From: Chitinophagaceae bacterium
GTDB lineage: Bacteria; Bacteroidota; Bacteroidia; Chitinophagales; Chitinophagaceae
Direction of reading: 5' to 3'
Assembly: GCA_027489035.1 (NCBI GenBank)
Contig: JAIYAN010000015.1
Location: 186,001-250,000, forward strand
DNA: 64,000 bases
Shown one piece after another: positions 1-64,000 of this stretch. Position numbers and translations under genes: made by a program. How positions within the stretch are numbered: the first letter of the stretch is position 1; every line of letters starts with the position of its first letter. The notes under the pieces were generated by a model. It was not told where the DNA came from. It worked only from the letters and a program-made list of their open reading frames with translations, and searched no databases.

Positions 1-120
1 GGTAAAATAAATGGATTCATTATCATTTATAATGGGAATATAAAAACGCTCACGAAAATGTTTCAGCGTGTCTTGTTCATCAAGTTGTTTGGCGTATTCG
101 AGTGAGTTGATAAAGTTCAT
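1..120 (-). CDS. kynU: Kynureninase, N-terminal fragment cut by window edge
   Basis: The first 120 bases, read on the minus strand, encode an open N-terminus starting with ATG (CAT at 118-120): MNFINSLEYAKQLDEQD, then HFRERFYIP and SIYFT at the edge. This is how bacterial kynureninases begin; the family continues with a GNSLGLQP-type motif that would lie just outside the window. The enzyme is a cytoplasmic PLP-dependent hydrolase that cleaves kynurenine or 3-hydroxykynurenine to (hydroxy)anthranilate plus alanine. It was too short for the ORF track. It lies downstream of ridA and the aldehyde dehydrogenase on the same strand, and opposite haaO and ACMSD, which act immediately after it in the pathway. 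That context strongly supports the call. The gap to ridA is about 100 bp of TTCAA-type repeat. Confidence 0.8.
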   Translation of the reverse strand, partial: MNFINSLEYAKQLDEQDTLKHFRERFYIPIINDNESIYFT

Positions 121-125
121 TTTTT

Positions 126-224
126 TATTTTTTGTTCAATATGTTCAATGCGTTCAATTAGTTCAAAAGGTTCTAAAAGCCAACCTATTGAACCTTTTGA
201 ACCTCTTAAACCTTTTGAACGGGT
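126..224. repeat. TTCAA/GAACC degenerate repeat tract
   Basis: The spacer between kynU and ridA consists of degenerate 9-10 nt units such as GTTCAATGC, GTTCAATTA and GTTCAAAAG, then their complement as GAACCTTTTGAACC. The same phrases recur near 8.60, 42.19 and 45.64 kb, always between genes. No protein is supported. Confidence 0.7.
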
Positions 225-695
225 TTAATCAATTGTTGCGATAACTTTCAATTCTATACAAATAGGTGTGGGTAAGCTTTTTATTTCTACAGTTGTTCTG
301 CAAGCTTCAACATCTTTAAAGTATTCACCATAAATTTTATTATAGATTGGAAAATCGTTTTTCATGTTGGTTAAAAAAACGGTTACATCAACCATTTTAT
401 CCCAGCTACTTCCGCTTGCCTCCAATACTGCTTTTACATTGGCAAAAACCGAATGACATTCCGCTTCGATATCATATTTTACAATGTTACCCGCTTCATC
501 TAATTCCAAGCCTGGGATTTTATTATCCACAGCACTTCGGCTACCGATACCTGATATGAAAAGTAGGTTGCCAACTTTACGGGCGTGCGGATAAGCTCCT
601 AAAGGAGCGGCAGCGTTTGTTGTTTTGATTATTTCGTTTGTGGTTTGTTGTTTGTTGTTTGATGTTATGTTTGTTGTTGATGTTTCTCTGTTCAT
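225..695 (-). CDS. RidA/YjgF family protein, probable 2-aminomuconate deaminase
   Basis: A 156-residue RidA (Rid/YER057c/UK114) family protein. The family core starts near residue 22 (EIIKTTNAAAPLGAYPHARK). It has a LLFISGIG strand and a conserved arginine in the ACRTTVEI segment near the C-terminus; the final strand is IELKVIA. RidA-fold proteins hydrolyse enamine/imine intermediates, and in tryptophan degradation clusters a member deaminates 2-aminomuconate. Its place between kynU and the aminomuconic semialdehyde dehydrogenase fits that role (inference from context). The first ~21 residues are Thr/Asn/Gln-rich and come from a low-complexity TTTGTTGT tract, so they are probably not part of the fold. 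No internal ATG precedes the core, so the real start could be this ATG or a non-ATG codon. The frame is open upstream to the TAG that ends the four-helix ORF. Confidence 0.8.
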   Translation of the reverse strand: MNRETSTTNITSNNKQQTTNEIIKTTNAAAPLGAYPHARKVGNLLFISGIGSRSAVDNKIPGLELDEAGNIVKYDIEAECHSVFANVKAVLEASGSSWDKMVDVTVFLTNMKNDFPIYNKIYGEYFKDVEACRTTVEIKSLPTPICIELKVIATID

Positions 696-845
696 AAATT
701 TTAGTCCTTTATATTTAGAATAATTTAAGTAATTAATGAATGCTGCTATTTTATTGTTTAATTTTTCAGTTTCAGTAATTAGATTATTGAAATTGATTTC
801 ATGTATATATTTTTTATCAAGTGCTTGAATTAGCTGTGATTTTAA

Positions 846-1079
846 CTAATTAGCCGAACCTCTTGAAATACTTAAAAACTGAATAAACTCAAGTCTGCTC
901 GCTCTTCCAAAACCTTCTGCAATATTGTTCATTATAGATTCAGCAGATCTCATGATCTGGTCTTTCAATCCAAAATCTCTTTTCAATTCTGTTGTTTTTG
1001 TAAGCTCGATTATTTCTTTGTTTAATTGTCTTGCTATTTGCCAAATTTCTAGATCTTCAAATCTTCTGATGGTTGCCAT
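846..1079 (-). CDS. Four-helix-bundle protein (23S rRNA IVS type), truncated by nonsense codon
   Basis: A 77-residue ORF beginning MATIRRFEDLEIWQ, with the family hallmarks DLEIWQIAR, LKDQIMRSAESI and NIAEGFGR of the four-helix-bundle/S23 family, whose members often sit as isolated inserts in operons. Members are usually about 115-125 residues. Here the frame stops at TAG right after SRGSAN, but the bases beyond the stop still encode a fitting last helix (LKSQLIQALDKKYIHE...) in the same frame. Family members commonly have Glu where the TAG stands, so a single GAG-to-TAG change is the simplest explanation. After that helix the frame enters the ridA ORF without another stop. It may be a pseudogene or make a short product. 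The molecular function of the family is not established. Confidence 0.7.
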   Translation of the reverse strand: MATIRRFEDLEIWQIARQLNKEIIELTKTTELKRDFGLKDQIMRSAESIMNNIAEGFGRASRLEFIQFLSISRGSAN

Positions 1080-1179
1080 GTTATTTTAATTGTACGGTTA
1101 AGAATGTACATTAAAATTATCCCGAATTAAATCTATGGCAATGAAAAAGAACTGAAGAAAATTCAGAAACCAAAACAAA

Positions 1180-1256
1180 CCCCAAACCCCAAACCCCAAA
1201 CCCCAAACAACAAACAATAAACAATAAACAATAAACCACAAACAATAAACCACAAA
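1180..1256. repeat. CCCCAAA / AACAATAA low-complexity tandem tract
   Basis: Immediately after the aldehyde dehydrogenase stop lies a run of AAACCCC units followed by AAACAATAAAC and AAACCAC units. Related wording appears after the carboxyltransferase gene (29.79 kb) and before 45.87 kb. The track ORF over it is only translated repeat. Confidence 0.75.
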
Positions 1257-2714
1257 CTAGTATTCCACACAAACATTTTTCGCTTCCGTGAAAAACTTCA
1301 TCGCTTCCCATCCGCCTTCTCTGCCTACGCCACTATTTTTAATGCCGCCAAATGGGGTACGTAAATCTCTTTCCAACCAACAATTAATCCATACAATACC
1401 CGATTCTATTTTTGATGCTACCAAATTGGCTTTAGAAATATCTTGTGTCCAAATGGTTGCTGCCAAACCATATTCCGTTGCGTTAGCGAGTTCAAGTGCT
1501 TCTTCAATGGTATTAAAAGGTTGTAAAGTAACCACGGGACCAAAAATTTCTTCTTTATTTGTTCTGCAATTGGGGCCAAGGTTTTCGATTACTGTGGGTG
1601 CAATGAAATATCCATTTTCGCATCGGCCTTCCACTTTAACAGCATAACCACCACATAAAATTTTTCCACCTTCTTGTTTTGCCAATTCAATGCAGTTCAA
1701 CACTTTTTCAAAATGTACTTTACTAACCAATGCACCTTGTTTTGAAGATTCTAATAAAGGATCGCCATTGTTTAATTTTTCAACCCAAGGAATAAAATCA
1801 GTTTTGAATTTTTCATAAATGCTGGCTTCAATTAAAATCCGACTACCACACAAGCAAATTTGTCCTTGATTTCCAAAAGAAGAGCGAATGGTATTGTACA
1901 ACATTTTTTTCCAATCGCAATCTGCAAAAATGATGTTGGGATTTTTGCCACCAAGTTCTAATGATAATTTTTTAAACATGGGAGCGGCAATAGAAGCTAT
2001 TTTTTCACCGGCTTTTGTACTTCCGGTAAAAGAGATTGCTTTTATCAATGGATGCTTTACAATGGCTTCACCACAAGAAGGCCCATCACCGTGTAAGATA
2101 TTTAATACACCATTGGGCAGTCCCGCTTCTTTACAAATATTAGCCAAAAGATAAGCGGTAACCGGCGTTACTTCAGATGGTTTGGCAATAACACAATTTC
2201 CTGCTGCCAATGCTGGGGCTATTTTCCAAGTAAACAAGTATAAAGGTAAATTCCATGGAGAAATACAACCTACAATGCCAATAGGCTGACGAAGGGTATA
2301 ATTAATGGAATGATTTTGCTGCGAATGACTTTCGGATGCAAACTGCATGGCTGCAGTAGCAAAAAAACGAAAGTTAGAAGAAGCTCTGGGTATGTCAACT
2401 TGATTACTTAACCACAACGGTTTCCCATTGTCATTGGTTTCGGCTAAAGTCAAGGTTTCCATGTTTTCTTCAATCAGTTCTGCTATGCGATTTAGAATGC
2501 GGAATCTTTTTTCTGAGCTAGAATTTGACCATTCAGGGAATGCTTTTTTTGCTGCAATTACTGCTGTTTCAACATCTTCAGCGGTACTATTGGGGATTTT
2601 TCCATACACCAGCCCTGTAGCGGGGTTAACATTATCCAAAAAGTTATTTTTAATTGGGGCTAAAAAATCGCCATCAATAAAATTATCAAGTTGAAAAGGG
2701 ATGTCTAATTGCAT
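1257..2714 (-). CDS. 2-aminomuconic 6-semialdehyde dehydrogenase (ALDH8-like)
   Basis: A full-length 485-residue NAD(P)-dependent aldehyde dehydrogenase. Visible catalytic residues are Asn155 in the ISPWNLPL motif, the general base Glu253 in LELGGKNP, and the nucleophile Cys287 in GNQGQICLCGS. The nucleotide-binding FTGSTKAGEKI motif is near 229-239. The QICLCGSRI form of the active-site loop resembles ALDH8A1/AmnC enzymes, which oxidise 2-aminomuconic semialdehyde to 2-aminomuconate in the kynurenine pathway. It heads a minus-strand group with the four-helix ORF, ridA and kynU, and is divergent from haaO with a spacer of about 115 bp. The ATG at 2714 is supported by the normal N-terminus (DNFIDGDFLAP). 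The specific substrate is inferred from motif and neighbours; it could in principle be a hydroxymuconic semialdehyde dehydrogenase. Confidence 0.88.
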   Translation of the reverse strand: MQLDIPFQLDNFIDGDFLAPIKNNFLDNVNPATGLVYGKIPNSTAEDVETAVIAAKKAFPEWSNSSSEKRFRILNRIAELIEENMETLTLAETNDNGKPLWLSNQVDIPRASSNFRFFATAAMQFASESHSQQNHSINYTLRQPIGIVGCISPWNLPLYLFTWKIAPALAAGNCVIAKPSEVTPVTAYLLANICKEAGLPNGVLNILHGDGPSCGEAIVKHPLIKAISFTGSTKAGEKIASIAAPMFKKLSLELGGKNPNIIFADCDWKKMLYNTIRSSFGNQGQICLCGSRILIEASIYEKFKTDFIPWVEKLNNGDPLLESSKQGALVSKVHFEKVLNCIELAKQEGGKILCGGYAVKVEGRCENGYFIAPTVIENLGPNCRTNKEEIFGPVVTLQPFNTIEEALELANATEYGLAATIWTQDISKANLVASKIESGIVWINCWLERDLRTPFGGIKNSGVGREGGWEAMKFFTEAKNVCVEY

Positions 2715-2829
2715 GCGTTAAAGGTAAATAAATAAGTTTTTATGCAAGAAATGTTTGTTAGAATTTTGGATTTAAAAGCATTTTATAAGGATAAAAAAAA
2801 TTATCTTTCCGTTCTAAAAAATAAAATAT

Positions 2830-3354
2830 ATGGCCGTAACAGCTCCTTTCAATTTAAAAAAATGGATAGATGAACATCGTCATTTATTAAAACCACCAGT
2901 TGGAAATCAATGCATTTATAAAGATGCCGAAAATTTTATTGTGATGGTGGTTGGTGGCCCCAATTCGCGTAAAGATTATCATTACAATGAAAGTGAAGAA
3001 TTATACTATCAGTTAGAAGGTGATATTGTGGTTAAAATAATTGATGATGGCGTGCCTAAAGATATTCATATAAATGAGGGTGATATGTTTTTATTACCAC
3101 CTAAAACGCCGCATTCACCTCAACGAGGCGAAAATACCATTGGGTTGGTTATTGAAAAAGTAAGGGCAACTGAAGAAGACGGATTTTTATGGTATTGCGA
3201 AAAATGTGGCGATAAACTGTATGAAGCCCATTTAAATGTAACCGATATCGTAAAACAATTACCTCCAATTATGGAAGGATTTTATGCAGATGAGCACAAA
3301 CGAACTTGTAATAAATGCGGATCGGTGATGGCACCGCCGGTGAAGAGAGGTTAA
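2830..3354 (+). CDS. haaO: 3-hydroxyanthranilate 3,4-dioxygenase
   Basis: A 174-residue cupin enzyme that opens the ring of 3-hydroxyanthranilate to ACMS using Fe(II) and O2. The iron ligands known for the family are present at the expected positions: His51 and Glu57 (HYNESEE) and His95 (TPHSPQR). The substrate-binding Arg47, Arg99 and Glu110 are also in place. Two CxxC pairs, Cys123/126 (CEKCG) and Cys160/163 (CNKCG), form the second rubredoxin-like metal site typical of bacterial forms. Length matches the family. It is followed on the same strand by ACMSD, which uses its product. The gap between them (~180 bp) is filled with repeats, so co-transcription is likely but not tight. Confidence 0.96.
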   Translation: MAVTAPFNLKKWIDEHRHLLKPPVGNQCIYKDAENFIVMVVGGPNSRKDYHYNESEELYYQLEGDIVVKIIDDGVPKDIHINEGDMFLLPPKTPHSPQRGENTIGLVIEKVRATEEDGFLWYCEKCGDKLYEAHLNVTDIVKQLPPIMEGFYADEHKRTCNKCGSVMAPPVKRG

Positions 3355-3355
3355 A

Positions 3356-3403
3356 AAGGTTTAAGGTTTAACGGTTTAAGGTTTAATGGTTTAATGGTTA
3401 GGG
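3356..3403 (+). repeat. GGTTTAA tandem tract
   Basis: Six or so GGTTTAA-type units (AAGGTTTAAGGTTTAACGG...) directly follow the haaO stop codon. They belong to the dispersed GGTTTAA family seen in many spacers of this window. Confidence 0.75.
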
Positions 3404-3469
3404 AGTCAACAAAAATAATAATCATATTCGACTTTGTATTCTAGATGCTAGATATGGAACGATAATAAA

Positions 3470-3511
3470 CCCCCTTCACCTTTCGGGGGAAGGGTTGGGG
3501 ATGGGGGCTTC
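3470..3511 (+). repeat. G/C-rich intergenic element, copy 1 (upstream of ACMSD)
   Basis: The element reads CCCCCTTCACCTTTCGGGGG, then AAGGGTTGGGGATGGGGGCT. An inverted copy lies at 4510-4547 and a direct copy at 6453-6494. It contains a small CCTTTCGGGGG hairpin. Copies 1 and 2 flank the ACMSD gene as an inverted pair. Confidence 0.85.
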
Positions 3512-3532
3512 AAACCCCAAACATTTTAATTT

Positions 3533-4543
3533 ATGAAAATCGACATCCACACACATATCATGCCCGACAAAATGCCCAATTGGGTGAAGAAGTTTGGCTA
3601 TGGCGAGTTTATACATCTTGAACACCGCAATTGCAAAGCTTGTATGATGAAGGGCGATAAATTATTTAGAGAAGTTGAGGACAATTGTTTTGAAGCCAAG
3701 GTTCGGTTACAAGAAATGGAAGATACGAATGTAGATATACAAGTACTTTCAACGATTCCTGTGTTATTTAATTATTGGGCGAAGCCACATGATGGGTTGG
3801 AAACTTCTCGTTTTTTTAACGACCATATTTGCGAAACCGTTGTACAACATCCCAATCACTTTATGGGAATAGGTACAGTGCCATTGCAAGATGTAGATTT
3901 GGCGATTAAAGAAATGGAGCGATGTGTACAAGAATTGAAAATGCCGGGTTTGGAAATAGGCAGTAATATCAATGGCAAAAATTTGGGCGATGAAATATTT
4001 TTTCCTTTTTATAAAAGAGCGGAGGAATTGGGATGCGCATTATTTATACATCCTTGGGAAATGATGGGGGAGCAGCAGATGCAAAAATATTGGTTGCCTT
4101 GGCTGGTAGGAATGCCTGCTGAAACATCTAGGGCAATTTGTTCGATGATTTTTGGTGGCGTGCTAGAAAAATTCCCAAAACTTAGGTTGGCCTTTGCTCA
4201 TGGAGGCGGTTCATTTCCGTTAACCATTGGAAGAATCGAACATGGGTTTAATGTTCGTCCTGATTTAGTAGCCATAGACAATCCCATTAACCCCAGAAAT
4301 TATATTGGTAAATTTTGGATTGATGGTTTGGTACATGATAAAAAAGCGATGGAGTTTTTAATCGATGTAATGGGCGAAGATTTTATTTGCATGGGCAGTG
4401 ATTATCCGTTTCCGTTAGGAGAACATAGACCAGGCGCATTAATAGAAAGTATGGAATTATCTAAAGAATTAAAGGAGAAATTGTTGTTTAAAAATGCGAT
4501 GGATTGGTTAAGCCCCCATCCCCAACCCTTCCCCCAAAGGTGA
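3533..4543 (+). CDS. 2-amino-3-carboxymuconate-6-semialdehyde decarboxylase (ACMSD)
   Basis: A 336-residue amidohydrolase-superfamily decarboxylase that converts ACMS to 2-aminomuconic semialdehyde. This diverts the pathway away from quinolinate and NAD synthesis into catabolism. Zinc ligands are visible: His6 and His8 (DIHTHIMP), His173 (FIHPWEM), His223 (FAHGGGSFP) and Asp290 (GSDYPFPLGE); Arg234 after TIG matches a substrate arginine. It follows haaO, and its product is the substrate of the divergent aldehyde dehydrogenase. The last ten residues (SPHPQPFPQR) and the stop codon are encoded by an inverted copy of the intergenic element, so the original C-terminus appears to have been replaced or extended after MDWL. 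The catalytic core is intact. Confidence 0.95.
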   Translation: MKIDIHTHIMPDKMPNWVKKFGYGEFIHLEHRNCKACMMKGDKLFREVEDNCFEAKVRLQEMEDTNVDIQVLSTIPVLFNYWAKPHDGLETSRFFNDHICETVVQHPNHFMGIGTVPLQDVDLAIKEMERCVQELKMPGLEIGSNINGKNLGDEIFFPFYKRAEELGCALFIHPWEMMGEQQMQKYWLPWLVGMPAETSRAICSMIFGGVLEKFPKLRLAFAHGGGSFPLTIGRIEHGFNVRPDLVAIDNPINPRNYIGKFWIDGLVHDKKAMEFLIDVMGEDFICMGSDYPFPLGEHRPGALIESMELSKELKEKLLFKNAMDWLSPHPQPFPQR

Positions 4544-4547
4544 AGAG
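4510..4547 (-). repeat. G/C-rich intergenic element, copy 2, inverted, overlapping ACMSD stop
   Basis: Reads AGCCCCCATCCCCAACCCTT then CCCCCAAAGGTGAAG, the reverse complement of the element at 3470-3511 with one or two changes. The TGA within AAAGGTGAAG is the ACMSD stop codon. Confidence 0.85.
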
Positions 4548-4760
4548 AGTGTGAGCGTACAAAAATTGATGATAAACCACAATTTCAGCCATGTGAGAGG
4601 TTGGTTCCGGTTTTTAGGGATATAAGAAATAAGGATTGAAAAATAAAGAATAAGGAAGTGGAATTCAACACCACTTTTAAATTTTTTGTTCTTTACGAAA
4701 ATTAAATTAACCCAATGTTTCAACCGTGGGTAAAAAAAATCAAACCTGCGTTATATATAT

Positions 4761-5126
4761 ATGAAAGCTAAATCAGTTGCCTTTTTATTCATTTGTTCAA
4801 TAATTGGATTTATGGTGAAATTGCCTAAGGTTTTTCATCATTATGATAAAGTATTACATGCACTTTTCTATTTCGCTGCAGCATTTATTTTGAATTTTAT
4901 TTATCCTAAACGATGGTATTTTATTACTGCTGGCTTATTCTTTTTTGGCGTAATGATAGAGTTTTTTCAAGAATTTTCTAACAAATTTGTAGGCAAAAAG
5001 ATACATGGGAAATTTGACATTCAAGATATTAAATACAATGCCATTGGGCTTTTCATCGGAACACTATGTTTTTTTACAATACAATTTTTGATTCAAGTTG
5101 TTTTCGTAAAAAAAACTAAAGTGTAA
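4761..5126 (+). CDS. VanZ-like family membrane protein
   Basis: A 121-residue protein with four hydrophobic segments (about residues 5-22, 32-50, 53-70 and 92-115). It has the VanZ-like pattern: DKVLHALFYF at the second helix, an IEFFQEF motif after the third, and a D..DIKYNAIG motif before the fourth. VanZ-like proteins are inner-membrane proteins found widely; one member gives low-level teicoplanin resistance, but most have no defined role, so no resistance function is claimed. It stands alone on the plus strand between the repeat-rich spacer after ACMSD and an unrelated gene. The spacer before it contains half of the CCGTGGG palindrome (AACCGTGGGT near 4721). Confidence 0.75.
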   Translation: MKAKSVAFLFICSIIGFMVKLPKVFHHYDKVLHALFYFAAAFILNFIYPKRWYFITAGLFFFGVMIEFFQEFSNKFVGKKIHGKFDIQDIKYNAIGLFIGTLCFFTIQFLIQVVFVKKTKV

Positions 5127-5202
5127 AAAATGGGCTAATTGAATCGATTAGGAATGTATCTTTCGATTTGTATATTTCAACGGCTTAATAAATTAAAAAA
5201 TA

Positions 5203-6210
5203 TTGACTTCAAAAGTTACGATACTAAAATATATATCCGCAATGGACACAGAAAAGTTGTCCTTGTTTTTAGATGAAAATACAAGTTATAATAAAGCTTC
5301 GAATAAGATTTTTATTGATAAACTTTTGAATTTATGTAGTTTTCTTAATTTTTTTGGTGACACTAAACTAATGTACTTGCCAGGAATAAATGGGGTTGAT
5401 GAATTTGTGAATGAACATTGCAACAGATTTACATTTGTCAATAGCAATTCAACAAGACACATTACTGTAATTTTTGAAGAAAATGAAGTCAGGGTAACCG
5501 GTGCTTATGAATCATGGAATTCTAAAGGATATTCTTTAGATTCAACATATTTCAAACGATTTTCAATATCAAAACGATCCGATCAAATAAATGCATTTGA
5601 TTTTTCAATTGACTATCTCTTGAAAGTTGAAAAGTGTAACGCCGCAATAAATGAAATAAGTAGCAAAGAAACAAATTACATACACAAAGCAGATTATGTT
5701 GATTGGATAAATAAGTATGAACATTTAAAAGATGAGCAATATGGATTTTTGTTTTACCCATTTCTTCAATTGGAAAATTTCAATTACTTATTTTATATTT
5801 TATCCCAATATAAATTCTACGTAGAATTAAATGATGACTGTATTAAAGCGAATCAAGAATATATCGTTACAGACATTTCAAATGAAGATGCATTAATAGA
5901 ATGGTTAATTAAGTTTGAAAAACTCGGAAATAGTTTGGATGCAATAAAAGAAACCCCATTAAATATATATGATAATGAAGAGGAATTTGAAACAGGTTTT
6001 GTAACCGTTCACGATAAAATGAACATAAAAATCGCAGTTGCTGATTTTGAAAACGTACTCGAATTTTTCGACAATTTTTTTACGCCATATTTCAAAATGT
6101 GTGAAAAATACGGCGAGGTAGACAACACTGAAATTAATGAAGATTTTGAATTTCAATTAGATTATAAAAGTCTTCAAGAGCTTGTGAACGAGCAAAAAAA
6201 GAGATTGTAG
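5203..6210 (+). CDS. Uncharacterised acidic protein (335 aa)
   Basis: No function is recognised. The protein is acidic, without signal peptide or clear membrane segment, so probably cytoplasmic. The N-terminal part (LSLFLDENTSYNKASNKIF, then GDTKL, FTFVNSNSTRHITVIFEENE) resembles a group of Bacteroidetes hypothetical proteins I recall only by pattern. The ORF starts with TTG at 5203; the first ATG is codon 14 (5242). The upstream start keeps a short helix (ILKYISAMD) that looks part of the fold, so I keep it with moderate doubt. Base composition is AT-rich like its neighbours. It is a single gene with about 75 bp before it and a repeat-filled spacer after it. Confidence 0.6.
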   Translation: MTSKVTILKYISAMDTEKLSLFLDENTSYNKASNKIFIDKLLNLCSFLNFFGDTKLMYLPGINGVDEFVNEHCNRFTFVNSNSTRHITVIFEENEVRVTGAYESWNSKGYSLDSTYFKRFSISKRSDQINAFDFSIDYLLKVEKCNAAINEISSKETNYIHKADYVDWINKYEHLKDEQYGFLFYPFLQLENFNYLFYILSQYKFYVELNDDCIKANQEYIVTDISNEDALIEWLIKFEKLGNSLDAIKETPLNIYDNEEEFETGFVTVHDKMNIKIAVADFENVLEFFDNFFTPYFKMCEKYGEVDNTEINEDFEFQLDYKSLQELVNEQKKRL

Positions 6211-6581
6211 TAGCGGGATAGATTAAAGGTTTAAATCGCTGCGCTGGTTTAATGGTTTAATTTTCTGCGCGGGTTTAAAGGGTGCAAGTATTTTCCATTT
6301 TAGCAGTTGTTGAATCTTTTGTTAATTGAATTGAAAAATTTGTGCGGTTTTTTTATGTCGCCCCGCTGGGGCTTTAATGCAATCATCATACAATTCTAGT
6401 GATATTTCACCCCGCTGGGGTTATTGTATGATTATCATTTTTTGAATGCTCAGGCTCCCTTCACCTTTCGGGGGAAGGGCTGGGTATGGGAGCCTTAAAC
6501 CATTAGACCAGCGAAGCGAATTAAACCAACGAAGTGATTTAAACCTGTACACAAAAACTTACCCTTGGGGGATCGAGGGGG
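6211..6581. repeat. Repeat-filled spacer: GGTTTAA units, CCCCGCTGGGG pair, G/C-rich element copy 3
   Basis: No gene is seen in these 371 bp. From left: GGTTTAA units with GCTGCGCTGG and CTGCGCGGG inserts (6223-6285). Then come two CCCCGCTGGGG palindromes (6361-6371 and 6410-6420), with ATCATACAA and TTGTATGAT arms that make an inverted-repeat module. Next is copy 3 of the G/C-rich element (6453-6494). Last is a reverse-orientation GGTTTAA block (TTAGACCAGCGAAGCGAATT) just before the mrp stop. Confidence 0.8.
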
Positions 6582-7646
6582 CTACATTCCTGCATTATTC
6601 ACCGCAATTGCCCTTACTACTTTCCCCGCGAATTCTATAAACGCATTTTTTGAAATCATCTCATCGCTTGTCATGATTGGTGCGCCCGAATCACCACCTT
6701 CGCGGATACTTTGTACCAATGGAATCTGACCTAGGAAATTGATGTCGTATTCATCGGCCAAATTTTTACCACCATCTTTTCCAAAAATATAATATTTGTT
6801 ATCAGGCAATTCTGCCGGTGTGAAATAGCTCATATTTTCTACCATGCCAATTACAGGTACTTTTAGTTGCGCTTGTCCAAACATGGCGATGCCTTTTTTT
6901 GCATCGGCTAAAGCTACCAATTGAGGCGTAGTTACTACCACAACTCCGGTCACGGGTACATTTTGAACGATGGTTAAATGGATATCTCCTGTACCTGGTG
7001 GCATATCTATTACCAAATAATCCAATTCTCCCCAATCTACATCACTTACAAATTGACGAATGGCACTGCTTACCATTGGGCCTCGCCAAACTACAGCTTG
7101 CTTTTCATCAATTAACAATCCGATGCTCATTACTTTTATTCCGTATTTTTCTATCGGAACAATCAATCCTTTTCCATCAGTTTCGCGCATCATTGGTCTT
7201 TCTCCACGGATGCCGAACATAATATGCTGACTTGGGCCATAAATATCTGCATCCATCAATCCCACTTTTGCGCCACCTTCAGCCAGTGCTAAAGCTAAAT
7301 TAGCGGAAACGGTACTTTTTCCAACGCCTCCTTTTCCACTTACAACAGCTATAATATTTTTTACACCTCCCAATACTGTTTTAGCATCTAATCGGTTTGT
7401 AGTGGTATTGCTGGTGAAGTTTACAGTTACTTCAGCCTCTTTATTGACCAAAAGTTTGACTGCGTTCACACACGCATTCATGATCATATCTTTCATCGGA
7501 CAAGCAGGAGTAGTAAGCACAACTGTAAATGAAACATTATTCCCATCAATTAAAATATCCTTCACCATATTTAAAGTCACCAAGTCTTTACCTAAATCGG
7601 GCTCTTGCACATTGCTTAATGCAGCTAAAATCGCTTCGTTTGTCAT
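6582..7646 (-). CDS. Mrp/ApbC/NBP35 family P-loop iron-sulfur carrier
   Basis: A 354-residue cytoplasmic ATPase of the Mrp/NBP35 group, which hold and deliver [4Fe-4S] clusters. Residues ~1-75 form a MIP18/DUF59-type domain (VQEPDLGKDLVTL; TTPACPMKD), as in bacterial Mrp. The deviant Walker A GKGGVGKST is near 104-112, followed by DADIYGPSQ, DMPPGTGD and PQLVALADA, all diagnostic. The stretch after ENMSYFTP, where many Mrp proteins carry a CPxC cluster-binding motif, has no cysteines here (AELPDNKYYIFGKDGG); I believe this variant is common in Bacteroidetes. It is a single minus-strand gene with a TAATTTTG promoter-like box about 35 bp upstream of the ATG. Confidence 0.9.
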   Translation of the reverse strand: MTNEAILAALSNVQEPDLGKDLVTLNMVKDILIDGNNVSFTVVLTTPACPMKDMIMNACVNAVKLLVNKEAEVTVNFTSNTTTNRLDAKTVLGGVKNIIAVVSGKGGVGKSTVSANLALALAEGGAKVGLMDADIYGPSQHIMFGIRGERPMMRETDGKGLIVPIEKYGIKVMSIGLLIDEKQAVVWRGPMVSSAIRQFVSDVDWGELDYLVIDMPPGTGDIHLTIVQNVPVTGVVVVTTPQLVALADAKKGIAMFGQAQLKVPVIGMVENMSYFTPAELPDNKYYIFGKDGGKNLADEYDINFLGQIPLVQSIREGGDSGAPIMTSDEMISKNAFIEFAGKVVRAIAVNNAGM

Positions 7647-7680
7647 CGTTGAAAATTTGTTAATTGTTAAAACAGTTCCG

Positions 7681-7688
7681 CAAAATTA
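7681..7688 (-). promoter_or_regulatory. Candidate -7 box TAATTTTG for mrp
   Basis: On the minus strand TAATTTTG is an exact match to the Bacteroidetes -7 consensus TAnnTTTG and lies 35 nt before the mrp ATG. No TTG at the expected -33 position was found. Confidence 0.35.
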
Positions 7689-7783
7689 AACATTGAACTC
7701 CTTACTTTGTTATCTATTGAAAAAATAGCGATGGTTTATTTTTTTAGATGCCTTAATTTCGTTCAATCAGTATTCAATCATTC

Positions 7784-8422
7784 ATGAAAAAATTAGTAAA
7801 ATACATTTTCGTTTTTTTATTTTTCGCACCTATTACTTCATTTGCTCAATTTGAACAGTTTAAAGATTCGGTCGTGCAACTTTATGGGGTGGTAATGACT
7901 GCAGATAGCTTAAAAGCTTTGCAATCCGTTAGTATCATGGTGAAAGGCCAAAATAGGGGAACGATTTCAAATGAGGAAGGGGTATTTAGCATTGTAGTAT
8001 TAAAAGGTGATCAGGTTGAATTTACTTCGATAGGGTTTAAACCGAAATTAATTAAGGTGCCTACAGATTTAAAAGGAAATGAATTTAGCTTGATTCAACT
8101 GATGGTTACAGACACCGCGTTTCTACCTGCTACCATTATCAAGCAACGTATTTCAAGGGAACAATTCGAACGTGATTTTGTAAATACCAAAGTTCCGGAT
8201 GATGACATTGAGATAGCTCGTACAAATAATAATATGGCTACAAGAAGGTTGTTAATGTCTACTTTACCATCGGATGGAAGAGAAGCTTCATCTCAGTATT
8301 TCCGACAACAATCCAAGAAATTATACTACTCTGGACAAATTGCGCCAATGAATATTTTCAATCCTTTTGCATGGTCGGAATTTATTAAAGCTTGGAAACG
8401 TGGGGATTATAAGAAGAAGTAG
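7784..8422 (+). CDS. Secreted CarboxypepD_reg-like domain protein
   Basis: A 212-residue exported protein. Residues 1-21 form a signal peptide (KYIFVFLFFAPITSFAQ). Residues ~32-95 are a carboxypeptidase regulatory-like beta-sandwich (YGVVMTADSLKALQSVSI, RGTISNEEGVFSI, VEFTSIGFKPK), the domain also found at the N-terminus of TonB-dependent receptors. The rest is a charged tail (RISREQFERDFVNTK) ending in KAWKRGDYKKK. There is no barrel, so it is a stand-alone periplasmic or outer-membrane-associated protein. This family is common in Bacteroidetes, but its role is not defined. Monocistronic, divergent from mrp. Confidence 0.75.
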   Translation: MKKLVKYIFVFLFFAPITSFAQFEQFKDSVVQLYGVVMTADSLKALQSVSIMVKGQNRGTISNEEGVFSIVVLKGDQVEFTSIGFKPKLIKVPTDLKGNEFSLIQLMVTDTAFLPATIIKQRISREQFERDFVNTKVPDDDIEIARTNNNMATRRLLMSTLPSDGREASSQYFRQQSKKLYYSGQIAPMNIFNPFAWSEFIKAWKRGDYKKK

Positions 8423-8666
8423 CGCTGCGATGGTTTAATACGCGATGCTGGTTTAAGTTGCTACGCGGGTTTAATATGCTTCGCTGGTTTAATGGTTATC
8501 GATGTTTTGTTTTAAATCACAAAACCCACGGTAGAAACCGTGGGCTATGAAAAAAATATATAATAAAAGTAGATGTCAATTGCTGGAACTAACTTCCAAC
8601 CTTTTGAACTTATTGAACTCATTGAACCTTTTTCAACCTCACAAACCTCTCAAACCTCACAAACCT
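8423..8666. repeat. Repeat spacer: GGTTTAA/GC-core units, CCCACGG palindrome, TTGAAC and AACCTC tracts
   Basis: Four GGTTTAA units with cores GCTGCG, CGATGC, GCTACGCGG and GCTTCGCTGG (8423-8500) are followed by a perfect hairpin CCCACGGT-AGAA-ACCGTGGG (8525-8544). Then come GAACTTATTGAACTCATTGAACC and AACCTCACAAACCTC tracts running up to the stop of the next gene. It may act as a bidirectional terminator for the two convergent genes. Confidence 0.75.
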
Positions 8667-10097
8667 CTACTTCACCACCACCAACTTCTTCGTAATAACT
8701 TTTCCTGTTAAATTGTTCGTGTATTTAATGATGTAAAATCCATTTTGCAAATCATTGAACACAAAAACGTTCGAAGAATTGTTGCTGATTTTCTTAATCA
8801 CACTTCCAGATAAGTTTATTATTTCAACTGAAGATTGCTTATTTATTTCATTCATACGAATGGTTACATTTCCTTTGCTTGGCATTGGATAAACTTCCAT
8901 TTCATCATCGCCTTTAATTCCTTTTAGCGTTTTAATAGCGCTATATTTGAAGCTGTTATCATTGTCTACAATTTTCAATCTATATTCAGTTACTTCAGAT
9001 GCAGCATTGTATTCGTTGAAAGCATAATTACTTCCTAGTGGAGAATTTTTTGCTACAACTGATCCTACTGTTTGGAATTTTCCAGCAATTTTTCTTTGTA
9101 TTTCAAATCTATTTACGTTTGATTCCATTGAAGTATTCCAAACCAATTCAGCATTTTTATTGTTTCTAGTACAACTAAAATTCATTAATGTTACTGGAAG
9201 TGGGCCTCCATCAGTAAAGCATACACGCACAGAAGCCAAATCAGTTTGATCTGTTTCTTCATCTGTCATTAAATAGGTAAAATCAAAAACACTTATTGTT
9301 GGATCTGTACGAGTTAGTGTAAACGTTCCATTTTCATTAAATGTAATTGTAGCTCCTCCAACTGTGGAACTATTTAAACCAAATGGACCATTTACAAGTG
9401 AGTATTCAATTTCTGCATCATCATAAGCGCTATCGTTTAAACTTACATTTCCAGTAAATATATCAGTTCCATCAGCTAAATAACAAAAATTGTCGTCTAT
9501 TGCATTTATAGTCGAAGTTGAATTGCATTGACATAATTCTATATTGTCTAAAATGTATTTTGCATTTGACGAACCACATGAATTATTACGTATTAATTTA
9601 AACATCAAACGGTAACTTGTTCCGTTTGGCAATGTACCATTGGTATTGATATTAACCCTTATTTGAGGATTAAAACTTGGTCCAATTTGAGGAATAATTA
9701 AATTAGTAACGCTTCCAATGATCACATTGTTTGCGTCAATCATTGAAATTTCCAAATTGGATGGACAATTAAAATTAGACCATGAATCACAATTCAAATT
9801 AGCGTTTAACCTAAAAATATCAAATGAGATTTTTAAAATACTATTTCCATTAGAAGTGCGTGTTGGCGTCTTAATTGTTATTTCACTATTTCCACTTGGC
9901 GTTACAATACCTTTATCGTTATCGCAATCATCTGATGGGTTATCATAACTTCTGATTTGAGCACCATTTGAAAGTGACCAACCTGATGGATTATTGTCAA
10001 AGTCCTCAAAAAAGCAGCTAGATGAATTCTGAGCGAAAAGGCTCGTAGCTAAAAATAAAAAAGCTAAAGATAAAAAAAACGAAATTTTTGAGTACAT
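8667..10097 (-). CDS. Secreted protein with T9SS type A sorting domain
   Basis: A 476-residue exported protein. It has a signal peptide (residues 1-22, ...LFLATSLFAQN), then a jelly-roll-like region with paired cysteines (CFFEDFDNNPSGWSLSNGA; SCGSSNAKYILDNIELCQC). A cadherin-like/Ig region follows (~195-295), then a FSCTRNNKNAELVWNTSMESNVNRFEIQR segment of the kind that precedes T9SS domains. The C-terminus (from ~400: YPMPSKGNVTIRM ... GFYIIKYT ... KKLVVVK) is a type A sorting domain, so the product should cross the outer membrane by the T9SS and be attached or released. The function of the N-terminal part is unknown. It is a single gene on the minus strand. Confidence 0.82.
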   Translation of the reverse strand: MYSKISFFLSLAFLFLATSLFAQNSSSCFFEDFDNNPSGWSLSNGAQIRSYDNPSDDCDNDKGIVTPSGNSEITIKTPTRTSNGNSILKISFDIFRLNANLNCDSWSNFNCPSNLEISMIDANNVIIGSVTNLIIPQIGPSFNPQIRVNINTNGTLPNGTSYRLMFKLIRNNSCGSSNAKYILDNIELCQCNSTSTINAIDDNFCYLADGTDIFTGNVSLNDSAYDDAEIEYSLVNGPFGLNSSTVGGATITFNENGTFTLTRTDPTISVFDFTYLMTDEETDQTDLASVRVCFTDGGPLPVTLMNFSCTRNNKNAELVWNTSMESNVNRFEIQRKIAGKFQTVGSVVAKNSPLGSNYAFNEYNAASEVTEYRLKIVDNDNSFKYSAIKTLKGIKGDDEMEVYPMPSKGNVTIRMNEINKQSSVEIINLSGSVIKKISNNSSNVFVFNDLQNGFYIIKYTNNLTGKVITKKLVVVK

Positions 10098-10366
10098 GTT
10101 ACAATATTAATGGTAAATAATAAAAAATCTTTGTGTTTTACAAAAAGAAACGGTTTGTGGAAGGGCGGCTTTTGAAGGATTATTGATTTACCACTGAAAT
10201 TCTTAGTTAAAATTCAATGCTCGAAGATATAAACACAAAAACTAAATTGCAATGTTTTTTTCATTTTTTTTAAAAACATTTTAAACTGTAATTTTAATAG
10301 AATAAAATTGGTAACTATTTTTTAGTTAATTGATTGATTATCAGAAATTTGTCAAGATTTATCTTT

Positions 10367-10783
10367 ATGAACATACTTAATAAAAAAATTTTTTTTATAT
10401 CAATCGCATTTTTAGGTTGTAAAACAACATCTAAAACAATGGTTACAAAAGTAGGCTCAGATAGAGACAAGCATGGCTGCATACATTCTGCAGGTTACAA
10501 TTGGAGCGAAATCAATAAAACTTGTTTACGGCCTTTTGAATTAAAAAATCAATTGTATAATGCAGATAAAACATATATAGCATCAGTTAATGTTTCTAAT
10601 GACGGGGAAAAAGCTGAGGTTTTTTCTAAAGAAGGTTATTTTTTAATGACGAAAAAAAATGATTCAACATTCGTACATCCAAATGCAATATTGAATTTGG
10701 GAAAAAATAATTGGATTTTTTCTGATAAAAAAAATATGATTGATTATGTGAATTTTAAACAAGCATTAATCCACACCCCCTAA
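10367..10783 (+). CDS. Small lipoprotein with DKHGCxxSAGYxW motif
   Basis: The ORF opens at a TTG (10334), but the ATG at 10367 gives a proper lipoprotein leader: MNILNKKIFFISIAFLGC, with lipobox AFLGC and a KTTSK tail. The mature part holds DKHGCIHSAGYNWSEINKTC followed by LRPFEL, a cysteine-pair motif I have seen in uncharacterised Bacteroidetes envelope proteins. The remainder (VNVSNDGEKAEVFSKEG, STFVHPNAILNLGKNNW) looks like a small beta-barrel-type domain, but I cannot name it. Expected location is the outer or inner membrane facing the periplasm. Its last 29 bp overlap the end of the convergent luxE-like gene. Confidence 0.7.
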   Translation: MNILNKKIFFISIAFLGCKTTSKTMVTKVGSDRDKHGCIHSAGYNWSEINKTCLRPFELKNQLYNADKTYIASVNVSNDGEKAEVFSKEGYFLMTKKNDSTFVHPNAILNLGKNNWIFSDKKNMIDYVNFKQALIHTP

Positions 10784-11771
10784 TATCGCTGTTGTTTAAC
10801 CTACCAGCAATTTCAAAAGTACCATCAGAGTAATTAATGCCAGTGTCTTCCGTAGCAATAAAACAGCAACTATCGATATTTGCTAAATCAATTACATTCA
10901 CGACTCCTCTTTGCATTTTGTTTTCTTGTAAATCACTGGGGAGAGTTTGAAGTGGGTTGTCTTCTGATCGCAAAAGAATTTTCATCCATGGCGGGGTGCT
11001 GAAAATGCCGTTCCCAAAAGAATAAGCTTGAGATAATAATTCTGTCATGCCATACTCCGAATGAATTGCAGCAACCTCAAATTGCTTTATTAATGCTTGA
11101 TGTAAAGCTTGTTTGGTCATCTCTTCTCGTTTTCCTTTCATACCTCCGGTTTCCATAACAATCGTATTGTTCAATTTCATTGGAAAGTTTTCGGCAAAAT
11201 CCAACAGCGCATAACTTACCCCAATCAATAACGTCTTTTGTTTATTTTTTTCATTGCTTTTTATGATCTCATTCAACTTTATATGATCGTAAAGATGAAA
11301 TCCACTTAATCCGTTTTTACTCTTTTTGATTAAAGCATCTACCATATAAACCAAAGATGCGTTTTTGCGTTCTAAATAAGAAGGTAATAAGCCCAAAATG
11401 CAGTATTCTTCTATGTTCCCGTAAAATAAATTAAAGCCTTCAAGAAATGATTTTGTGTACCAATTTAAGTCCTTTACATAATGTTTACTGTTGATGCTCC
11501 CTGTTGTGCCACTGCTTTCAAATATCGCTTCTGCTTCAAAACTGCCTGTTGTAATTTCCTGGGTTTTGAAAAATTGAATGGGTAAAAATGGAATTTCATG
11601 CAAACTTTTAATCGTGCTTATATCTCTTGTGGTTAAATCACAATATTTTCGGAAAATGGCATTGTGCGCGTATTGATAATGAAATACCTCAATGGAAACT
11701 GCTTCGAAGTTATCTTTATTTACATTAAAGATGCGGCCTCTTAAATTATCATATGTCTTGACATTTATCAT
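10755..11771 (-). CDS. LuxE-like acyl-protein synthetase / acyl-activating enzyme
   Basis: A 338-residue member of the LuxE/PaaK-like branch of adenylate-forming enzymes. The P-loop-like FESSGTTGS (about 84-92) and the HSEYGMTELLSQ motif (about 237-248) are diagnostic of ATP-dependent carboxylate activation. In luminous bacteria LuxE activates fatty acids for the reductase, but stand-alone homologues are widespread in Bacteroidetes with unknown substrates. Length agrees with the family (LuxE ~370). It is a single minus-strand gene that overlaps tail to tail by 29 bp with the small lipoprotein gene, and its start is about 80 bp from a divergent lipoprotein gene. No lux or fatty-acid reductase gene is nearby. 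Confidence 0.8.
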   Translation of the reverse strand: MINVKTYDNLRGRIFNVNKDNFEAVSIEVFHYQYAHNAIFRKYCDLTTRDISTIKSLHEIPFLPIQFFKTQEITTGSFEAEAIFESSGTTGSINSKHYVKDLNWYTKSFLEGFNLFYGNIEEYCILGLLPSYLERKNASLVYMVDALIKKSKNGLSGFHLYDHIKLNEIIKSNEKNKQKTLLIGVSYALLDFAENFPMKLNNTIVMETGGMKGKREEMTKQALHQALIKQFEVAAIHSEYGMTELLSQAYSFGNGIFSTPPWMKILLRSEDNPLQTLPSDLQENKMQRGVVNVIDLANIDSCCFIATEDTGINYSDGTFEIAGRLNNSDIRGCGLMLV

Positions 11772-11849
11772 TTAAAAGCAAATTTCATTAATTAATTTTA
11801 AATTGTAATTCAAATTGTGTTAAGTAATTTTATCAAACAATTTCCAACC

Positions 11850-12314
11850 ATGCAAAAAACGATATTTTTTATTATTACTTGTGTTTTATTTTTCTCTTGT
11901 AAAAAAGAAGATTTTAATACAGTACCTCAAATTGAATTTTTATCCATTACACCATCTTCTTGGTTAAGTGATGATCTAAGTTTATCAGGACCGGGACCAC
12001 AACTTAGTTTCAAGCTAACCGATGCCGAAGGCGATTTTGGTTTTCAGGATACATCCATTTCATTTGTATACATCCGTTTAGAAAACGATACATTAAATCC
12101 TCCCGATTCTTTGGCTTTTCCTGATTTGCCCATTCCAAACAAATCAAATTTAAATGTTGAAGTAAGTGTAGATATAACTAGTGTTCTTCCGCCGCCGCAT
12201 TTCCCAAGACCTTTTACCGATACGTTACATTTTGAATTGTATGTAAAAGATTTTGCCGGAAATAAAAGCAACGTAATAAAAACCACATCTCCTTTTTACT
12301 ACATAACACCTTAA
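11850..12314 (+). CDS. Uncharacterised lipoprotein
   Basis: The track start at 11817 is a TTG. The ATG at 11850 gives a clean lipoprotein signal, MQKTIFFIITCVLFFSC, with lipobox LFFSC followed by KKED. The mature ~138 residues form a beta-rich domain with paired aspartates (SFKLTDAEGDFGF, LHFELYVKDFAGNKSN) resembling small Ig/cadherin-like folds of Bacteroidetes lipoproteins. Specific function is unknown. The stop codon overlaps the next ATG by one base (TAATG), so it is translationally coupled to the UbiA-like membrane protein. Confidence 0.72.
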   Translation: MQKTIFFIITCVLFFSCKKEDFNTVPQIEFLSITPSSWLSDDLSLSGPGPQLSFKLTDAEGDFGFQDTSISFVYIRLENDTLNPPDSLAFPDLPIPNKSNLNVEVSVDITSVLPPPHFPRPFTDTLHFELYVKDFAGNKSNVIKTTSPFYYITP

Positions 12315-13141
12315 TGCGGGTTATACATTTTATATTTTCTCGTTCAATCTTTGTGTCTTTTTGTGCTGCTTTTTTAAGCGTACAAACTTTTATCTTGACT
12401 AAGATGCAATTGCAAATGTCAATTGTCACGCTGGTGTTTTTTCTAACTTTATTTTTTTATAATCTATATGCCATTTTAATCAAATGGCAAGTTGATATTG
12501 GGTATAAAAATCCAATTGTCCTCCCAAAATATGCTTCTAACTTTTTTTTGATTTTAGTTTCTATAATTTATGTTTTTGATTCGTTTTTAAAATCACCTCA
12601 ATTGATTCGCATTATCTTGTTTCCTGGGGTTGCCTCAATTATTTATCTTGGGTTAATGATCAATAAGGGTAAGTTCATTGTCATCAATAAAATAGGATTT
12701 TTAAAAACGATTTTACTTTCCTTTTCGTGGGCTTACACCACTGTAATTTTACCTAGTTTAGCAACGCAAAACGAAGTTTCTGATTTAGCGTCACAAGTGT
12801 TTTTTATGAGGTTTTTTTTTATGCTGATGCTGGGTGTTATTTTTGATTTTAGAGACGTGCAAAAAGACAGGAAAAACAATTGGTCAAGTATAGCAACGAT
12901 GTTCAATAAATCTCAATTGATTGGGGTTATGTTTATATTGCTTTTTTTAAATTCGGTATTTTGTTATTGGAATTTGAAAATTGTGGGAGAAATTCAACAA
13001 TTTATTTTGATGATGTCAACCGTACTTGCTTTTTTATTTTTTATCATTTCGTTAAAAAAAAGAAATTATTATTTCTATTATTTTTTGGTTGATGGATTAA
13101 TGTTATTTTCGTCAATAGCATCAATAATTGCAACATTGTAG
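12314..13141 (+). CDS. UbiA-like prenyltransferase family membrane protein
   Basis: A 275-residue integral membrane protein with about eight hydrophobic segments. The loop FDFRDVQKDRKNN near residues 178-190 matches the second Asp-rich motif of UbiA prenyltransferases (DxxxD). The first motif region (FYNLYAILIKW, ~48-58) keeps the Asn but not a clean NDxxD, as in a large group of Bacteroidetes UbiA-like proteins with unproven activity. If active it would transfer an isoprenoid chain in the membrane, but substrate and even activity are uncertain. It starts one base inside the stop of the upstream lipoprotein gene, forming a two-gene operon that ends about 30 bp before the M42 peptidase gene. 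Confidence 0.62.
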   Translation: MRVIHFIFSRSIFVSFCAAFLSVQTFILTKMQLQMSIVTLVFFLTLFFYNLYAILIKWQVDIGYKNPIVLPKYASNFFLILVSIIYVFDSFLKSPQLIRIILFPGVASIIYLGLMINKGKFIVINKIGFLKTILLSFSWAYTTVILPSLATQNEVSDLASQVFFMRFFFMLMLGVIFDFRDVQKDRKNNWSSIATMFNKSQLIGVMFILLFLNSVFCYWNLKIVGEIQQFILMMSTVLAFLFFIISLKKRNYYFYYFLVDGLMLFSSIASIIATL

Positions 13142-13169
13142 TTAATTTGTAAAATATAAAATTAAAATT

Positions 13170-14279
13170 ATGGCAAAAGCAAAAAAGAAAGCATCCTTAC
13201 TTGAAGATGCTTCGTACGATTTTTTAAAACATTATATCAACACGCCTTCACCAACTGGATTTGAAAGTGGTGGACAAAAAGTATGGATGAAATATGTAAC
13301 ACCATTTGTTGATGAAATGCATACGGATCCTTACGGTACGGCTTATGGCGTAATAAATCCAACTGCACCATTTAAAGTGGTAATAGAAGCGCATGCCGAT
13401 GAAATCAGTTGGTTTGTAAATTATATATCTTCTGAAGGGTTGATTTATTTAAAAAGAAATGGAGGAGTAGATCATCAAATTGCACCTTCAATGCGTGTGT
13501 TGATTCATGGTAAAAAAGGGGCCGTTAAAGCTGTCTTTGGATGGCCTGCCATTCATACCAGAATGAGTAATAATGACTCTAAAGAACCACAGCCAAAAGT
13601 GGATAATTTGTTTTTGGATTGTGGTGCTAGAAATAAAAAAGAAGTGGAAGCTTTAGGTATTCATATTGGTGCTGTGGCTACTTATGAAGATGGTTATGAT
13701 GAGTTGGCACATGATTTTATTATTGGAAGAGCATTTGATAATCGTGTAGGCGGTTTCATGATTGCAGAAGTGGCTCGTTTATTAAAAGCAAATAAAAAGA
13801 AATTACCATTTGCTTTGTACGTTGTAAATGCCGTTCAAGAAGAAATTGGCTTACGTGGTGCAGAAATGATTGCCCGCAGAATTAAGCCAGATGTTGCTAT
13901 TATTACAGATGTAACCCATGATAGCACAACGCCAATGATCAATAAAATCATTGAGGGCGAATGTAAATGTGGTGGAGGTCCTTCATTATGTTATGGCCCA
14001 GCGGTACACAATAAGTTGTTGAATTTTGTTCAAAATGTTGCTGATAAATCAAAAATACCTTTTCAATCAAAGACAGTAAGCAGAAGTACAGGAACTGATA
14101 CTGATTCTTTTGCTTATGCCAATGATGGTTGTCCGTCTGTATTGATTTCTATTCCATTAAGATACATGCATACAACTGTTGAAATGTTGCATAAAAGCGA
14201 TATTGAAAATACGATTAAGCTCATGTATGAAACCATAATTTCGCTAACACCAAAAACCAATTTGAGTTATTTCTCATAA
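13170..14279 (+). CDS. M42 family zinc aminopeptidase
   Basis: A 369-residue cytoplasmic metallopeptidase of the M42 (glutamyl aminopeptidase/tetrahedral aminopeptidase) family. Dinuclear-metal ligands are visible: AHADEISWFV (His near 75), GRAFDNRVGG (bridging Asp near 190), the catalytic Glu pair in VQEEIGLRGA (near 222), DVTHD (near 248), and a C-terminal His in RYMHTTVEMLH. The N-terminal PSPTGFESGGQ motif is also typical. Members release N-terminal amino acids from peptides; some are annotated as endoglucanases without support. It follows the UbiA-like gene closely and is followed by a strong hairpin terminator, so it ends that transcription unit. Confidence 0.92.
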   Translation: MAKAKKKASLLEDASYDFLKHYINTPSPTGFESGGQKVWMKYVTPFVDEMHTDPYGTAYGVINPTAPFKVVIEAHADEISWFVNYISSEGLIYLKRNGGVDHQIAPSMRVLIHGKKGAVKAVFGWPAIHTRMSNNDSKEPQPKVDNLFLDCGARNKKEVEALGIHIGAVATYEDGYDELAHDFIIGRAFDNRVGGFMIAEVARLLKANKKKLPFALYVVNAVQEEIGLRGAEMIARRIKPDVAIITDVTHDSTTPMINKIIEGECKCGGGPSLCYGPAVHNKLLNFVQNVADKSKIPFQSKTVSRSTGTDTDSFAYANDGCPSVLISIPLRYMHTTVEMLHKSDIENTIKLMYETIISLTPKTNLSYFS

Positions 14280-14288
14280 ACGACTTTA

Positions 14289-14325
14289 TCAAAAACCTAC
14301 ATGAATGTGTAGGTTTTTGATTTTT
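14289..14325 (+). terminator. Rho-independent terminator after M42 peptidase
   Basis: A perfect 13-bp stem TCAAAAACCTACA / TGTAGGTTTTTGA with loop TGAATG, followed by a T-run, starts 10 bp after the M42 stop codon. Confidence 0.85.
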
Positions 14326-14336
14326 AAATATTTAAG

Positions 14337-14813
14337 ATGCAACCATTTGAACGCTACTTTTATTTATTGGGTAAAATCATTTTACTCATTTTAAGCATTT
14401 TCGCCACAGCGTTTTTGTTGCTAATTGGCTTGAAGTTTTTAATGCAGGGCTTGGATTATATTCCATGGTTCACGTATGGCTATATGTGTGTAATGCTGCT
14501 GATTCCGCCGGTTTTCTTTTCTACGGTGTTTATTATTTTTTGGAAACGAACCATCCGTTATCCAGGTAAAGTGATTCGAATAATATCTTTTGCTATTTTT
14601 CTTTTTTTTATTTTGGGATGGTCAACAGTTTTAATATCCGACTTTGTAATTTTTTTCAAAAACAATTTTGGAGATATTGTAAAATATAACGCCTACAATT
14701 TGTTGTATTTGTCACTTACTATTTTGTTCATTTTTATTACAGGTATTATGCAAGCGCTTGGAATGCCTAAGGAGATTGATTGGATGGAGAAGCATAGGAT
14801 GGGGAGTGAGTGA
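14337..14813 (+). CDS. Uncharacterised four-helix membrane protein
   Basis: A 158-residue protein with four strongly hydrophobic segments (about 10-33, 40-67, 80-103 and 118-140) and a short charged tail (DWMEKHRMGSE). I do not recognise a family. It starts just after the M42 terminator, so it should have its own promoter. It is convergent with the small minus-strand gene at 14848, with only 34 bp between the ends. Probably an inner-membrane protein of unknown role. Confidence 0.55.
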   Translation: MQPFERYFYLLGKIILLILSIFATAFLLLIGLKFLMQGLDYIPWFTYGYMCVMLLIPPVFFSTVFIIFWKRTIRYPGKVIRIISFAIFLFFILGWSTVLISDFVIFFKNNFGDIVKYNAYNLLYLSLTILFIFITGIMQALGMPKEIDWMEKHRMGSE

Positions 14814-14847
14814 TTAGGTATGTTTTTTATTTAAAAAATTAATTTCT

Positions 14848-15186
14848 TTATTTCGAAATAGCTAGTACATTTTTGATGTAATAATCTACAGTACTGCAAA
14901 AAGCATTCGCCTCATGATTTTTATAGATTGTCATGTATTTACACACTCCAGGCATTAGGTCCAGAAAAGTTCTATTACTTAGTTTGACTCCATTAGGTTT
15001 ATAAAGCCAGAATTTAAGTGCCGCTAGAGTGCCGATTTCATTGTTTTCCGCAATGTCCTTATATACCTCATCAATAAAAAATTCAAGGGTTACGAGTTCA
15101 TCAAGGGTAATATCTTCATAGATTATTGGGCAGATTTCTGCTGGGAGAATTTTCTTTAAAAAAATATATTTGTGATTGATTGCCAC
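14848..15186 (-). CDS. Uncharacterised small protein (112 aa)
   Basis: A 112-residue soluble protein starting at a GTG (CAC at 15184-15186); no ATG in the N-terminal region would give a sensible alternative. It looks mostly helical, with no signal peptide, and contains four cysteines scattered through it (AEICPII, GVCKYM, AFCSTV). No family is recognised. Upstream lies a ~520-bp AT-rich spacer without recognised genes, which together with the GTG start lowers certainty that the gene is correctly delimited. It may be a lineage-specific accessory gene. Confidence 0.45.
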   Translation of the reverse strand: MAINHKYIFLKKILPAEICPIIYEDITLDELVTLEFFIDEVYKDIAENNEIGTLAALKFWLYKPNGVKLSNRTFLDLMPGVCKYMTIYKNHEANAFCSTVDYYIKNVLAISK

Positions 15187-15704
15187 TCAAAAGTATGGGT
15201 TATAATTTTTTGCTTTTTGCTTTAGATTGGAAAGAATTTCTAAATAGTTTCATTGCTTTGTAAGGTTTATTGTCTTGTAAAAGATAACGACAACAATAAA
15301 TATGCAAGGGTATTTGCACCCCTCAAGATTACCCTATAATTAATCAAATATAAAATATTTTTTTCTTAATCTTTGACAAAAAAAATGAAAGAATTTATAC
15401 CGCTAATAGAATTTGTTTTGGATATAAATCACTTCAAAAAAATTAAAAATAAAATGGAGCAAGAAAATGTCAGAATACATTTTTAAAATATTATCATTGA
15501 GCATTGTATCTTACTTTTTATCCCTGAACCTATTTGTACCTCGACCATCATAACTATTACTGGTAAGAGTTTTAAATCGACCTCTAATAATCCTATTTAT
15601 TTCTAAAAATCTCCACCAAAAATTATAGCTTGTATTTGAACATACATTTCTTAATATTGCAAAAATAAATTTCATATTTTTTTGACTATATATTAAAGAA
15701 TTCT
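15187..15704. other. 518-bp spacer with no recognised gene; one 54-codon minus-strand ORF
   Basis: Nothing is firmly annotated here. On the minus strand 15675-15511 reads as a 54-codon ATG ORF: MKFIFAILRNVC..., with FWWRFLEINRIIRGRFK in the middle and a basic tail. It is below the ORF-track limit. A second minus-strand stretch near 15220-15320, from a GTG, encodes a basic peptide ending in FRNSFQSKAKSKKL. Both are basic and unusual, but neither has a visible start signal or known homologue, so they are recorded as candidates only. Confidence 0.4.
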
Positions 15705-16475
15705 ATGGACATAATAAATTTGTTATTGCTGATTCTTGCAGGATTTTTAGGAGGGTTGTTGAATACCGTAGCTAGTAGTGGAAGTGCTGTTACTTTGCCT
15801 GCTATGATATTTATTGGACTTTCTCCACAAGTAGCCAATGCAACTAACAGGGTTGCTTTGTTGGTCGGATTTATTATGGCTACTTATAAATATCATAAGG
15901 CTGGGTTAGTGGATTGGAAAAGAGGAATGCAATTAGCCCCAATGATAATCATCGGTACAATTGTAGGCACTCTTTTTGTAGGCAAATTAAATGATACACA
16001 AGTAAAGCAAATGCTTGCCTTTGCACTTTTAGTGTCGATAAGTTTGATTATTTTAAAACCCAATACTTTTAAAGATGTAAATTCCAGTTTAGGCATCAAA
16101 CCCATTAATTTGGGTATTATTATCACGACTTTTCTAATTGGCATTTGGGGTGGCTTGATTGTTCTTGACATCGGCACATTTATGTTGATTGCTTTTTCGC
16201 TTCAACAAGGAATGAATCTTCAACAGGCTAATGTGCAAAAAGCAATTCAAATGCTTTTTGTTGCTGGGGTATCTCTAATTATTTTTCAATCAAATTCAAA
16301 AGTGGATTGGCAAGCTGCTTTGTTTTTGTCTGTAGGTAGCGTAGCAGGGAGCTATTTAGGAACTAAATTCACAATTAATCCTGCCCTAAAAAAATGGATT
16401 TATAGATTTTTATTGATGATAATTGGGGTTGAGATTATCAAATTGCTTTTTGATGAAATAATCAAGATTTCCTGA
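15705..16475 (+). CDS. TauE/SafE family sulfite/anion exporter
   Basis: A 256-residue polytopic inner-membrane protein (about eight hydrophobic segments) of the TauE/SafE/TSUP family. It shows the characteristic glycine-rich first helix GFLGGLLNTVASSGSAVTLPA and the repeat-related central helix with GIWGGLIVLDIG; a conserved VANATNR motif precedes helix 2. Family members export sulfite, sulfoacetate or related organic anions and some are linked to sulfur metabolism; the substrate here cannot be inferred because no sulfur gene is adjacent. The gene is single, with its ATG at 15705 after an AT-rich spacer, and convergent with the ABC solute-binding protein gene 11 bp downstream. Confidence 0.85.
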   Translation: MDIINLLLLILAGFLGGLLNTVASSGSAVTLPAMIFIGLSPQVANATNRVALLVGFIMATYKYHKAGLVDWKRGMQLAPMIIIGTIVGTLFVGKLNDTQVKQMLAFALLVSISLIILKPNTFKDVNSSLGIKPINLGIIITTFLIGIWGGLIVLDIGTFMLIAFSLQQGMNLQQANVQKAIQMLFVAGVSLIIFQSNSKVDWQAALFLSVGSVAGSYLGTKFTINPALKKWIYRFLLMIIGVEIIKLLFDEIIKIS

Positions 16476-16486
16476 TATTGATTATC

Positions 16487-17704
16487 CTATTGTGATTTTC
16501 CTACAAAATACCATTTGTAATTTCCATTAATATTCTCTACTCCCCAATAGTCAAAAGTACCACTGGCTCGATCTCCGTTTTGATTTAGCATAATATTTCC
16601 GGTAACACCTGCATATCCATTAGATGTGTTTAAGAACTGTTGTTGCAATGTTGCAGCTCCTTGAGGCAAACCTTTATTTTGTTCAATCATTTTAGTAATT
16701 ACGTACATAATATCGTAGGAGCACAATGTTAACGCATCTGCTTGGTAGCCACTTAGTGCGTAGATTTTTGACAACAAATCTGCATATTGGGTTTCGGCAC
16801 CAGTAGGCAAGCTAAAACAAGGACTAAAAAAATGCGTATTTACGGCAAACTGCGACGCAGCAATATTCGTCAGCAAATTCTGATTTTTAAAAAATCCAAC
16901 ACCGCCAAACCAATTCACACCCGATAATACTGGATCTGAAGAAGCCTGATTAAAAAGCAAGATCGATTCATCAAAAGATGTGGTGAGTACGCCAATTTGA
17001 TTATTAGAATATGAAGCAGACAAATTGAGAATACGACTTCTTACATTGGCAAGTATGGCGGAGAAATCAGTTGTGGTTCCATCAAAAGTTCCTTCCCTAA
17101 ATACTTGGCCACCTGCATTTGAAAATTGATTGGCTATGGCAGTCTCCAACCCCAAACTACCCACATCATTTCTTGAAATGGCTATCAATACTTGCTTTCC
17201 TTGTTGAATCATGGTGTTGGCTACTGCTTGACCTACAATTTGGTCACCAGGAGCGTACCTGAAAACCATATCATTGGGAATGGACAATGAGCTGGCGGTA
17301 CTCGAAGGACTCACCACTAAAATGCCCAAACTATCAGCAATAGGTTTGATGGCTAAAAGTTCTGCACTGGTTTGTGGACCAATAACCAACTTGCATCCAC
17401 TTCTTGCAATAGATAGCATGGCTTCATGAGCGAGTGTGGGATTAATTTGAGTATTATACACATCTAAGTCAAATCGGTATGGAATATTTCTGCTGGCAAA
17501 ATCAAGATTTATTTCATTCACAGCAGTTTGCAAAGCTGCATTTGAACTCAATCCTAGATATGCCAAACTTCCTGTTTCAGCATAAAGCGCGGCAATTTTT
17601 ATTGAAGTTGCCGGGATATAGACCTTGATTTCTTTTTTACAACTTACCGTAAACAATAAAATGATGACAGTAAAAAAAGCATAGAAATAACCACATTTTC
17701 TCAT
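16487..17704 (-). CDS. ABC-type amino-acid substrate-binding lipoprotein (Peripla_BP_6/LivJ-like)
   Basis: A 405-residue lipoprotein: leader MRKCGYFYAFFTVIILLFTVSC with a cysteine lipobox and KKE tail. The mature protein is a type I periplasmic-binding fold: IKIAALYAETGSLAYLGLSS at the start, then IGPQTSAELLAIKPIADSLGI, VVSPSSTASSL, FRYAPGDQI and ISRNDVGSLG. These match branched-chain amino-acid (LivJ/AmiC-like) receptors. No permease or ATPase gene is adjacent, so it may be an orphan receptor or serve a distant transporter. It lies downstream of lon on the same strand, separated by lon's terminator. Confidence 0.85.
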   Translation of the reverse strand: MRKCGYFYAFFTVIILLFTVSCKKEIKVYIPATSIKIAALYAETGSLAYLGLSSNAALQTAVNEINLDFASRNIPYRFDLDVYNTQINPTLAHEAMLSIARSGCKLVIGPQTSAELLAIKPIADSLGILVVSPSSTASSLSIPNDMVFRYAPGDQIVGQAVANTMIQQGKQVLIAISRNDVGSLGLETAIANQFSNAGGQVFREGTFDGTTTDFSAILANVRSRILNLSASYSNNQIGVLTTSFDESILLFNQASSDPVLSGVNWFGGVGFFKNQNLLTNIAASQFAVNTHFFSPCFSLPTGAETQYADLLSKIYALSGYQADALTLCSYDIMYVITKMIEQNKGLPQGAATLQQQFLNTSNGYAGVTGNIMLNQNGDRASGTFDYWGVENINGNYKWYFVGKSQ

Positions 17705-17778
17705 GGAGTGTAATTTTTTAGCAAATGTAAACCATTTCTAAAATGGTATAATTCTAACCTTTTGTAAGGGTTGAAAAT

Positions 17779-17822
17779 AATCAACTGAAATCCTTTATTT
17801 GTAAGGATTTCAAAGGTTGATT
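17779..17822 (-). terminator. Hairpin terminator downstream of lon
   Basis: The inverted repeat AATCAACTGAAATCCTT ... AAGGATTTCAAAGGTTGATT has a 3-nt bulge and loop TATTTGT, and lies 15 bp past the lon stop. On the minus strand it is followed by TATTTTC. Confidence 0.7.
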
Positions 17823-17836
17823 TGTATTATAAATTA

Positions 17837-20233
17837 TCACATCAACGCTATATCCAACACTTGCATCATCGTTTTCACATAATGAAATTGAATGCCCGCA
17901 ATAAACTTCGGATTGATTTCTTCTACATCTTTTTCGTTTTGCCAGCACATGATAATTTCCTTTATCCCAGAACGTTTTGCTGCCAATACTTTTTCTTTTA
18001 TGCCACCTACAGGTAATACTTGTCCGCGCAACGTAATTTCGCCCGTCATGGCTAAATATGGTTTTATTTTTCTTCCGGTGAATGCGCTGGCTAATGCTGT
18101 CATCATGGTAATTCCAGCACTTGGGCCATCTTTTGGAACAGCGCCTTCAGGAATATGAATATGTATATTTTGTGTGCTAAATAATGAAGCATCAATTCCC
18201 GCTTTTTTAGCGTTCGCCTGAATCCATGTATAAGCGGTAGAAGCACTTTCCTTCATCACATTACCAAGGTTTCCGGTTAATTTCAATTCGCCTTTTCCTT
18301 CACTAGTTTGCGCTTCAATAAATAAAATATCTCCACCAACATAAGTCCATGCTAGGCCCACGGCTACACCTGGCATATTTGCCATCTTATAGATCTCGTT
18401 ATTGAATTTAGATTTGCCCAATATTTTTTCTACATCTGGAGATGTTATGGTCGCTTTTAATTTCCCTTTTACCACCAATTCTTTGGCTTGATAACGCATA
18501 ATGCTTGCCAACACACGATCTAACTCACGTACACCACTTTCACGCGTATAATCTGTAATGATTTTTTCAACAACAGTATCATTCATTTTGAAACTGTTTT
18601 CTTTCAAACCATGCAATTGTTTTTGCTTCGGAACAAGATGTTGTTTGGCGATTTCAATTTTCTCTTCAATAGCATAACCACTAAGGTCGATGATTTCCAA
18701 ACGGTCTCTTAAAGCAGGTTGTAAATTGTTGATGTTATTTGCGGTTGCAATAAATAATATCTTGCTTAAATCGTATTCCAATTCTAGATAGTTATCATAA
18801 AAAGCATGGTTTTGTTCTGGGTCCAACACTTCAAGCAATGCCGAAGATGGATCACCTCTATGGTCGCTTCCAATTTTATCAATCTCATCCAAAATCATTA
18901 CAGGGTTGCTTGATTTTGTTTTACGAATCGATTGAATAATTCTTCCGGGCATAGCGCCAATATAGGTTTTACGATGTCCGCGAATTTCACTTTCATCATG
19001 CAAACCTCCTAAGCTAACACGAGTATATTTTCTGTTGATGGCAGAAGCAATGCTTTTACCCAAACTTGTTTTACCTATACCTGGAGGTCCAATAAAACAA
19101 AGGATTGGACTTTTCATGTCACCTTTTAATTTCAACACAGCAAGATATTCTAAAATACGCTCTTTGATTTTATCCATACCATAATGGTCTTTGTCTAAAA
19201 TCTTTTTTGCTTTTTTTAAATCATACGTATCAGCTGTATATTCTTCCCAAGGTAAATCCAACAATAAATCGAGGTGATTATAAATGATGGAATAATCTGG
19301 GGTAGAGGGGTGCATCCTTTCAAGCTTTTCTATGCTTTTATTGAACATTTCTTTAGCGGCTACCGTCCATTTTTTTGATTCCGCTTTTTTCATCATTTCT
19401 TTTACTTCAGCTGCATTTTCGCCACCCAATTCATCTTTGATGGCTTTCATTTGCTGTTGTAAAAAATAATCACGTTGTTGCTTATCTAATTCAGCTCGGG
19501 TTTTGTTAGTTACTTTGTTTTTTAGTTCAGCATATTGAAGTTCAGTATGCATCAGGTTCATCAACAATTCGCCACGTTCTTTTATTTCGTTGATTTCTAA
19601 AAGTTGTTGCTTTTGTTTTAGATCACAGTTTAAATTACTGCTAACGAAATGTATGAGAAAAGACGGATTTTCTATATTTTTTAAAATGATAGCCGCTTCG
19701 CTCGGTAAGTTTGGCGAAAGCCCTACAATTTGAGAAGCCAAATCTTTGATGCTGCTAATCATGGCATCAAATCCAGGATCAGCCACCATCTTTGTTTCGG
19801 CCAACAAACTAATTTTTGCTTTAAAATAAGGTTCTTCAGAAGTGATTTGAACCAAATTAAAACGTTTTTTGCCTTGAATGATAACGGTTGTTCCGCCATC
19901 AGGCATTTTAATCAGCTTTACAATTTTAGCTACTGTACCAATGGATTCTAAATCACTCGGAATAGGTTCTTCAATGGTGCTGTCTTTTTGAGCAATAACA
20001 CCAACGAGTTTATCTGTTTTATACGCTTCTGTAACGGCTTTAATGCTTTTATCTCTACCAACTGTAATCGGAATAACCACTCCAGGGAAGAGCACGGTAT
20101 TTCTTAGCGCTAAAATTGGAAGTTCGTCGGGTATTGGTTGGTCATCAACACTGGTATCTTCTTCATTAAGGGGGATTATAGGCATAAACTCCATTTCATC
20201 TTCACCACTATTCAAAAACATATTTTTATTCAT
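17837..20233 (-). CDS. lon: ATP-dependent protease La (Lon)
   Basis: Lon protease, about 798 residues from the ATG at 20233; the track's earlier start is a TTG and adds an unlikely FFLIFY stretch. Domains: N-terminal LAN domain (LPILALRNTVLFPGVV onward), a long helical region, an AAA+ module with Walker A GPPGIGKTS and Walker B-type ILDEIDKIG, and a C-terminal Ser-Lys protease. The catalytic Ser is in PKDGPSAGI (about residue 705) and Lys in GGIKEKVLAA (about 748), 43 residues apart as in other Lon proteins. It degrades misfolded and regulatory proteins in the cytoplasm. Monocistronic, with a TAAATTTG promoter-like box ~30 bp upstream and a hairpin terminator downstream. Confidence 0.97.
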   Translation of the reverse strand: MNKNMFLNSGEDEMEFMPIIPLNEEDTSVDDQPIPDELPILALRNTVLFPGVVIPITVGRDKSIKAVTEAYKTDKLVGVIAQKDSTIEEPIPSDLESIGTVAKIVKLIKMPDGGTTVIIQGKKRFNLVQITSEEPYFKAKISLLAETKMVADPGFDAMISSIKDLASQIVGLSPNLPSEAAIILKNIENPSFLIHFVSSNLNCDLKQKQQLLEINEIKERGELLMNLMHTELQYAELKNKVTNKTRAELDKQQRDYFLQQQMKAIKDELGGENAAEVKEMMKKAESKKWTVAAKEMFNKSIEKLERMHPSTPDYSIIYNHLDLLLDLPWEEYTADTYDLKKAKKILDKDHYGMDKIKERILEYLAVLKLKGDMKSPILCFIGPPGIGKTSLGKSIASAINRKYTRVSLGGLHDESEIRGHRKTYIGAMPGRIIQSIRKTKSSNPVMILDEIDKIGSDHRGDPSSALLEVLDPEQNHAFYDNYLELEYDLSKILFIATANNINNLQPALRDRLEIIDLSGYAIEEKIEIAKQHLVPKQKQLHGLKENSFKMNDTVVEKIITDYTRESGVRELDRVLASIMRYQAKELVVKGKLKATITSPDVEKILGKSKFNNEIYKMANMPGVAVGLAWTYVGGDILFIEAQTSEGKGELKLTGNLGNVMKESASTAYTWIQANAKKAGIDASLFSTQNIHIHIPEGAVPKDGPSAGITMMTALASAFTGRKIKPYLAMTGEITLRGQVLPVGGIKEKVLAAKRSGIKEIIMCWQNEKDVEEINPKFIAGIQFHYVKTMMQVLDIALM

Positions 20234-20262
20234 ATAGAAAATTAAAAAAAACAATAAGTCGA

Positions 20263-20270
20263 CAAATTTA
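20263..20270 (-). promoter_or_regulatory. Candidate -7 box TAAATTTG for lon
   Basis: Exact TAnnTTTG match on the minus strand, 30 bp before the preferred lon ATG. Its position favours the ATG at 20233 over the upstream TTG, which would lie almost at the transcript start. Confidence 0.4.
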
Positions 20271-20417
20271 ATCAGAATATCCTGAAATTCTAAATGGAAG
20301 TGAAAAGTAAAAATTTAAAAATCAAAATTCAAAAATTCAATCTGAGTACAAAACGATTTATACCATCTGACTACATAAACTTTTTTACTTTTTACTTTTG
20401 AATTTTTAATTATTTTT

Positions 20418-21254
20418 TTAATCTTTTGGAGCATCTGCACCTTCCGAAACTTCTGCCCAGGTTTCGAAATCATGCTTTAGCTCTTCAAGTTTTAATCGAG
20501 CTCCTTTTAAAGCACCGGCGCCAAGCAATAATCTTAAAGGTGGGTTTTCTACTTCAGTAATCATAATCATTGCTTTAGCGGCACGAACTGGATCGCCAGG
20601 TTGATTGCCACTGCTTTTTCTGATATCGCCCATATTTTTACGTGCAGTTAGTTCGTAGTCATCAATTTTTATTTGTGTGTCATTTGCCGAACGACCAGCC
20701 CAATCGGTACGGAATCCACTTGGTGCAATTATGGTTACTTTTATGCCTAAAGGAGCAACTTCTTTGAATAAAGCTTCACTTAATCCGTCAACTGCATATT
20801 TAGTAGCATTATAATAACCAACACCTGGGAAAGAGCGTAAACCTCCAATAGAAGCCACATTCAAAATATGCCCGGATTTTTGTTTACGCATAAATGGCAA
20901 TACTTCCTGAATCATGTTTCCAAGTCCAAATACATTTATGTCAAACATATTCCTTACGGCATCATCTTCACTTTCTTCAACTGCACCAAAATAACCAACG
21001 CCTGCATTATTCACCAAAACATCAATGCTTCCCAATTTCTCTTTTGTCAATTTTACAGCGTCAGTAATTTGTTGTTTGTTGGTTACATCTAAAGTAACGG
21101 CCAACGCTAAATCGGGATATTTTTCAATGATGTCTGAAACGTCTTTTGTATTTCTAGATGCAACTGCTACGTGATGTCCTTGCGCTAATGCTTCCAACGC
21201 CAATGCACGTCCAAATCCTGTTGAACATCCAGTGATAAGCCAATTTTTTTTCAT
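20418..21254 (-). CDS. Short-chain dehydrogenase/reductase
   Basis: A 278-residue classical SDR oxidoreductase. The nucleotide-binding TGCSTGFG motif is near residues 8-15, NNAGVGYFG near 88-96, the catalytic Ser in NVASIGGL, and the YxxxK dyad in YYNATKYAV. The residue pattern after the second strand (ASRNTKDV) favours NADP(H). The TGCSTGFGRALA start and the PSGFRTDWAGRS segment resemble the 'oxidoreductase' SDRs whose substrates are not known. It is a single gene; the upstream MG2/plug gene on the same strand ends 35 bp before it, so co-transcription with that gene is possible. Confidence 0.85.
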   Translation of the reverse strand: MKKNWLITGCSTGFGRALALEALAQGHHVAVASRNTKDVSDIIEKYPDLALAVTLDVTNKQQITDAVKLTKEKLGSIDVLVNNAGVGYFGAVEESEDDAVRNMFDINVFGLGNMIQEVLPFMRKQKSGHILNVASIGGLRSFPGVGYYNATKYAVDGLSEALFKEVAPLGIKVTIIAPSGFRTDWAGRSANDTQIKIDDYELTARKNMGDIRKSSGNQPGDPVRAAKAMIMITEVENPPLRLLLGAGALKGARLKLEELKHDFETWAEVSEGADAPKD

Positions 21255-21288
21255 GATTATTATTTTGCGATGAGTTTTTAATTAAGAT

Positions 21289-22443
21289 TTATTTCCAAGT
21301 TGCATTCAAACCGGTATAACCATTGATGTAGAAATTATTTGTTGGTTTGTTTTTTTTCAAATAAATGCCATGTTTCATATAGATAGCAATTGTGCCGCCT
21401 TCAGCACTTCCAAATGCCACAGGAATTCCTGGTCCGTAAATTTTAATCATAGCAATTTCTGCAGGTATTATATCTTGCAAAAGTTCGGGCTCTGCTCTTA
21501 TTTCATTAATAAAAATATCTGTACGACGCTTTCGCCAGACCAATTCCTCAGTACCTTCATCTGATGTTTTTATGCTTAAACCAGGAACTTTGAAAGTAAG
21601 AAAATTCAGTAAATTATTTGCATTGGCAATTTCATCAGATGTTAAACCATCAATTACAGTTCCATCAACACCTGAAAACATACCAGACACATTTTCTTTT
21701 TGATAATCGTCTAATATTTTTTTTGATTTTGAGTTTACGATTACTGCTGGCATTATGGTTTTATATAGGTTGTCTGTTTTACTAAATTGATAATTAGTTG
21801 GAATTGGATTTTGTATGGTTGATGAATCTATTTCATTTTTAATGGTGATGAAATTGGTGATGCTATCTTCCACTTTATAACTGGAATCTAAATCATTAAT
21901 AAATTCAATTTGCATTTCTGCACCTTTATGCGAAGGCCTAGAAAAAAATATATGTGCAGAATCTTGAAACAACATACATTCACTGATGAAAGACTTATCA
22001 ATATCTAGCGGTAATAAACCTGAAACAATATCTTTATCTTTTGAAAGCAAAATATAATTAACCATATTGTCTTTTTTCTCAGGGTTTTTAAGTTTGCCTT
22101 TTATCCTAAAAAAATTTCGCTGCATCATAAAGTTGAATGCATAATTGCCCGGTTTTAATGTTGAGTCAATTTTTAAACTAGCATTTAGATTACCATTCAA
22201 CAAAGGGTATTTATAATGCCATTTTCTTCCTGTTGTAATTTCTTCAATCCATAAATGAACGGATGCTGTTTTTATTGATTTAAAACTATCGGCAAGATTG
22301 ATATCGAAATTAAGGGTGTCTCCATTTTTTACCACATTATTATTGAATGAAGCAATCATTTTGGGATTGTTTTGAGCAACACATTGGTTCGTAAAATGGG
22401 TTATAAAAATAGAAGTAAAGAAAATGAAAAAGGTTTTATTCAT
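21289..22443 (-). CDS. Secreted MG2-like protein with orphan TonB plug-like domain
   Basis: A 384-residue exported protein with a signal peptide to about residue 23 (ITHFTNQCVAQ). Residues ~30-115 look like a macroglobulin MG2-type beta domain (VKNGDTLNFDINLADSFK, GNYAFNFMMQRNFF). The last ~110 residues (NNLLNFLTFKVPGLSI, RRTDIFINEIRAEPELLQDI, IAMIKIYGPG, AFGSAEGGTIAIYMKHG) follow the TonB-receptor plug pattern, including the plug-end 'YG..AEGG.I.I' strand, yet no beta-barrel follows. Such MG2-plug proteins without a barrel recur in Bacteroidetes and their role is unknown. It could be a truncated or regulatory relative of large MG2/plug proteins. Possibly co-transcribed with the downstream SDR. 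Confidence 0.65.
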   Translation of the reverse strand: MNKTFFIFFTSIFITHFTNQCVAQNNPKMIASFNNNVVKNGDTLNFDINLADSFKSIKTASVHLWIEEITTGRKWHYKYPLLNGNLNASLKIDSTLKPGNYAFNFMMQRNFFRIKGKLKNPEKKDNMVNYILLSKDKDIVSGLLPLDIDKSFISECMLFQDSAHIFFSRPSHKGAEMQIEFINDLDSSYKVEDSITNFITIKNEIDSSTIQNPIPTNYQFSKTDNLYKTIMPAVIVNSKSKKILDDYQKENVSGMFSGVDGTVIDGLTSDEIANANNLLNFLTFKVPGLSIKTSDEGTEELVWRKRRTDIFINEIRAEPELLQDIIPAEIAMIKIYGPGIPVAFGSAEGGTIAIYMKHGIYLKKNKPTNNFYINGYTGLNATWK

Positions 22444-22714
22444 AGTGTGAAATTAAATCAAAGAAATGGTTTAGAATTAAAAAGAAAAAGGGTTTAAAGT
22501 TTAATGGTTTAATTCGCTACGCTGGTTTAATGGGTTAAGGATGATCGACAATTTGTATTTTTTCTTCCTCCGACAGTTTAACTGATCTGCTAGTAAAATT
22601 ATTGGAAAAGCGTGTCTTTGTAAAATATGTATTTCATCTATTTATTTCAAAAAGTTCAAATTGGAAAATACTTTCAAACTTAAACTCTTAAACCTGCGAA
22701 GCAATTTTAACTTC
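22444..22714. repeat. Spacer with GGTTTAA-family units
   Basis: Between the MG2/plug gene start and the protease terminator: GGGTTTAAAGTTTAATGG and TCGCTACGCTGGTTTAATGGG units (22490-22540) and a reverse unit TTAAACCTGCGAAGCAATTTTAA (22686-22710). The remaining ~150 bp is AT-rich without a visible gene; it must contain the promoter of neither flanking gene's coding end except that of the MG2 gene, for which no convincing box was found. Confidence 0.6.
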
Positions 22715-22756
22715 AAAAAAAATCCCGGATACCAAAGGCACCGGGATTTTTTAAAA
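22715..22756 (-). terminator. Terminator of the T9SS metalloprotease gene
   Basis: AAAAATCCCGG - ATACCAAAGGCA - CCGGGATTTTT: a perfect stem flanked by A- and T-runs, 17 bp after the protease stop codon. It can work in either direction. Confidence 0.88.
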
Positions 22757-22772
22757 AGTATTGATGAAGAAA

Positions 22773-25700
22773 TTATGGTTTAATAACCACTTTGCCAGAT
22801 TGTAATCTAACGCCTGAAGCATCAGTTAAATCAACAAAGTAAACACCACTTCCAACGTTTTTCAAAATAACATCCATTCTTCCAAAAGTTGTTCCTGGAG
22901 CAAATGATTGTTTGTAAACTCTTGATCCTTTACCATCATAGATAGTAATGCTTAATGGATAGCTTTCGCCATTGAATTTATCATTAAATCTAACTTGGAA
23001 AGTACCTTTGTTTGGATTTGGATAGATAAATAAGATGTCTGAAGCAGAATCTTTAACAGTAATTGAATTGATAGAAGTTGATTCGCAGAATCCATCGATT
23101 GCTGCAGTTGCTTTATACGTTCCTAAACCATCTATATCTACAACAATTGATTGAGCAGTTTGACCTGTCAACAATACGTTGTTTTTATACCATTGGTAAG
23201 TTGTATTTGGAGCAGAAGGTGTAACGTTTGCTGTTAATGTAGCCGTTAATCCTGGGAACAAACTTGGGTTGTTTGGAACTGATGTAATGGTTACACGTGG
23301 CAATGGATTTGCAGTAACATCAATAGTTGTTGTGCTCGTACATCCTTGAGTGTTAGTTCCTACTACAGTAAATGTGTTTACTAAAGAAGTTCCAGGGTTA
23401 GCTGGGTTAACAGTTGGATTTACAGTAACAGTTCCGCCTGTTAAGTTCCCTGGAGTCCAATTGTATGTAGAAGCTCCAGTAGCTGTTAATACTGCAGGAG
23501 ATCCTGTACAAACGTTAGTTAAATTTGAGGTTGCAGCTACAACCGGAGTTGGATTAACAACTAGAGTTGCAACATTTGATGTTACAGAACCAGGACAAGA
23601 ACCTGCAGATACTGTTGCAATAACACGATAGCGATTGTTGCTTAATGTTAATGCAGGAGCAGTAATGCTGTAGTTTCTATTTGTTGCGCCAGTGATCGCA
23701 GTCCAAGTTGTTCCTCCGTCAGTACTTACTTCCCATTGGTAAGTAACACCAACACCTGATGCATTAGATGTAAAGTTTGCATTTTGTCCAAAACAAACTG
23801 TTGTATTATTTGGTTGTGCCGTTATTGCAGTAGGAGCAGTTACAGACAAAGTAGCCACTGATGAAGTTGTTACACCACATTGTGTTGAAACAATTACTTT
23901 GTATCTGTTATTGTTTAAATTGGCTGCTACAGATGCAATTGTATAAGTATCCGTATTAGCACCAATGATATCACTATAAGTTGCACCACCATTTGTACTC
24001 TCTTGCCATTGATAAGAAACACCTGGAGTAGGAGATGCAACAGTAAATGCTACAGATGTTGTAGCACAAGCACTGATGTTGGTTGGTTGTGTTGTAATGC
24101 TTGGTACATCTGTTGGTGACAAAATAAATGACAATACTCTTGTTTGAACTACAGCACCTGCAGTACCTGTTACCGTAATATTATATGTACCCGTATTTAA
24201 ACCACTGATATTATTTAAAGTTACTACTGTGCTGTTACCTGGCACAACGTTGTTATCGCTAAATGTAACAGTTGTTCCAGCTGGATTTCCTGTTGCAGTG
24301 TAAACAATTGGTGTTAAAAAGTTTTGTATTGAAACAGAACCTAAAGTAGTGCTTGCTGAAGTAGCAACGCCACAAGTAACAGATGCTGCTGCAGGGTTAT
24401 CAAATGAAAAACCAGGTAAAGCTTCTGTTATGGTGAAATTTGTATTTGAAATATCAAAGAAGATATTTCCTACCGCTTCTACTTTGATACGAGCAGTTGT
24501 AGTTGCTGCATTGGGAAGAGATACAGTTTCAGTACCATCATTTGGTGTACTTTCTGCCAATACATATGGCCATGTAAAACCACCATCTGTTGATAAAGAT
24601 ATTTTTACGTTTGCACAACTAACCGGAGCTAAATCACTTCCGTTTACAGACCATGTAATGTTTTGAGATGTTAATCCACCCCAGTTTACGGCAGTGTTTG
24701 GAACACTTACCGCAAATGGTCCTGCTGTTCCATTTACAGTTACAGTCATATCTGTAAATTGAGTTTGTCCAACTTTTATTGGAGCAGTAGAACTATATGG
24801 CGCATTATCTCTAACAGTTAATCTGAAATTCAATGTTCTAGCTACTGAACTTAATGCCTCAATGGTAATTCCTGCATCTCCACCAGCTAAAGGCCCTGTC
24901 GTTAATCCACCTGTTAAAACCGTTGCCAATTGTGGACAAATTCTTGTTGGTGATGCAGTTGGTTTGAATGACAACCAGTTTGGACCTGATGTTTTTGTTT
25001 GACTAGCTCTACTGTTTGCACCTGATACGGTTGAATTGTCATTTTGCTCCCAGCAATACGTTAACGCATCTCCGTCAGCATCAGTTGCAGATCCTGTTAA
25101 TGCAAAAGGTGTGCTAAAAGGAATAATGTAATTTGAAATCGGTGCAATTACTGGAGTAGCATTTGTACCGGTTAAACTTGTTGTAATCGGACAAGTTTTA
25201 GTAGCCAAATTTGCTTGAATTTGAGCAATTGAAGTTTGATGATAAATATCGATTGAGTGAGGTGCTACGTCTTGGGCTGTAATACCTGCATATCCCATAA
25301 TGGTTATACCAGAACCTACTTCTTTATTAACACCAGCACCTTCTAATGACATAGAAAAAGTGTGGTTAGCACCAAGTTGGTGACCAACTTCATGTACTAC
25401 GTAATCAATATCAAAATTATCTCCTTGAGGAATACCATCAGCTGGAGAAGTAATTGCACTTCCTTTTCCATTGTTACATACACAACCAATACAACCTGCA
25501 TTTCCACCACCGCCAGATGCTCCAAACATGTGTCCAATATCATAATTGGCCTCTCCAATTATTGTAGTAAGTGTTGTTTGTAGTTGATTATTCCATTGTC
25601 CCATTGTAGTGTATGGATCAGTTGAAGCTACATAATAAATTACTTGAGTACTAGCATCGATTAAGTTCAAATGCAAAGCAAGGTCTTTTTCATAACAACC

Positions 25701-26432
25701 ATTACAACGTGTAAGCGTTGCATTGTAAGCTGCCAAAACCAAACCAACTTGTGCGCTACTTGTAGCACCAAAATAATTAGAATATTCTGCGTTACAAGAT
25801 TGTGCCAAACGCATTGTTTTTAAATCGCCGGTTGATCTTGAGGTTAAACCTAAATTTGAAACATGAGCATTAATGCCTTCTGCTAAATTTTGCTCTGGTG
25901 TAGAACAAGTCCATGGCAATTGTCCTTTCTTTCTGTTTGAATTAAAAACTGCATAAACAGTATGGTCTTGAGAATATGGCTCAATAAATTCATTTGGCTT
26001 GTCTGTTCTGAAAACCATAGTTTGAATCCCTTGAGGAGAGAAACTTAATTTTAAAGTTGCATATTTATCTGTTAATCCTTTACCAGAGAAAGCCCTGATC
26101 ATAGGAAATCTTGCTTGTAATGCTGCATCAAAATTAGACGATTCAAATACTTCAAACTGCTCGAATTCGCCAGATGCATTTGGTAAAGAAATTACAACAC
26201 TGTGCGATGTTGAATTGTCTACTACTTTAAACAATTCTTGTTGCATCATTTCAGCGTTCAAATCAAATAATTTGAATTCAGTTGGAAATGATAATCTAGC
26301 CACAGCTTTGTCTGTTGTGATTTTGCTTAAACTAGTGTGTGCTGTCCAAGCATTTTTTTGTTGTGCAAAGATGCTTAATGATGTGCTCATCATAAAAATC
26401 AATGCAAAGCTTAATTTGTAAAATTGTTTCAT
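22773..26432 (-). CDS. Reprolysin-like zinc metalloprotease, T9SS-secreted
   Basis: A 1219-residue exported protease. Signal peptide ~1-24; propeptide-like region to ~205 (CSTPEQNLAEGINAH). The catalytic domain starts at MRLAQSCNAEYSNYFG and carries the extended zinc motif HEVGHQLGANH (His347, Glu348, His351, His357) of metzincins. A downstream GITIMGYAG supplies the Met-turn. Several beta-sandwich domains follow (~430-1130), including Ig-like repeats with C-x-n-W pairs (VSYQWQESTNGGATYS; VTYQWEVSTDGGTTW). The type A sorting domain is at the end (FIYPNPNKGTFQVRF ... SGKVVIKP). It is expected at the cell surface or in the medium, degrading extracellular protein. Monocistronic, with a strong terminator. 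Confidence 0.9.
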   Translation of the reverse strand: MKQFYKLSFALIFMMSTSLSIFAQQKNAWTAHTSLSKITTDKAVARLSFPTEFKLFDLNAEMMQQELFKVVDNSTSHSVVISLPNASGEFEQFEVFESSNFDAALQARFPMIRAFSGKGLTDKYATLKLSFSPQGIQTMVFRTDKPNEFIEPYSQDHTVYAVFNSNRKKGQLPWTCSTPEQNLAEGINAHVSNLGLTSRSTGDLKTMRLAQSCNAEYSNYFGATSSAQVGLVLAAYNATLTRCNGCYEKDLALHLNLIDASTQVIYYVASTDPYTTMGQWNNQLQTTLTTIIGEANYDIGHMFGASGGGGNAGCIGCVCNNGKGSAITSPADGIPQGDNFDIDYVVHEVGHQLGANHTFSMSLEGAGVNKEVGSGITIMGYAGITAQDVAPHSIDIYHQTSIAQIQANLATKTCPITTSLTGTNATPVIAPISNYIIPFSTPFALTGSATDADGDALTYCWEQNDNSTVSGANSRASQTKTSGPNWLSFKPTASPTRICPQLATVLTGGLTTGPLAGGDAGITIEALSSVARTLNFRLTVRDNAPYSSTAPIKVGQTQFTDMTVTVNGTAGPFAVSVPNTAVNWGGLTSQNITWSVNGSDLAPVSCANVKISLSTDGGFTWPYVLAESTPNDGTETVSLPNAATTTARIKVEAVGNIFFDISNTNFTITEALPGFSFDNPAAASVTCGVATSASTTLGSVSIQNFLTPIVYTATGNPAGTTVTFSDNNVVPGNSTVVTLNNISGLNTGTYNITVTGTAGAVVQTRVLSFILSPTDVPSITTQPTNISACATTSVAFTVASPTPGVSYQWQESTNGGATYSDIIGANTDTYTIASVAANLNNNRYKVIVSTQCGVTTSSVATLSVTAPTAITAQPNNTTVCFGQNANFTSNASGVGVTYQWEVSTDGGTTWTAITGATNRNYSITAPALTLSNNRYRVIATVSAGSCPGSVTSNVATLVVNPTPVVAATSNLTNVCTGSPAVLTATGASTYNWTPGNLTGGTVTVNPTVNPANPGTSLVNTFTVVGTNTQGCTSTTTIDVTANPLPRVTITSVPNNPSLFPGLTATLTANVTPSAPNTTYQWYKNNVLLTGQTAQSIVVDIDGLGTYKATAAIDGFCESTSINSITVKDSASDILFIYPNPNKGTFQVRFNDKFNGESYPLSITIYDGKGSRVYKQSFAPGTTFGRMDVILKNVGSGVYFVDLTDASGVRLQSGKVVIKP

Positions 26433-26607
26433 TGTTTTTTTTTAGTTTTTATTTAAACAGGAATAAATCCGATTACCAGTGATTGAATGTTTCTTTTAAG
26501 TTATTTTTTCATTGTAAAAAATGACTAGTGTCAAATGTATTAATAATTATAACTCCTTCCAAAATTGGTTCAGTTTTTTTATTTTTATAATAAAAAAAAA
26601 TAATTTG

Positions 26608-27372
26608 TTATATAGTCAACATTTTTATGATGTTTTTTGAAATCTTACTGGCTACATGTGCAACAAAATCTGCGAAATCAATAGGGGCATTGGAGTTAGC
26701 GCCATCAGAAATTACTCGAATGGTAATAAAAGGAATGTTGAACTCAAAGCAAATTTGTGCTACCGCGGCGCCTTCCATTTCTACACAAAACAAATCTGGG
26801 AAATGTTTGATAAGGTTTTCACGCGTTGTTTCATTCGATATAAATTGATCACCACTTGCAATATCACCAATGTGTACTTGTTGATTTTGTAAAATTGAAG
26901 TATATGTTGGATGCGCATTATCATAAAGTAACTTATTTTCAATTGCACCCTTTAACTTTTCATAAGCATCGTTTATTAAACAAATATCTGCTTCAAAATG
27001 ATCTATATCCAGCATTGGAATTTCAAACTGTTTTATAAATGGTCGAGCATCCATATCGTGTTGATAGAATTTTTTTCCAATTACAACATCGCCGATATTA
27101 AGTTTTTCACTAATCGCGCCAGCAACTCCTGTAAAAATCAGTTGATTGATGTTAAATAAATTGATTAAAGTAGCAACTGTGCTAGCGGCTGCCACTTTTC
27201 CCCATCTCGAAAAAACGAGTACTACGTTTGTATTATTGATTTTCCCTTTGTGGTAGGTTCTCATGCCAATATGATGTTCGGTAACATCAGTCATAAGTTC
27301 TAGTACACCGGCAATTTCTTCGGGCATTGCACCCATAATGCCAATTATTCTGTTGTCAGATTGTGTTATCAT
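26608..27372 (-). CDS. mtnN: 5'-methylthioadenosine/S-adenosylhomocysteine nucleosidase
   Basis: A 254-residue cytoplasmic nucleosidase that hydrolyses MTA and SAH to adenine and the thioribose. Family motifs: GIMGAMPEEIAGVLELM at the N-terminus (catalytic Glu in PEEI), FTGVAGAISEKLNIGDVV, the ribose-binding VEMEGAAVAQICFEFNIPF, and the catalytic Asp in RVISDGANSNAP. It is slightly longer than the ~230-residue E. coli enzyme, with an insertion around DICLINDAYEKLKG. Its ATG overlaps the stop of the neuD-like gene by 4 bp (ATGA), so the two form an operon. The pairing of SAM salvage with an acetyltransferase has no obvious metabolic logic. Confidence 0.92.
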   Translation of the reverse strand: MITQSDNRIIGIMGAMPEEIAGVLELMTDVTEHHIGMRTYHKGKINNTNVVLVFSRWGKVAAASTVATLINLFNINQLIFTGVAGAISEKLNIGDVVIGKKFYQHDMDARPFIKQFEIPMLDIDHFEADICLINDAYEKLKGAIENKLLYDNAHPTYTSILQNQQVHIGDIASGDQFISNETTRENLIKHFPDLFCVEMEGAAVAQICFEFNIPFITIRVISDGANSNAPIDFADFVAHVASKISKNIIKMLTI

Positions 27373-28031
27373 AAATATTTTTCTCCCATAATTCTACTGC
27401 GAATGGCAGTTGCTGGAACGCCATATATAACTTGATTGTCTTCAAAATTTTTAAGCACCAAAGCACCGCCACCAATTACGCCATGTGCACCAATTTGCAC
27501 GCCATGTTTTATGGTAGCGCTGATTCCAACAGAGGTGAAATTGCCAATAGAAACATTTCCACCAGTTGTAGCATTCGGGGCCAAACTTGCAAATGCACCC
27601 AAATAACCATCATGATCCATACTTGCTTTTGTGTTTATTATCGTAAAATTCTCAATGCTGGAATCGCTGTTTACAATTGCTCCTGCCATAATGCAAACGC
27701 CATCACCTATTTTTACACCTTTTGCAATTTGAGCCGAAGGATGTATTAATGTGGCAAATTTGATGAACGGATTTAATGTCGAAATTTTGTCTTTAACCAA
27801 ATGTCGTATCCAATTATCACCTATGGCAATAAATAAATACACATCATTGTAAATGGATTCCGATAAAATGGATTCATCGCCCAAAATACCATAACCCAAA
27901 ACTTTTTTTTCAAGATTGGGATTGCTTTCTATTAAACCCAAAAGTTCATATTTGTCTTGCTTTTCAACAATATCAATAATTACTTTAGCATGTCCAGAAG
28001 CGCCAATGATGATGAGTTTTTCTTTTTTCAT
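27369..28031 (-). CDS. NeuD/PglD-family sugar O/N-acyltransferase
   Basis: A 220-residue acyltransferase of the NeuD/PglD group. An N-terminal Rossmann-like PglD domain (IIGASGHAKVIIDIVEKQ, ~6-23) binds the UDP-sugar. A left-handed beta-helix (~95-200) follows with hexapeptide repeats such as VKIGDGVCIMAGAIV, GNVSIGNFTSVGI and VQIGAHGVIGGGALV, and a catalytic-type His in SMDHDGYLG. Members acetylate amino-sugars for surface glycans using acetyl-CoA. No glycan cluster is nearby; its partner in the operon is mtnN, which overlaps it by 4 bp. The substrate is unknown. Confidence 0.85.
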   Translation of the reverse strand: MKKEKLIIIGASGHAKVIIDIVEKQDKYELLGLIESNPNLEKKVLGYGILGDESILSESIYNDVYLFIAIGDNWIRHLVKDKISTLNPFIKFATLIHPSAQIAKGVKIGDGVCIMAGAIVNSDSSIENFTIINTKASMDHDGYLGAFASLAPNATTGGNVSIGNFTSVGISATIKHGVQIGAHGVIGGGALVLKNFEDNQVIYGVPATAIRSRIMGEKYL

Positions 28032-28159
28032 GAAAAAATATTGGGTTTAAAAATACATAAGTTTTATCATTACCATTCAAAAATCATTTTACCAAATAGC
28101 TGATGCGAAAGCCGTAAATTGGTATAAATTGCAAACAAATAAAAACCACCCCGAATTTT

Positions 28160-29788
28160 ATGAATCTAGAATTGAATAAAAATGAAGATGCGCAAAAAAT
28201 GGCATGGAGCTTTATACGTCAAAAATTAGAAATTATTGCCGAAGGCGGCGGAAATAAAGCCATTGCAAAACAAAAAGAAAAAAATAAACTTACTGCAAGG
28301 GAAAGAATTGAATATTTGATAGATGCAGATAAACCTTTTGTTGAAATAGGTGCCTTTGCGGGATATGAAATGTATGCAGAATATGGCGGTTGTCCTGCCG
28401 GTGGTGTGGTTGCTGGAGTTGGCTATGTGAGCGGCCGTCAATGTGTGATTGTAGCCAATGATCAAACCGTAAAAGCGGGTGCATGGTTTCCGATTACCGG
28501 AAAGAAAAATTTACGCATGCAAGAAATTGCTATGGAAAATCATTTACCCATTATATACATAGTAGATAGTGCAGGTGTTTTTTTACCGATGCAAGATGAA
28601 ATTTTTCCAGATAAAGAACATTTTGGACGAATGTTTAGAAACAATGCCAAGATGAGTGCAATGGGCATTACACAAATCGCTGCCGTTACAGGAGCATGTG
28701 TTGCCGGAGGAGCTTATCTGCCCATTATGAGCGACGAAACGTTGATGGTGGAAGAAGCAGGGTCGATTTTTTTAGCCGGTCCTTATTTGGTTAAAGCTGC
28801 AGTTGGCGAAGACATTGATGCCGAAACCCTAGGCGGTGCCGTTACCCACACCGAAATTTCAGGTATTGCTGATTATAAATTCAAAACAGAACAAGATTGT
28901 TTGGATCAGTTAAAAAAAATAATGGATAAACTTGGCCCAATAAATTACGCAGGGTTTAACCGAATAGAACCAAAAAATCCCATTAAAGGAATCGAGGAAA
29001 TTTACAGCGTTCAAAGTGAAGGTAATACCAAAACTTACGATATGCTCAATATTATTGATTGTATTGTAGATGCGGACAGCTTGGATGAATTTAAACAAGA
29101 TTATGGCAAAACAATTATTTGTGGCTACGCCAGAGTTGATGGTTGGGCTGTGGGTATTGTTGCCAATCAACGCTTGGTGGTAAAAAATAAAAAAGGGGAG
29201 ATGCAATTGGGTGGTGTGATTTATGGCGATAGTGCTGATAAAGCAGCGCGTTTCATTTTAAATTGTAATCAGAAAAAAATCCCTTTGGTGTTTTTGCAAG
29301 ATGTAACCGGATTTATGGTAGGTAGTAAAAGTGAACATTCGGGTATTACAAAAGATGGTGCCAAATTGGTAAATGCAGTGGCCAATTCTGTTGTGCCAAA
29401 AATTACCATCATTGTTGGAAATTCTTATGGGGCTGGAAATTACGCGATGTGTGGTAAAGCTTACGATCCTAGATTTATTTACGCATGGCCTTCGGCAAAA
29501 ATTGCGGTGATGGGTGGTGAACAAGCGGCAAAAACCATGTTGCAAATTCAAGTAGCTGGAATGAAAGCAAAAGGAAAAGAAGTAACGCCCGAAGCGGAGA
29601 AAGAATTGCTTGATGGGATAACAGCAAATTATACGCGACAAACAAAACCTGAATATGCAGCAGCACGGTTATGGGTAGACGCTATAATAGATCCTAAAGA
29701 AACGCGAAAAATGATTTCCGAAGGAATATCAGCCGCTAATCATAATGCAGTTATTCCAGAATTTAAAACGGGGGTGTTTCAGGTGTAG
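28160..29788 (+). CDS. Acyl-CoA carboxylase carboxyltransferase (beta) subunit, MCC-like
   Basis: A 542-residue carboxyltransferase subunit with the two crotonase-fold halves. Motifs favouring the methylcrotonyl-CoA carboxylase beta branch are FLQDVTGFMVGSKSE (PCC/ACC have a different VPGF form), GNSYGAGNYAMCGKAYDPRF and WPSAKIAVMGGEQAA. In the N-half, AYLPIMSDETLMVEEAGSIF and LGGAVTHTEISGIADY also fit MCC. The enzyme moves CO2 from carboxybiotin to an acyl-CoA, probably in leucine or branched-chain catabolism. The biotin carboxylase/BCCP subunit is not in the window. Monocistronic, followed by repeats. Confidence 0.85.
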   Translation: MNLELNKNEDAQKMAWSFIRQKLEIIAEGGGNKAIAKQKEKNKLTARERIEYLIDADKPFVEIGAFAGYEMYAEYGGCPAGGVVAGVGYVSGRQCVIVANDQTVKAGAWFPITGKKNLRMQEIAMENHLPIIYIVDSAGVFLPMQDEIFPDKEHFGRMFRNNAKMSAMGITQIAAVTGACVAGGAYLPIMSDETLMVEEAGSIFLAGPYLVKAAVGEDIDAETLGGAVTHTEISGIADYKFKTEQDCLDQLKKIMDKLGPINYAGFNRIEPKNPIKGIEEIYSVQSEGNTKTYDMLNIIDCIVDADSLDEFKQDYGKTIICGYARVDGWAVGIVANQRLVVKNKKGEMQLGGVIYGDSADKAARFILNCNQKKIPLVFLQDVTGFMVGSKSEHSGITKDGAKLVNAVANSVVPKITIIVGNSYGAGNYAMCGKAYDPRFIYAWPSAKIAVMGGEQAAKTMLQIQVAGMKAKGKEVTPEAEKELLDGITANYTRQTKPEYAAARLWVDAIIDPKETRKMISEGISAANHNAVIPEFKTGVFQV

Positions 29789-30031
29789 ATGTTTGGTGTT
29801 TGTTGTTTGTTGTTTATTGTTTGGTGTTTGGTGTTGAATCATCAAATTGAATGAAATTAAATCCATTATCAAGCATCTAGATGCATTTCCCCTTCGGGGA
29901 AGATGTTTTTAAACACGAAGGCACGAAGACACAAAGTTTTTTGAAACTAAAATGACATTAAACGGAAAATACATCCAACCTTAAACCATTAAACCCTTAA
30001 ACCAGCGGAGCGTTTTAAACCTCTCACACTT
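29789..30031. repeat. Repeat spacer between carboxyltransferase and rnhA genes
   Basis: TTTGTTGTTTATTGTTTGGTGTTTGG tract (29792-29835), a CCCCTTCGGGG hairpin (29888-29898), an ACGAAGGCACGAAGACACAAAG phrase (29915-29936), and TTAAACCATTAAACCCTTAAACCAGCGGAGCG units of the GGTTTAA family in reverse orientation (29980-30020). No gene seen. Confidence 0.7.
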
Positions 30032-30496
30032 ATGACCGATCACATAAAAATATACACAGATGGCGCATCTAGGGGGAATCCCGGAAGGGGAGGGTATGGA
30101 GTGATTTTGATGTACAATCACCATCGAAAAGAAATGTCGGGGGCATTTAGATTAACCACCAATAACCGCATGGAATTACTGGCTGTTATTGAGGGATTAA
30201 AAGCTATTACCAAAACAAATATTCCCATTCATATTTATTCGGACAGTCAATATGTAGTTAACTCTGTTGAAAAAAAATGGCTTGATGGTTGGATGAAAAA
30301 CAATTTTAAAGGCGGAAAGAAAAACCCTGATTTATGGAAGCAATATCACGAGATTGCCAAATCATTTGTGATTAAATTTCATTGGGTAAAAGGACATGCT
30401 GATAATCCATTCAACAATCGATGTGATGAGTTGGCCACAGAAGCAGCTGATGGTAAGCATTTGCAAATAGATGAAGGGTATGAAAGTACAATTTAG
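30032..30496 (+). CDS. rnhA: Ribonuclease HI
   Basis: A 154-residue RNase H1 that cuts RNA in RNA-DNA hybrids. The catalytic carboxylates are all present: Asp10 (YTDGASRGNPG), Glu48 (NNRMELLAV), Asp71 (SDSQYVVN) and Asp132 (NRCDELA), plus the flexible-loop His122 in VKGHADNPF. The basic handle region (KKWLDGWMKNNFKGGKKNPDLW) is intact. The length matches the E. coli enzyme. The ATG at 30032 directly gives the standard N-terminus. It is a single gene between two repeat-rich spacers. Confidence 0.96.
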   Translation: MTDHIKIYTDGASRGNPGRGGYGVILMYNHHRKEMSGAFRLTTNNRMELLAVIEGLKAITKTNIPIHIYSDSQYVVNSVEKKWLDGWMKNNFKGGKKNPDLWKQYHEIAKSFVIKFHWVKGHADNPFNNRCDELATEAADGKHLQIDEGYESTI

Positions 30497-30521
30497 GTAA
30501 GATAATTATGACATTTTTTAT

Positions 30522-30627
30522 TAGCCCACGGTTTCAACATGGGTATAAAATTGAGCATTTTTTCTGCAGTCCACGGTTTTAACCGTGGGTATAAAATGTG
30601 GGATTTTGAAGAATGGTTTTAACCATT
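30522..30627. repeat. REP-like palindromes: CCCACGG...CCGTGGG and AATGGTTTTAACCATT
   Basis: An imperfect copy TAGCCCACGGTTTCAACATGGGTATAA comes first (30523 onward). A perfect CCACGGTTTTAACCGTGG stem followed by GTATAAAA is at about 30571-30594. A 16-bp perfect palindrome AATGGTTTTAACCATT is at 30612-30627. The last two are arranged as in the element at 40877-40938. Confidence 0.85.
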
Positions 30628-30655
30628 TGTTCTTATCTGTAGAAAGGCAATATAA

Positions 30656-31201
30656 TTAAGCCAATTGTTTCTTTTCTGCAAACTTTGTGTACACAACATA
30701 TGTTCCAAATAATAATACACTGAAACATAAATCTGTAGCCATTCCATTTCTTAAAAAGGGTAGACCTGCAGCTAAGCAATTCATCCAACCTTGAACGCCT
30801 GTACCGTAAGTTGATAAATTATCAAACAAGAAACAATTTGTATTGCTCAAGAAAAAGAAAACCAATGAAGAGGCAACAGAATATCCTGCTACTGAAATTA
30901 AATTTGTCTTTTTCATGGTAAACCCAAGAACAGTCACAAATAATAATGAAGCGTAATTTCCTATTTGTCCAAGACCATAAAATCCTGGAGCGATATTGAA
31001 AATTTCCAACATCAAATCAGAAACAAACATAGCTAATACTGGAATGGCAAAAGCCCATTTTCTGTCTTTAATTAAAACGCCACTAAATAATGAAATGGCA
31101 ATAATTGGATTTATACTATGTGGAAATGAAGCTACTTTCATTGTTGCAGCCAATACGATTAAACTCAATCCGATGATGAAAGTTGTTTTATTTTGATTCA
31201 T
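30656..31201 (-). CDS. DUF6580-type putative membrane transport protein
   Basis: A 181-residue inner-membrane protein with five to six hydrophobic segments. The features I associate with the DUF6580 family are present: an N-terminal LAATMKVASFPHSINPI motif, GVLIKDRKWAFAIPVLAMFVSDL, an FYGLGQIGNYASLL segment, and the late SNTNCFLFDNLSTYGTGVQGWMNC loop. The fold looks like substrate-binding (S) components of ECF vitamin transporters, but no transport substrate is known. It is divergent from yraN; the ~107-bp spacer holds a promoter-like element for each gene. Confidence 0.75.
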   Translation of the reverse strand: MNQNKTTFIIGLSLIVLAATMKVASFPHSINPIIAISLFSGVLIKDRKWAFAIPVLAMFVSDLMLEIFNIAPGFYGLGQIGNYASLLFVTVLGFTMKKTNLISVAGYSVASSLVFFFLSNTNCFLFDNLSTYGTGVQGWMNCLAAGLPFLRNGMATDLCFSVLLFGTYVVYTKFAEKKQLA

Positions 31202-31218
31202 GTTTAATATAATTTTTA

Positions 31219-31251
31219 CAAAAGTAGGTAAATCAAGACATGTTTTTTCAA
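31219..31251 (-). promoter_or_regulatory. Candidate promoter (-33 TTG, -7 TACTTTTG) for the DUF6580 gene
   Basis: On the minus strand TTG (31251-31249), 22 nt, then TACTTTTG (31226-31219). The -7 box is an exact consensus match, and the predicted start lies about 15 nt before the ATG. Confidence 0.45.
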
Positions 31252-31275
31252 TAAGTTTTTACCGTTTTATCCTCA

Positions 31276-31305
31276 TTGTGTGGATAGTGTGTTTTGGTAA
31301 TTTTG
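31276..31305 (+). promoter_or_regulatory. Candidate promoter (-33 TTG, N19, -7 TAATTTTG) for yraN
   Basis: TTG at 31276-31278, 19-nt spacer, TAATTTTG at 31298-31305: both elements match the Bacteroidetes consensus with ideal spacing. The box ends only 3 nt before the ATG at 31309, implying a leaderless or nearly leaderless mRNA. Confidence 0.5.
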
Positions 31306-31308
31306 GTT

Positions 31309-31659
31309 ATGGCAAAACATATAGAAACAGGCAAAACAGGGGAGTCGATTTCTGTTGAGTATTTAGTAGGAATGCATTATCAAATGTTGCACACAAACTG
31401 GAGATACAAACATTGGGAAATTGATATTATTGCAACCAAAAATGGGATACTGCATTTCATTGAAGTGAAAACGAAATCTACCAATACATTCGGATTTCCT
31501 GAAGATGAAGTGACTCCAAAAAAGTTCAGATTTTTAACCCAAGCTGCCGAAGAATATTTATTCTTAAATCCACAATGGAAGCGTATTCAGTTTGATATAT
31601 TAGCCATTACGCTATATCCCCAATTGGAAATAAAATTAATTGAAGATGTGTACTTATAA
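31309..31659 (+). CDS. YraN/UPF0102 family endonuclease-like protein
   Basis: A 116-residue protein (ATG at 31309; the track begins at an upstream TTG that overlaps the promoter-like box). The YraN/UPF0102 pattern is clear: an N-terminal Gly-x-x-(G/A)E segment (GKTGESISVEYLV), WEIDIIATKNGILHFIEVKTK (the D-x-n-E-x-K core of the restriction-endonuclease-like fold), then a helix QAAEEYLF and FDILAITL. The family is predicted to act on DNA, but its physiological role is not established. It ends at 31659, immediately abutting the stop of the convergent DUF4412-like gene at 31660. Confidence 0.88.
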   Translation: MAKHIETGKTGESISVEYLVGMHYQMLHTNWRYKHWEIDIIATKNGILHFIEVKTKSTNTFGFPEDEVTPKKFRFLTQAAEEYLFLNPQWKRIQFDILAITLYPQLEIKLIEDVYL

Positions 31660-32532
31660 TTAATTTGACATTCTCATTCCACCGCCACGGCCACCACCAA
31701 ACATATTTTGCATCTCTTTCATTGGCTTTATTTCAATGCCTTTTGGCAATTCAAATTCTTTGTTATCTATTGCTTTTTCAAGATCTATTTTTGTTACAGA
31801 TACTTCCATTATTCTACCTCTGCGCATTTTCATTTCGTAACCCATTACAAATCCTTCAACTTTCTCAAGTCCGGTCAATGCGCCACCCATCATGCTTCCC
31901 ATTCCTGGCATCGCACTCATTCCGCCAACTTGTAAAATATTGTTCAACTTGAATTCTTTTGCAACCCAAATTGTGGACGTATCTTTTACACCTAAAAATT
32001 TAGTTGTTATCAAATAAGCTTTAGTACAATTGTATCCCGCAATTTTTTTCGATTCTTTGGTATAACTAATTTCAGTTGTAGGTTCAACTTTTACACGTTC
32101 TTCTCTTTTTACATTTGACCCCGTATCTCTTTTTCTTCTTTCTGCCATCATGCTATCACGTTGTTTTTGCATGGCAGCTTGCTCTTCATCTGTTGCAACA
32201 AAACCAGACTTATTCCCCATCATTTCAATAATGGTAGTCGTTACTTTCTTTTCATTATCTCTAAAAATGGTTGATTTGCCCATTTCAGATTTGATGTTTG
32301 TTTTTACAAGATTGTCTTTTAAATACGTCGTAAAAAAAGTTTCTCCATCCATCATTGTTCTAAAGTTCATCCCGCCTCGTCCTTCGCCACTGCCGCCAAT
32401 ATTTTGCACATCCTCTTCTTCCGGAGCAATCACATTCATTGTAGTATTTATAGTGGCTTGTGTATATGTTTTTACTTGAGCTTGAGCTTGTGCACTCATT
32501 AAAATAGCACATGCGATGATTATTTTTTTCAT
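31660..32532 (-). CDS. Secreted DUF4412/GLPGLI-like protein
   Basis: About 290 residues from the ATG at 32532; the track start is a further-upstream in-frame start adding MIKFADKFYT. Signal peptide: MKKIIIACAILMSAQAQAQ. The body matches the DUF4412-like pattern: KVTTTIIEMMG, KKIAGYNCTKAYLITT, WVAKEF, then FELPKGIEIKPM near the end. It is also Met/Gly-rich (SAMPGMGSMMGGAL; NMFGGGRGGGMRM). A charged insert MQKQRDSMMAERRKRDTG (~residues 130-147) is predicted helical. The protein is periplasmic or envelope-associated with no assigned function. Confidence 0.72.
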   Translation of the reverse strand: MKKIIIACAILMSAQAQAQVKTYTQATINTTMNVIAPEEEDVQNIGGSGEGRGGMNFRTMMDGETFFTTYLKDNLVKTNIKSEMGKSTIFRDNEKKVTTTIIEMMGNKSGFVATDEEQAAMQKQRDSMMAERRKRDTGSNVKREERVKVEPTTEISYTKESKKIAGYNCTKAYLITTKFLGVKDTSTIWVAKEFKLNNILQVGGMSAMPGMGSMMGGALTGLEKVEGFVMGYEMKMRRGRIMEVSVTKIDLEKAIDNKEFELPKGIEIKPMKEMQNMFGGGRGGGMRMSN

Positions 32533-32654
32533 TGTATAAAATTTATCTGCGAATTTAATCAATTAATTGGTTCTGGCTCTTGGTGCAGTGTATCAATAGT
32601 TTCATGATTCTCAAAATGTATTCAATTGTTGTAATAGCAAATTTTAGAAGCTTT

Positions 32655-33209
32655 TTATTTTAACTCACTTGTTTCGTAAACAATTGTATTATTATCAATT
32701 TTCTCTAAGTCAATTACAATATCATTGTACCAAAATTGTATATAATTTTCAGAAAAATCAATTCTGTAACAGCCAAGTTTTTTTAAATGCTGAATTAATT
32801 CTTTGTTTCTCTTTATGTATTTATTTATTGCTTCTTTTTCATTATTGGATAACCCATATTTACAATAAACATTCTTGGATATTTCTTTTTTGTCTAGATT
32901 GTAAGCTGCTAAACATTCATATTTAGTCAACGGTTCAAATGAATAATAATATTCAAACTTGTTAATATTTATATCAATTGTTTTCCATGCGTTAAGCAAA
33001 ATAAATAAAATAATAATCCAATTTATTGAGTAAAATACAAACTCTTTTAAAAAAATACTTAACAAACAAAATACTATTATATTGGTTATAATAACTTCTA
33101 AATAAATAAATGGATTAAATAAAATAATTACTGATGATAAAATTGCAAGACCTAAAAATGTGAAGAATAAAATTTTTTCACTAGGTTTATGAAGTCTACG
33201 AAATAACAT
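32655..33209 (-). CDS. Membrane protein, candidate immunity protein for the adjacent toxin
   Basis: A 184-residue protein with three hydrophobic segments in its first half (about 15-30, 33-53 and 56-73), then a soluble lysine/glutamate/tyrosine-rich domain (KYECLAAYNLDKKEI; GCYRIDFSENYIQFW). I recognise no family. Its ATG immediately follows the stop codon of the toxin-44 gene (TAA|ATG), so the two are co-transcribed and probably translationally coupled. Order and spacing are typical for toxin-immunity pairs, which is the only basis for the role. Both genes are notably AT-rich, suggesting recent acquisition. Confidence 0.6.
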   Translation of the reverse strand: MLFRRLHKPSEKILFFTFLGLAILSSVIILFNPFIYLEVIITNIIVFCLLSIFLKEFVFYSINWIIILFILLNAWKTIDININKFEYYYSFEPLTKYECLAAYNLDKKEISKNVYCKYGLSNNEKEAINKYIKRNKELIQHLKKLGCYRIDFSENYIQFWYNDIVIDLEKIDNNTIVYETSELK

Positions 33210-34115
33210 TTATGCTATTTTTTTTATTTTTTTAAAGTTGTTTTTATAAATAGATATCCCCCGTTTTATCGAATACGAATCTTTTACATCGTCAAAACCT
33301 GTTTTCTTCAACTGATTTAAATTTGCGCCTGTCAATAGCTCTCTCTCTTCTAGTCCAAATGCTGCACCTGCCGCACCGTAAAGAATGTTTCCATAATCGT
33401 CATATCTGACAAGTGTATCGTTATATTTTGACCACTCGCCTTTAATCGCAGGTGACCAACTTGATTTTTTTATATCCAAAGGCATACCATCATTTACCAT
33501 AGAACGCCAATACCATAACTTTTTAGCATTATCAGTTAATGAATCATCATATTCGTTTTTTTTGTTTTCGAAAAACGAAATCCATTGAAGTAACAAATTG
33601 TTAAAATCTTTTGTGTGATTTTGCAATTTCCACCACTGAACAGAATTTCCTTTTTTACTGGGTAAACCGCCCCCTTTACCTGAAATATTTAGACAATGTT
33701 TTAGCTTGAATGAATGAGACCAACCTTTATGATCATTCTTGTCTGTTAAAAAAACAAAACCTTGATTTACCAGGGTTTCTTTAATAACTTTTCCACTATT
33801 TAAATTAATCAGTATTGCGTTTGGTGTTGGGAAATTATTTCCAAATTCAAAAGGACAATCATTTTTTTGAATTGCTTCAAATATCCAATTTAAACTATTT
33901 GATATCACTAAACCAATTCCTGCCTGTTTAACTATTTTATTTTTACTTAAATAAGCAAGTGTTCCACCAAGTATAATTCCACTTCCGTATTTTATAAATG
34001 GATTAACATCTTTTAATAATGTTCTGTTTATCAAAATAGAACTCAAGCCAGTTATTCCAGGAACTACAATTTTTTTTTGTGAAAAATTAATTTTACGCAT
34101 TAAATTTGATTTCAT
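33210..34115 (-). CDS. Polymorphic toxin type 44 domain protein
   Basis: About 301 residues from the ATG at 34115; the track start adds 25 residues in a non-coding-like stretch. The N-terminal part has short hydrophobic Gly-rich segments (IKYGSGIILGGTLAYL, AGIGLVISNSLNWIF), perhaps for membrane contact. The last ~100 residues match the Tox-44 (Ntox44) domain: WYWRSMVNDGMPLDIK, RYDDYGNILYGAAGAAFG, LLTGANLNQ, then a DDVKDSYSIKRGI tail. The 'D-[DN]-[YF]-GN-x-x-YG' core is the hallmark. Tox-44 domains are predicted effectors (enzyme activity unproven) at the C-termini of polymorphic toxins. No PAAR, Rhs or T9SS signal is seen, so the delivery route is unknown. Followed without a gap by the candidate immunity gene. 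Confidence 0.78.
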   Translation of the reverse strand: MKSNLMRKINFSQKKIVVPGITGLSSILINRTLLKDVNPFIKYGSGIILGGTLAYLSKNKIVKQAGIGLVISNSLNWIFEAIQKNDCPFEFGNNFPTPNAILINLNSGKVIKETLVNQGFVFLTDKNDHKGWSHSFKLKHCLNISGKGGGLPSKKGNSVQWWKLQNHTKDFNNLLLQWISFFENKKNEYDDSLTDNAKKLWYWRSMVNDGMPLDIKKSSWSPAIKGEWSKYNDTLVRYDDYGNILYGAAGAAFGLEERELLTGANLNQLKKTGFDDVKDSYSIKRGISIYKNNFKKIKKIA

Positions 34116-34324
34116 AAGTACTTTTTTTATATTTTGAAGAGTCAAAAAATATACCAAAGTGTTATTTGCCAAAAATTGCCATTTTGACAAAATTTTAAGG
34201 ACATTTTTGAAAGTAATCGGGTCATAAAAAGAAATCTAAACCTTTGCCCAATGATAGTATTTTGTGTCAAATGTCATTATAATAAGGTTGTCTGAATTAC
34301 TAGCGTTTTGTTTTTGAAATTAAA

Positions 34325-34468
34325 AGTGAATAACCCTTGCTTTGATGTGAATAACCTGTTGATAAACAAAATATTTAATTATACATTAATTTGAATTTTT
34401 AAAGTTTTATAGTAGTGAATCTTTATTTTTTGCTTTTTTTATTTGATTAGATGTTGAATTTATCAACA
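34325..34468. other. Cluster of four DnaA-box-like 9-mers (origin-like)
   Basis: AGTGAATAA (34325), TGTGAATAA (34346) and TGTTGATAA (34357) in one orientation and TTATCAACA (34460) in the other are one to two changes from the DnaA box TGTGGATAA/TTATCCACA. Starts are 21 and 11 nt apart, close to helical turns. Between them and smc lies a very AT-rich stretch. The whole 34116-34544 spacer has no gene. Confidence 0.45.
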
Positions 34469-34516
34469 ACACCCCCGATGTTTACATTTTAGTTATAATT
34501 ATCAATCATTTTCACG

Positions 34517-34524
34517 TAGGTTTG
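34517..34524 (+). promoter_or_regulatory. Candidate -7 box TAGGTTTG for smc
   Basis: Exact TAnnTTTG match 20 nt before the smc GTG start; no TTG at the -33 position. Confidence 0.35.
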
Positions 34525-34544
34525 TTGCCTAAAAATATAGAAAA

Positions 34545-37500
34545 GTGCGTTTAAAGAGTTTAGAAATTAAAGGATTTAAAAGTTTTGCAGACAAAACCGT
34601 TTTGCATTTCGACGAAGGCATTACCGGCGTTATTGGCCCCAATGGTTGTGGAAAAAGCAACATCATCGATAGCATCAGATGGGTTATTGGCGAACATAAA
34701 ATCAGCAATCTTAGAAGTGAAAATTTAGAGAGTCTTGTTTTTAATGGTAGCAAAACCAGAAGTGCAAGTGGCTTGGCTGAGGTTAGTCTTACGTTTGAAA
34801 ATACCAAAAACTTATTGCCTACCGAATTTAGTACCGTTACCATTTCTAGGAAATATTATAAAAGTGGAGAAAGCGAATACCGTTTAAATGATGTTTCGTG
34901 CCGCCTAAAAGATATTCACAATTTATTTATGGATACCGGTGTTAGTACCGATAGTTATGCCATTATTGAATTGGGCATGGTGGATGACATTATTAAAGAC
35001 AAAGAAAACAGCAGGCGTAAAATGCTTGAGCAAGCTGCTGGAATTACCATTTACAAAACCAGAAAAAAAGAGGCGAAACTTAAATTAGATGCTGCCGAAC
35101 AAGATCTTGCACGTATCGAAGATTTGTTGTTTGAAATCAATAACCAACTTAAAAGTTTAGAAAGTCAGGCTAAGAAAGCAGAGAAATATTTTGAAATAAA
35201 GAAAGAGTATAAAGAAATAAGTATCGAATTGGCGAAAGCGGCATTGGAAGGCTTTAACATCACCTACCGCGATTTAAACCAACAACAACAAGAAGAAGTT
35301 GACAAACGCATAGAACTTGAAACAGCTATCGCAACAGAAGATGCTGCACTTCAACAAGAAAAATTAAGCTACGTTGATAAAGAAAAAGCTTTACAACAAT
35401 TGCAGCAGGATTTCAATGGAATGGTTAGCTTGGTAAGAACTAAAGAAAGTGAAAAAGGTTTGGCTACTCAAAAACTTCAACATCTTAAAGAAAGAAAATC
35501 AACGCTTGACGAGTTTTTACAGAAGTCAACCGGACAAGTAAAAGGGTTAGAAGAGAGTATAAGCTTTACCGGAAATCAAATCGTTGAAGAGCAAAACAAA
35601 TTAATGCAAATTGAAGATGGGCTTGTTATTTTAAAATCGACACTAGAAGATAAGCGTAAAGTTTTTGATGACCAACGTGCAGCCATAGATGGTTTGCGTA
35701 GGGAAAATCAAACCATACAAAGAAATCAATTTGACGCAGAAAAGAAAGTAGCTATTGCAGATACTTCTATTCAAAACATGCAACGTTCATTGACACAGCT
35801 TTTGGAAGAAAAAACCAATCGAGTTAATCAAATCAAGCAATTAGAGGAAGAGAAAATTCAAAAAGAAAAAGCTTTACAAACTGGTCAGGAAGAATTGCAG
35901 AAATTGCAAGAAGCACACGAGTTTGCTAAAGAACAAATTTTTCAAACGCAAACAGTGCTTGAAGGTTTGAGAAGTAATTTAGCGGATGAAAATAGAAAAT
36001 TAGATGCGAAGAAAAACGAGCACGACCTTTTAAAAAGTTTAGTGGATTCATTGGAAGGTTATCCTGAAAGTGTAAAGTTTTTGCATAAAAATACAGGATG
36101 GAATCATGCAGCACCATTGCTTTCGGATATTATTTATGTAAACGCAGATTACAGAGCAGCGGTTGAAAATGTATTGGATCCATATTTAAATTATTACGTG
36201 GTTAATAATTTAGAAGAAGCTTTACAAGCCGTTCATTTATTGGATAGCAATAAAAAAGGTAAGGCGAATTTCTTCATGTTGGATAAATTTCAAACTTCAA
36301 CATCTGGCGCTCAGCCAAAAGATACCATCAAGGCAATGGACGTAATTGAGGTAGATGTCAAATATGCAGCGCTAGCTCAAAATTTATTGGGCAATGTATT
36401 TATCGCTGATAATGAAGATGCGTTGAATGATAATTCTGATGCGATAATTTTAGAAAAAACAGGAAAGTACGTTAAAGGGAAATATGCACTTACCGGAGGT
36501 AGCGTAGGATTATTTGAAGGTAAAAAAATTGGACGTGCAAAGAATCTAGAAAAGTTGGTTGTAGATATTGAAGCCCAATCAAAAATTGTTGCTGGAATAA
36601 AAGAAAATATTCAACTCAAACACGACGAAGTAATAACATTCAATAATCAGTTGAAAGAGCAAGCGATTAAGCAAGCTCAGCAAGAGATTAATGGATTAAA
36701 TAATCAGATTTTTGCGATTCAAAATAAGCTTGAAAATTTAATTCATCAAAATGGAATTGCAGAGGGAAGGATTAATGATTTAAATACAAACTTGCAAACC
36801 AATCAGGATGCTATTGCGCAAACACGTATTGAGTTAACTGCATTTAATAATGCTCTGGAGGAAATGCAACAAAAAATTGTGTTGATTGAAACAGAATATT
36901 CAAATGCAGAAAAAGAATACAATGCTTCAAATAATGCGTTTAATGAAGGTAATCTTCAACTAACGCGTCAACAAAGTAAAATTGCATCCAACAAACAAGA
37001 GCTTCAATTTAAAACAAATCAATTGACAGATTTGGTTGCTCAAGTAGATGCAAGCAATACTCAACTTTCGGAAGTAATTGGAAATATAGAAACAACAGAT
37101 GTAGAGCTAAAACAAATTGAAACAGATTTGGTTTCTTTAATGCAAAACAAAGATGAAGCAGAAAAGAATTTGAATATAGCAGATCAGGCATATTACAATA
37201 TCAGAAATATGCTTGCTGAGAAAGAAAGTGAATTGCGCAGCAAACAAAAAACCAAAGAAGGCATCGATACTTTATTGAATGAAATTAAAGATCGATTAAC
37301 CGAATTGAAGTTGCAATTGGCGGGAATGAAAGAGCGTTTGCATGTGGAGTTTAGAATTGATTTAGATGCAATTATCGACGAACCTAGAACTTCCGAGACT
37401 CCTTTAAATGAATTGCAGGAAAAAAATGAAAAGATGAAAAAGCGCCTCGAAAATATGGGCGAAGTAAATCCTACTGCAATAGAAGCATACACTGAAATGA

Positions 37501-38060
37501 AAAAACGTTACGAGTTTATTCTTGAGCAAAAGAATGATTTAGTAACGGCGAAAGATAGTTTATTGCAAACGATTCAAGAAGTGGAAGCAACAGCCAACCA
37601 ACAATTCTTGGATACATTCAATAAAACTAGAGAGAACTTCCAAAAAGTATTTAAGGCATTATTTACAGAAGAAGATACTGCAGACATGGTATTGGTTGAT
37701 CCAGAAAATTTATCTGAAACTGGAATTGATATTGTGGCCAAACCAAAAGGAAAACGTCCGAGTAGCATTGGGCAGTTGAGTGGGGGAGAAAAAACACTCA
37801 CCGCAACAGCATTATTGTTCGCTATTTACCTCATCAAACCCGCTCCATTCTGTATTTTGGATGAGGTGGATGCACCGTTGGATGATGCCAATGTGGGCAA
37901 GTTTACCAACATGATTAAGCAGTTTAGCGAAAACTCACAGTTCATCATTGTTACCCATAATAAAATGACGATGAGCGCTGTGGATGTGATTTATGGGGTT
38001 ACAATGCAAGAAGCCGGGGTAAGTAAATTGGTGCCTGTTGATTTTAGAAGTTTGAATTAA
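34545..38060 (+). CDS. smc: Chromosome segregation protein SMC
   Basis: A 1171-residue SMC ATPase that compacts and helps segregate the chromosome. N-terminal Walker A GPNGCGKSN (31-39) follows FKSFADKT; coiled coil to ~500; hinge ~500-660 (EGYPESVKFLHKNTGWNHAAPLL, YALTGGSVGLFEGKKIGR); second coiled coil; C-terminal signature LSGGEKTLTATA (from 1078) and Walker B FCILDEVDAPLDD (Asp about 1106). Translation starts at GTG (34545), clear from the family N-terminus MRLKSLEIKGFKSF. Full length. The upstream spacer has a TAGGTTTG box and DnaA-box-like repeats; scpA/scpB are not nearby. Confidence 0.96.
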   Translation: MRLKSLEIKGFKSFADKTVLHFDEGITGVIGPNGCGKSNIIDSIRWVIGEHKISNLRSENLESLVFNGSKTRSASGLAEVSLTFENTKNLLPTEFSTVTISRKYYKSGESEYRLNDVSCRLKDIHNLFMDTGVSTDSYAIIELGMVDDIIKDKENSRRKMLEQAAGITIYKTRKKEAKLKLDAAEQDLARIEDLLFEINNQLKSLESQAKKAEKYFEIKKEYKEISIELAKAALEGFNITYRDLNQQQQEEVDKRIELETAIATEDAALQQEKLSYVDKEKALQQLQQDFNGMVSLVRTKESEKGLATQKLQHLKERKSTLDEFLQKSTGQVKGLEESISFTGNQIVEEQNKLMQIEDGLVILKSTLEDKRKVFDDQRAAIDGLRRENQTIQRNQFDAEKKVAIADTSIQNMQRSLTQLLEEKTNRVNQIKQLEEEKIQKEKALQTGQEELQKLQEAHEFAKEQIFQTQTVLEGLRSNLADENRKLDAKKNEHDLLKSLVDSLEGYPESVKFLHKNTGWNHAAPLLSDIIYVNADYRAAVENVLDPYLNYYVVNNLEEALQAVHLLDSNKKGKANFFMLDKFQTSTSGAQPKDTIKAMDVIEVDVKYAALAQNLLGNVFIADNEDALNDNSDAIILEKTGKYVKGKYALTGGSVGLFEGKKIGRAKNLEKLVVDIEAQSKIVAGIKENIQLKHDEVITFNNQLKEQAIKQAQQEINGLNNQIFAIQNKLENLIHQNGIAEGRINDLNTNLQTNQDAIAQTRIELTAFNNALEEMQQKIVLIETEYSNAEKEYNASNNAFNEGNLQLTRQQSKIASNKQELQFKTNQLTDLVAQVDASNTQLSEVIGNIETTDVELKQIETDLVSLMQNKDEAEKNLNIADQAYYNIRNMLAEKESELRSKQKTKEGIDTLLNEIKDRLTELKLQLAGMKERLHVEFRIDLDAIIDEPRTSETPLNELQEKNEKMKKRLENMGEVNPTAIEAYTEMKKRYEFILEQKNDLVTAKDSLLQTIQEVEATANQQFLDTFNKTRENFQKVFKALFTEEDTADMVLVDPENLSETGIDIVAKPKGKRPSSIGQLSGGEKTLTATALLFAIYLIKPAPFCILDEVDAPLDDANVGKFTNMIKQFSENSQFIIVTHNKMTMSAVDVIYGVTMQEAGVSKLVPVDFRSLN

Positions 38061-38116
38061 AATTGGATTTTACCAATTAATCTTTTTATCATATCTTTTA
38101 GCATAAATAAAAAATC

Positions 38117-40825
38117 ATGATGAAAGTTTACATTGGAAAAATAATTTTTCTTTTCAATATACTTACCTTTTTTTATGGCTTAGATTCAAAAGCACAAGCA
38201 CCTATAAATGATTTGTGTAGTAATGCCATTTTACTTACAGCACAATCAAGTTGCACATATACACAGTTTACCACTTTAAATGCAACATCAAACTCTACAG
38301 ATCCCAATCCCAGTTGTGGTGGCACTTTCGCTGGAGGGGATGTGTGGTTTAAAATAGTTGTTCCTCCTTCTGGTAATTTAAATATCACTTCAAATGTTGG
38401 GCAAATACTGGATGGTGTAATGGCATTGTATAGTGGCAATTGTACTGCACTTACAGAAATTGCATGTGATGATGATGGTGGTCCAAATGGATTAATGCCC
38501 TTTATTTCGGCAACTGGATTAACCCCTGGGAATACCGTTTATCTTCGTTTTTGGGAATATGGAAATGACAATAACGGCACTTTCAATATTTGTGTACAAA
38601 CCACCGCAATTTGTAATAATGGAAATGCTTCGGGTTGCGGATGTCCTGATGAAAGTTCTACAGATTGTTATTTACTTCCCGATATTTTGGCCGGAAAAAG
38701 AACATTAAATGCAACAAGAGGTTGGACAGAATACAATCAATTAATTAATGGAGTAAATAAAGGGTTAATTCGACTAGATGTTTCAACACCCAATGTAGGT
38801 TATGGTCCAATGGAAATAATGCCCACCAATGATTACATTTGCGGTACCGATACACTTCGCAATTTTTTCCCTTCTGGTTCTTTTTTATGCCCCGATGGAA
38901 GTTTCCCAAAACGATTAATCAATCAACGCATTTATCATAAAGTAAATGATCGTTTCGAATATCTATTACGACCTGCGGGTTATATGCAATATCATCCAGC
39001 ACATGGGCATATTCATATTGATAGTTGGGGACTTTATACGTTGAGATTAAAAGATAATTCCATTGCGGATACATTGAAATGGCCGATCGTAAATAGTGGC
39101 ATTAAAGTGAGTTTTTGTTTGATTGATTTAACCACATGTACTGGCGCACTAGGTGATTGTGTAGATACATTAGGCAATGTGTTGAACAATACCAACGTAA
39201 GAAATTATGGACTTGGTGGCGGTTATAGTTGTGGGAATTTAATACAAGGAATTAGCGTTGGAAAAGTAGATATCTATGGTCAATATTTGGATGAAAGTTT
39301 TGTAAAAATACCTTATGAAACTTGTAATGGCGAATACTATGCCATGATACAAATTGATCCAGATAATCATTTCCTCGAAATGAATGAAAATAACAATTGG
39401 CTATCTGCAAAAACGGTACTTACCAAACAGCGTCCTACAAACACAAACCCATATGCGTATATTTTTAGCGAAAAGGGAAATGTAATTTGTAATGGAGATA
39501 GTTTGAAACTTCATGCAAGTGGTGCTTCAAGATATTTGTGGAGTACTGGGCAAACAACTCAAGACATAACCATTAGGCAACCCGGAAGGTATTGGGTAGA
39601 AGCGGTTACACCATGTGGTAATGCCACTAGTGACACGTTAGATATATTTTCAGCAGGAGCGAGTTCATATCCCGAATCTATTATGGCAGACACCGTATGT
39701 TCAGGTGCTACAGCAAATTTATATGCTAGTGGAAATGCACATTGGTACAACGCGCCAATAGGTGGAGACTTGTTGCACATAGGCAATACTTTTCAAACAG
39801 GTACGCTTAATGCATCACAAACATTTTATGTTGCTGATCAACCTCCATATAACGCAGATTCAGTTGGTGCTTATAGAAATCAAATTACTTCAAATGGTGA
39901 TTATACCCACAACGCAGAAGATTATTTGATTTTTAATGCGTTCCTTCCTTTTAAATTAAATAAAGTAAGCGTTTATGCAAACGGGGCGGGGGTGAGGTAT
40001 ATCCAACTGAGAAATATTTATGGAAAAACCATAGTTGAAAAGCCGGTTATTTTACGTGATGGTTTTCAGGAAGTAGAATTGAATTTTTATGTTCCTGCTG
40101 GTTTGAATCATCAATTGGGTTTAAGCAGTTCACAAGGAATTGTAAATCTATTTGCCAATAAAGCCGCCAATAATGTTGGATTTCCTTTTAAAATAAATGC
40201 ATTGATGAATATTATTGGTTCATCAAAAGGAGATAGCGTATATCCATATTTTTATAATTGGCAAGTTGAAAATATTCCGCAAACTTGTAATAATGGCGCC
40301 CGTTTATCTATTACGGCAATGGTTGCTCCAAATGTAACACCTGTTATTGCAGGCGTTGATCCATTGTACTTGCATACAGATAATCCGGTGTTGGTAAATT
40401 TAATTCCTGCAGGCGGTGTATTAACAGGAAATGGCGTTTTGGGAAATACCTTTAATCCACAATTGGCGGGTATTGGCGTACATCAATTAAATTATGTATA
40501 TCGCTTTGGTCGTTGCAGTACCCAAACAAGTTTTACAACCGAAGTTAGATTTGATAGTGCTACGATTCAATATGAAACATCGGTACAAATCAGAAACAAT
40601 GTTGGCCCAACACCTCGTCTTTATTTAACCAGCAACCAAAGCATGCCCGTTGAAATTAGAATACATAATAGCGTAGGACAATTGTTGAAATCTTTAAAAT
40701 ATGGTGCAAATCGGGGAACGAATTTATTTGATATAGAAATCCAAAATTTCTCGAAAGGTATTTACATGCTCGAAGTGTATTATGGTGAAAATAATGAACG
40801 GAAAGTATTTAAGTTGATTAGATAA
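38117..40825 (+). CDS. Secreted lysyl-oxidase-like protein with T9SS sorting domain
   Basis: A 902-residue exported protein. It has a signal peptide to about residue 28, then a PPC-like N-domain (~29-160) with disulfide-type cysteines. A lysyl-oxidase-like domain (~185-430) follows. It keeps the copper talon spacing HPAHGHIH (His293, 296, 298, 300) seen in animal LOX (H-x2-H-x-H-x-H). Lys330 in GIKVSFCLID and Tyr387 in VDIYGQYLD align by eye with the two residues that form the LTQ cofactor. The NPDN-like IQIDPDNHFLEMNENNN strand also fits. Ig-like domains follow (YLWSTGQTTQDITI; THYW-type repeats), then a C-terminal sorting domain (VEIRIHNSVGQLLKSL ... KVFKLIR). Likely oxidises lysine/amine groups outside the cell; this is inferred. 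Confidence 0.82.
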   Translation: MMKVYIGKIIFLFNILTFFYGLDSKAQAPINDLCSNAILLTAQSSCTYTQFTTLNATSNSTDPNPSCGGTFAGGDVWFKIVVPPSGNLNITSNVGQILDGVMALYSGNCTALTEIACDDDGGPNGLMPFISATGLTPGNTVYLRFWEYGNDNNGTFNICVQTTAICNNGNASGCGCPDESSTDCYLLPDILAGKRTLNATRGWTEYNQLINGVNKGLIRLDVSTPNVGYGPMEIMPTNDYICGTDTLRNFFPSGSFLCPDGSFPKRLINQRIYHKVNDRFEYLLRPAGYMQYHPAHGHIHIDSWGLYTLRLKDNSIADTLKWPIVNSGIKVSFCLIDLTTCTGALGDCVDTLGNVLNNTNVRNYGLGGGYSCGNLIQGISVGKVDIYGQYLDESFVKIPYETCNGEYYAMIQIDPDNHFLEMNENNNWLSAKTVLTKQRPTNTNPYAYIFSEKGNVICNGDSLKLHASGASRYLWSTGQTTQDITIRQPGRYWVEAVTPCGNATSDTLDIFSAGASSYPESIMADTVCSGATANLYASGNAHWYNAPIGGDLLHIGNTFQTGTLNASQTFYVADQPPYNADSVGAYRNQITSNGDYTHNAEDYLIFNAFLPFKLNKVSVYANGAGVRYIQLRNIYGKTIVEKPVILRDGFQEVELNFYVPAGLNHQLGLSSSQGIVNLFANKAANNVGFPFKINALMNIIGSSKGDSVYPYFYNWQVENIPQTCNNGARLSITAMVAPNVTPVIAGVDPLYLHTDNPVLVNLIPAGGVLTGNGVLGNTFNPQLAGIGVHQLNYVYRFGRCSTQTSFTTEVRFDSATIQYETSVQIRNNVGPTPRLYLTSNQSMPVEIRIHNSVGQLLKSLKYGANRGTNLFDIEIQNFSKGIYMLEVYYGENNERKVFKLIR

Positions 40826-40876
40826 TGATCAAAAAATTAGTATTCCAACATGTCAATGTTTGTTGGTTTTTTTTCA

Positions 40877-40938
40877 TAGCCCACGGTTTAAACCGTGGGT
40901 CAAGGAATTTTTGTAAATACATAATGGTTTTAACCATT
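40877..40938. repeat. Bipartite REP-like element
   Basis: TAGCCCACGGTTTAAACCGTGGGT (40877-40900), then 22 nt, then AATGGTTTTAACCATT (40923-40938). The second palindrome is identical to that at 30612-30627 and the first is nearly the same. Lies between two convergent genes and may terminate both. Confidence 0.88.
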
Positions 40939-40961
40939 TATTTAAATTGATTAAATAATCA

Positions 40962-41957
40962 TCAAAAAATCAATTTTCCAATTCGTCCATTTCCGCCAGC
41001 GAAATAAACCGCATTTCCTTTTTTTGCTTTTCGGCAAACATGGAATCCTGTGTTGGAAATCGATGTAAAATGTTGGCCATTGTCGGTGGTGATGTCAACG
41101 CCATTTAATCCGCAGGTTATCCAAGTTTTATCTTTTATAAACTCAACACAACTGCGGTAGCCGTGTGGTGGTTGTACAGAGGAAACCCAGTTTACACCAG
41201 CATCTGAAGTAAATGAAAAATTTTGATTAGCGCTGTCTTTAACATTAAAATCGCCACCCACTACCATAAATGTTTTTTTATCTTTTACTGCAATGGAATT
41301 TGCGCCGGTCGATTCCTGTCCCTGAATAATGGGTAGTTTTATTTTTTTATCACGAATGAAAATATTTGAAGATAATCCACCAGAAACAAAAACAGCTTCT
41401 TGTTTGTTTAACCTTCTGATGTTTGTACCACTGCTGGCAAAACAAGCTTCGCCAACATTGGCAATTGGTTTGTTCGCTTCGGGAATTTTCTGCCAATTTT
41501 TTCCTCCATCAAAAGTTCTGGCAATGAAAAATTTACCATTAATTGGATCGCCAATTACGATGCCACTTTGCACATTCCAAAATTCCATCGCATCCAAAAA
41601 CATACCTGTGGTAGTGTCTTTAAAAACCACGTCCCATTTCTGACCACCATCAATCGTTCTTAAAATATATGCTGGCGTGTCTATACTCATTACAATAGCT
41701 GTCATGTCGTCGAATGCTTCAATGTCTCTAAATTCTTTTTTCTCAAACCCCGGGACGGTAATGAATGTCCATGTTTTACCCGCATCTATACTTTTACCCA
41801 CCGTACCACCGCTTCCACTTACCCAAACGGTATTGTCATTTACTACAGATAAACCACGAATGGAGGTTTTGGTTCCATTGTTTACCAACTGAACAGTTTG
41901 AGCAGTTGATGTTTTAATGATTAAACAAATTATAAAGGGGAGTAATGATTTTTTCAT
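40962..41957 (-). CDS. Secreted YCF48/BNR-type beta-propeller protein
   Basis: About 331 residues from the ATG at 41957, which gives the signal peptide MKKSLLPFIICLIIKTSTAQ; the track start is nine residues upstream. The mature part is a series of propeller blades with repeated GKTWTFI / GQKWDVVF / GKNWQKI / GVNWVSS Trp motifs and preceding 'S.DAG' or 'T.DGG' turns, the pattern of YCF48/photosystem II stability-like and BNR-repeat proteins. These act as assembly or surface proteins in diverse bacteria; the role here is unknown. No sorting domain is seen, so it is probably periplasmic. Convergent with the lysyl-oxidase-like gene. Confidence 0.75.
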   Translation of the reverse strand: MKKSLLPFIICLIIKTSTAQTVQLVNNGTKTSIRGLSVVNDNTVWVSGSGGTVGKSIDAGKTWTFITVPGFEKKEFRDIEAFDDMTAIVMSIDTPAYILRTIDGGQKWDVVFKDTTTGMFLDAMEFWNVQSGIVIGDPINGKFFIARTFDGGKNWQKIPEANKPIANVGEACFASSGTNIRRLNKQEAVFVSGGLSSNIFIRDKKIKLPIIQGQESTGANSIAVKDKKTFMVVGGDFNVKDSANQNFSFTSDAGVNWVSSVQPPHGYRSCVEFIKDKTWITCGLNGVDITTDNGQHFTSISNTGFHVCRKAKKGNAVYFAGGNGRIGKLIF

Positions 41958-41976
41958 TTTGGAAATGTAGAAGGAA

Positions 41977-42340
41977 AAATTCAAAATTCAAAATTCGAAA
42001 TTCAAAATTCAAAATTCAAAAAAATATTCGATGGAATGGAAATGTCAACTTGTTGAACATTTTTGTTTCGCGCAAAGCTCGCAAAGGAGCAAAGACGCAA
42101 GGTTTTCTTGCCAAGAAGGCACAAAGACACCAAGTCACGAAGTTTTTTTGAAGAAGATGAAGCAAATAATTGGAAAATGCTTCCAACCTTTTGAACGCAT
42201 TGAACTTATTGAACCTTTTGAACCAAACCTCCCAAACCTCAAAAACCTCTCAAACCTCAAAAACCTCCCAAACCTTTCAAACCTCCCAAACCTCCCAAAC
42301 CTCCCAAACCTCTCAAACCTCTCAAACCTCTAAAACATCT
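41977..42340. repeat. Composite tandem-repeat spacer before hutH
   Basis: From left: AAAATTCAAA decamer tandem (41977-42022). Then CGCAAAGCTCGCAAAGGAGCAAAGACGCAAGG and GGCACAAAGACACCAAG phrases (42071-42140), TTGAACGCATTGAACTTATTGAACC units (42185-42225), and about eleven AAACCTC(CC/TC) units (42226-42332). The track ORFs over it (NLPNLKNLSNL...) are translated repeats, not genes. Confidence 0.85.
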
Positions 42341-42359
42341 TCCATCTTCCTTTTTTCAC

Positions 42360-42367
42360 TATTTTTG
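42360..42367 (+). promoter_or_regulatory. Candidate -7 box TATTTTTG for hutHU
   Basis: Exact TAnnTTTG match 33 nt upstream of the hutH ATG and just after the repeat block; no clear -33 TTG. Confidence 0.35.
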
Positions 42368-42400
42368 ACCTCGTAAAATAATAAACCAATTTCTTTTTTA

Positions 42401-43900
42401 ATGAGCAACCCCATTTTTAAAATAGACGCTCCGATAGAGCAGATTTCGGATATTCAAACACTTGCTTCCAATAGTACAAAATTGGAATTGAATGATGATT
42501 CCTTGGCGAAAATTGCCAAATGCCGCAAATATCTCGATGATAAAATGACCGGAAAAGATGAATTACATTATGGCATCAATACCGGCTTTGGCTTTTTGCA
42601 AAATGTAAGAATTGATAATAATCAACTTGAAATTTTACAGGAAAATCTAATTAAATCTCATGCTTGTGGTATGGGCGATGAAGTGCCATCTGACATCGTG
42701 AAAATCATGCTTGCGCTAAAAATTAAGTCGTTAAGCTATGGTCATTCAGGTGTACAAACCAAAACGGTAGAGCGTTTGATAGACATGTACAATAACAATA
42801 TTATTCCTGTTATTTATACACAAGGTTCGTTGGGTGCTTCTGGTGATTTAGCGCCTTTAAGTCATTTGTGTTTGCCCTTACTCGGCTTGGGGGAAGTATA
42901 TTTTGAAGGAAAAAAAAGTCCAGCTTCGGTTGTAATGAACAGGTTTTCATGGGAACCGATAAAGCTTCAAAGTAAAGAAGGACTGGCTCTTATCAATGGC
43001 ACCCAATTTATGAGCAGTTATGGTTCGTATTGTTTGGCTAAGTCGCATCGTTTAATGCAATGGGCAAATGTGATAGCTGCAATAAGCTTCGAAGGATTTG
43101 ATGGGGTGGTGTCTCCATTTAACAAACATATACATGAAATTAGATCACATGAAGGGCAGGTAAAAGTTGCTGAAACGATGCGTGATTTATTGAAGGGTAG
43201 CGAAATCGTAGCTCAACAAAAATCACAGGTCCAAGATCCGTATTCTTTCAGATGTATTCCTCAGGTTCATGGGGCTACGCTTGATACCATCAATTATGTA
43301 AGTCAAGTTTTTATCAAAGAAATCAATTCTGTTACCGATAATCCAAATGTTTTTCCCGAAGAAGATTTGATTTTAAGTGGAGGAAATTTTCACGGACAAC
43401 CATTGGCTTTAACGCTCGATTTTTTATCAATCGCGATGAGTGAATTGGCAAACATTAGTGAAAGAAGAACTTACCAATTGATCAGCGGGTTACGCAATTT
43501 ACCTCCATTTTTAGTTAAAAATTCTGGATTGAATTCTGGTTTTATGATTCCTCAATATACCGCCGCTGGGATTGTTAGCGAAAACAAACAATTGTGCACG
43601 CCAAGTAGTGTGGATTCAATTCCTTCAAGCATAAACCAAGAAGATCACGTAAGTATGGGCGCAAATGGTGCGGTGAAATGCAAACGTGTTATTGATAACG
43701 TAGAAAAAGTATTGGCGATAGAATTACTTACAGCCATTCAAGCGATAGATTTTAGAAGGCCATTAAAAACTTCCGAACAATTGGAAAAAATCATTGTTTC
43801 ATTTAGGAAGGAAATTTCATTCAATGATGCCGACAGAATCATGCACGACGATATGATTAAATCTGTTGAATTTTTAAGAAATTATAATTTGAATAATTAA
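42401..43900 (+). CDS. hutH: Histidine ammonia-lyase
   Basis: A 499-residue HAL/PAL-family lyase that removes ammonia from L-histidine to give urocanate. The MIO cofactor triad Ala146-Ser147-Gly148 lies in GSLGASGDLAPLSH. The catalytic Tyr57 is in HYGINTGFG. LQENLIKSHACG is the substrate-selecting region, with His as expected for HAL (or TAL). The assignment as HAL rather than tyrosine/phenylalanine lyase rests on hutU starting 10 bp downstream. Length is normal (~500). The two genes form an operon, with a TATTTTTG box 33 nt upstream. hutI and ftcD are not in the window. Confidence 0.93.
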   Translation: MSNPIFKIDAPIEQISDIQTLASNSTKLELNDDSLAKIAKCRKYLDDKMTGKDELHYGINTGFGFLQNVRIDNNQLEILQENLIKSHACGMGDEVPSDIVKIMLALKIKSLSYGHSGVQTKTVERLIDMYNNNIIPVIYTQGSLGASGDLAPLSHLCLPLLGLGEVYFEGKKSPASVVMNRFSWEPIKLQSKEGLALINGTQFMSSYGSYCLAKSHRLMQWANVIAAISFEGFDGVVSPFNKHIHEIRSHEGQVKVAETMRDLLKGSEIVAQQKSQVQDPYSFRCIPQVHGATLDTINYVSQVFIKEINSVTDNPNVFPEEDLILSGGNFHGQPLALTLDFLSIAMSELANISERRTYQLISGLRNLPPFLVKNSGLNSGFMIPQYTAAGIVSENKQLCTPSSVDSIPSSINQEDHVSMGANGAVKCKRVIDNVEKVLAIELLTAIQAIDFRRPLKTSEQLEKIIVSFRKEISFNDADRIMHDDMIKSVEFLRNYNLNN

Positions 43901-43910
43901 AACATAATTT

Positions 43911-45581
43911 ATGTCTGAATTAAAATACGACTTTGAAAAATACAAAACCCCAACGGGTACCACTTTAAATTGTAAAGGCTGGGTTCAAGAAGCAGCATTA
44001 AGAATGTTGTTGAATAACTTAGATCCTAATGTAGCCGAGCGCCCCGAAGAATTGATTGTTTATGGAGGAAGAGGAAAAGCAGCACGTAATATTGAATCGC
44101 TTGATTTAATTATAAAAGGTCTCAAAGATTTAGAAGAAGATGAAACCTTATTGATTCAAAGTGGAAAACCAGTTGGCATATTAAAAACACATAAAGATTC
44201 TCCAAGGGTTTTAATCAGTAACTCTCAGCTTGTACCCAATTGGGCAAATTGGAAACATTTCGATGAGCTGGAGAAAAAAGGATTGATGATGTACGGACAA
44301 ATGACGGCTGGAAGTTGGATTTATATCGGCAGCCAAGGAATTGTACAAGGTACATATGAAACCTATGGTTCGGCAGCTACAAAACATTTTGGCGGTTCAT
44401 TGAAAGGGACGCTAAATGTAACTGCAGGTTTGGGTGGAATGGGTGGCGCTCAACCTTTGGCCATTACGATGAATGAAGGGGTTGCACTTGTTGCAGAAGT
44501 AGAGGAATGGCGCATAGACAAAAGATTAGAAACGAAATATCTTGATGAGAAATACTTAAATATTGATGAAGCCATTGATAAAGCACTTCAATATAAAACG
44601 GAAGGAAAAGCAATAAGCATCGGTGTTTTGTGTAATGCCGTAAATCTTTTGCAGCGATTGATTGAGCGAAATATTGTGCCAGATACCTTAACCGACCAAA
44701 CCAGTGCACACGATCCATTGATTGGCTATATTCCACATCATTTAACCAATGAAGAAGCCAATGCACTTAGAACTGAAAATCCTGATGAATACATTAGACT
44801 CAGTTATGTGAGCATGCGTAAGCATGTAGAATTGATGATTGAGTTGCAATCGATGGGTGCGGTTACTTTTGATTATGGAAACAACATCAGAGCCAGAGCA
44901 AAAGAACAAGGTCTTGAAAATGCATTTGATTTCCCTGGCTTTGTGCCGGCCTATATACGACCATTATTTTGCGAAGGTAAAGGTCCGTTTAGATGGGCTG
45001 CATTAAGCGGTGATCCTGAAGATATTCGCGTAACGGATGAATTAATGATGGAATTATTTCCCGAAAATTCAGGTATGATTCGTTGGATGAAAATGGCAAA
45101 AGAAAAAATTGCCTTCCAAGGATTGCCTGCACGTATTTGTTGGATTGGCCAGGGTGAAAGAGAAAAAGCAGGTTTGGCTTTTAATGAATTGGTCAGAACG
45201 GGTAAAGTAAAAGCACCAATTGTAATTGGTCGCGATCATTTAGATACAGGATCTGTTGCTAGTCCGAACCGTGAAACAGAAGCAATGTTAGATGGTTCTG
45301 ATGCAGTAGCAGATTGGCCAATATTAAATGCTTTGGTAAATACAGCTGGCGGCGCAAGTTGGGTTTCGTTGCATCATGGCGGTGGCGTTGGAATGGGTTA
45401 CAGCATTCACTCCGGAATGGTTATCGTGGCAGATGGTACCGACAATGCAAAAGCAAGATTGAGCCGAGTGTTAAGAAACGATCCAGGAATGGGTGTTATC
45501 CGTCATGCAGATGCAGGTTACGAACTTGCGCAAAAAACAGCAGATGCACATCATTTAGATATTAAAAAGAGGTTGGGATAG
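43911..45581 (+). CDS. hutU: Urocanate hydratase
   Basis: A 556-residue NAD+-dependent urocanase that converts urocanate to 4-imidazolone-5-propionate, the second step of histidine degradation. Family motifs: [10 protein letters not shown] near 51-60, [12 protein letters not shown] near 177-188 (NAD-binding Rossmann part), [34 protein letters not shown], and the C-terminal [19 protein letters not shown]. Full length. Its ATG is 10 bp after the hutH stop, so it is the second gene of a hutHU operon. Downstream there are only repeats. Confidence 0.97.
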
Positions 45582-45872
45582 GAGGAAGGTTTAAGTCGCT
45601 TCGCGGGTTTAAAACGTTTAAGAGGTTTGAGACGTTTTAGAAGTTCAAAAGGTTCAATGAGTTCAAAAGGTTCAAAACGTTAGAAGCATTTTCCATTTAT
45701 TAACAACTTTGTTCTATTCAAAAACTTTGTGTCTTTGGACCTTCGTGCCTTCGTGGCAAGAAAAACAAGGTTTAAATCGCTTCGCTAGTTTAATTGTTTA
45801 ATGGTTTAAAGGTTGAAGTATGTTCCAACTAACGCCAAACACCAAACGCCAAACGCAAAACAAAATTAAAAA
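45582..45872. repeat. Composite repeat spacer after hutU
   Basis: Contains GGTTTAA units with GTCGCTTCGCGGG and ATCGCTTCGCTAG cores (45588-45620, 45769-45812), AAGTTCAAAAGGTTCAATGAGTTC units (45640-45682), a TTTGTGTCTTTGGACCTTCG / TGCCTTCGTGGCAAG phrase (45727-45762) and CCAAACACCAAACGCCAAACG units (45836-45858). It is nearly the reverse complement in content of the block before hutH. No gene. Confidence 0.8.
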
Positions 45873-45906
45873 TAGCCCACGATTTTAAAACCGTAGGCTA
45901 TTTTAT
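45873..45906 (-). terminator. CCCACG-type palindrome acting as likely terminator
   Basis: TAGCCCACGATTTTAAAACC then GTAGGCTA forms a near-perfect stem, flanked by AAAAA on the left and TTTTATT on the right, 17 bp past the stop of the minus-strand outer-membrane protein gene. It is a member of the CCCACGG repeat family. Confidence 0.6.
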
Positions 45907-45922
45907 TAAGAATAATCCAACA

Positions 45923-46627
45923 TTAAAACTCAACCCCTACACCCAAATTCACATCAACAACACTCATACGTTGATGTATAATAGTGTTGATTTTGCTTCC
46001 TCCTGTAGTAATGTCGAAGTTCCATTTTGGTTTCATGTAACTGTAATCGATATTAGTAAATACATTGAAGTTTTTTGCAAATCGATATCTAAAATCTGTG
46101 CCCAATTGCCAAGCAAAAGCATCCGACCATTTATCAGGTGTAGATAAGGTTACTCCTGATATGTCTTCCAGACTAAATTTTAAAACGGGTGCATTTGCAC
46201 GTGAATATCCCACTAGGCCTTTTACATCCATATAAAAATTGTCGGCAAGTTCAATAGTTCCCATTGGGCCAGCAAGAATACCAAAATACTGCCAATGATC
46301 AGTTGAAGATGGGGTTACTGAGATAGGTAAGTATCTTTTTGCAGCTTCTTCATTAACGCCGAAATTAGAAAATTGCACTTTGCTTGCTATGCCAAAATTA
46401 TTTGTGATGCGATAGCTTCCCTGTAGGTTGATGTTAAATCCAGTTTTAGCAAATCCAGGGTCTTGAAATTTGTTGTAGTCTGTTGAGTTAAAAAATGCAA
46501 CCGGAAATGCAAATCCAGTTGATAAGCCAATGTTGAACTTGTTAGTTTCCATTTTAGATGTGCTCTGACTGTATGTTGCAGATATCATCAATAGCATTAA
46601 AGTTGTAATAAACAGTTGTTTTTTCAT
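45923..46627 (-). CDS. Outer-membrane beta-barrel protein
   Basis: A 234-residue protein with a signal peptide (MKKQLFITTLMLLMISATYSQ). Alternating strands typical of small eight-stranded barrels follow: FNIGLSTGFAFPVAFF, FNINLQGSYRITNNFGIASKVQFSNFG, YFGILAGPMGTIEL, FYMDVKGLVGYSRA, FAWQLGTDFRYRF, FNVFTNIDYSYMKPKW. It ends in the short aromatic C-terminal strand VVDVNLGVGVEF, as expected for BAM-dependent barrels (outer_membrane_beta-barrel/OmpW-like class). Specific function is unknown. It is a single minus-strand gene ending at a CCCACG-type hairpin. Confidence 0.8.
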   Translation of the reverse strand: MKKQLFITTLMLLMISATYSQSTSKMETNKFNIGLSTGFAFPVAFFNSTDYNKFQDPGFAKTGFNINLQGSYRITNNFGIASKVQFSNFGVNEEAAKRYLPISVTPSSTDHWQYFGILAGPMGTIELADNFYMDVKGLVGYSRANAPVLKFSLEDISGVTLSTPDKWSDAFAWQLGTDFRYRFAKNFNVFTNIDYSYMKPKWNFDITTGGSKINTIIHQRMSVVDVNLGVGVEF

Positions 46628-46898
46628 GTTAATAATTTTAAGTTAAATAATTAATTACTCCGTAAAAATAGAATGGATTATATCCGTATTATATGATTAT
46701 AGTTGAAACGAATTTGATTCAAATCATTACTTTCAGCAGCATATAAATGAATTTCATAACTCTATAGGAGCGACATGTTTTTTGTTTTTTTAATTTCAAA
46801 TATTTCTAAAATCATGATATAGATTACCTAATAGTCTTCGCAAATCATGTTTTAAAAATTATATTTCCCTCATTTTTATTTTCATAAAATCATCCCTT

Positions 46899-47279
46899 AT
46901 GAATGTAGTGTTTGAAAATCTTAGTTTGAAGAAATGTAATCAATTGCTTTCTAATGTTGAGTTTTATGAAAAGCAAATCGAAGCATTAGAAATGATGTTG
47001 AACGATGTGATAGTAAGGTTCACCAATAAAATTAGTTTTGATAAAAAAGCTTGGTTCACAAAGCTATTTGACGATAAAAAGGAATCATTAAAAATAATTA
47101 AGTTTAAATTAGAAAATGCTAGAATAGAAATCAATCATTCTGTATCAATAGATTTAGATCAAGGAGAAATGGAATCGTATGAACAAATAAAAAAAATGAG
47201 TAATGAAGTTTATAATCTTGAAAAAGAAATCAATGAATTGAGTAAGTCGCTTAAACTTTTTTTAATTGATATCTTGTAA
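46899..47279 (+). CDS. Uncharacterised helical/coiled-coil protein
   Basis: A 126-residue protein, almost entirely helical, with heptad-like stretches such as FYEKQIEALEMMLNDVIVRF and NEVYNLEKEINELSKSLKLFL. No cysteine-rich, signal or membrane features; probably cytoplasmic. No family recognised. ATG at 46899 after a 270-bp AT-rich spacer; about 160 bp before the P-type ATPase gene. The reading frame looks genuine because it stays open through lysine- and glutamate-rich codons at typical codon usage, but there is no independent support. Confidence 0.45.
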   Translation: MNVVFENLSLKKCNQLLSNVEFYEKQIEALEMMLNDVIVRFTNKISFDKKAWFTKLFDDKKESLKIIKFKLENARIEINHSVSIDLDQGEMESYEQIKKMSNEVYNLEKEINELSKSLKLFLIDIL

Positions 47280-47441
47280 TTGTAACATCTCCGAATTTCC
47301 GCTCTTTTAACTATCAAATTATTTAATATTACTTTTCATTTTTCTTAAATTTTGTTACTTAATAACATTTAGCTGAAAATAAGTTGTCTGTAAACTTTAT
47401 CTTTATTCCATATAGTATTGAATTTTTAATTTTTTGAATAC

Positions 47442-49943
47442 ATGCAAATACCCGAACAGTTTTCCGGATTAAATGATAATGAGGTTTTAGAAAACAGGTC
47501 AGCTTTTGGCAACAATGATTTGGAAGTAAAAGAAGACCGCGTTTTTTGGAACGTGCTACGCGAAGTGGTTTCGGAACCAATGTTTATTTTGTTGGTTGCT
47601 TCATGTATTATTTATTTCTCGCTCAATCAAATTAAAGAGGGTTTTATCATGTTGGGCTCAATTTTAATTGTTTCTGGCATTTCAATCTTTCAAGAATATC
47701 GAAGCAGAAACGCCATATTGTCCCTTAAAAAAATATCCGCTCCGCATGTAAAAGTTTTGAGAAATGGAAAACTCATTTCCATTCAAACAGCTGAAATTGT
47801 TGTTAATGATATCGTTTATGTTGAAGAAGGCGATGTGATTCCTGCAGATGGTAGAGTGATTTTCTCTAATGACTTTTCAATTAATGAATCAATTTTAACT
47901 GGAGAATCTTTTCCTGTTGAAAAAAATAAAACCAATCATCCCGAAGTATTCAGAGGTACGTTAGTCGTTTCAGGAAGTACCTATATTTCTACCGAAGCAG
48001 TAGGATTGGCAACGATGTTTGGTAAAATTGGACTTTCATTGCAGCATGTTGAAGTGGAAAAAACGCCATTGCAAAAGCAAATAAAATCATTTGTGCAGTA
48101 TATGGTTTGGGTTGGCGGCATTGCTTTTTTGGTTATTGTAGGGGTCAATTATTTAAAATCCGGTGATTTAATACAATCCATTTTACAAGGACTTACTTTG
48201 GCCATGAGCATTTTACCAGAAGAAATTCCTGTTGCGTTTAGTACGTTTCAAGCCCTTGGTGCTTTTAGATTATTGCGCAACAATCACATCATTGTAAAAC
48301 AACCACAATATGTAGAAACATTGGGTTCTGCTACTGTTATTTGTGCGGATAAAACCGGAACTATTACACAAAATAAAATGCGCCTCGATTATGTGTACTC
48401 ATTTAAAAAAAATCAATCTACTGATATTGTAAATGAAGGAATAAAAGAAAATGAAGTGCTCACTTATGGCATGTGGAGCAGTGAAATCAATCCTTTTGAT
48501 CCAATGGAAATTGCGATTCATGAATTGTACAGACAATCAACATCGAATAATGATAGACAACTGTATAAACAAGTTCACGAATATCCTCTTGGTGGAAAGC
48601 CACCTATGATGACGCATATTTTTTCTTCTCCATCCAATGAGATAATCATTGCCATGAAAGGCGGTCCAGAAGCTTTGTTATCTCAAAGTACCTTAACAGA
48701 GTCTGAAAAAGAATTGGTGCGCAAACAAGTGCATCAATATGCTTCAATGGGGCTGAGGGTTTTAGGCGTTGGCAAAAGCAATTGGAAAGAAAGCAAATGG
48801 CCAACAAATCAACAAGAATTTACCATAGATTTTTTGGGCTTGATGGCTTTTCAAGATCCACCAAAAGATAACATTACTCAAACATTACAAACTTTTTACA
48901 AAGCAGGAATTGATGTAAAAATGATAACGGGTGATTATCCCGAAACAGCAATGGCTATTGCAAATCAGATTTCATTTGCACATGAAAACGAAGTGTTGAC
49001 TGGTGATGAAGTGCTTGAAATGGATATGCCAACGCTTCGCTCAAAAGTAAAAACAATAACCATGTTTGCACGCATGTTTCCTGATGCAAAACTTAAGGTA
49101 ATTCAAGCACTTAAAGAAAATGGGGAAGTAGTTGCCATGACAGGGGATGGGGTAAATGATGGTCCTGCGCTTAAAGCCGCGCACATTGGAATTGCGATGG
49201 GAAAGCGAGGTAGCGAATTGGCAAAAGCAACAGCAGCTTTAATCTTAACGGATGACGATTTATGGAACATGACAGATGCCGTTGCTATGGGCAGAAAAAT
49301 TTACGATAACCTTAAAAAAGCCATTCAGTATATCGTTTCTATTCATATTCCCATATTCTTAATTGTAGCGTTGCCTTTGTTTTTTAAATGGGATTTCACT
49401 ACAATATTTACACCCATACACGTTATCTTTTTAGAATTGATTATGGGTCCAACTTGCTCTATAGTGTATGAAAACGAACCCATCGAACCAGGAACCATGC
49501 TTCGAAAACCACTGAAATCAACCGCTACATTTTTATCGTTCCGCCAATTGATTATGAGCATTGCACAAGGTTTATTTATAACTGCTGGATGCTTGGGAAT
49601 TGGTTATTATTTCATGAACACAGATGCCACTAATGAAACGATTCGTACGGTGATATTTATAACCTTACTATTTAGCAATATCTTTTTAACATTGTTTAAT
49701 CGTTCAACAACCCAATCTATAATTCATACCATTCGATATAAAAATCGATTGGTTCCTTTTGTATTGATTATAAGCTTGGCGTTTATTTTAATTGTAACCA
49801 AATTTTCATTTGCCCATTCTATTTTTTATTTAACCGATTTAAATTTAATTCAATGGATTTTATGTATTGCGGTTGCATTCGTTTCTACCAGCTGGGTTGA
49901 AATACATCGATTTTTTTTAAGACGAAAATTAAGAAGTCGATAA
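47442..49943 (+). CDS. Cation-translocating P-type ATPase (P2-like)
   Basis: An 833-residue P-type ATPase. Actuator motif TGES at 153-156; phosphorylated Asp303 in CADKTGTITQ; nucleotide-domain KGGPEALL; hinge TGDGVNDGPALKAAHIGIAMG. Membrane helix 4 carries ILPEEIPV (259-263), resembling the PEGLP site of Ca2+/cation (P2) pumps but with Glu, a form seen in less studied bacterial pumps. It has no N-terminal heavy-metal CxxC domain, so it is not a Cu/Zn/Cd exporter. C-terminal helices six in number end in IHRFFLRRKLRSR. Substrate is uncertain (Ca2+, Mg2+ or Mn2+ possible). The ABC ATPase gene starts 37 bp downstream, suggesting they may be co-expressed. Confidence 0.88.
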   Translation: MQIPEQFSGLNDNEVLENRSAFGNNDLEVKEDRVFWNVLREVVSEPMFILLVASCIIYFSLNQIKEGFIMLGSILIVSGISIFQEYRSRNAILSLKKISAPHVKVLRNGKLISIQTAEIVVNDIVYVEEGDVIPADGRVIFSNDFSINESILTGESFPVEKNKTNHPEVFRGTLVVSGSTYISTEAVGLATMFGKIGLSLQHVEVEKTPLQKQIKSFVQYMVWVGGIAFLVIVGVNYLKSGDLIQSILQGLTLAMSILPEEIPVAFSTFQALGAFRLLRNNHIIVKQPQYVETLGSATVICADKTGTITQNKMRLDYVYSFKKNQSTDIVNEGIKENEVLTYGMWSSEINPFDPMEIAIHELYRQSTSNNDRQLYKQVHEYPLGGKPPMMTHIFSSPSNEIIIAMKGGPEALLSQSTLTESEKELVRKQVHQYASMGLRVLGVGKSNWKESKWPTNQQEFTIDFLGLMAFQDPPKDNITQTLQTFYKAGIDVKMITGDYPETAMAIANQISFAHENEVLTGDEVLEMDMPTLRSKVKTITMFARMFPDAKLKVIQALKENGEVVAMTGDGVNDGPALKAAHIGIAMGKRGSELAKATAALILTDDDLWNMTDAVAMGRKIYDNLKKAIQYIVSIHIPIFLIVALPLFFKWDFTTIFTPIHVIFLELIMGPTCSIVYENEPIEPGTMLRKPLKSTATFLSFRQLIMSIAQGLFITAGCLGIGYYFMNTDATNETIRTVIFITLLFSNIFLTLFNRSTTQSIIHTIRYKNRLVPFVLIISLAFILIVTKFSFAHSIFYLTDLNLIQWILCIAVAFVSTSWVEIHRFFLRRKLRSR

Positions 49944-49968
49944 ACAGCTAACCCTTTTTATATTGTCC

Positions 49969-49976
49969 TATTTTTG
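49969..49976 (+). promoter_or_regulatory. Candidate -7 box TATTTTTG just before the ABC ATPase ATG
   Basis: Exact TAnnTTTG match ending 4 nt before the ATG at 49981, the same close arrangement as at yraN; no TTG at -33. Confidence 0.35.
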
Positions 49977-49980
49977 TTAA

Positions 49981-50979
49981 ATGGAAATAAACGATGAGTT
50001 TCTAAAAATAGATGCGATATCCAAAACAATAAATGGTTCTTTGGCGGTTGATGATGTTAGTATTTCGTTTTCAACACAAAAAAAAATAGCCATAGTTGGA
50101 GAAACGGGCTCGGGTAAGTCGACGCTTTTAAAATTAATCGGCGGATTAGAACAACTTGATAATGGCTCAATTTGGTATAATCAAATAAAAGTTAAGGGAG
50201 CACTAGAGCAGCTAATTCCTGGACATCCAAAAATTGCCTATTTAAGTCAGCATTTCGAGTTGCCCAACAACTATCAAGTATTCGATGTTTTAGATTTTAT
50301 CAATCAATTATCAGAAGAAGAAAAAGAAAGGCTTTATGATATTTGTGGCATTAGGCCATTTTTACAAAGATGGACAGATGAGCTTTCGGGAGGGGAGCGT
50401 CAACGTGTGGCTTTGGTGAAAACTTTATTAACTGCACCTGAAATGCTTTTGCTAGATGAGCCATTTTCGAATTTGGATTTACACAGCAAACAAAAAATGA
50501 CGGAGTTGATAAATTCAATTTCAAATGATTTGAATGTTCGTATAATAATGGTATCTCATGATGCTTCGGATGTTTTGGCTTGGGCTGAAGAAATTTACAT
50601 ATTCAAAAATGGAAAAATCATCCAATATGGTACACCCGAATTTCTATATCATTATCCAATCAACGAATACTGTGCAAATTTGTTAGGCGATTGTTTGTTT
50701 GTTGAGAATGGTTCTCCAATATTTAAATCAACAATTCTTGATACGCAGAACAATAAAAAAATATTACTTCGACCTTCTTATTTATCTCTTGCAGAAACCA
50801 ATCGAGAAAATACAATTTTAGGTACAATAACAAAGATTGTATTTAAAGGAACTTATAGTGTAATACATGTATTGTATGATGGTATTACGTTTCATGTCAT
50901 GTGCAATGAATCACATACGCATTTTCTTGGAAAAGAAATCGCATTTTATTTCAACAGAGAAAATGTATGCTATATCTAA
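49981..50979 (+). CDS. ABC transporter ATP-binding protein (CysA/FbpC-like)
   Basis: A 332-residue ABC ATPase. Walker A GETGSGKST (~39-47), Q-loop in LSQHFELPN, signature LSGGERQRV (~137-145), Walker B MLLLDEPFSNLD, and H-switch in MVSHDASDV. The C-terminal ~100 residues (ILLRPSYLSLAE..., VFKGTYSVIHVLYDG, FNRENVCYI) look like a TOBE-type regulatory domain, as in sulfate, iron and polyamine importers (CysA/FbpC/PotA). No permease or binding protein gene is adjacent, so the partner and substrate are unknown. It lies 37 bp after the P-type ATPase stop. Confidence 0.88.
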   Translation: MEINDEFLKIDAISKTINGSLAVDDVSISFSTQKKIAIVGETGSGKSTLLKLIGGLEQLDNGSIWYNQIKVKGALEQLIPGHPKIAYLSQHFELPNNYQVFDVLDFINQLSEEEKERLYDICGIRPFLQRWTDELSGGERQRVALVKTLLTAPEMLLLDEPFSNLDLHSKQKMTELINSISNDLNVRIIMVSHDASDVLAWAEEIYIFKNGKIIQYGTPEFLYHYPINEYCANLLGDCLFVENGSPIFKSTILDTQNNKKILLRPSYLSLAETNRENTILGTITKIVFKGTYSVIHVLYDGITFHVMCNESHTHFLGKEIAFYFNRENVCYI

Positions 50980-51447
50980 TATGCATTATGACTTATGTTG
51001 ATTATGATCACAATTAATGTACATATAGAAATTGTACTACGTGCATTTACGTAGTTGAAAATGTTTTTCTACTTAATTTAAAAAATAGTTGACTTCCTAC
51101 ATAATAAAGCTTTCGAAACTTCGTATTATAGATGTGCAAAGCACAAAAGTTCGTTTTTATCCGTACCCAAACCTTATCCATTTTATCCATTGAAAAGATC
51201 TATGGTTTCCAAATCCTAGTGAAATTAAACATGTAAACACAAACTGGAACCATATCAAAAAAGCCTCGAATTATTCGGGGCTTTTTTCTTCTTTCTCATT
51301 CTGTTTCTCGCACTGATTAATTCAAACTTATTTTTTTAGGAAGCAATAAATACGATTTTGCAAATTGAATATCTTTTTTGTCAAAAAAATATCAGACTTC
51401 ACAATATTTTTTTCTACGATTCGTTTTAATAAAAAAATCCTAATGGT
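50980..51447 (+). other. 468-bp spacer with structured, terminator-ended segment
   Basis: No protein gene seen. Features: a 7-bp stem ACTACGT-GCATTT-ACGTAGT (51036-51055); the motif TTCGTTTTTATCCGTACCC (51150-51168) shared with 54074-54091; a long-range pair ATGGTTTCC/GGAACCAT (51202-51210 and 51246-51253); and a strong terminator at 51257-51288. The 160 bp after the terminator is AT-rich and must carry the promoter of the lipoprotein gene. The segment may be the 3' UTR of the ABC gene or a separate small RNA. Confidence 0.5.
51257..51288 (+). terminator. Rho-independent terminator
   Basis: AAAAAAGCCTCGA - ATTAT - TCGGGGCTTTTTT, one G-U pair, flanked by A- and T-runs. Located 278 bp after the ABC gene stop, so it ends either a long 3' UTR or a small RNA. 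Confidence 0.88.
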
Positions 51448-52056
51448 ATGAAAAATGTATTAAATGCAATTGTTGGTTTAGTTTTATTGACTGTTCTAAA
51501 CAGTTCTTGTTCTAAGTTAGGCTGTGTTTATAAACCAGATCCTGCTAAGGCTTCAAAAGTATCGAACAGTTCTTCATTTGTAAAATTAAAAAATGGAAGA
51601 ACGGTTTATTACAACAAGTTAGAAATCATTAAAGGTGTTTTCACTGCGCCGCATTTATTAGCAAATGAAAGCATAAAAATAAAGCCAAGCGAAATTGAGG
51701 CTTATCAAATCGAAGATCATTATGCTGTCACTCAAAAATTTATTATGAATGGACATAAAAGTTTTGTAGCGGTTGATGCACTTCCTGGATTTGCGAAAAG
51801 AGTTGTAAAAGGTAAGCTTAATGTGTATTGTAAGAAATATTTTAATGGAAGATTTTCAACAGATGAATTCTTTTTGCAATCAGAAAACGACTGCAGAATT
51901 TATGCATACACGCCAGAATTATTCAAAAAAATGATTGAGGATAATGAAGAAGCATTGAACTATTACCATAAAGAAACCGTTGGTGTTGACCCTTCTAAAA
52001 AAATTACCAATACTGCCGAAATGTATAATCAATCTGCATTCATGACCAAAAACTAA
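51448..52056 (+). CDS. Uncharacterised lipoprotein
   Basis: A 202-residue lipoprotein: leader MKNVLNAIVGLVLLTVLNSSC with lipobox LNSSC followed by SKLG. The mature part has FVKLKNGRTVYYNKLEIIKGVF, IKIKPSEIEAYQIEDHYAV and KGKLNVYCKKYFNG, a beta-rich segment found in uncharacterised Bacteroidetes envelope proteins; the second half is helical (LFKKMIEDNEEALNYYHKET). No function is recognised. It is monocistronic, preceded by a terminator at 51257-51288 and followed by its own at about 52092. Confidence 0.7.
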   Translation: MKNVLNAIVGLVLLTVLNSSCSKLGCVYKPDPAKASKVSNSSSFVKLKNGRTVYYNKLEIIKGVFTAPHLLANESIKIKPSEIEAYQIEDHYAVTQKFIMNGHKSFVAVDALPGFAKRVVKGKLNVYCKKYFNGRFSTDEFFLQSENDCRIYAYTPELFKKMIEDNEEALNYYHKETVGVDPSKKITNTAEMYNQSAFMTKN

Positions 52057-52091
52057 TTTAAAATAGTGTGTTTTTCTTAATTGTTGCATAA

Positions 52092-52124
52092 GCCCCAAAC
52101 TGATATTAAGTTTTGGGGTTTTGT
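52092..52124 (+). terminator. Terminator after the lipoprotein gene
   Basis: CCCCAAA ... TTTGGGG stem with an 11-12 nt loop, followed by TTTTG/TTTTT, about 35 bp past the stop. Confidence 0.7.
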
Positions 52125-52219
52125 GTTTTTAGTAAAAATTGAAAATATTGGTATAGTGTACTAACCATAATCATAATTATGCAATTGAATTGACTTTAGT
52201 TTTATGGTTAAAACAAACG

Positions 52220-53368
52220 ATGATTAATTCATTACATAAAAAACCAAATTTGTTTTTTTTGATGAGTGTTTTTTGTTTTTTGACCTTCTCTTTAAAAACT
52301 TTTTCAAAATCTATTCCAGATCAACAAATACATAAACTTTTTCGCAATTCTTCTAGTTTAAGTTTTAAATCGCCTAATTCCGATTCCAATTATTTTCAAA
52401 AAATGGTAATTAAATTACAACAAGTAAAGTGGTATTATTTAAAAATTAAAGCAGAAAAAAACTGGACAAATATTCCCACAATTAAAAATAAACTTCAAGT
52501 AGGAGATAGTTTAATCTCAATTATTCATATAAAAAACAATCTTAAAAAATCAGGAGATTATGCTGGGTTAGATAGGAGTTTTTATTTTAATGAAGATTTA
52601 AAACTTGCGATTATACATTTCCAAAAAAGGATGGGAATGGATCAAAATGGCATTATAAACAATGCATTGATTTTGCGAATAAACAAAAATGTTGATTATG
52701 TATTAAAGCAAATTGAAGCTAGTATAAAAACGATTTCTGATTTGACAGAAATAGATGTGCGTGATTTCATTTACGTTAATATTCCGGATTTTCATTTGCA
52801 GGTGTATAAAAACAATATACCTCAAATTGAGATGAAAGTAATTGTTGGAAAATTTAAAAATAAAACCCCAACATTTAATACAACGCTAAATGCTGTAGTT
52901 GTTTGTCCTTATTGGAACGTGCCAAAAAGTATAGAACAAAAAGAGATTTTGCCTTTATTGAGAAAGAATCACAATTATTTAGAAAAACACAACATGGAAT
53001 GGAGCAATGGGATAATACGGCAACGTCCTGGTCCTACAAATTCTTTAGGTCGAATTAAGTTTATAATCCCCAATCGTTATTCCGTTTTTTTGCATGATAC
53101 ACCTATTAAAAGTTTGTTTGAAAAAAGAGTACGCATGTTTAGTCATGGTTGCATTAGATTAAATGACGCAAAAAAGTTAGCATTATATGTATTGCAACAA
53201 GAAAAAAACTGGGATAGTTTAAGATTAGAAAATGCAATAAATGAGAACAAAGAAAAAAAGGTAAAATTAAGTACGCCAATACCTGTATATGTTAGCTATT
53301 TAACTGCATGGGTAGACGAAAATGGGATCTTGCAATTGCGTGAAGATATTTATGGAAAGTATAAGTAA
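52220..53368 (+). CDS. L,D-transpeptidase (YkuD family) with peptidoglycan-binding domain
   Basis: About 382 residues from the ATG at 52220 (the track begins at a TTG ten codons upstream). An N-terminal hydrophobic signal/anchor (NLFFLMSVFCFLTFSLKTFSK) is followed by a PG_binding-type helical domain (FNEDLKLAIIHFQKRMGMD, ~115-140). The YkuD catalytic domain starts near YVNIPDFHLQVYKNN and ends with the active-site HDTPIKSLFEKRVRMFSHGC followed by IRLND (catalytic Cys in HGC). It resembles YcbB/LdtD-type enzymes that form 3-3 cross-links in peptidoglycan in the periplasm. Full-length catalytic part. Single gene. Confidence 0.9.
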   Translation: MINSLHKKPNLFFLMSVFCFLTFSLKTFSKSIPDQQIHKLFRNSSSLSFKSPNSDSNYFQKMVIKLQQVKWYYLKIKAEKNWTNIPTIKNKLQVGDSLISIIHIKNNLKKSGDYAGLDRSFYFNEDLKLAIIHFQKRMGMDQNGIINNALILRINKNVDYVLKQIEASIKTISDLTEIDVRDFIYVNIPDFHLQVYKNNIPQIEMKVIVGKFKNKTPTFNTTLNAVVVCPYWNVPKSIEQKEILPLLRKNHNYLEKHNMEWSNGIIRQRPGPTNSLGRIKFIIPNRYSVFLHDTPIKSLFEKRVRMFSHGCIRLNDAKKLALYVLQQEKNWDSLRLENAINENKEKKVKLSTPIPVYVSYLTAWVDENGILQLREDIYGKYK

Positions 53369-53509
53369 AAATTAAAAAGTAAAAAGTGAAACAGATTTCA
53401 CGACGAAGAGCGTATAAAATAAAAGTATGTTCACACACACACAAGTGTGCATTTAGAATTTGAATAAATTCTATTAAAAAATAAAAAAGATTGAAAAATG
53501 TAAACTCGA

Positions 53510-53815
53510 TTATCTTCTTCTGTTATCAAAGCCACCTGGTCTGTTGAATCCACCATTATTTCTGGGTGGTGCGCTTCTCTCTTCAGCTTCTTTTACAACA
53601 AGGGGTTTTTTGCCTAAAGAAATATCATTCAAATGTTCAACAGCTTCTAAGCCATCTTCTCTGTTTTTCATTTCAATAAAAGCGAAACCCTTGCTTTTAC
53701 CAGTTTCTTTATCCAAGGCTACTTTGGCGGAAACGACTTCACCGAATTTTTCAAAAATCTCTTCCAATTCAGCATCATCTAAATCATAAGGTAAGCCAGC
53801 AACGAAAATTTTCAT
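53510..53815 (-). CDS. RNA-binding protein with single RRM domain
   Basis: A 101-residue RRM protein. RNP2 IFVAGL (residues 3-8) and RNP1 KGFAFIEM (about 42-49) are both intact, with the beta-alpha-beta-beta-alpha-beta order of the fold and a Gly/Arg/Asn-rich tail (NNGGFNRPGGFDNRRR). Such small RRM proteins are common in Bacteroidetes and cyanobacteria, and often respond to cold or other stress; the target RNA is unknown. It is divergent from the T9SS gene at 54506, with a ~690-bp spacer between them. On its upstream side lies the terminator-ended small-RNA candidate at 54062-54257. Confidence 0.9.
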   Translation of the reverse strand: MKIFVAGLPYDLDDAELEEIFEKFGEVVSAKVALDKETGKSKGFAFIEMKNREDGLEAVEHLNDISLGKKPLVVKEAEERSAPPRNNGGFNRPGGFDNRRR

Positions 53816-54061
53816 ACGAGTAATTATTTAGGTGAAATTAGTAACTTATTTTTTTTAATTACAATAAATCACTAAAAATATTTTCTCGATTTTCATAAAA
53901 GAAAGATTTACGAAATAGACATTTATAATAAGTTGAAAAAATAAATTAAAGTTTAACGGGCTTTTTTAAAATCAACATCTACATCTCCTTTTTTCGAATA
54001 ATATTTTTTTAGCCCTCAGCAAAATAAAAGTTTCCATTTTTCGTTTAGTAAATACACCTAT

Positions 54062-54257
54062 CGTACCCTAAATCGTTTTTAATCCGTACCCCAAATCAAT
54101 GTGCAAATTTGGGATTTAGTTCGGAGGCTATTTGGTTACATCAAAAAATTAATTTGATTTATTGATGTTTATCATCGCCGTTGCTAACACAAAATACATT
54201 TTCATCAAATGGTGAATTTGTTGAAGAGGTTAATCAGAAATGATTGCCTCTTTTTTT
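54062..54257 (+). ncRNA. Candidate small RNA ended by an orphan terminator
   Basis: Begins with the direct repeat CGTACCCTAAATCG / CGTACCCCAAATC (23 nt apart), then nested palindromes (CCCAAAT...ATTTGGG at 54090-54113; CTAAATC...GATTTAG at 54069-54119) and a hairpin ACATCAA...TTGATGT (54138-54168). The terminator AGAGG...CCTCT + T7 is at 54225-54257. A 16-codon ATG ORF (MFIIAVANTKYIFIKW) lies at 54165-54215, 10 nt before the terminator. The flanking genes run away from this segment, so neither can use that terminator. The exact start is unknown, and the small ORF may be its product. Confidence 0.45.
54225..54257 (+). terminator. Orphan rho-independent terminator
   Basis: GAGGTTAATCA / TGATTGCCTC stem (small bulge) followed by TTTTTTT on the plus strand. 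It has no plus-strand CDS upstream within 850 bp. Confidence 0.75.
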
Positions 54258-54505
54258 GTTGAAAAATTTTTGTGATACTTATCATTTATTTACCTTTCTC
54301 ATAACATACTTTAATTTTTTTGATTTTATAGTTTTGTGGATAAGGAAAACCAATAAGATATTGATTAGAATGTTATGATTTTTTAGAATATTATTATAAT
54401 TTAGATTTTTTATTTCTGATCCTTTTTAGATATCTGCCGAAAATCCTGCCTTTAAATCCAATAGTTTTTTTGTAAAGCCTGGTTTTATCAATAATTAAAT
54501 TAATC

Positions 54506-57500
54506 ATGAAAGCTACTATAAGCTATAAAATTAATGTACAGGCAGAAATTCAAATGCAACGGCGAAAAAGGCTATTTGTTATGCTTTTTGTTTTTTCAAT
54601 CATGAATATTGGTTTGGTTTATGCTCAATGTAGTAATACTTTATCTGGAACGTATACAATTGGTACTTTTGGAAATTTCCCGACACTCACAGCTGCTGCC
54701 AATCAATACAATACATCTTGCTTATCTGGAAACGTAGAATTTATTTTAATTGATTCTTTTTATAGCAATGCTGAAAATTTTCCAATTGTTTTTGCAAATA
54801 ATGAAAATGCTTCGATTTCTAATTCGTTGACTATAAAACCACAATCCAATAATGTTGTGCGTATAACAGGAAATGTAAATGATAATCCAATTCTTAAAAT
54901 AACGGGAAATTTCATTACCATTAATGGTTCAAATAATAACGCTAACACTAAAAACTTAACAATAATAAACGAGAGTACCTTACAGCCAAGGGTGATTTTA
55001 TTGGGTTCTGAAGGTACTGTTTCTGTAAACAATTGTACCATAAAAAATTGTGTGTTAATCAATGGAAATGACAAAAGCGTAATTACCATTTCTGATGCTA
55101 TAACAATTGCAAATCCTGGATTTTTTTCTAACATAAATCTTGAAAACAATCTAATTCAAAGGTCGTTATATGGAATTTATGCCAATGCTAAAATTGTAGC
55201 GGGTAATGGTAGCGGTCTTTCAATAAAAAATAATGAATTAAACTCAAGTGGTGTCAACGCGATTAGAAATGTAGGGATTTATTTAAAAGGTATTGATGGG
55301 GCAATTATTGATGCAAATGTAATCGGTAATTTTTCCAATACAGATGATGCTACCGATAAAGGAATTTATCTAGCTGATACGGTTCGAAACGCTGTAGTTT
55401 CCAACAATAAAATTTACAATTTAAATTATACCCGTACAAATGGATTTGGTGCTCATGGTATAAATATTTCAACTGGATATGCCAATGCGAGCATAACTGT
55501 GTTTAACAACATGATTGCAAATCTTTCGGGCGATGGATCTGATTTTACTTCGGGAAGTATAGATAATCCTACAGGAATCATGATAGACAATTTTCCAACT
55601 GATCAAACTGGTATTAAATTGTACCATAATTCTATTTTTTTAGGAGGTGTTGCAGGTTTTACCAATACGCTAAATAAAATCAATGCTGTGTCATCTTGTA
55701 TTCGAATAAAAGGCACAAGTAAGGCAGAAATTATCAATAATATTTTAGTCAATAATCTTGGTTTAAAAAATGGTTTAGGATTTGGAGCAGTTTGTATTTT
55801 AACTTCTAGGGGAGGGACGCAATTTGATTTACTTGATTATAACGATTATGCAGTCAATCCTATTGGCAATGGTGTAAAATTATTTGGTTATAATTTCAAT
55901 GGAAACTTGGCGTATGCTTCTTTGTCAACATGGAAAACCGCCACATCAAAAGACGTTAATTCAATAAACATTATACCCTCATTTATTTCAGGTATTGATT
56001 TGCATTTAAACGATAACAATAATAATTTATTGAGCAATCTAGGCACTCCAATAGCCGGACTTTATAATGATATTGATTCTGCTTCAAGAAATTTAATTAG
56101 GCCAGATATTGGATGCGATGAATTTGTATTGAGTAACACCGCAAATTGGATTGGGCGAATTTCTACTTCATGGGATAATTCAAACAATTGGGAAGATAAT
56201 ATAATGCCTAATGAAACAAAAGATGTAAGCTTAAGTCACAATTCCAATTATGTTCCTTCTGGATTAAATTTTACAAAAGTTAGAAATTTATATCTTTCAA
56301 GTGTTTCTGATGAAGTGTTATTGAATTTAGATACTTTGCAAACATTGGAAATTTATGGGGCATTAACTAAAAATGGGGGTAAAATTGACGCGTCGAAATG
56401 CAGCATTTCAATGAGTGGAAATTCATTGCAAACCATTCCTGCGAATATTTTCGAAAATAATAAAGTACTCAATTTAGAAATTGCCAACTCGAGCATAAGT
56501 GGCGTTGTGTTATCTGGTAAACTAGATATATACCGTTCCTTAAAATTTTCAACTGCTGGATTAAAACTAACAACAAATAATTTCCTTACACTAAAATCTA
56601 CATTAAATGAAACCGCTTGGGTTGGAGATTTGACCGGTAAAAAAATTGAAGGAAATGTTACCGTTGAAAGATTTATCCCAACAGGAATTTCGCATGTTAA
56701 ATCTTGGCAATTGCTTGCTGTTCCAACATTTGGTAGTCAAACCGTAAATCAAAGTTGGCAAGATTCTGCAACTTCGGCCAATCAATCCCGTTATGCTGGT
56801 TATGGAACCATGATAACGAGTAGTTTGCCTAATGCGCTTGCACTTGGTTTTGATGCATATACCGCCCCTGGTGGAACAATGAAAACCTATAATTCGAGTG
56901 ATAACAGTTATATAGGAATTGCATCTACACAAATTCCAATTCAAAATTCAAAAGGTTATTTTGTTTATGTGAGGGGGGATCGAACGGTTACAACGTTTAA
57001 TGCTCTAGCTAATGCTACTATATTAAGAACAACTGGAAAATTATATGCTGCCAATGCAGGTGAACTTCCACCAGTTACAAACATTAATGCCAATCGTTTT
57101 GAATGCATCGGAAATCCATATGCATCAGCTATTGATTTTACAACAATTAATATATCTGGAAACATAGACAACACATTTTATGTTTGGGACCCTTTATTAA
57201 CTGGACATAATATTCAAGGTGGATATCAAACCATTAGCAGTACAAATGGTTACTTACCCATACCCGGTGGTACGTCAAATTATAGTGGATTAGAACCTGT
57301 TACAGCAATTCAATCAGGACAAGCATTTTTTATGCATGCTACTGGTGCCGGTTCTGGCGGTAATATTTCTTTTGCTGAATCTTGTAAAATTACAGGAAGT
57401 AAAATGCAATTCAGGGAAAATAATGAAGCCAATAATTTAAATTTTATTTCTACAAAATTATATGGGGTAAACATTACGGGAAATTATTTGACAGATGGAA

Positions 57501-58435
57501 ATATGTTGGTACTAAATGCATCTTATAACAATAGTTACGATAAAGAAGACGCATTGAAATTAAAAAACAGTAGCGAGAATTTTGGCATTATTTCTGAGGG
57601 TAAACTGTTGTCTATTGAAGCACGAAAATCTTATAATCCATTGGATACTTTACAATTTCAAATAAGTAATGTAAAGACTCAATCATATCAATTAAAAATT
57701 AACCTTCACGTAGATTCAATAATCACGTTGATGCCGATTATGGTTGACCGTTATACCAACATACAATATCCATTAAATTGGAGTGATTCTTTAACCATTA
57801 ATTTTAATGTTAATAGCAATCCATTGTCCTATGCTTCAAATCGTTTTTATATCTTGATGAAACCTGTTGTTGTGTTACCATTGAATAAAATAGTATTAAC
57901 TGGTACTAACATCAACAGCAAAATAAATAAGTTGCTGTTTAAAGTATATAACCCCAATTTAATAAAGCAATATGAGATTCAAAGAAGCATAAACGGAAAT
58001 GAGTTTTCTACCATTTCAATAATATCATTAAACAGCAATAATCAACATCAAACAGATTTCGAATTTTTAGATCAATCTTTTGTTAGCAACACAAATTTTT
58101 ATAGAATAAAAGTTGCAAATATTGATGGAAGTTTTGAGTTTAGTAATTCGATAAAAATTGCAAGCAAGAAAAAAGATTTTGACATTACCATGTCGTCGAA
58201 TGTTATTTTAAATAATCAAATTTCTTTGTTGATAAATTCTGTTAGAAAAGGCAATTTGAATTATTTTATAGCTGACGAAGCAGGAAGAATGTTGCAGTCC
58301 AATAAATTAAATTATCAAATAGGTTCTCAACAAATTACAATCAATATAAACGCAAACTTGCCTAAAGGGATTTATTACTTAAAGTTATTCGTTGAAAACA
58401 ATAAAATCCCATTTGTATTTAAAATGATTAAATAA
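54506..58435 (+). CDS. Large secreted protein with beta-helix region and T9SS sorting domain
   Basis: A 1309-residue exported protein. The N-terminus carries 16 residues before a better signal start (second Met, MQRRKRLFVMLFVFSIMN...VYAQC), so translation might begin at codon 17. Residues ~60-480 contain repeated beta strands with Asn ladders (FITINGSNNNANTKNLTI; GIYANAKI; AVVSNNKIYNLNY), typical of right-handed parallel beta-helix (pectate-lyase-like) proteins. A GRISTSWDNSNNWEDNIMPNETKDV segment (~548-575) resembles the region often found between helix and sorting domain. The C-terminus (QYEIQRSINGNEFSTISI ... KGIYYLKLFVENNKIPFVFKMIK) is a type A sorting domain. Likely surface-exposed; possible polysaccharide interaction is only inferred from the fold. 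Confidence 0.82.
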   Translation: MKATISYKINVQAEIQMQRRKRLFVMLFVFSIMNIGLVYAQCSNTLSGTYTIGTFGNFPTLTAAANQYNTSCLSGNVEFILIDSFYSNAENFPIVFANNENASISNSLTIKPQSNNVVRITGNVNDNPILKITGNFITINGSNNNANTKNLTIINESTLQPRVILLGSEGTVSVNNCTIKNCVLINGNDKSVITISDAITIANPGFFSNINLENNLIQRSLYGIYANAKIVAGNGSGLSIKNNELNSSGVNAIRNVGIYLKGIDGAIIDANVIGNFSNTDDATDKGIYLADTVRNAVVSNNKIYNLNYTRTNGFGAHGINISTGYANASITVFNNMIANLSGDGSDFTSGSIDNPTGIMIDNFPTDQTGIKLYHNSIFLGGVAGFTNTLNKINAVSSCIRIKGTSKAEIINNILVNNLGLKNGLGFGAVCILTSRGGTQFDLLDYNDYAVNPIGNGVKLFGYNFNGNLAYASLSTWKTATSKDVNSINIIPSFISGIDLHLNDNNNNLLSNLGTPIAGLYNDIDSASRNLIRPDIGCDEFVLSNTANWIGRISTSWDNSNNWEDNIMPNETKDVSLSHNSNYVPSGLNFTKVRNLYLSSVSDEVLLNLDTLQTLEIYGALTKNGGKIDASKCSISMSGNSLQTIPANIFENNKVLNLEIANSSISGVVLSGKLDIYRSLKFSTAGLKLTTNNFLTLKSTLNETAWVGDLTGKKIEGNVTVERFIPTGISHVKSWQLLAVPTFGSQTVNQSWQDSATSANQSRYAGYGTMITSSLPNALALGFDAYTAPGGTMKTYNSSDNSYIGIASTQIPIQNSKGYFVYVRGDRTVTTFNALANATILRTTGKLYAANAGELPPVTNINANRFECIGNPYASAIDFTTINISGNIDNTFYVWDPLLTGHNIQGGYQTISSTNGYLPIPGGTSNYSGLEPVTAIQSGQAFFMHATGAGSGGNISFAESCKITGSKMQFRENNEANNLNFISTKLYGVNITGNYLTDGNMLVLNASYNNSYDKEDALKLKNSSENFGIISEGKLLSIEARKSYNPLDTLQFQISNVKTQSYQLKINLHVDSIITLMPIMVDRYTNIQYPLNWSDSLTINFNVNSNPLSYASNRFYILMKPVVVLPLNKIVLTGTNINSKINKLLFKVYNPNLIKQYEIQRSINGNEFSTISIISLNSNNQHQTDFEFLDQSFVSNTNFYRIKVANIDGSFEFSNSIKIASKKKDFDITMSSNVILNNQISLLINSVRKGNLNYFIADEAGRMLQSNKLNYQIGSQQITININANLPKGIYYLKLFVENNKIPFVFKMIK

Positions 58436-58997
58436 TTACTACCGCTCACTTCATTAAAATATTTATTATTTACTTCAAAGGGTGAAAAGCAATTTTTGCA
58501 TCTAATCCCCAATCGATATGAATTATATTTTCGATTGGTTATTTGTATTTGTCAAATATGTCTTTTTGAAAAGTTACGTTATTGACATTTTGCAAAAATT
58601 AAATAATTATAAAATATAATGCCTGTCTTTTTTAAATTAAATAATGATATCATTTTTTGAGAGGCAACGGGATTGATGTTTGTTTCGTCTTAAAATGGGT
58701 TTAGCGATTTTAAGATTTGAAATCGAATTATAACTGGAATTTTAATTGCATTTTTAAAATAAATCCGTTGAGTAAATAATAAGATTTCGGCTTTTTAAGT
58801 TAAACGAACATGACTTTGCTGAACTTAGTTTATTTATCTATTGATGGTTTTATTGCATTAATTTCAAACAAATCATTGAAAATTTAGCAATCCCAATATC
58901 CCAATTCTTTATTTGTTAAAAACAAAGAATTTTTAGCATTCAAAGTTGCCCAAAAACGATTAAATCGTATATTGCCAATCTTTCAAAAAGTTTTAAA
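58436..58997. other. 562-bp AT-rich spacer, no gene seen
   Basis: No ORF, RNA or strong hairpin is evident between the two giant T9SS genes. A weak AATTCTTT...AAAGAATT hairpin with a T-run (58903-58934) is the only structured piece. The 3' part must contain the promoter of the PKD protein gene; no exact TAnnTTTG box is obvious. Confidence 0.55.
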
Positions 58998-61900
58998 ATG
59001 AGAAAACCACTGCTCTTAATTATTTTTATTTTTTCTGCATTATTTTCATATGCTCAAAATTTTTCTAACAAAGGAAAAGAATTTTGGGTTGCATATGGTT
59101 TTCATGTGCGTATGGCTCAATCAAATGGTGGTGGTTCAAATATAAATGCACAAAATATGGTGCTTTATTTTGCTACAGATGAAGTTACCACTATCACCAT
59201 TTCAATCCCTAGTTTGGGATATTCACAAACCCTTACAAGTCCAGCTACACCTACCGTATTAACCTCTGCCGTTATTCCAAAAGCAATTCCACAAGACGCA
59301 AGATTAACAGCTGAATCTACCTCTCCAGAAGACAAAGGAATTCATATCGTTGCAGATAAACCAGTGGTTGCATATGCACATATTTATGATGGCTCTGTAT
59401 CTGGTGCCACCATTTTATTTCCAGTAACTACATTAGGGAAAGAGTATTACTCCATTAATTATACGGCAAGATCTAACGAAAATAATTCCAATGCTTGGTT
59501 TTATGTGATTGCTACTGATACTGGAACTACTACCGTTGAAATTACCCCAAGTGCGAATACCATCAACATGACTGCCAATACAACCTATACGATTAATATG
59601 ACACAGGGCCAAGTGTTTAATGTTATGGGACAACTTACTGGCGGTGGAGGCGGCGGCGGCGGAGGAGGATCATATACAGGAGTAGATTTAACAGGTTCGA
59701 AAATAAAAAGTATTGCTTCTGGTAACGGAGCTTGTAAAAGAATTGCGGTGTTTTCAGGCTCAGGTAAAATGTTTATTAGTTGTGATGGAAGCAGTTCTTC
59801 GTCAGATAACTATATGGTTCAAGCATTTCCAAAAGATGCTTGGGGTAAGAAGTTTTTAACCGTACCAACCAGTAGTTTGGTCAATAATTTTTTCAGAGTT
59901 TGTGTAACTAATCCAACAACTCCTGTTCTGGTAAATGGAGCAGCATTAAGTACTGCTTCTTTAATAAATAATTTTTACTACGATTTACCCCTTACATCAT
60001 TACCTCAAAAAATTGAATCGGAAGACCCAATTACTGTTGCTCAATATATTGCATCACAAGGGGAGTGTGGAAATCCTAATCCAACTGGTACTTACCCTGG
60101 AGATCCAGAAGTAATTTATTTAAGCTCTGTAGAACAAAATATTGCAAAAGTTTTGTGGAATGCAACGCCTTTTGCAGCAATATCTCAGCATTATTATAAC
60201 GTGGTTATCCCGAACGCTGGAACTGCAATTAGTTCTTTTAAACTAGATGGCGTAAATGTTAGTCCTGCATCTTTTACCGTACATCCTCAAGATCCTAGTT
60301 TTTCCTATTTAAGCAGCCGGTTATCCGCAGCCGGAGTACATAGCATCGAGTCTGATTCAGGATTTAACGCCATTGCATATGGTTATGGTTCTGCTGAGTC
60401 TTATGGGTATAACGCAGGTACCAACATCAAAGATTTATATAATTTTCTAGCACCTGTAAATCCGTATAGCATTACCACAGACCCGGTTGCTTGTACAGGT
60501 TCTCCTGTTTATTTAACCGTAACTTTTCCATTTGAACCTACTTATTTAAACTGGAATTTTAATGCCAATCCCAATCAATCGCCTAATGCCAATCAAGTAA
60601 TGAACAGTCCGGTAGCAGATACAACGTATTTGATTGGTAATAAAAGGGTTTGGCGTTATAGATTACCTATTTTATACACATTCAGTCCTTCAAACACTTC
60701 TCCAGGTTATTTGATTTCAATAACAGCCGGTACACAATCCGTTGAAGGCTGTGGAAGTAGCATCGATAGAGATTTTTACCTTGCTGTTTACGATCCGCCA
60801 GTAGCTCAAATTTATTGGTCTAACAACGGTTGTGTTACAGATACTGTCAGATTTAGAGATACTACAACATATCTTGCTGGCACCTATCCTTACAAATATT
60901 TCTGGGATTATGGTGATGGCACAACTGATAGTGTAAGACATCCAAAACATAAATATGCAAATGCTGGAACATATATCGTAAAATTTTGCATGATTAGTAA
61001 TGTGGGTTGCTTTAGTGATACAGCTAGAGATACGATAACAGTTACAAATGTTCCCACTGCTTCGTTTTCTGTAGCATTGCCAACATGTGTAAATACTACT
61101 GTCAATCTCACAAATACATCTTCTATTATTGCACCAGGAAATATAAAAGAATGGCATTGGACTTACGGAGATGGGAATACGCAAACCATTACACAGCCCG
61201 CAAATGGTAATGCACAACATGTTTATTCAACATTAGGCGCTGTTACCCCGCAATTGTACGTTGTATCCAGTAGCGGATGTGTTAGTAATACCTTTTCCAA
61301 TCCGATTAATATTGGTGCTTATCCAATAGCAAGTTTCTCAGTTCCAGCTACAGTTTGCTTGCCTTACGATTCAGCTAGATTTACCAATCTATCAACAATT
61401 TCTGATAATACGCCAAATTCTTTATCAACCGTTTGGACTTTTGGTAATCCAGCTTCTGGGATTTATGATACCATTAGAAACGCAGCACCTACACATTATT
61501 ACTCAAGCCCTGGTCCATATAATGTTCATTTAACAACAACTTCAGTTAATGGTTGTGTAGATGATACCACCATTTCATTTAATAATGTGTATGCACAGGC
61601 TGATGCAAACTTTACCACTTTGCCAGAAAATTGTTTGAATACACCAACAAATTTTGTAAGTTCCAGTAATGGAAATGGAAGAACAATTTCAACATGGTTC
61701 TGGGATTTTGGCGATGGATCTGCTATTGGAAATGGACAAACTGTTAGCCATACTTATGCAACACCAGGAACTAAAACAATCAAACATTGGGTTCAATTAG
61801 ATGTAGGTTGTTATAGCGATACGATGGTACAAACGGTTGTGATAAATCCTTTGCCAACAGCTTCATTTACTTCAACAGGTCCTTTTTGTACTACTCGTTT

Positions 61901-64000
61901 AATTTCATTTAGAAGCACATCAGTAGCAAATGCTGGCAACATCACCAATTGGAATTGGAATATGGGAGACGGAACAGTTTATTCATTTACTAACCCAAAT
62001 ACTTTTAGTCATACATTTAATAATATTGGAAACAACACCGTTTCATTAACCGTAACCACAGATAAAGGTTGTGTGAGTATTTTACGCGATACCACAATTT
62101 TCATCCATGCCATACCTGTTGCGGGCTTCATCGATCCTGAGGTTTGTTTATCTGATACTTATGCTCAATTTACAGACACTTCAACTGTTTTGGGTGGTAC
62201 AATTGTAAGTTGGAATTGGAATTTTGATCATCCGCAAAGTGGTGCAGCTAATACATCTACCCTTCAAAATCCTCGACATAGTTATGCTACAATTGGTACA
62301 AAAAATGTAACATTTATTGTAACCAGCAATCAAGGGTGTAAGGATACCGTTACACAAACCTTTTTTGTAAATGGAGATATTCCAGTTGCTGGTTTGCAAG
62401 TGTTAAACCCAACAAGATTATGCGCTAATGATTCCGTTGCAATAAAAGATTTGTCAACAGTAAATGTTGGTTCAGTAGTAAAAGTTGACATTTATTGGGA
62501 TGCATTAGGTGCGCCTACAACTTTTGAAACAGATCAGTTGCCATACAATGGAAAAATATACAAACATCTGTATCCAAACTTCCAAACCCCGCTGACTAAA
62601 ACTTATACCATAAGGTTTAGGGCTTATTCTGGTGAAACTTGTGTTGATGATTTTACGCAGACCATCACCATAAATGCGGCTCCGAAAGTAAGATTCAATA
62701 TTATTCCAGATACTTGTCAGTTTATTTTACCTTTCCCAATTACACAAGCATCTGAAATTGGAGGTGTACCAGGAACATTTGTATTTACAGGCCAAGGCAT
62801 TACAAGTGCGGGTGTATATAATCCGGTATTAAATGGAGCTGGAACATTTGATTTACATTACGTGTATACCTCAACTGCAGGTTGCTCCGATTCAGCAGAT
62901 AGGCCAATAAAAATCTTACAAGCACCATTGGCTAATTATGGGTATTCATTACCAACATGTGAAAAGAAACAGGTTTTATTTACAGATTCATCAAGTGCTC
63001 TAGTTGGAAATTTAACTACATGGACATGGAATTTTGGGGATGGAACACCGATATTGGTTAGAAATACGAATTCACCTTTTAACCATGTGTTTAACAATCC
63101 GGGTATTTACAATGTAATATTATTTGTAACTACAGATGATGGATGTAACAGTAAAACCAAAGTAATTGAAGTTGATATTCATCCCGAACCATTAGCTAAA
63201 TTCAAGTTTTCAGATACAGCTTGTTTGCCAAATGCAAAGGTTTTGTTTACAAATACATCAACTATTCCTGATGGTACTGTATCAACACTAAGTTATACAT
63301 GGAATTTTGGAGATCCTTCATCAGGCGCACAAAACACATCAAATGCAATAAACCCAAATCATATTTTTACTACAACAGGGCCTTATAATGTTACTTTAAA
63401 TGTGGTTTCAATAAATGGATGTAAAGATGATAGTACAATTAGCGTAAACACCATACATCCTCAACCTGAAGCTCGTTTTAATTTTTCAAAACCTTCTGTT
63501 TGTGTAGGTGATAATGTTCGATTCATAGATGTCAGTGATCCAAAAGATGGAATAACATCACAATGGAATTGGAGTTTTGCCGACGGATCTTCATCAACAC
63601 AAGTATCTCCGATACATACATATTCAAGCGTTGGTGTGTTTTCACCTTCGTTATACATTGTAAATAGTTTTGGTTGTAATAGTGATACTATTAGTAATCC
63701 ATTTGAAGTGTATGCTTATCCGGTTATTTCTGCAGGGCCAGATTTATTAATTTTAGAAGGCTCAACAATGCCACTTCAAGCAACTGCTTCAGGTAATGAA
63801 TTACAGTATTTATGGACAAGCAGTCAATACTTGAATAACGTTAATTTATTGAATCCGCTTTGTACACCTATGGATGACATCATGTATACCTTAACTGTAA
63901 CGGGCGAAGGTGGTTGTCCTTCAATAGATCAAATGAAAGTGAAGGTTTTAAAAACACCAATCATTCCCAACACATTTTCACCAAATAATGATGGTATAAA
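58998..64000 (+). CDS. Giant PKD-repeat adhesin-like protein with gliding/type B sorting domain, 3' end cut
   Basis: Missing from the ORF track because it runs off the window: open from ATG 58998 to the end (over 1660 codons, frame checked at several points). Signal peptide MRKPLLLIIFIFSALFSYAQ; an N-terminal domain with GKEFWVAYGFH resembles the IgGFc-binding-protein type (~22-490). A run of ten glycines (GGC/GGT/GGA) lies near residue 215. From ~630 there are about nine PKD-like repeats with W-x-(F/Y)-G-D/N-G cores (WDYGDG, WTYGDG, WDFGDG, WNMGDG, WNFGDG...). The last residues, IIPNTFSPNNDGI, open the CHU_C/gliding-motility-associated type B sorting domain. A very large surface or released adhesin is expected. 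Confidence 0.85.
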   Translation, partial: MRKPLLLIIFIFSALFSYAQNFSNKGKEFWVAYGFHVRMAQSNGGGSNINAQNMVLYFATDEVTTITISIPSLGYSQTLTSPATPTVLTSAVIPKAIPQDARLTAESTSPEDKGIHIVADKPVVAYAHIYDGSVSGATILFPVTTLGKEYYSINYTARSNENNSNAWFYVIATDTGTTTVEITPSANTINMTANTTYTINMTQGQVFNVMGQLTGGGGGGGGGGSYTGVDLTGSKIKSIASGNGACKRIAVFSGSGKMFISCDGSSSSSDNYMVQAFPKDAWGKKFLTVPTSSLVNNFFRVCVTNPTTPVLVNGAALSTASLINNFYYDLPLTSLPQKIESEDPITVAQYIASQGECGNPNPTGTYPGDPEVIYLSSVEQNIAKVLWNATPFAAISQHYYNVVIPNAGTAISSFKLDGVNVSPASFTVHPQDPSFSYLSSRLSAAGVHSIESDSGFNAIAYGYGSAESYGYNAGTNIKDLYNFLAPVNPYSITTDPVACTGSPVYLTVTFPFEPTYLNWNFNANPNQSPNANQVMNSPVADTTYLIGNKRVWRYRLPILYTFSPSNTSPGYLISITAGTQSVEGCGSSIDRDFYLAVYDPPVAQIYWSNNGCVTDTVRFRDTTTYLAGTYPYKYFWDYGDGTTDSVRHPKHKYANAGTYIVKFCMISNVGCFSDTARDTITVTNVPTASFSVALPTCVNTTVNLTNTSSIIAPGNIKEWHWTYGDGNTQTITQPANGNAQHVYSTLGAVTPQLYVVSSSGCVSNTFSNPINIGAYPIASFSVPATVCLPYDSARFTNLSTISDNTPNSLSTVWTFGNPASGIYDTIRNAAPTHYYSSPGPYNVHLTTTSVNGCVDDTTISFNNVYAQADANFTTLPENCLNTPTNFVSSSNGNGRTISTWFWDFGDGSAIGNGQTVSHTYATPGTKTIKHWVQLDVGCYSDTMVQTVVINPLPTASFTSTGPFCTTRLISFRSTSVANAGNITNWNWNMGDGTVYSFTNPNTFSHTFNNIGNNTVSLTVTTDKGCVSILRDTTIFIHAIPVAGFIDPEVCLSDTYAQFTDTSTVLGGTIVSWNWNFDHPQSGAANTSTLQNPRHSYATIGTKNVTFIVTSNQGCKDTVTQTFFVNGDIPVAGLQVLNPTRLCANDSVAIKDLSTVNVGSVVKVDIYWDALGAPTTFETDQLPYNGKIYKHLYPNFQTPLTKTYTIRFRAYSGETCVDDFTQTITINAAPKVRFNIIPDTCQFILPFPITQASEIGGVPGTFVFTGQGITSAGVYNPVLNGAGTFDLHYVYTSTAGCSDSADRPIKILQAPLANYGYSLPTCEKKQVLFTDSSSALVGNLTTWTWNFGDGTPILVRNTNSPFNHVFNNPGIYNVILFVTTDDGCNSKTKVIEVDIHPEPLAKFKFSDTACLPNAKVLFTNTSTIPDGTVSTLSYTWNFGDPSSGAQNTSNAINPNHIFTTTGPYNVTLNVVSINGCKDDSTISVNTIHPQPEARFNFSKPSVCVGDNVRFIDVSDPKDGITSQWNWSFADGSSSTQVSPIHTYSSVGVFSPSLYIVNSFGCNSDTISNPFEVYAYPVISAGPDLLILEGSTMPLQATASGNELQYLWTSSQYLNNVNLLNPLCTPMDDIMYTLTVTGEGGCPSIDQMKVKVLKTPIIPNTFSPNNDGI

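Follow-up and report, generated by a model that had tools for sequence, protein, structure and literature searches.

Which transcript ends at an intrinsic terminator that stands between two divergent genes? The window analysed here is a stretch of 64 kb from a member of the Chitinophagaceae, which we take to be a freshwater bacterium, and the intergenic region concerned (53816-54505) separates a leftward gene for an RRM-domain protein from a rightward gene for a protein of 1309 residues. The original prediction, made from the sequence of the window, was that the terminator belongs to an unannotated small RNA or a tiny gene. Its coordinates hold: the terminator lies 410 bp from the start of the RRM open reading frame and 248 bp before the start of the next one (Table 1).

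A conserved structured RNA between divergent genes

The terminator hairpin (-13.9 kcal/mol) ranks third among the 275 runs of at least six T residues in the window. A simple terminator scan of 53000-55200 gave no match, as the stem contains a bulge. The RRM protein scores 96.2 bits against NCBIfam Rbp_regulator, slightly below the cut-off of 100, and its gene has its own promoter, near its ATG. The RRM genes of the window and of loci L010-L029 have in common a promoter-like block, AAGTT-N3-TAATTTCAC, about 15–20 nt upstream of the ATG; the candidate GUUGCUAA in the RRM 5' region was rejected as the same motif, being the RRM core promoter and not conserved. For the 1309-residue protein, originally labelled as a T9SS protein, searches of Pfam and NCBIfam gave no confirmation of that label.

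A DNA search among 93 congeneric genomes identified copies at the same position in three of them (G078, G015 and G007), each between an RRM gene and a homologue of the gene for the 1309-residue protein. The nearest organisms that bear names are metagenome-assembled genomes of Chitinophagaceae. Over about 198 nt these copies are 92–96% identical, compared with 46–59% at the four-fold-degenerate sites of the flanking genes, and outside the conserved block (about 54035-54257) the intergenic DNA cannot be aligned among the close relatives. The segment of 196 nt folds with -48.1 kcal/mol versus -34.2 +/- 3.6 for shuffled sequences (z = -3.9, with 0 out of 200 shuffles as good), the z-scores range from -2.7 to -4.3 across the four close species, and a fold with three hairpins is predicted alike in all four. 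Since it is conserved in relatives, the feature is beyond chance. The high identity of the block relative to its flanks, the fold z-score, the conserved terminator and the downstream gene's own promoter make it nearly certain that a separate ncRNA gene occupies 54058-54256. The terminator, the block and the downstream promoter also suggest that this RNA is transcribed and terminated separately from its neighbours.

TAnnTTTG is a promoter element of the Bacteroidota. The one assigned to the gene for the 1309-residue protein lies beyond the terminator, and in the alignment its position is taken by TAGCTTTG in G078 and by TATATTTG in both G015 and G007. The promoter-like sequence on the left margin of this block contains no TAnnTTTG, and a CGTTTA-type stretch recurs 5' of the more diverged homologues described below, at variable distance. 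Across the window TAnnTTTG is depleted (75 sites against 115 expected from shuffles), as though selection acts against stray promoters.

Table 1. Features of the intergenic locus, its neighbours and the partner sRNA (window positions, except for the sRNA).
Feature	Position	Strand	Remarks
RRM-domain RNA-binding protein, 101 aa, divergent neighbour	53510..53815	-	Pfam RRM_1, 74 bits
Promoter-like conserved stretch TTTTTCGTTTA	54037..54047	+	left edge of conserved block
Structured ncRNA (span of model R1)	54058..54256	+	conserved in G078, G015, G007; ~180-200 nt
5' domain: CCGTACCC motif and hairpin CCCAAAT...ATTTGGG, closed by UCCG...CGGA	54084..54128	+	folds of four close homologues
Second hairpin, closed by GGC...GCC, with TTACATCAA...TTGATG	54126..54179	+	fold alike in four close homologues; two-sided changes in G066
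16-codon ORF, judged not a gene	54165..54215	+	frameshift in G078
Putative sRNA-binding linker GCCGUUGCUAAC-AC-AAAAUAC	54177..54197	+	12 bp + 7 bp complement of sRNA seed
Third hairpin TTTTCATC...GGTGAATTTG	54199..54220	+	folds of four close homologues
Intrinsic terminator AGAGGTTAATCAGAAATGATTGCCTCTTTTTTT	54225..54257	+	13-pair stem, T run; two-sided changes in G066
TAGTTTTG, TAnnTTTG promoter element of 1309-aa gene	54329..54336	+	70 nt past terminator
Next gene, 1309 aa, secreted-looking, putative surface protein	54506..58435	+	
Partner sRNA in this genome (G000), one copy	contig C4, ~62,605-62,665 (L174 1461-1527)	-	

Diverged homologues

The original prediction had proposed conservation of the stems and a covariance search in related genomes as checks. 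The stems are kept in G078, G015 and G007, and a covariance model (R1), searched in the genomes of the genus, identified a homologue in G066 (24.9 bits, full length), which is also divergent from its RRM gene. It keeps 48 of the 57 modelled pairs, several with two-sided changes. Almost all two-sided changes derive from G066, the alignment of which leans to the model, and the covariation support for the structure is real but thin. Among the weak R1 matches G066 alone was accepted, on the basis of synteny and of the full-length match; the others in the genus score under about 27 bits and for the most part reflect chance or a terminator in common. With same-position copies that retain stems and terminator amid intergenic DNA that is otherwise not alignable, and with the pairs kept in G066, the prediction of an unannotated small RNA is strongly supported. 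The direct repeat also noted upstream of the terminator (CGTACCCTAAATC, 54062-54074, and CGTACCCCAAATC, 54085-54097) is present, with 12 of 13 positions identical, but it is weak by itself and is not listed by the repeat finder.

A string search with GCCGTTGCTAA added G085, G073, G080, G006 and G075, giving ten homologues in all. In the six diverged homologues a 5' motif like CCGTACC(C) has been kept, along with the terminator, a small hairpin and the invariant string GCCGUUGCUAA(C) or GCCGTTGCTAA(C); the CCGTACCC motif is present in G066, G085, G073 and G080, and is weak in G006 and G075. In G006, G073, G080 and G085 the third hairpin is replaced by a short GGC-AAA-GCC hairpin. The core of the linker between the second and third hairpins is invariant in the ten genomes, and GUUGCUAAC has a predicted probability of 0.70 of being unpaired. 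In five genomes the RRM gene is directly beside the ncRNA, and in three more it is at most about 1.1 kb away; the next gene after the ncRNA encodes a peptidylprolyl isomerase in G085, G073 and G006. The ten ncRNA homologues share one ancestry, and represent one evolutionary event rather than ten.

A putative family-wide partner sRNA

A search for GCCGTTGCTAAC in the genus showed that most non-coding matches belong to one near-invariant element, located 25–60 nt past a gene for an HxHxDH (metallo-beta-lactamase-type) hydrolase. One segment of this element, here called the partner sRNA, has GCCGUUGCUAAC as its reverse complement. Read on the opposite strand, it consists of TAnnTTTG, five nucleotides, GGTGTTTTTCATAGGTTAGCAAC (starting with GGTG) and a terminator hairpin, corresponding to an sRNA of about 55 nt in which the terminator stem varies with matching changes and the 5' end does not. 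This invariant 5' end of 23 nt, GGUGUUUUUCAUAGGUUAGCAAC, is complementary to the translation start AUG-AAA-AAC, being the reverse complement of GUUGCUAACCU-AUG-AAA-AAC-ACC (AACCU-AUG-AAA-AAC-ACC), a context that probably represents a start codon with the Lys-rich beginning typical of exported proteins. The single copy in the present genome has the sequence TATTTTTG-GGGCA-GGTGTTTTTCATAGGTTAGCAACGGCCAGCCCTGTCTAGGGCAGGCCTCTCTTTTTT, and its positions 1–23 are unpaired in the minimum-energy structure. The reverse complement of the invariant ncRNA string spans both the invariant 5' end of the sRNA and the base of its terminator stem.

The 27-nt motif GGCCGTTGCTAACCTATGAAAAACACC of this sRNA was found, with at most three mismatches, in 57 of the 130 family genomes sampled and in 47 of the 103 genera, with up to 11 copies per genome, while its reversed control gave zero matches across the same 130 genomes. 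Outside the Chitinophagaceae the motif is essentially absent in this sampling. Comparison of six sRNA loci with Rfam at E <= 1 gave no match. Loci of the sRNA include L143, L145, L147, L149, L152, L155, L157 and L160-L163; in the first of them (G019) three copies stand in tandem, spaced by about 150 nt.

Proposed decoy function

We propose, with a probability slightly better than even (about 0.52), that 54058-54256 on the plus strand encodes a free-standing ncRNA acting as a decoy (sponge) for this family-wide, FopS-like sRNA. The 5' end of the sRNA would block mRNAs beginning with AUG-AAA-AA, its expected targets being mRNAs that start with CUAACCUAUGAAAAA. The linker of the ncRNA, GCCGUUGCUAAC followed by AAAAUAC and exposed between hairpins, would bind the sRNA, most likely at 54177-54197, and by titrating it would free its targets; as the AUG region is omitted from the ncRNA, the decoy itself would escape translation. 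The adjacent RRM protein would be the likely RNA-binding partner, by analogy with RbpB for FopS. Transcription, pairing in the cell, the decoy effect and the involvement of the RRM protein are what we infer from the sequences.

All ten ncRNAs are predicted to be able to pair with the sRNA, through 12–16 bp and a second block, most of them skipping the AUG region. In the four close species the duplex comprises 12 bp (GCCGUUGCUAAC) and 7–8 bp (AAAAUAC), with CAUAG of the sRNA looped out; in G085, G073 and G080 it comprises 15–16 continuous bp (GGCCGUUGCUAACCUA) and a second block. The duplex of the window ncRNA has an energy of -25.3 kcal/mol versus -15.0 +/- 2.5 for shuffles. Duplexes within the same genome range from -25 to -32 kcal/mol, compared with -14 to -17 for shuffles, and 0–2 of 500 shuffles reach the value of the native pair; nine ncRNAs were tested with the sRNA of their own genome, and that of G085 with the sRNA of G073 (-37). 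When the folding of both partners is included, net binding amounts to -10.8 to -23.9, against -7.0 +/- 2.5 for random segments of the window, the -10.8 belonging to G066, where the second-block pairing is weaker. Two of 200 random segments bind the sRNA as strongly as the window ncRNA does, one other site in the 64 kb matches its duplex energy (-25.9), a 12-nt match is expected by chance about 0.4 times per genome, and in the close homologues the GCC of the linker match sits in a stem. The pairing argument draws its weight from the fact that the match joins invariant parts of both RNAs and extends in the other clade. From the predicted structures, the stretch complementary to the sRNA seed is accessible in the window ncRNA, whose genome also encodes the sRNA; the predicted duplexes indicate that the complementarity is retained in ten genomes, including the diverged homologues.

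An unlinked locus in G010 carries GCCGUUGCUAAC-AAAACACC followed by a terminator, i.e. the complement of the sRNA minus CUAUGA, and is likely to be an independent decoy in the same genus. In a family-wide search beyond the genus, the decoy string gave three exact matches besides the window: two of them, one within a coding sequence and the other within a 5'UTR, are not decoys, and the intergenic third has no recognisable context of a homologue. Whether the parts form a circuit of three, with a near-invariant family sRNA, a sublineage decoy without AUG and the RRM protein (perhaps with a second decoy antisense to mraY-murD), is more tentative, and we would put such a circuit somewhat short of even odds.

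Alternative functions

The main rival explanation, which we consider unlikely, is an independent trans-acting sRNA whose exposed linker GUUGCUAACACAAAAUACA pairs with mRNAs, so that the match to the FopS-like sRNA would be secondary or accidental. The anatomy of the ncRNA is indeed seed-like, with an exposed conserved stretch between hairpins and a terminator, and the mRNA strand of the mraY-murD intergenic region contains UGUGUUAGCAACGGCG, a perfect complement of 16 nt, in G000, G007 and G078. However, that site may itself act as a decoy from the opposite strand, on which a hairpin loop contains it and a T run comes next, and none of the remaining 12-mer sites read in other ncRNA-bearing genomes falls in mraY-murD. 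Moreover, GTTAGCAACG is not enriched in four genomes (5, 4, 5 and 5 sites versus 13, 11, 8 and 11 for the reversed control), and apart from the ncRNA itself only the site in the partner sRNA recurs in each of these genomes.

Even less probable is that the ncRNA serves to bind the adjacent RRM protein, either by CsrB-like titration or as an RRM-dependent RNA, with the sRNA match not being its main task. The conserved linkage to the RRM gene would fit such a role, as would the binding of sRNAs by RbpB in Bacteroides (PMC11697453). Linkage by itself does not equal binding, however; the promoter of the RRM gene is its own, and each ncRNA has the invariant string a single time, unlike the many copies in known protein sponges.

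That the element is a leader or attenuator of the gene for the 1309-residue protein, with a conditional terminator, seems very improbable, although it is on the same strand as this gene and at a constant distance from it (243–255 nt in four species). In all four species the TAnnTTTG of the gene is past the terminator, G085, G073 and G006 have the peptidylprolyl isomerase gene at this position instead, and the predicted structures give no sign of an alternative anti-terminator fold; a cis-acting riboswitch or attenuator would be at odds with this separate downstream promoter and with a downstream gene that differs in other clades.

The tiny gene of the original prediction can practically be dismissed: its 16-codon frame is intact in three of the four close homologues, but one extra A shifts it in G078 (barring a sequencing error), the diverged homologues lack it, and the conservation is not codon-like and spans the whole RNA.

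Comparison with known RNA regulators

In B. thetaiotaomicron the FopS sRNAs are multicopy and consist of a 5' seed and a terminator; RbpB, an RRM protein, binds them, and their action is at start codons (PMC11697453). The partner sRNA resembles FopS/GibS in its canonical promoter, its single-stranded 5' seed of about 20 nt, its terminator, its multiple copies in some genomes and its complementarity to a start-codon context, and the ncRNA locus shares with FopS/GibS and RbpB a nearby RRM gene. By its predicted fold, a conserved single-stranded 5' seed precedes a terminator in the FopS manner, but the partner sRNA has no match in Rfam, and the likeness is one of architecture, without a claim of homology. 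In contrast to FopS/GibS, the window RNA is the complement and no FopS, and in the genomes sampled the partner sRNA does not extend beyond one family.

Sponges of sRNAs are known as a kind, such as a quorum-sensing sponge in Vibrio cholerae (PMC9732341) and an antagonist of PinT in Salmonella (PMC12721325); in the literature we found none for the Bacteroidota in a comparable genomic setting. As a putative sponge, the window RNA is similar to these two in being a separate RNA with an exposed complement to a conserved sRNA seed, and differs in belonging to another phylum, in its link to an RRM gene, in a family-wide partner sRNA with a motif complementary to a start codon and in the omission of the AUG region from most of the putative decoys. 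Rfp18 of Flavobacterium (PMC9723704), compared by its description, is likewise a structured intergenic sRNA of the Bacteroidota with genus-wide conservation, but it targets metalloprotease mRNAs through a stem-loop. The 6S-Flavo RNA (RF01685) is a structured Bacteroidota RNA of a similar size class; it has no match in the window, the window RNA lacks a 5'-3' closing stem, and the best RF01685 match in the genome, on another contig, has 25 bits against a cut-off of 85, so that 6S RNA was rejected as an assignment.

No description of the ncRNA or the sRNA was found in the open-access literature; nor is either in Rfam, where the ncRNA matched no family at the gathering threshold or at E <= 10. 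Beyond Bacteroides and Flavobacterium, control by sRNAs in the Bacteroidota has hardly been explored, and the present pair is testable: an sRNA with an invariant seed of 23 nt, in about half of the sampled genera of the family, and a conserved putative absorber RNA. If the proposal is true, RRM-type RNA regulation in the Bacteroidota includes sponges, and the predicted sRNA targets are mRNAs with the AUG-AAA-AA beginning typical of exported proteins.

Other sequence elements at related loci

In several loci (L003, L004, L014, L018, L021, L022 and L024) a leftward sigma54-type promoter, TTTGGCACGnTAnTTGAAA, is followed by a degenerate, G-poor repeat array of 300–550 nt (AATCC, ATCCTTTGAAAGACCA), situated between the RRM gene, or an ORF of 82 aa, and the ncRNA; it is deleted in the window. 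This array was rejected as a tandem decoy of the sRNA, as on intact arrays the real seed did not outperform its shuffled or reversed versions. A coding role of the upstream TTTCAAnTAnCGTGCCAAA was rejected, since its frames contain stops; on the complementary strand it reads as a sigma54 promoter.

The mraY-murD region (L111, G000:C20:218676; L094; L101) has CGCCGTTGCTAACACA on its antisense strand, within the loop of a hairpin that precedes a T run, and TTTTAATCCGTACCC on its sense strand; both of the strongest motifs of the window RNA occur there, in opposite orientation, and the region is possibly a second decoy or a target. Finally, protein genes at L065, L083, L084 (G023) and L086 (G295) carry GCCGTTGCTAACC in what look like 5' leaders; their mRNAs are possibly controlled by the sRNA.
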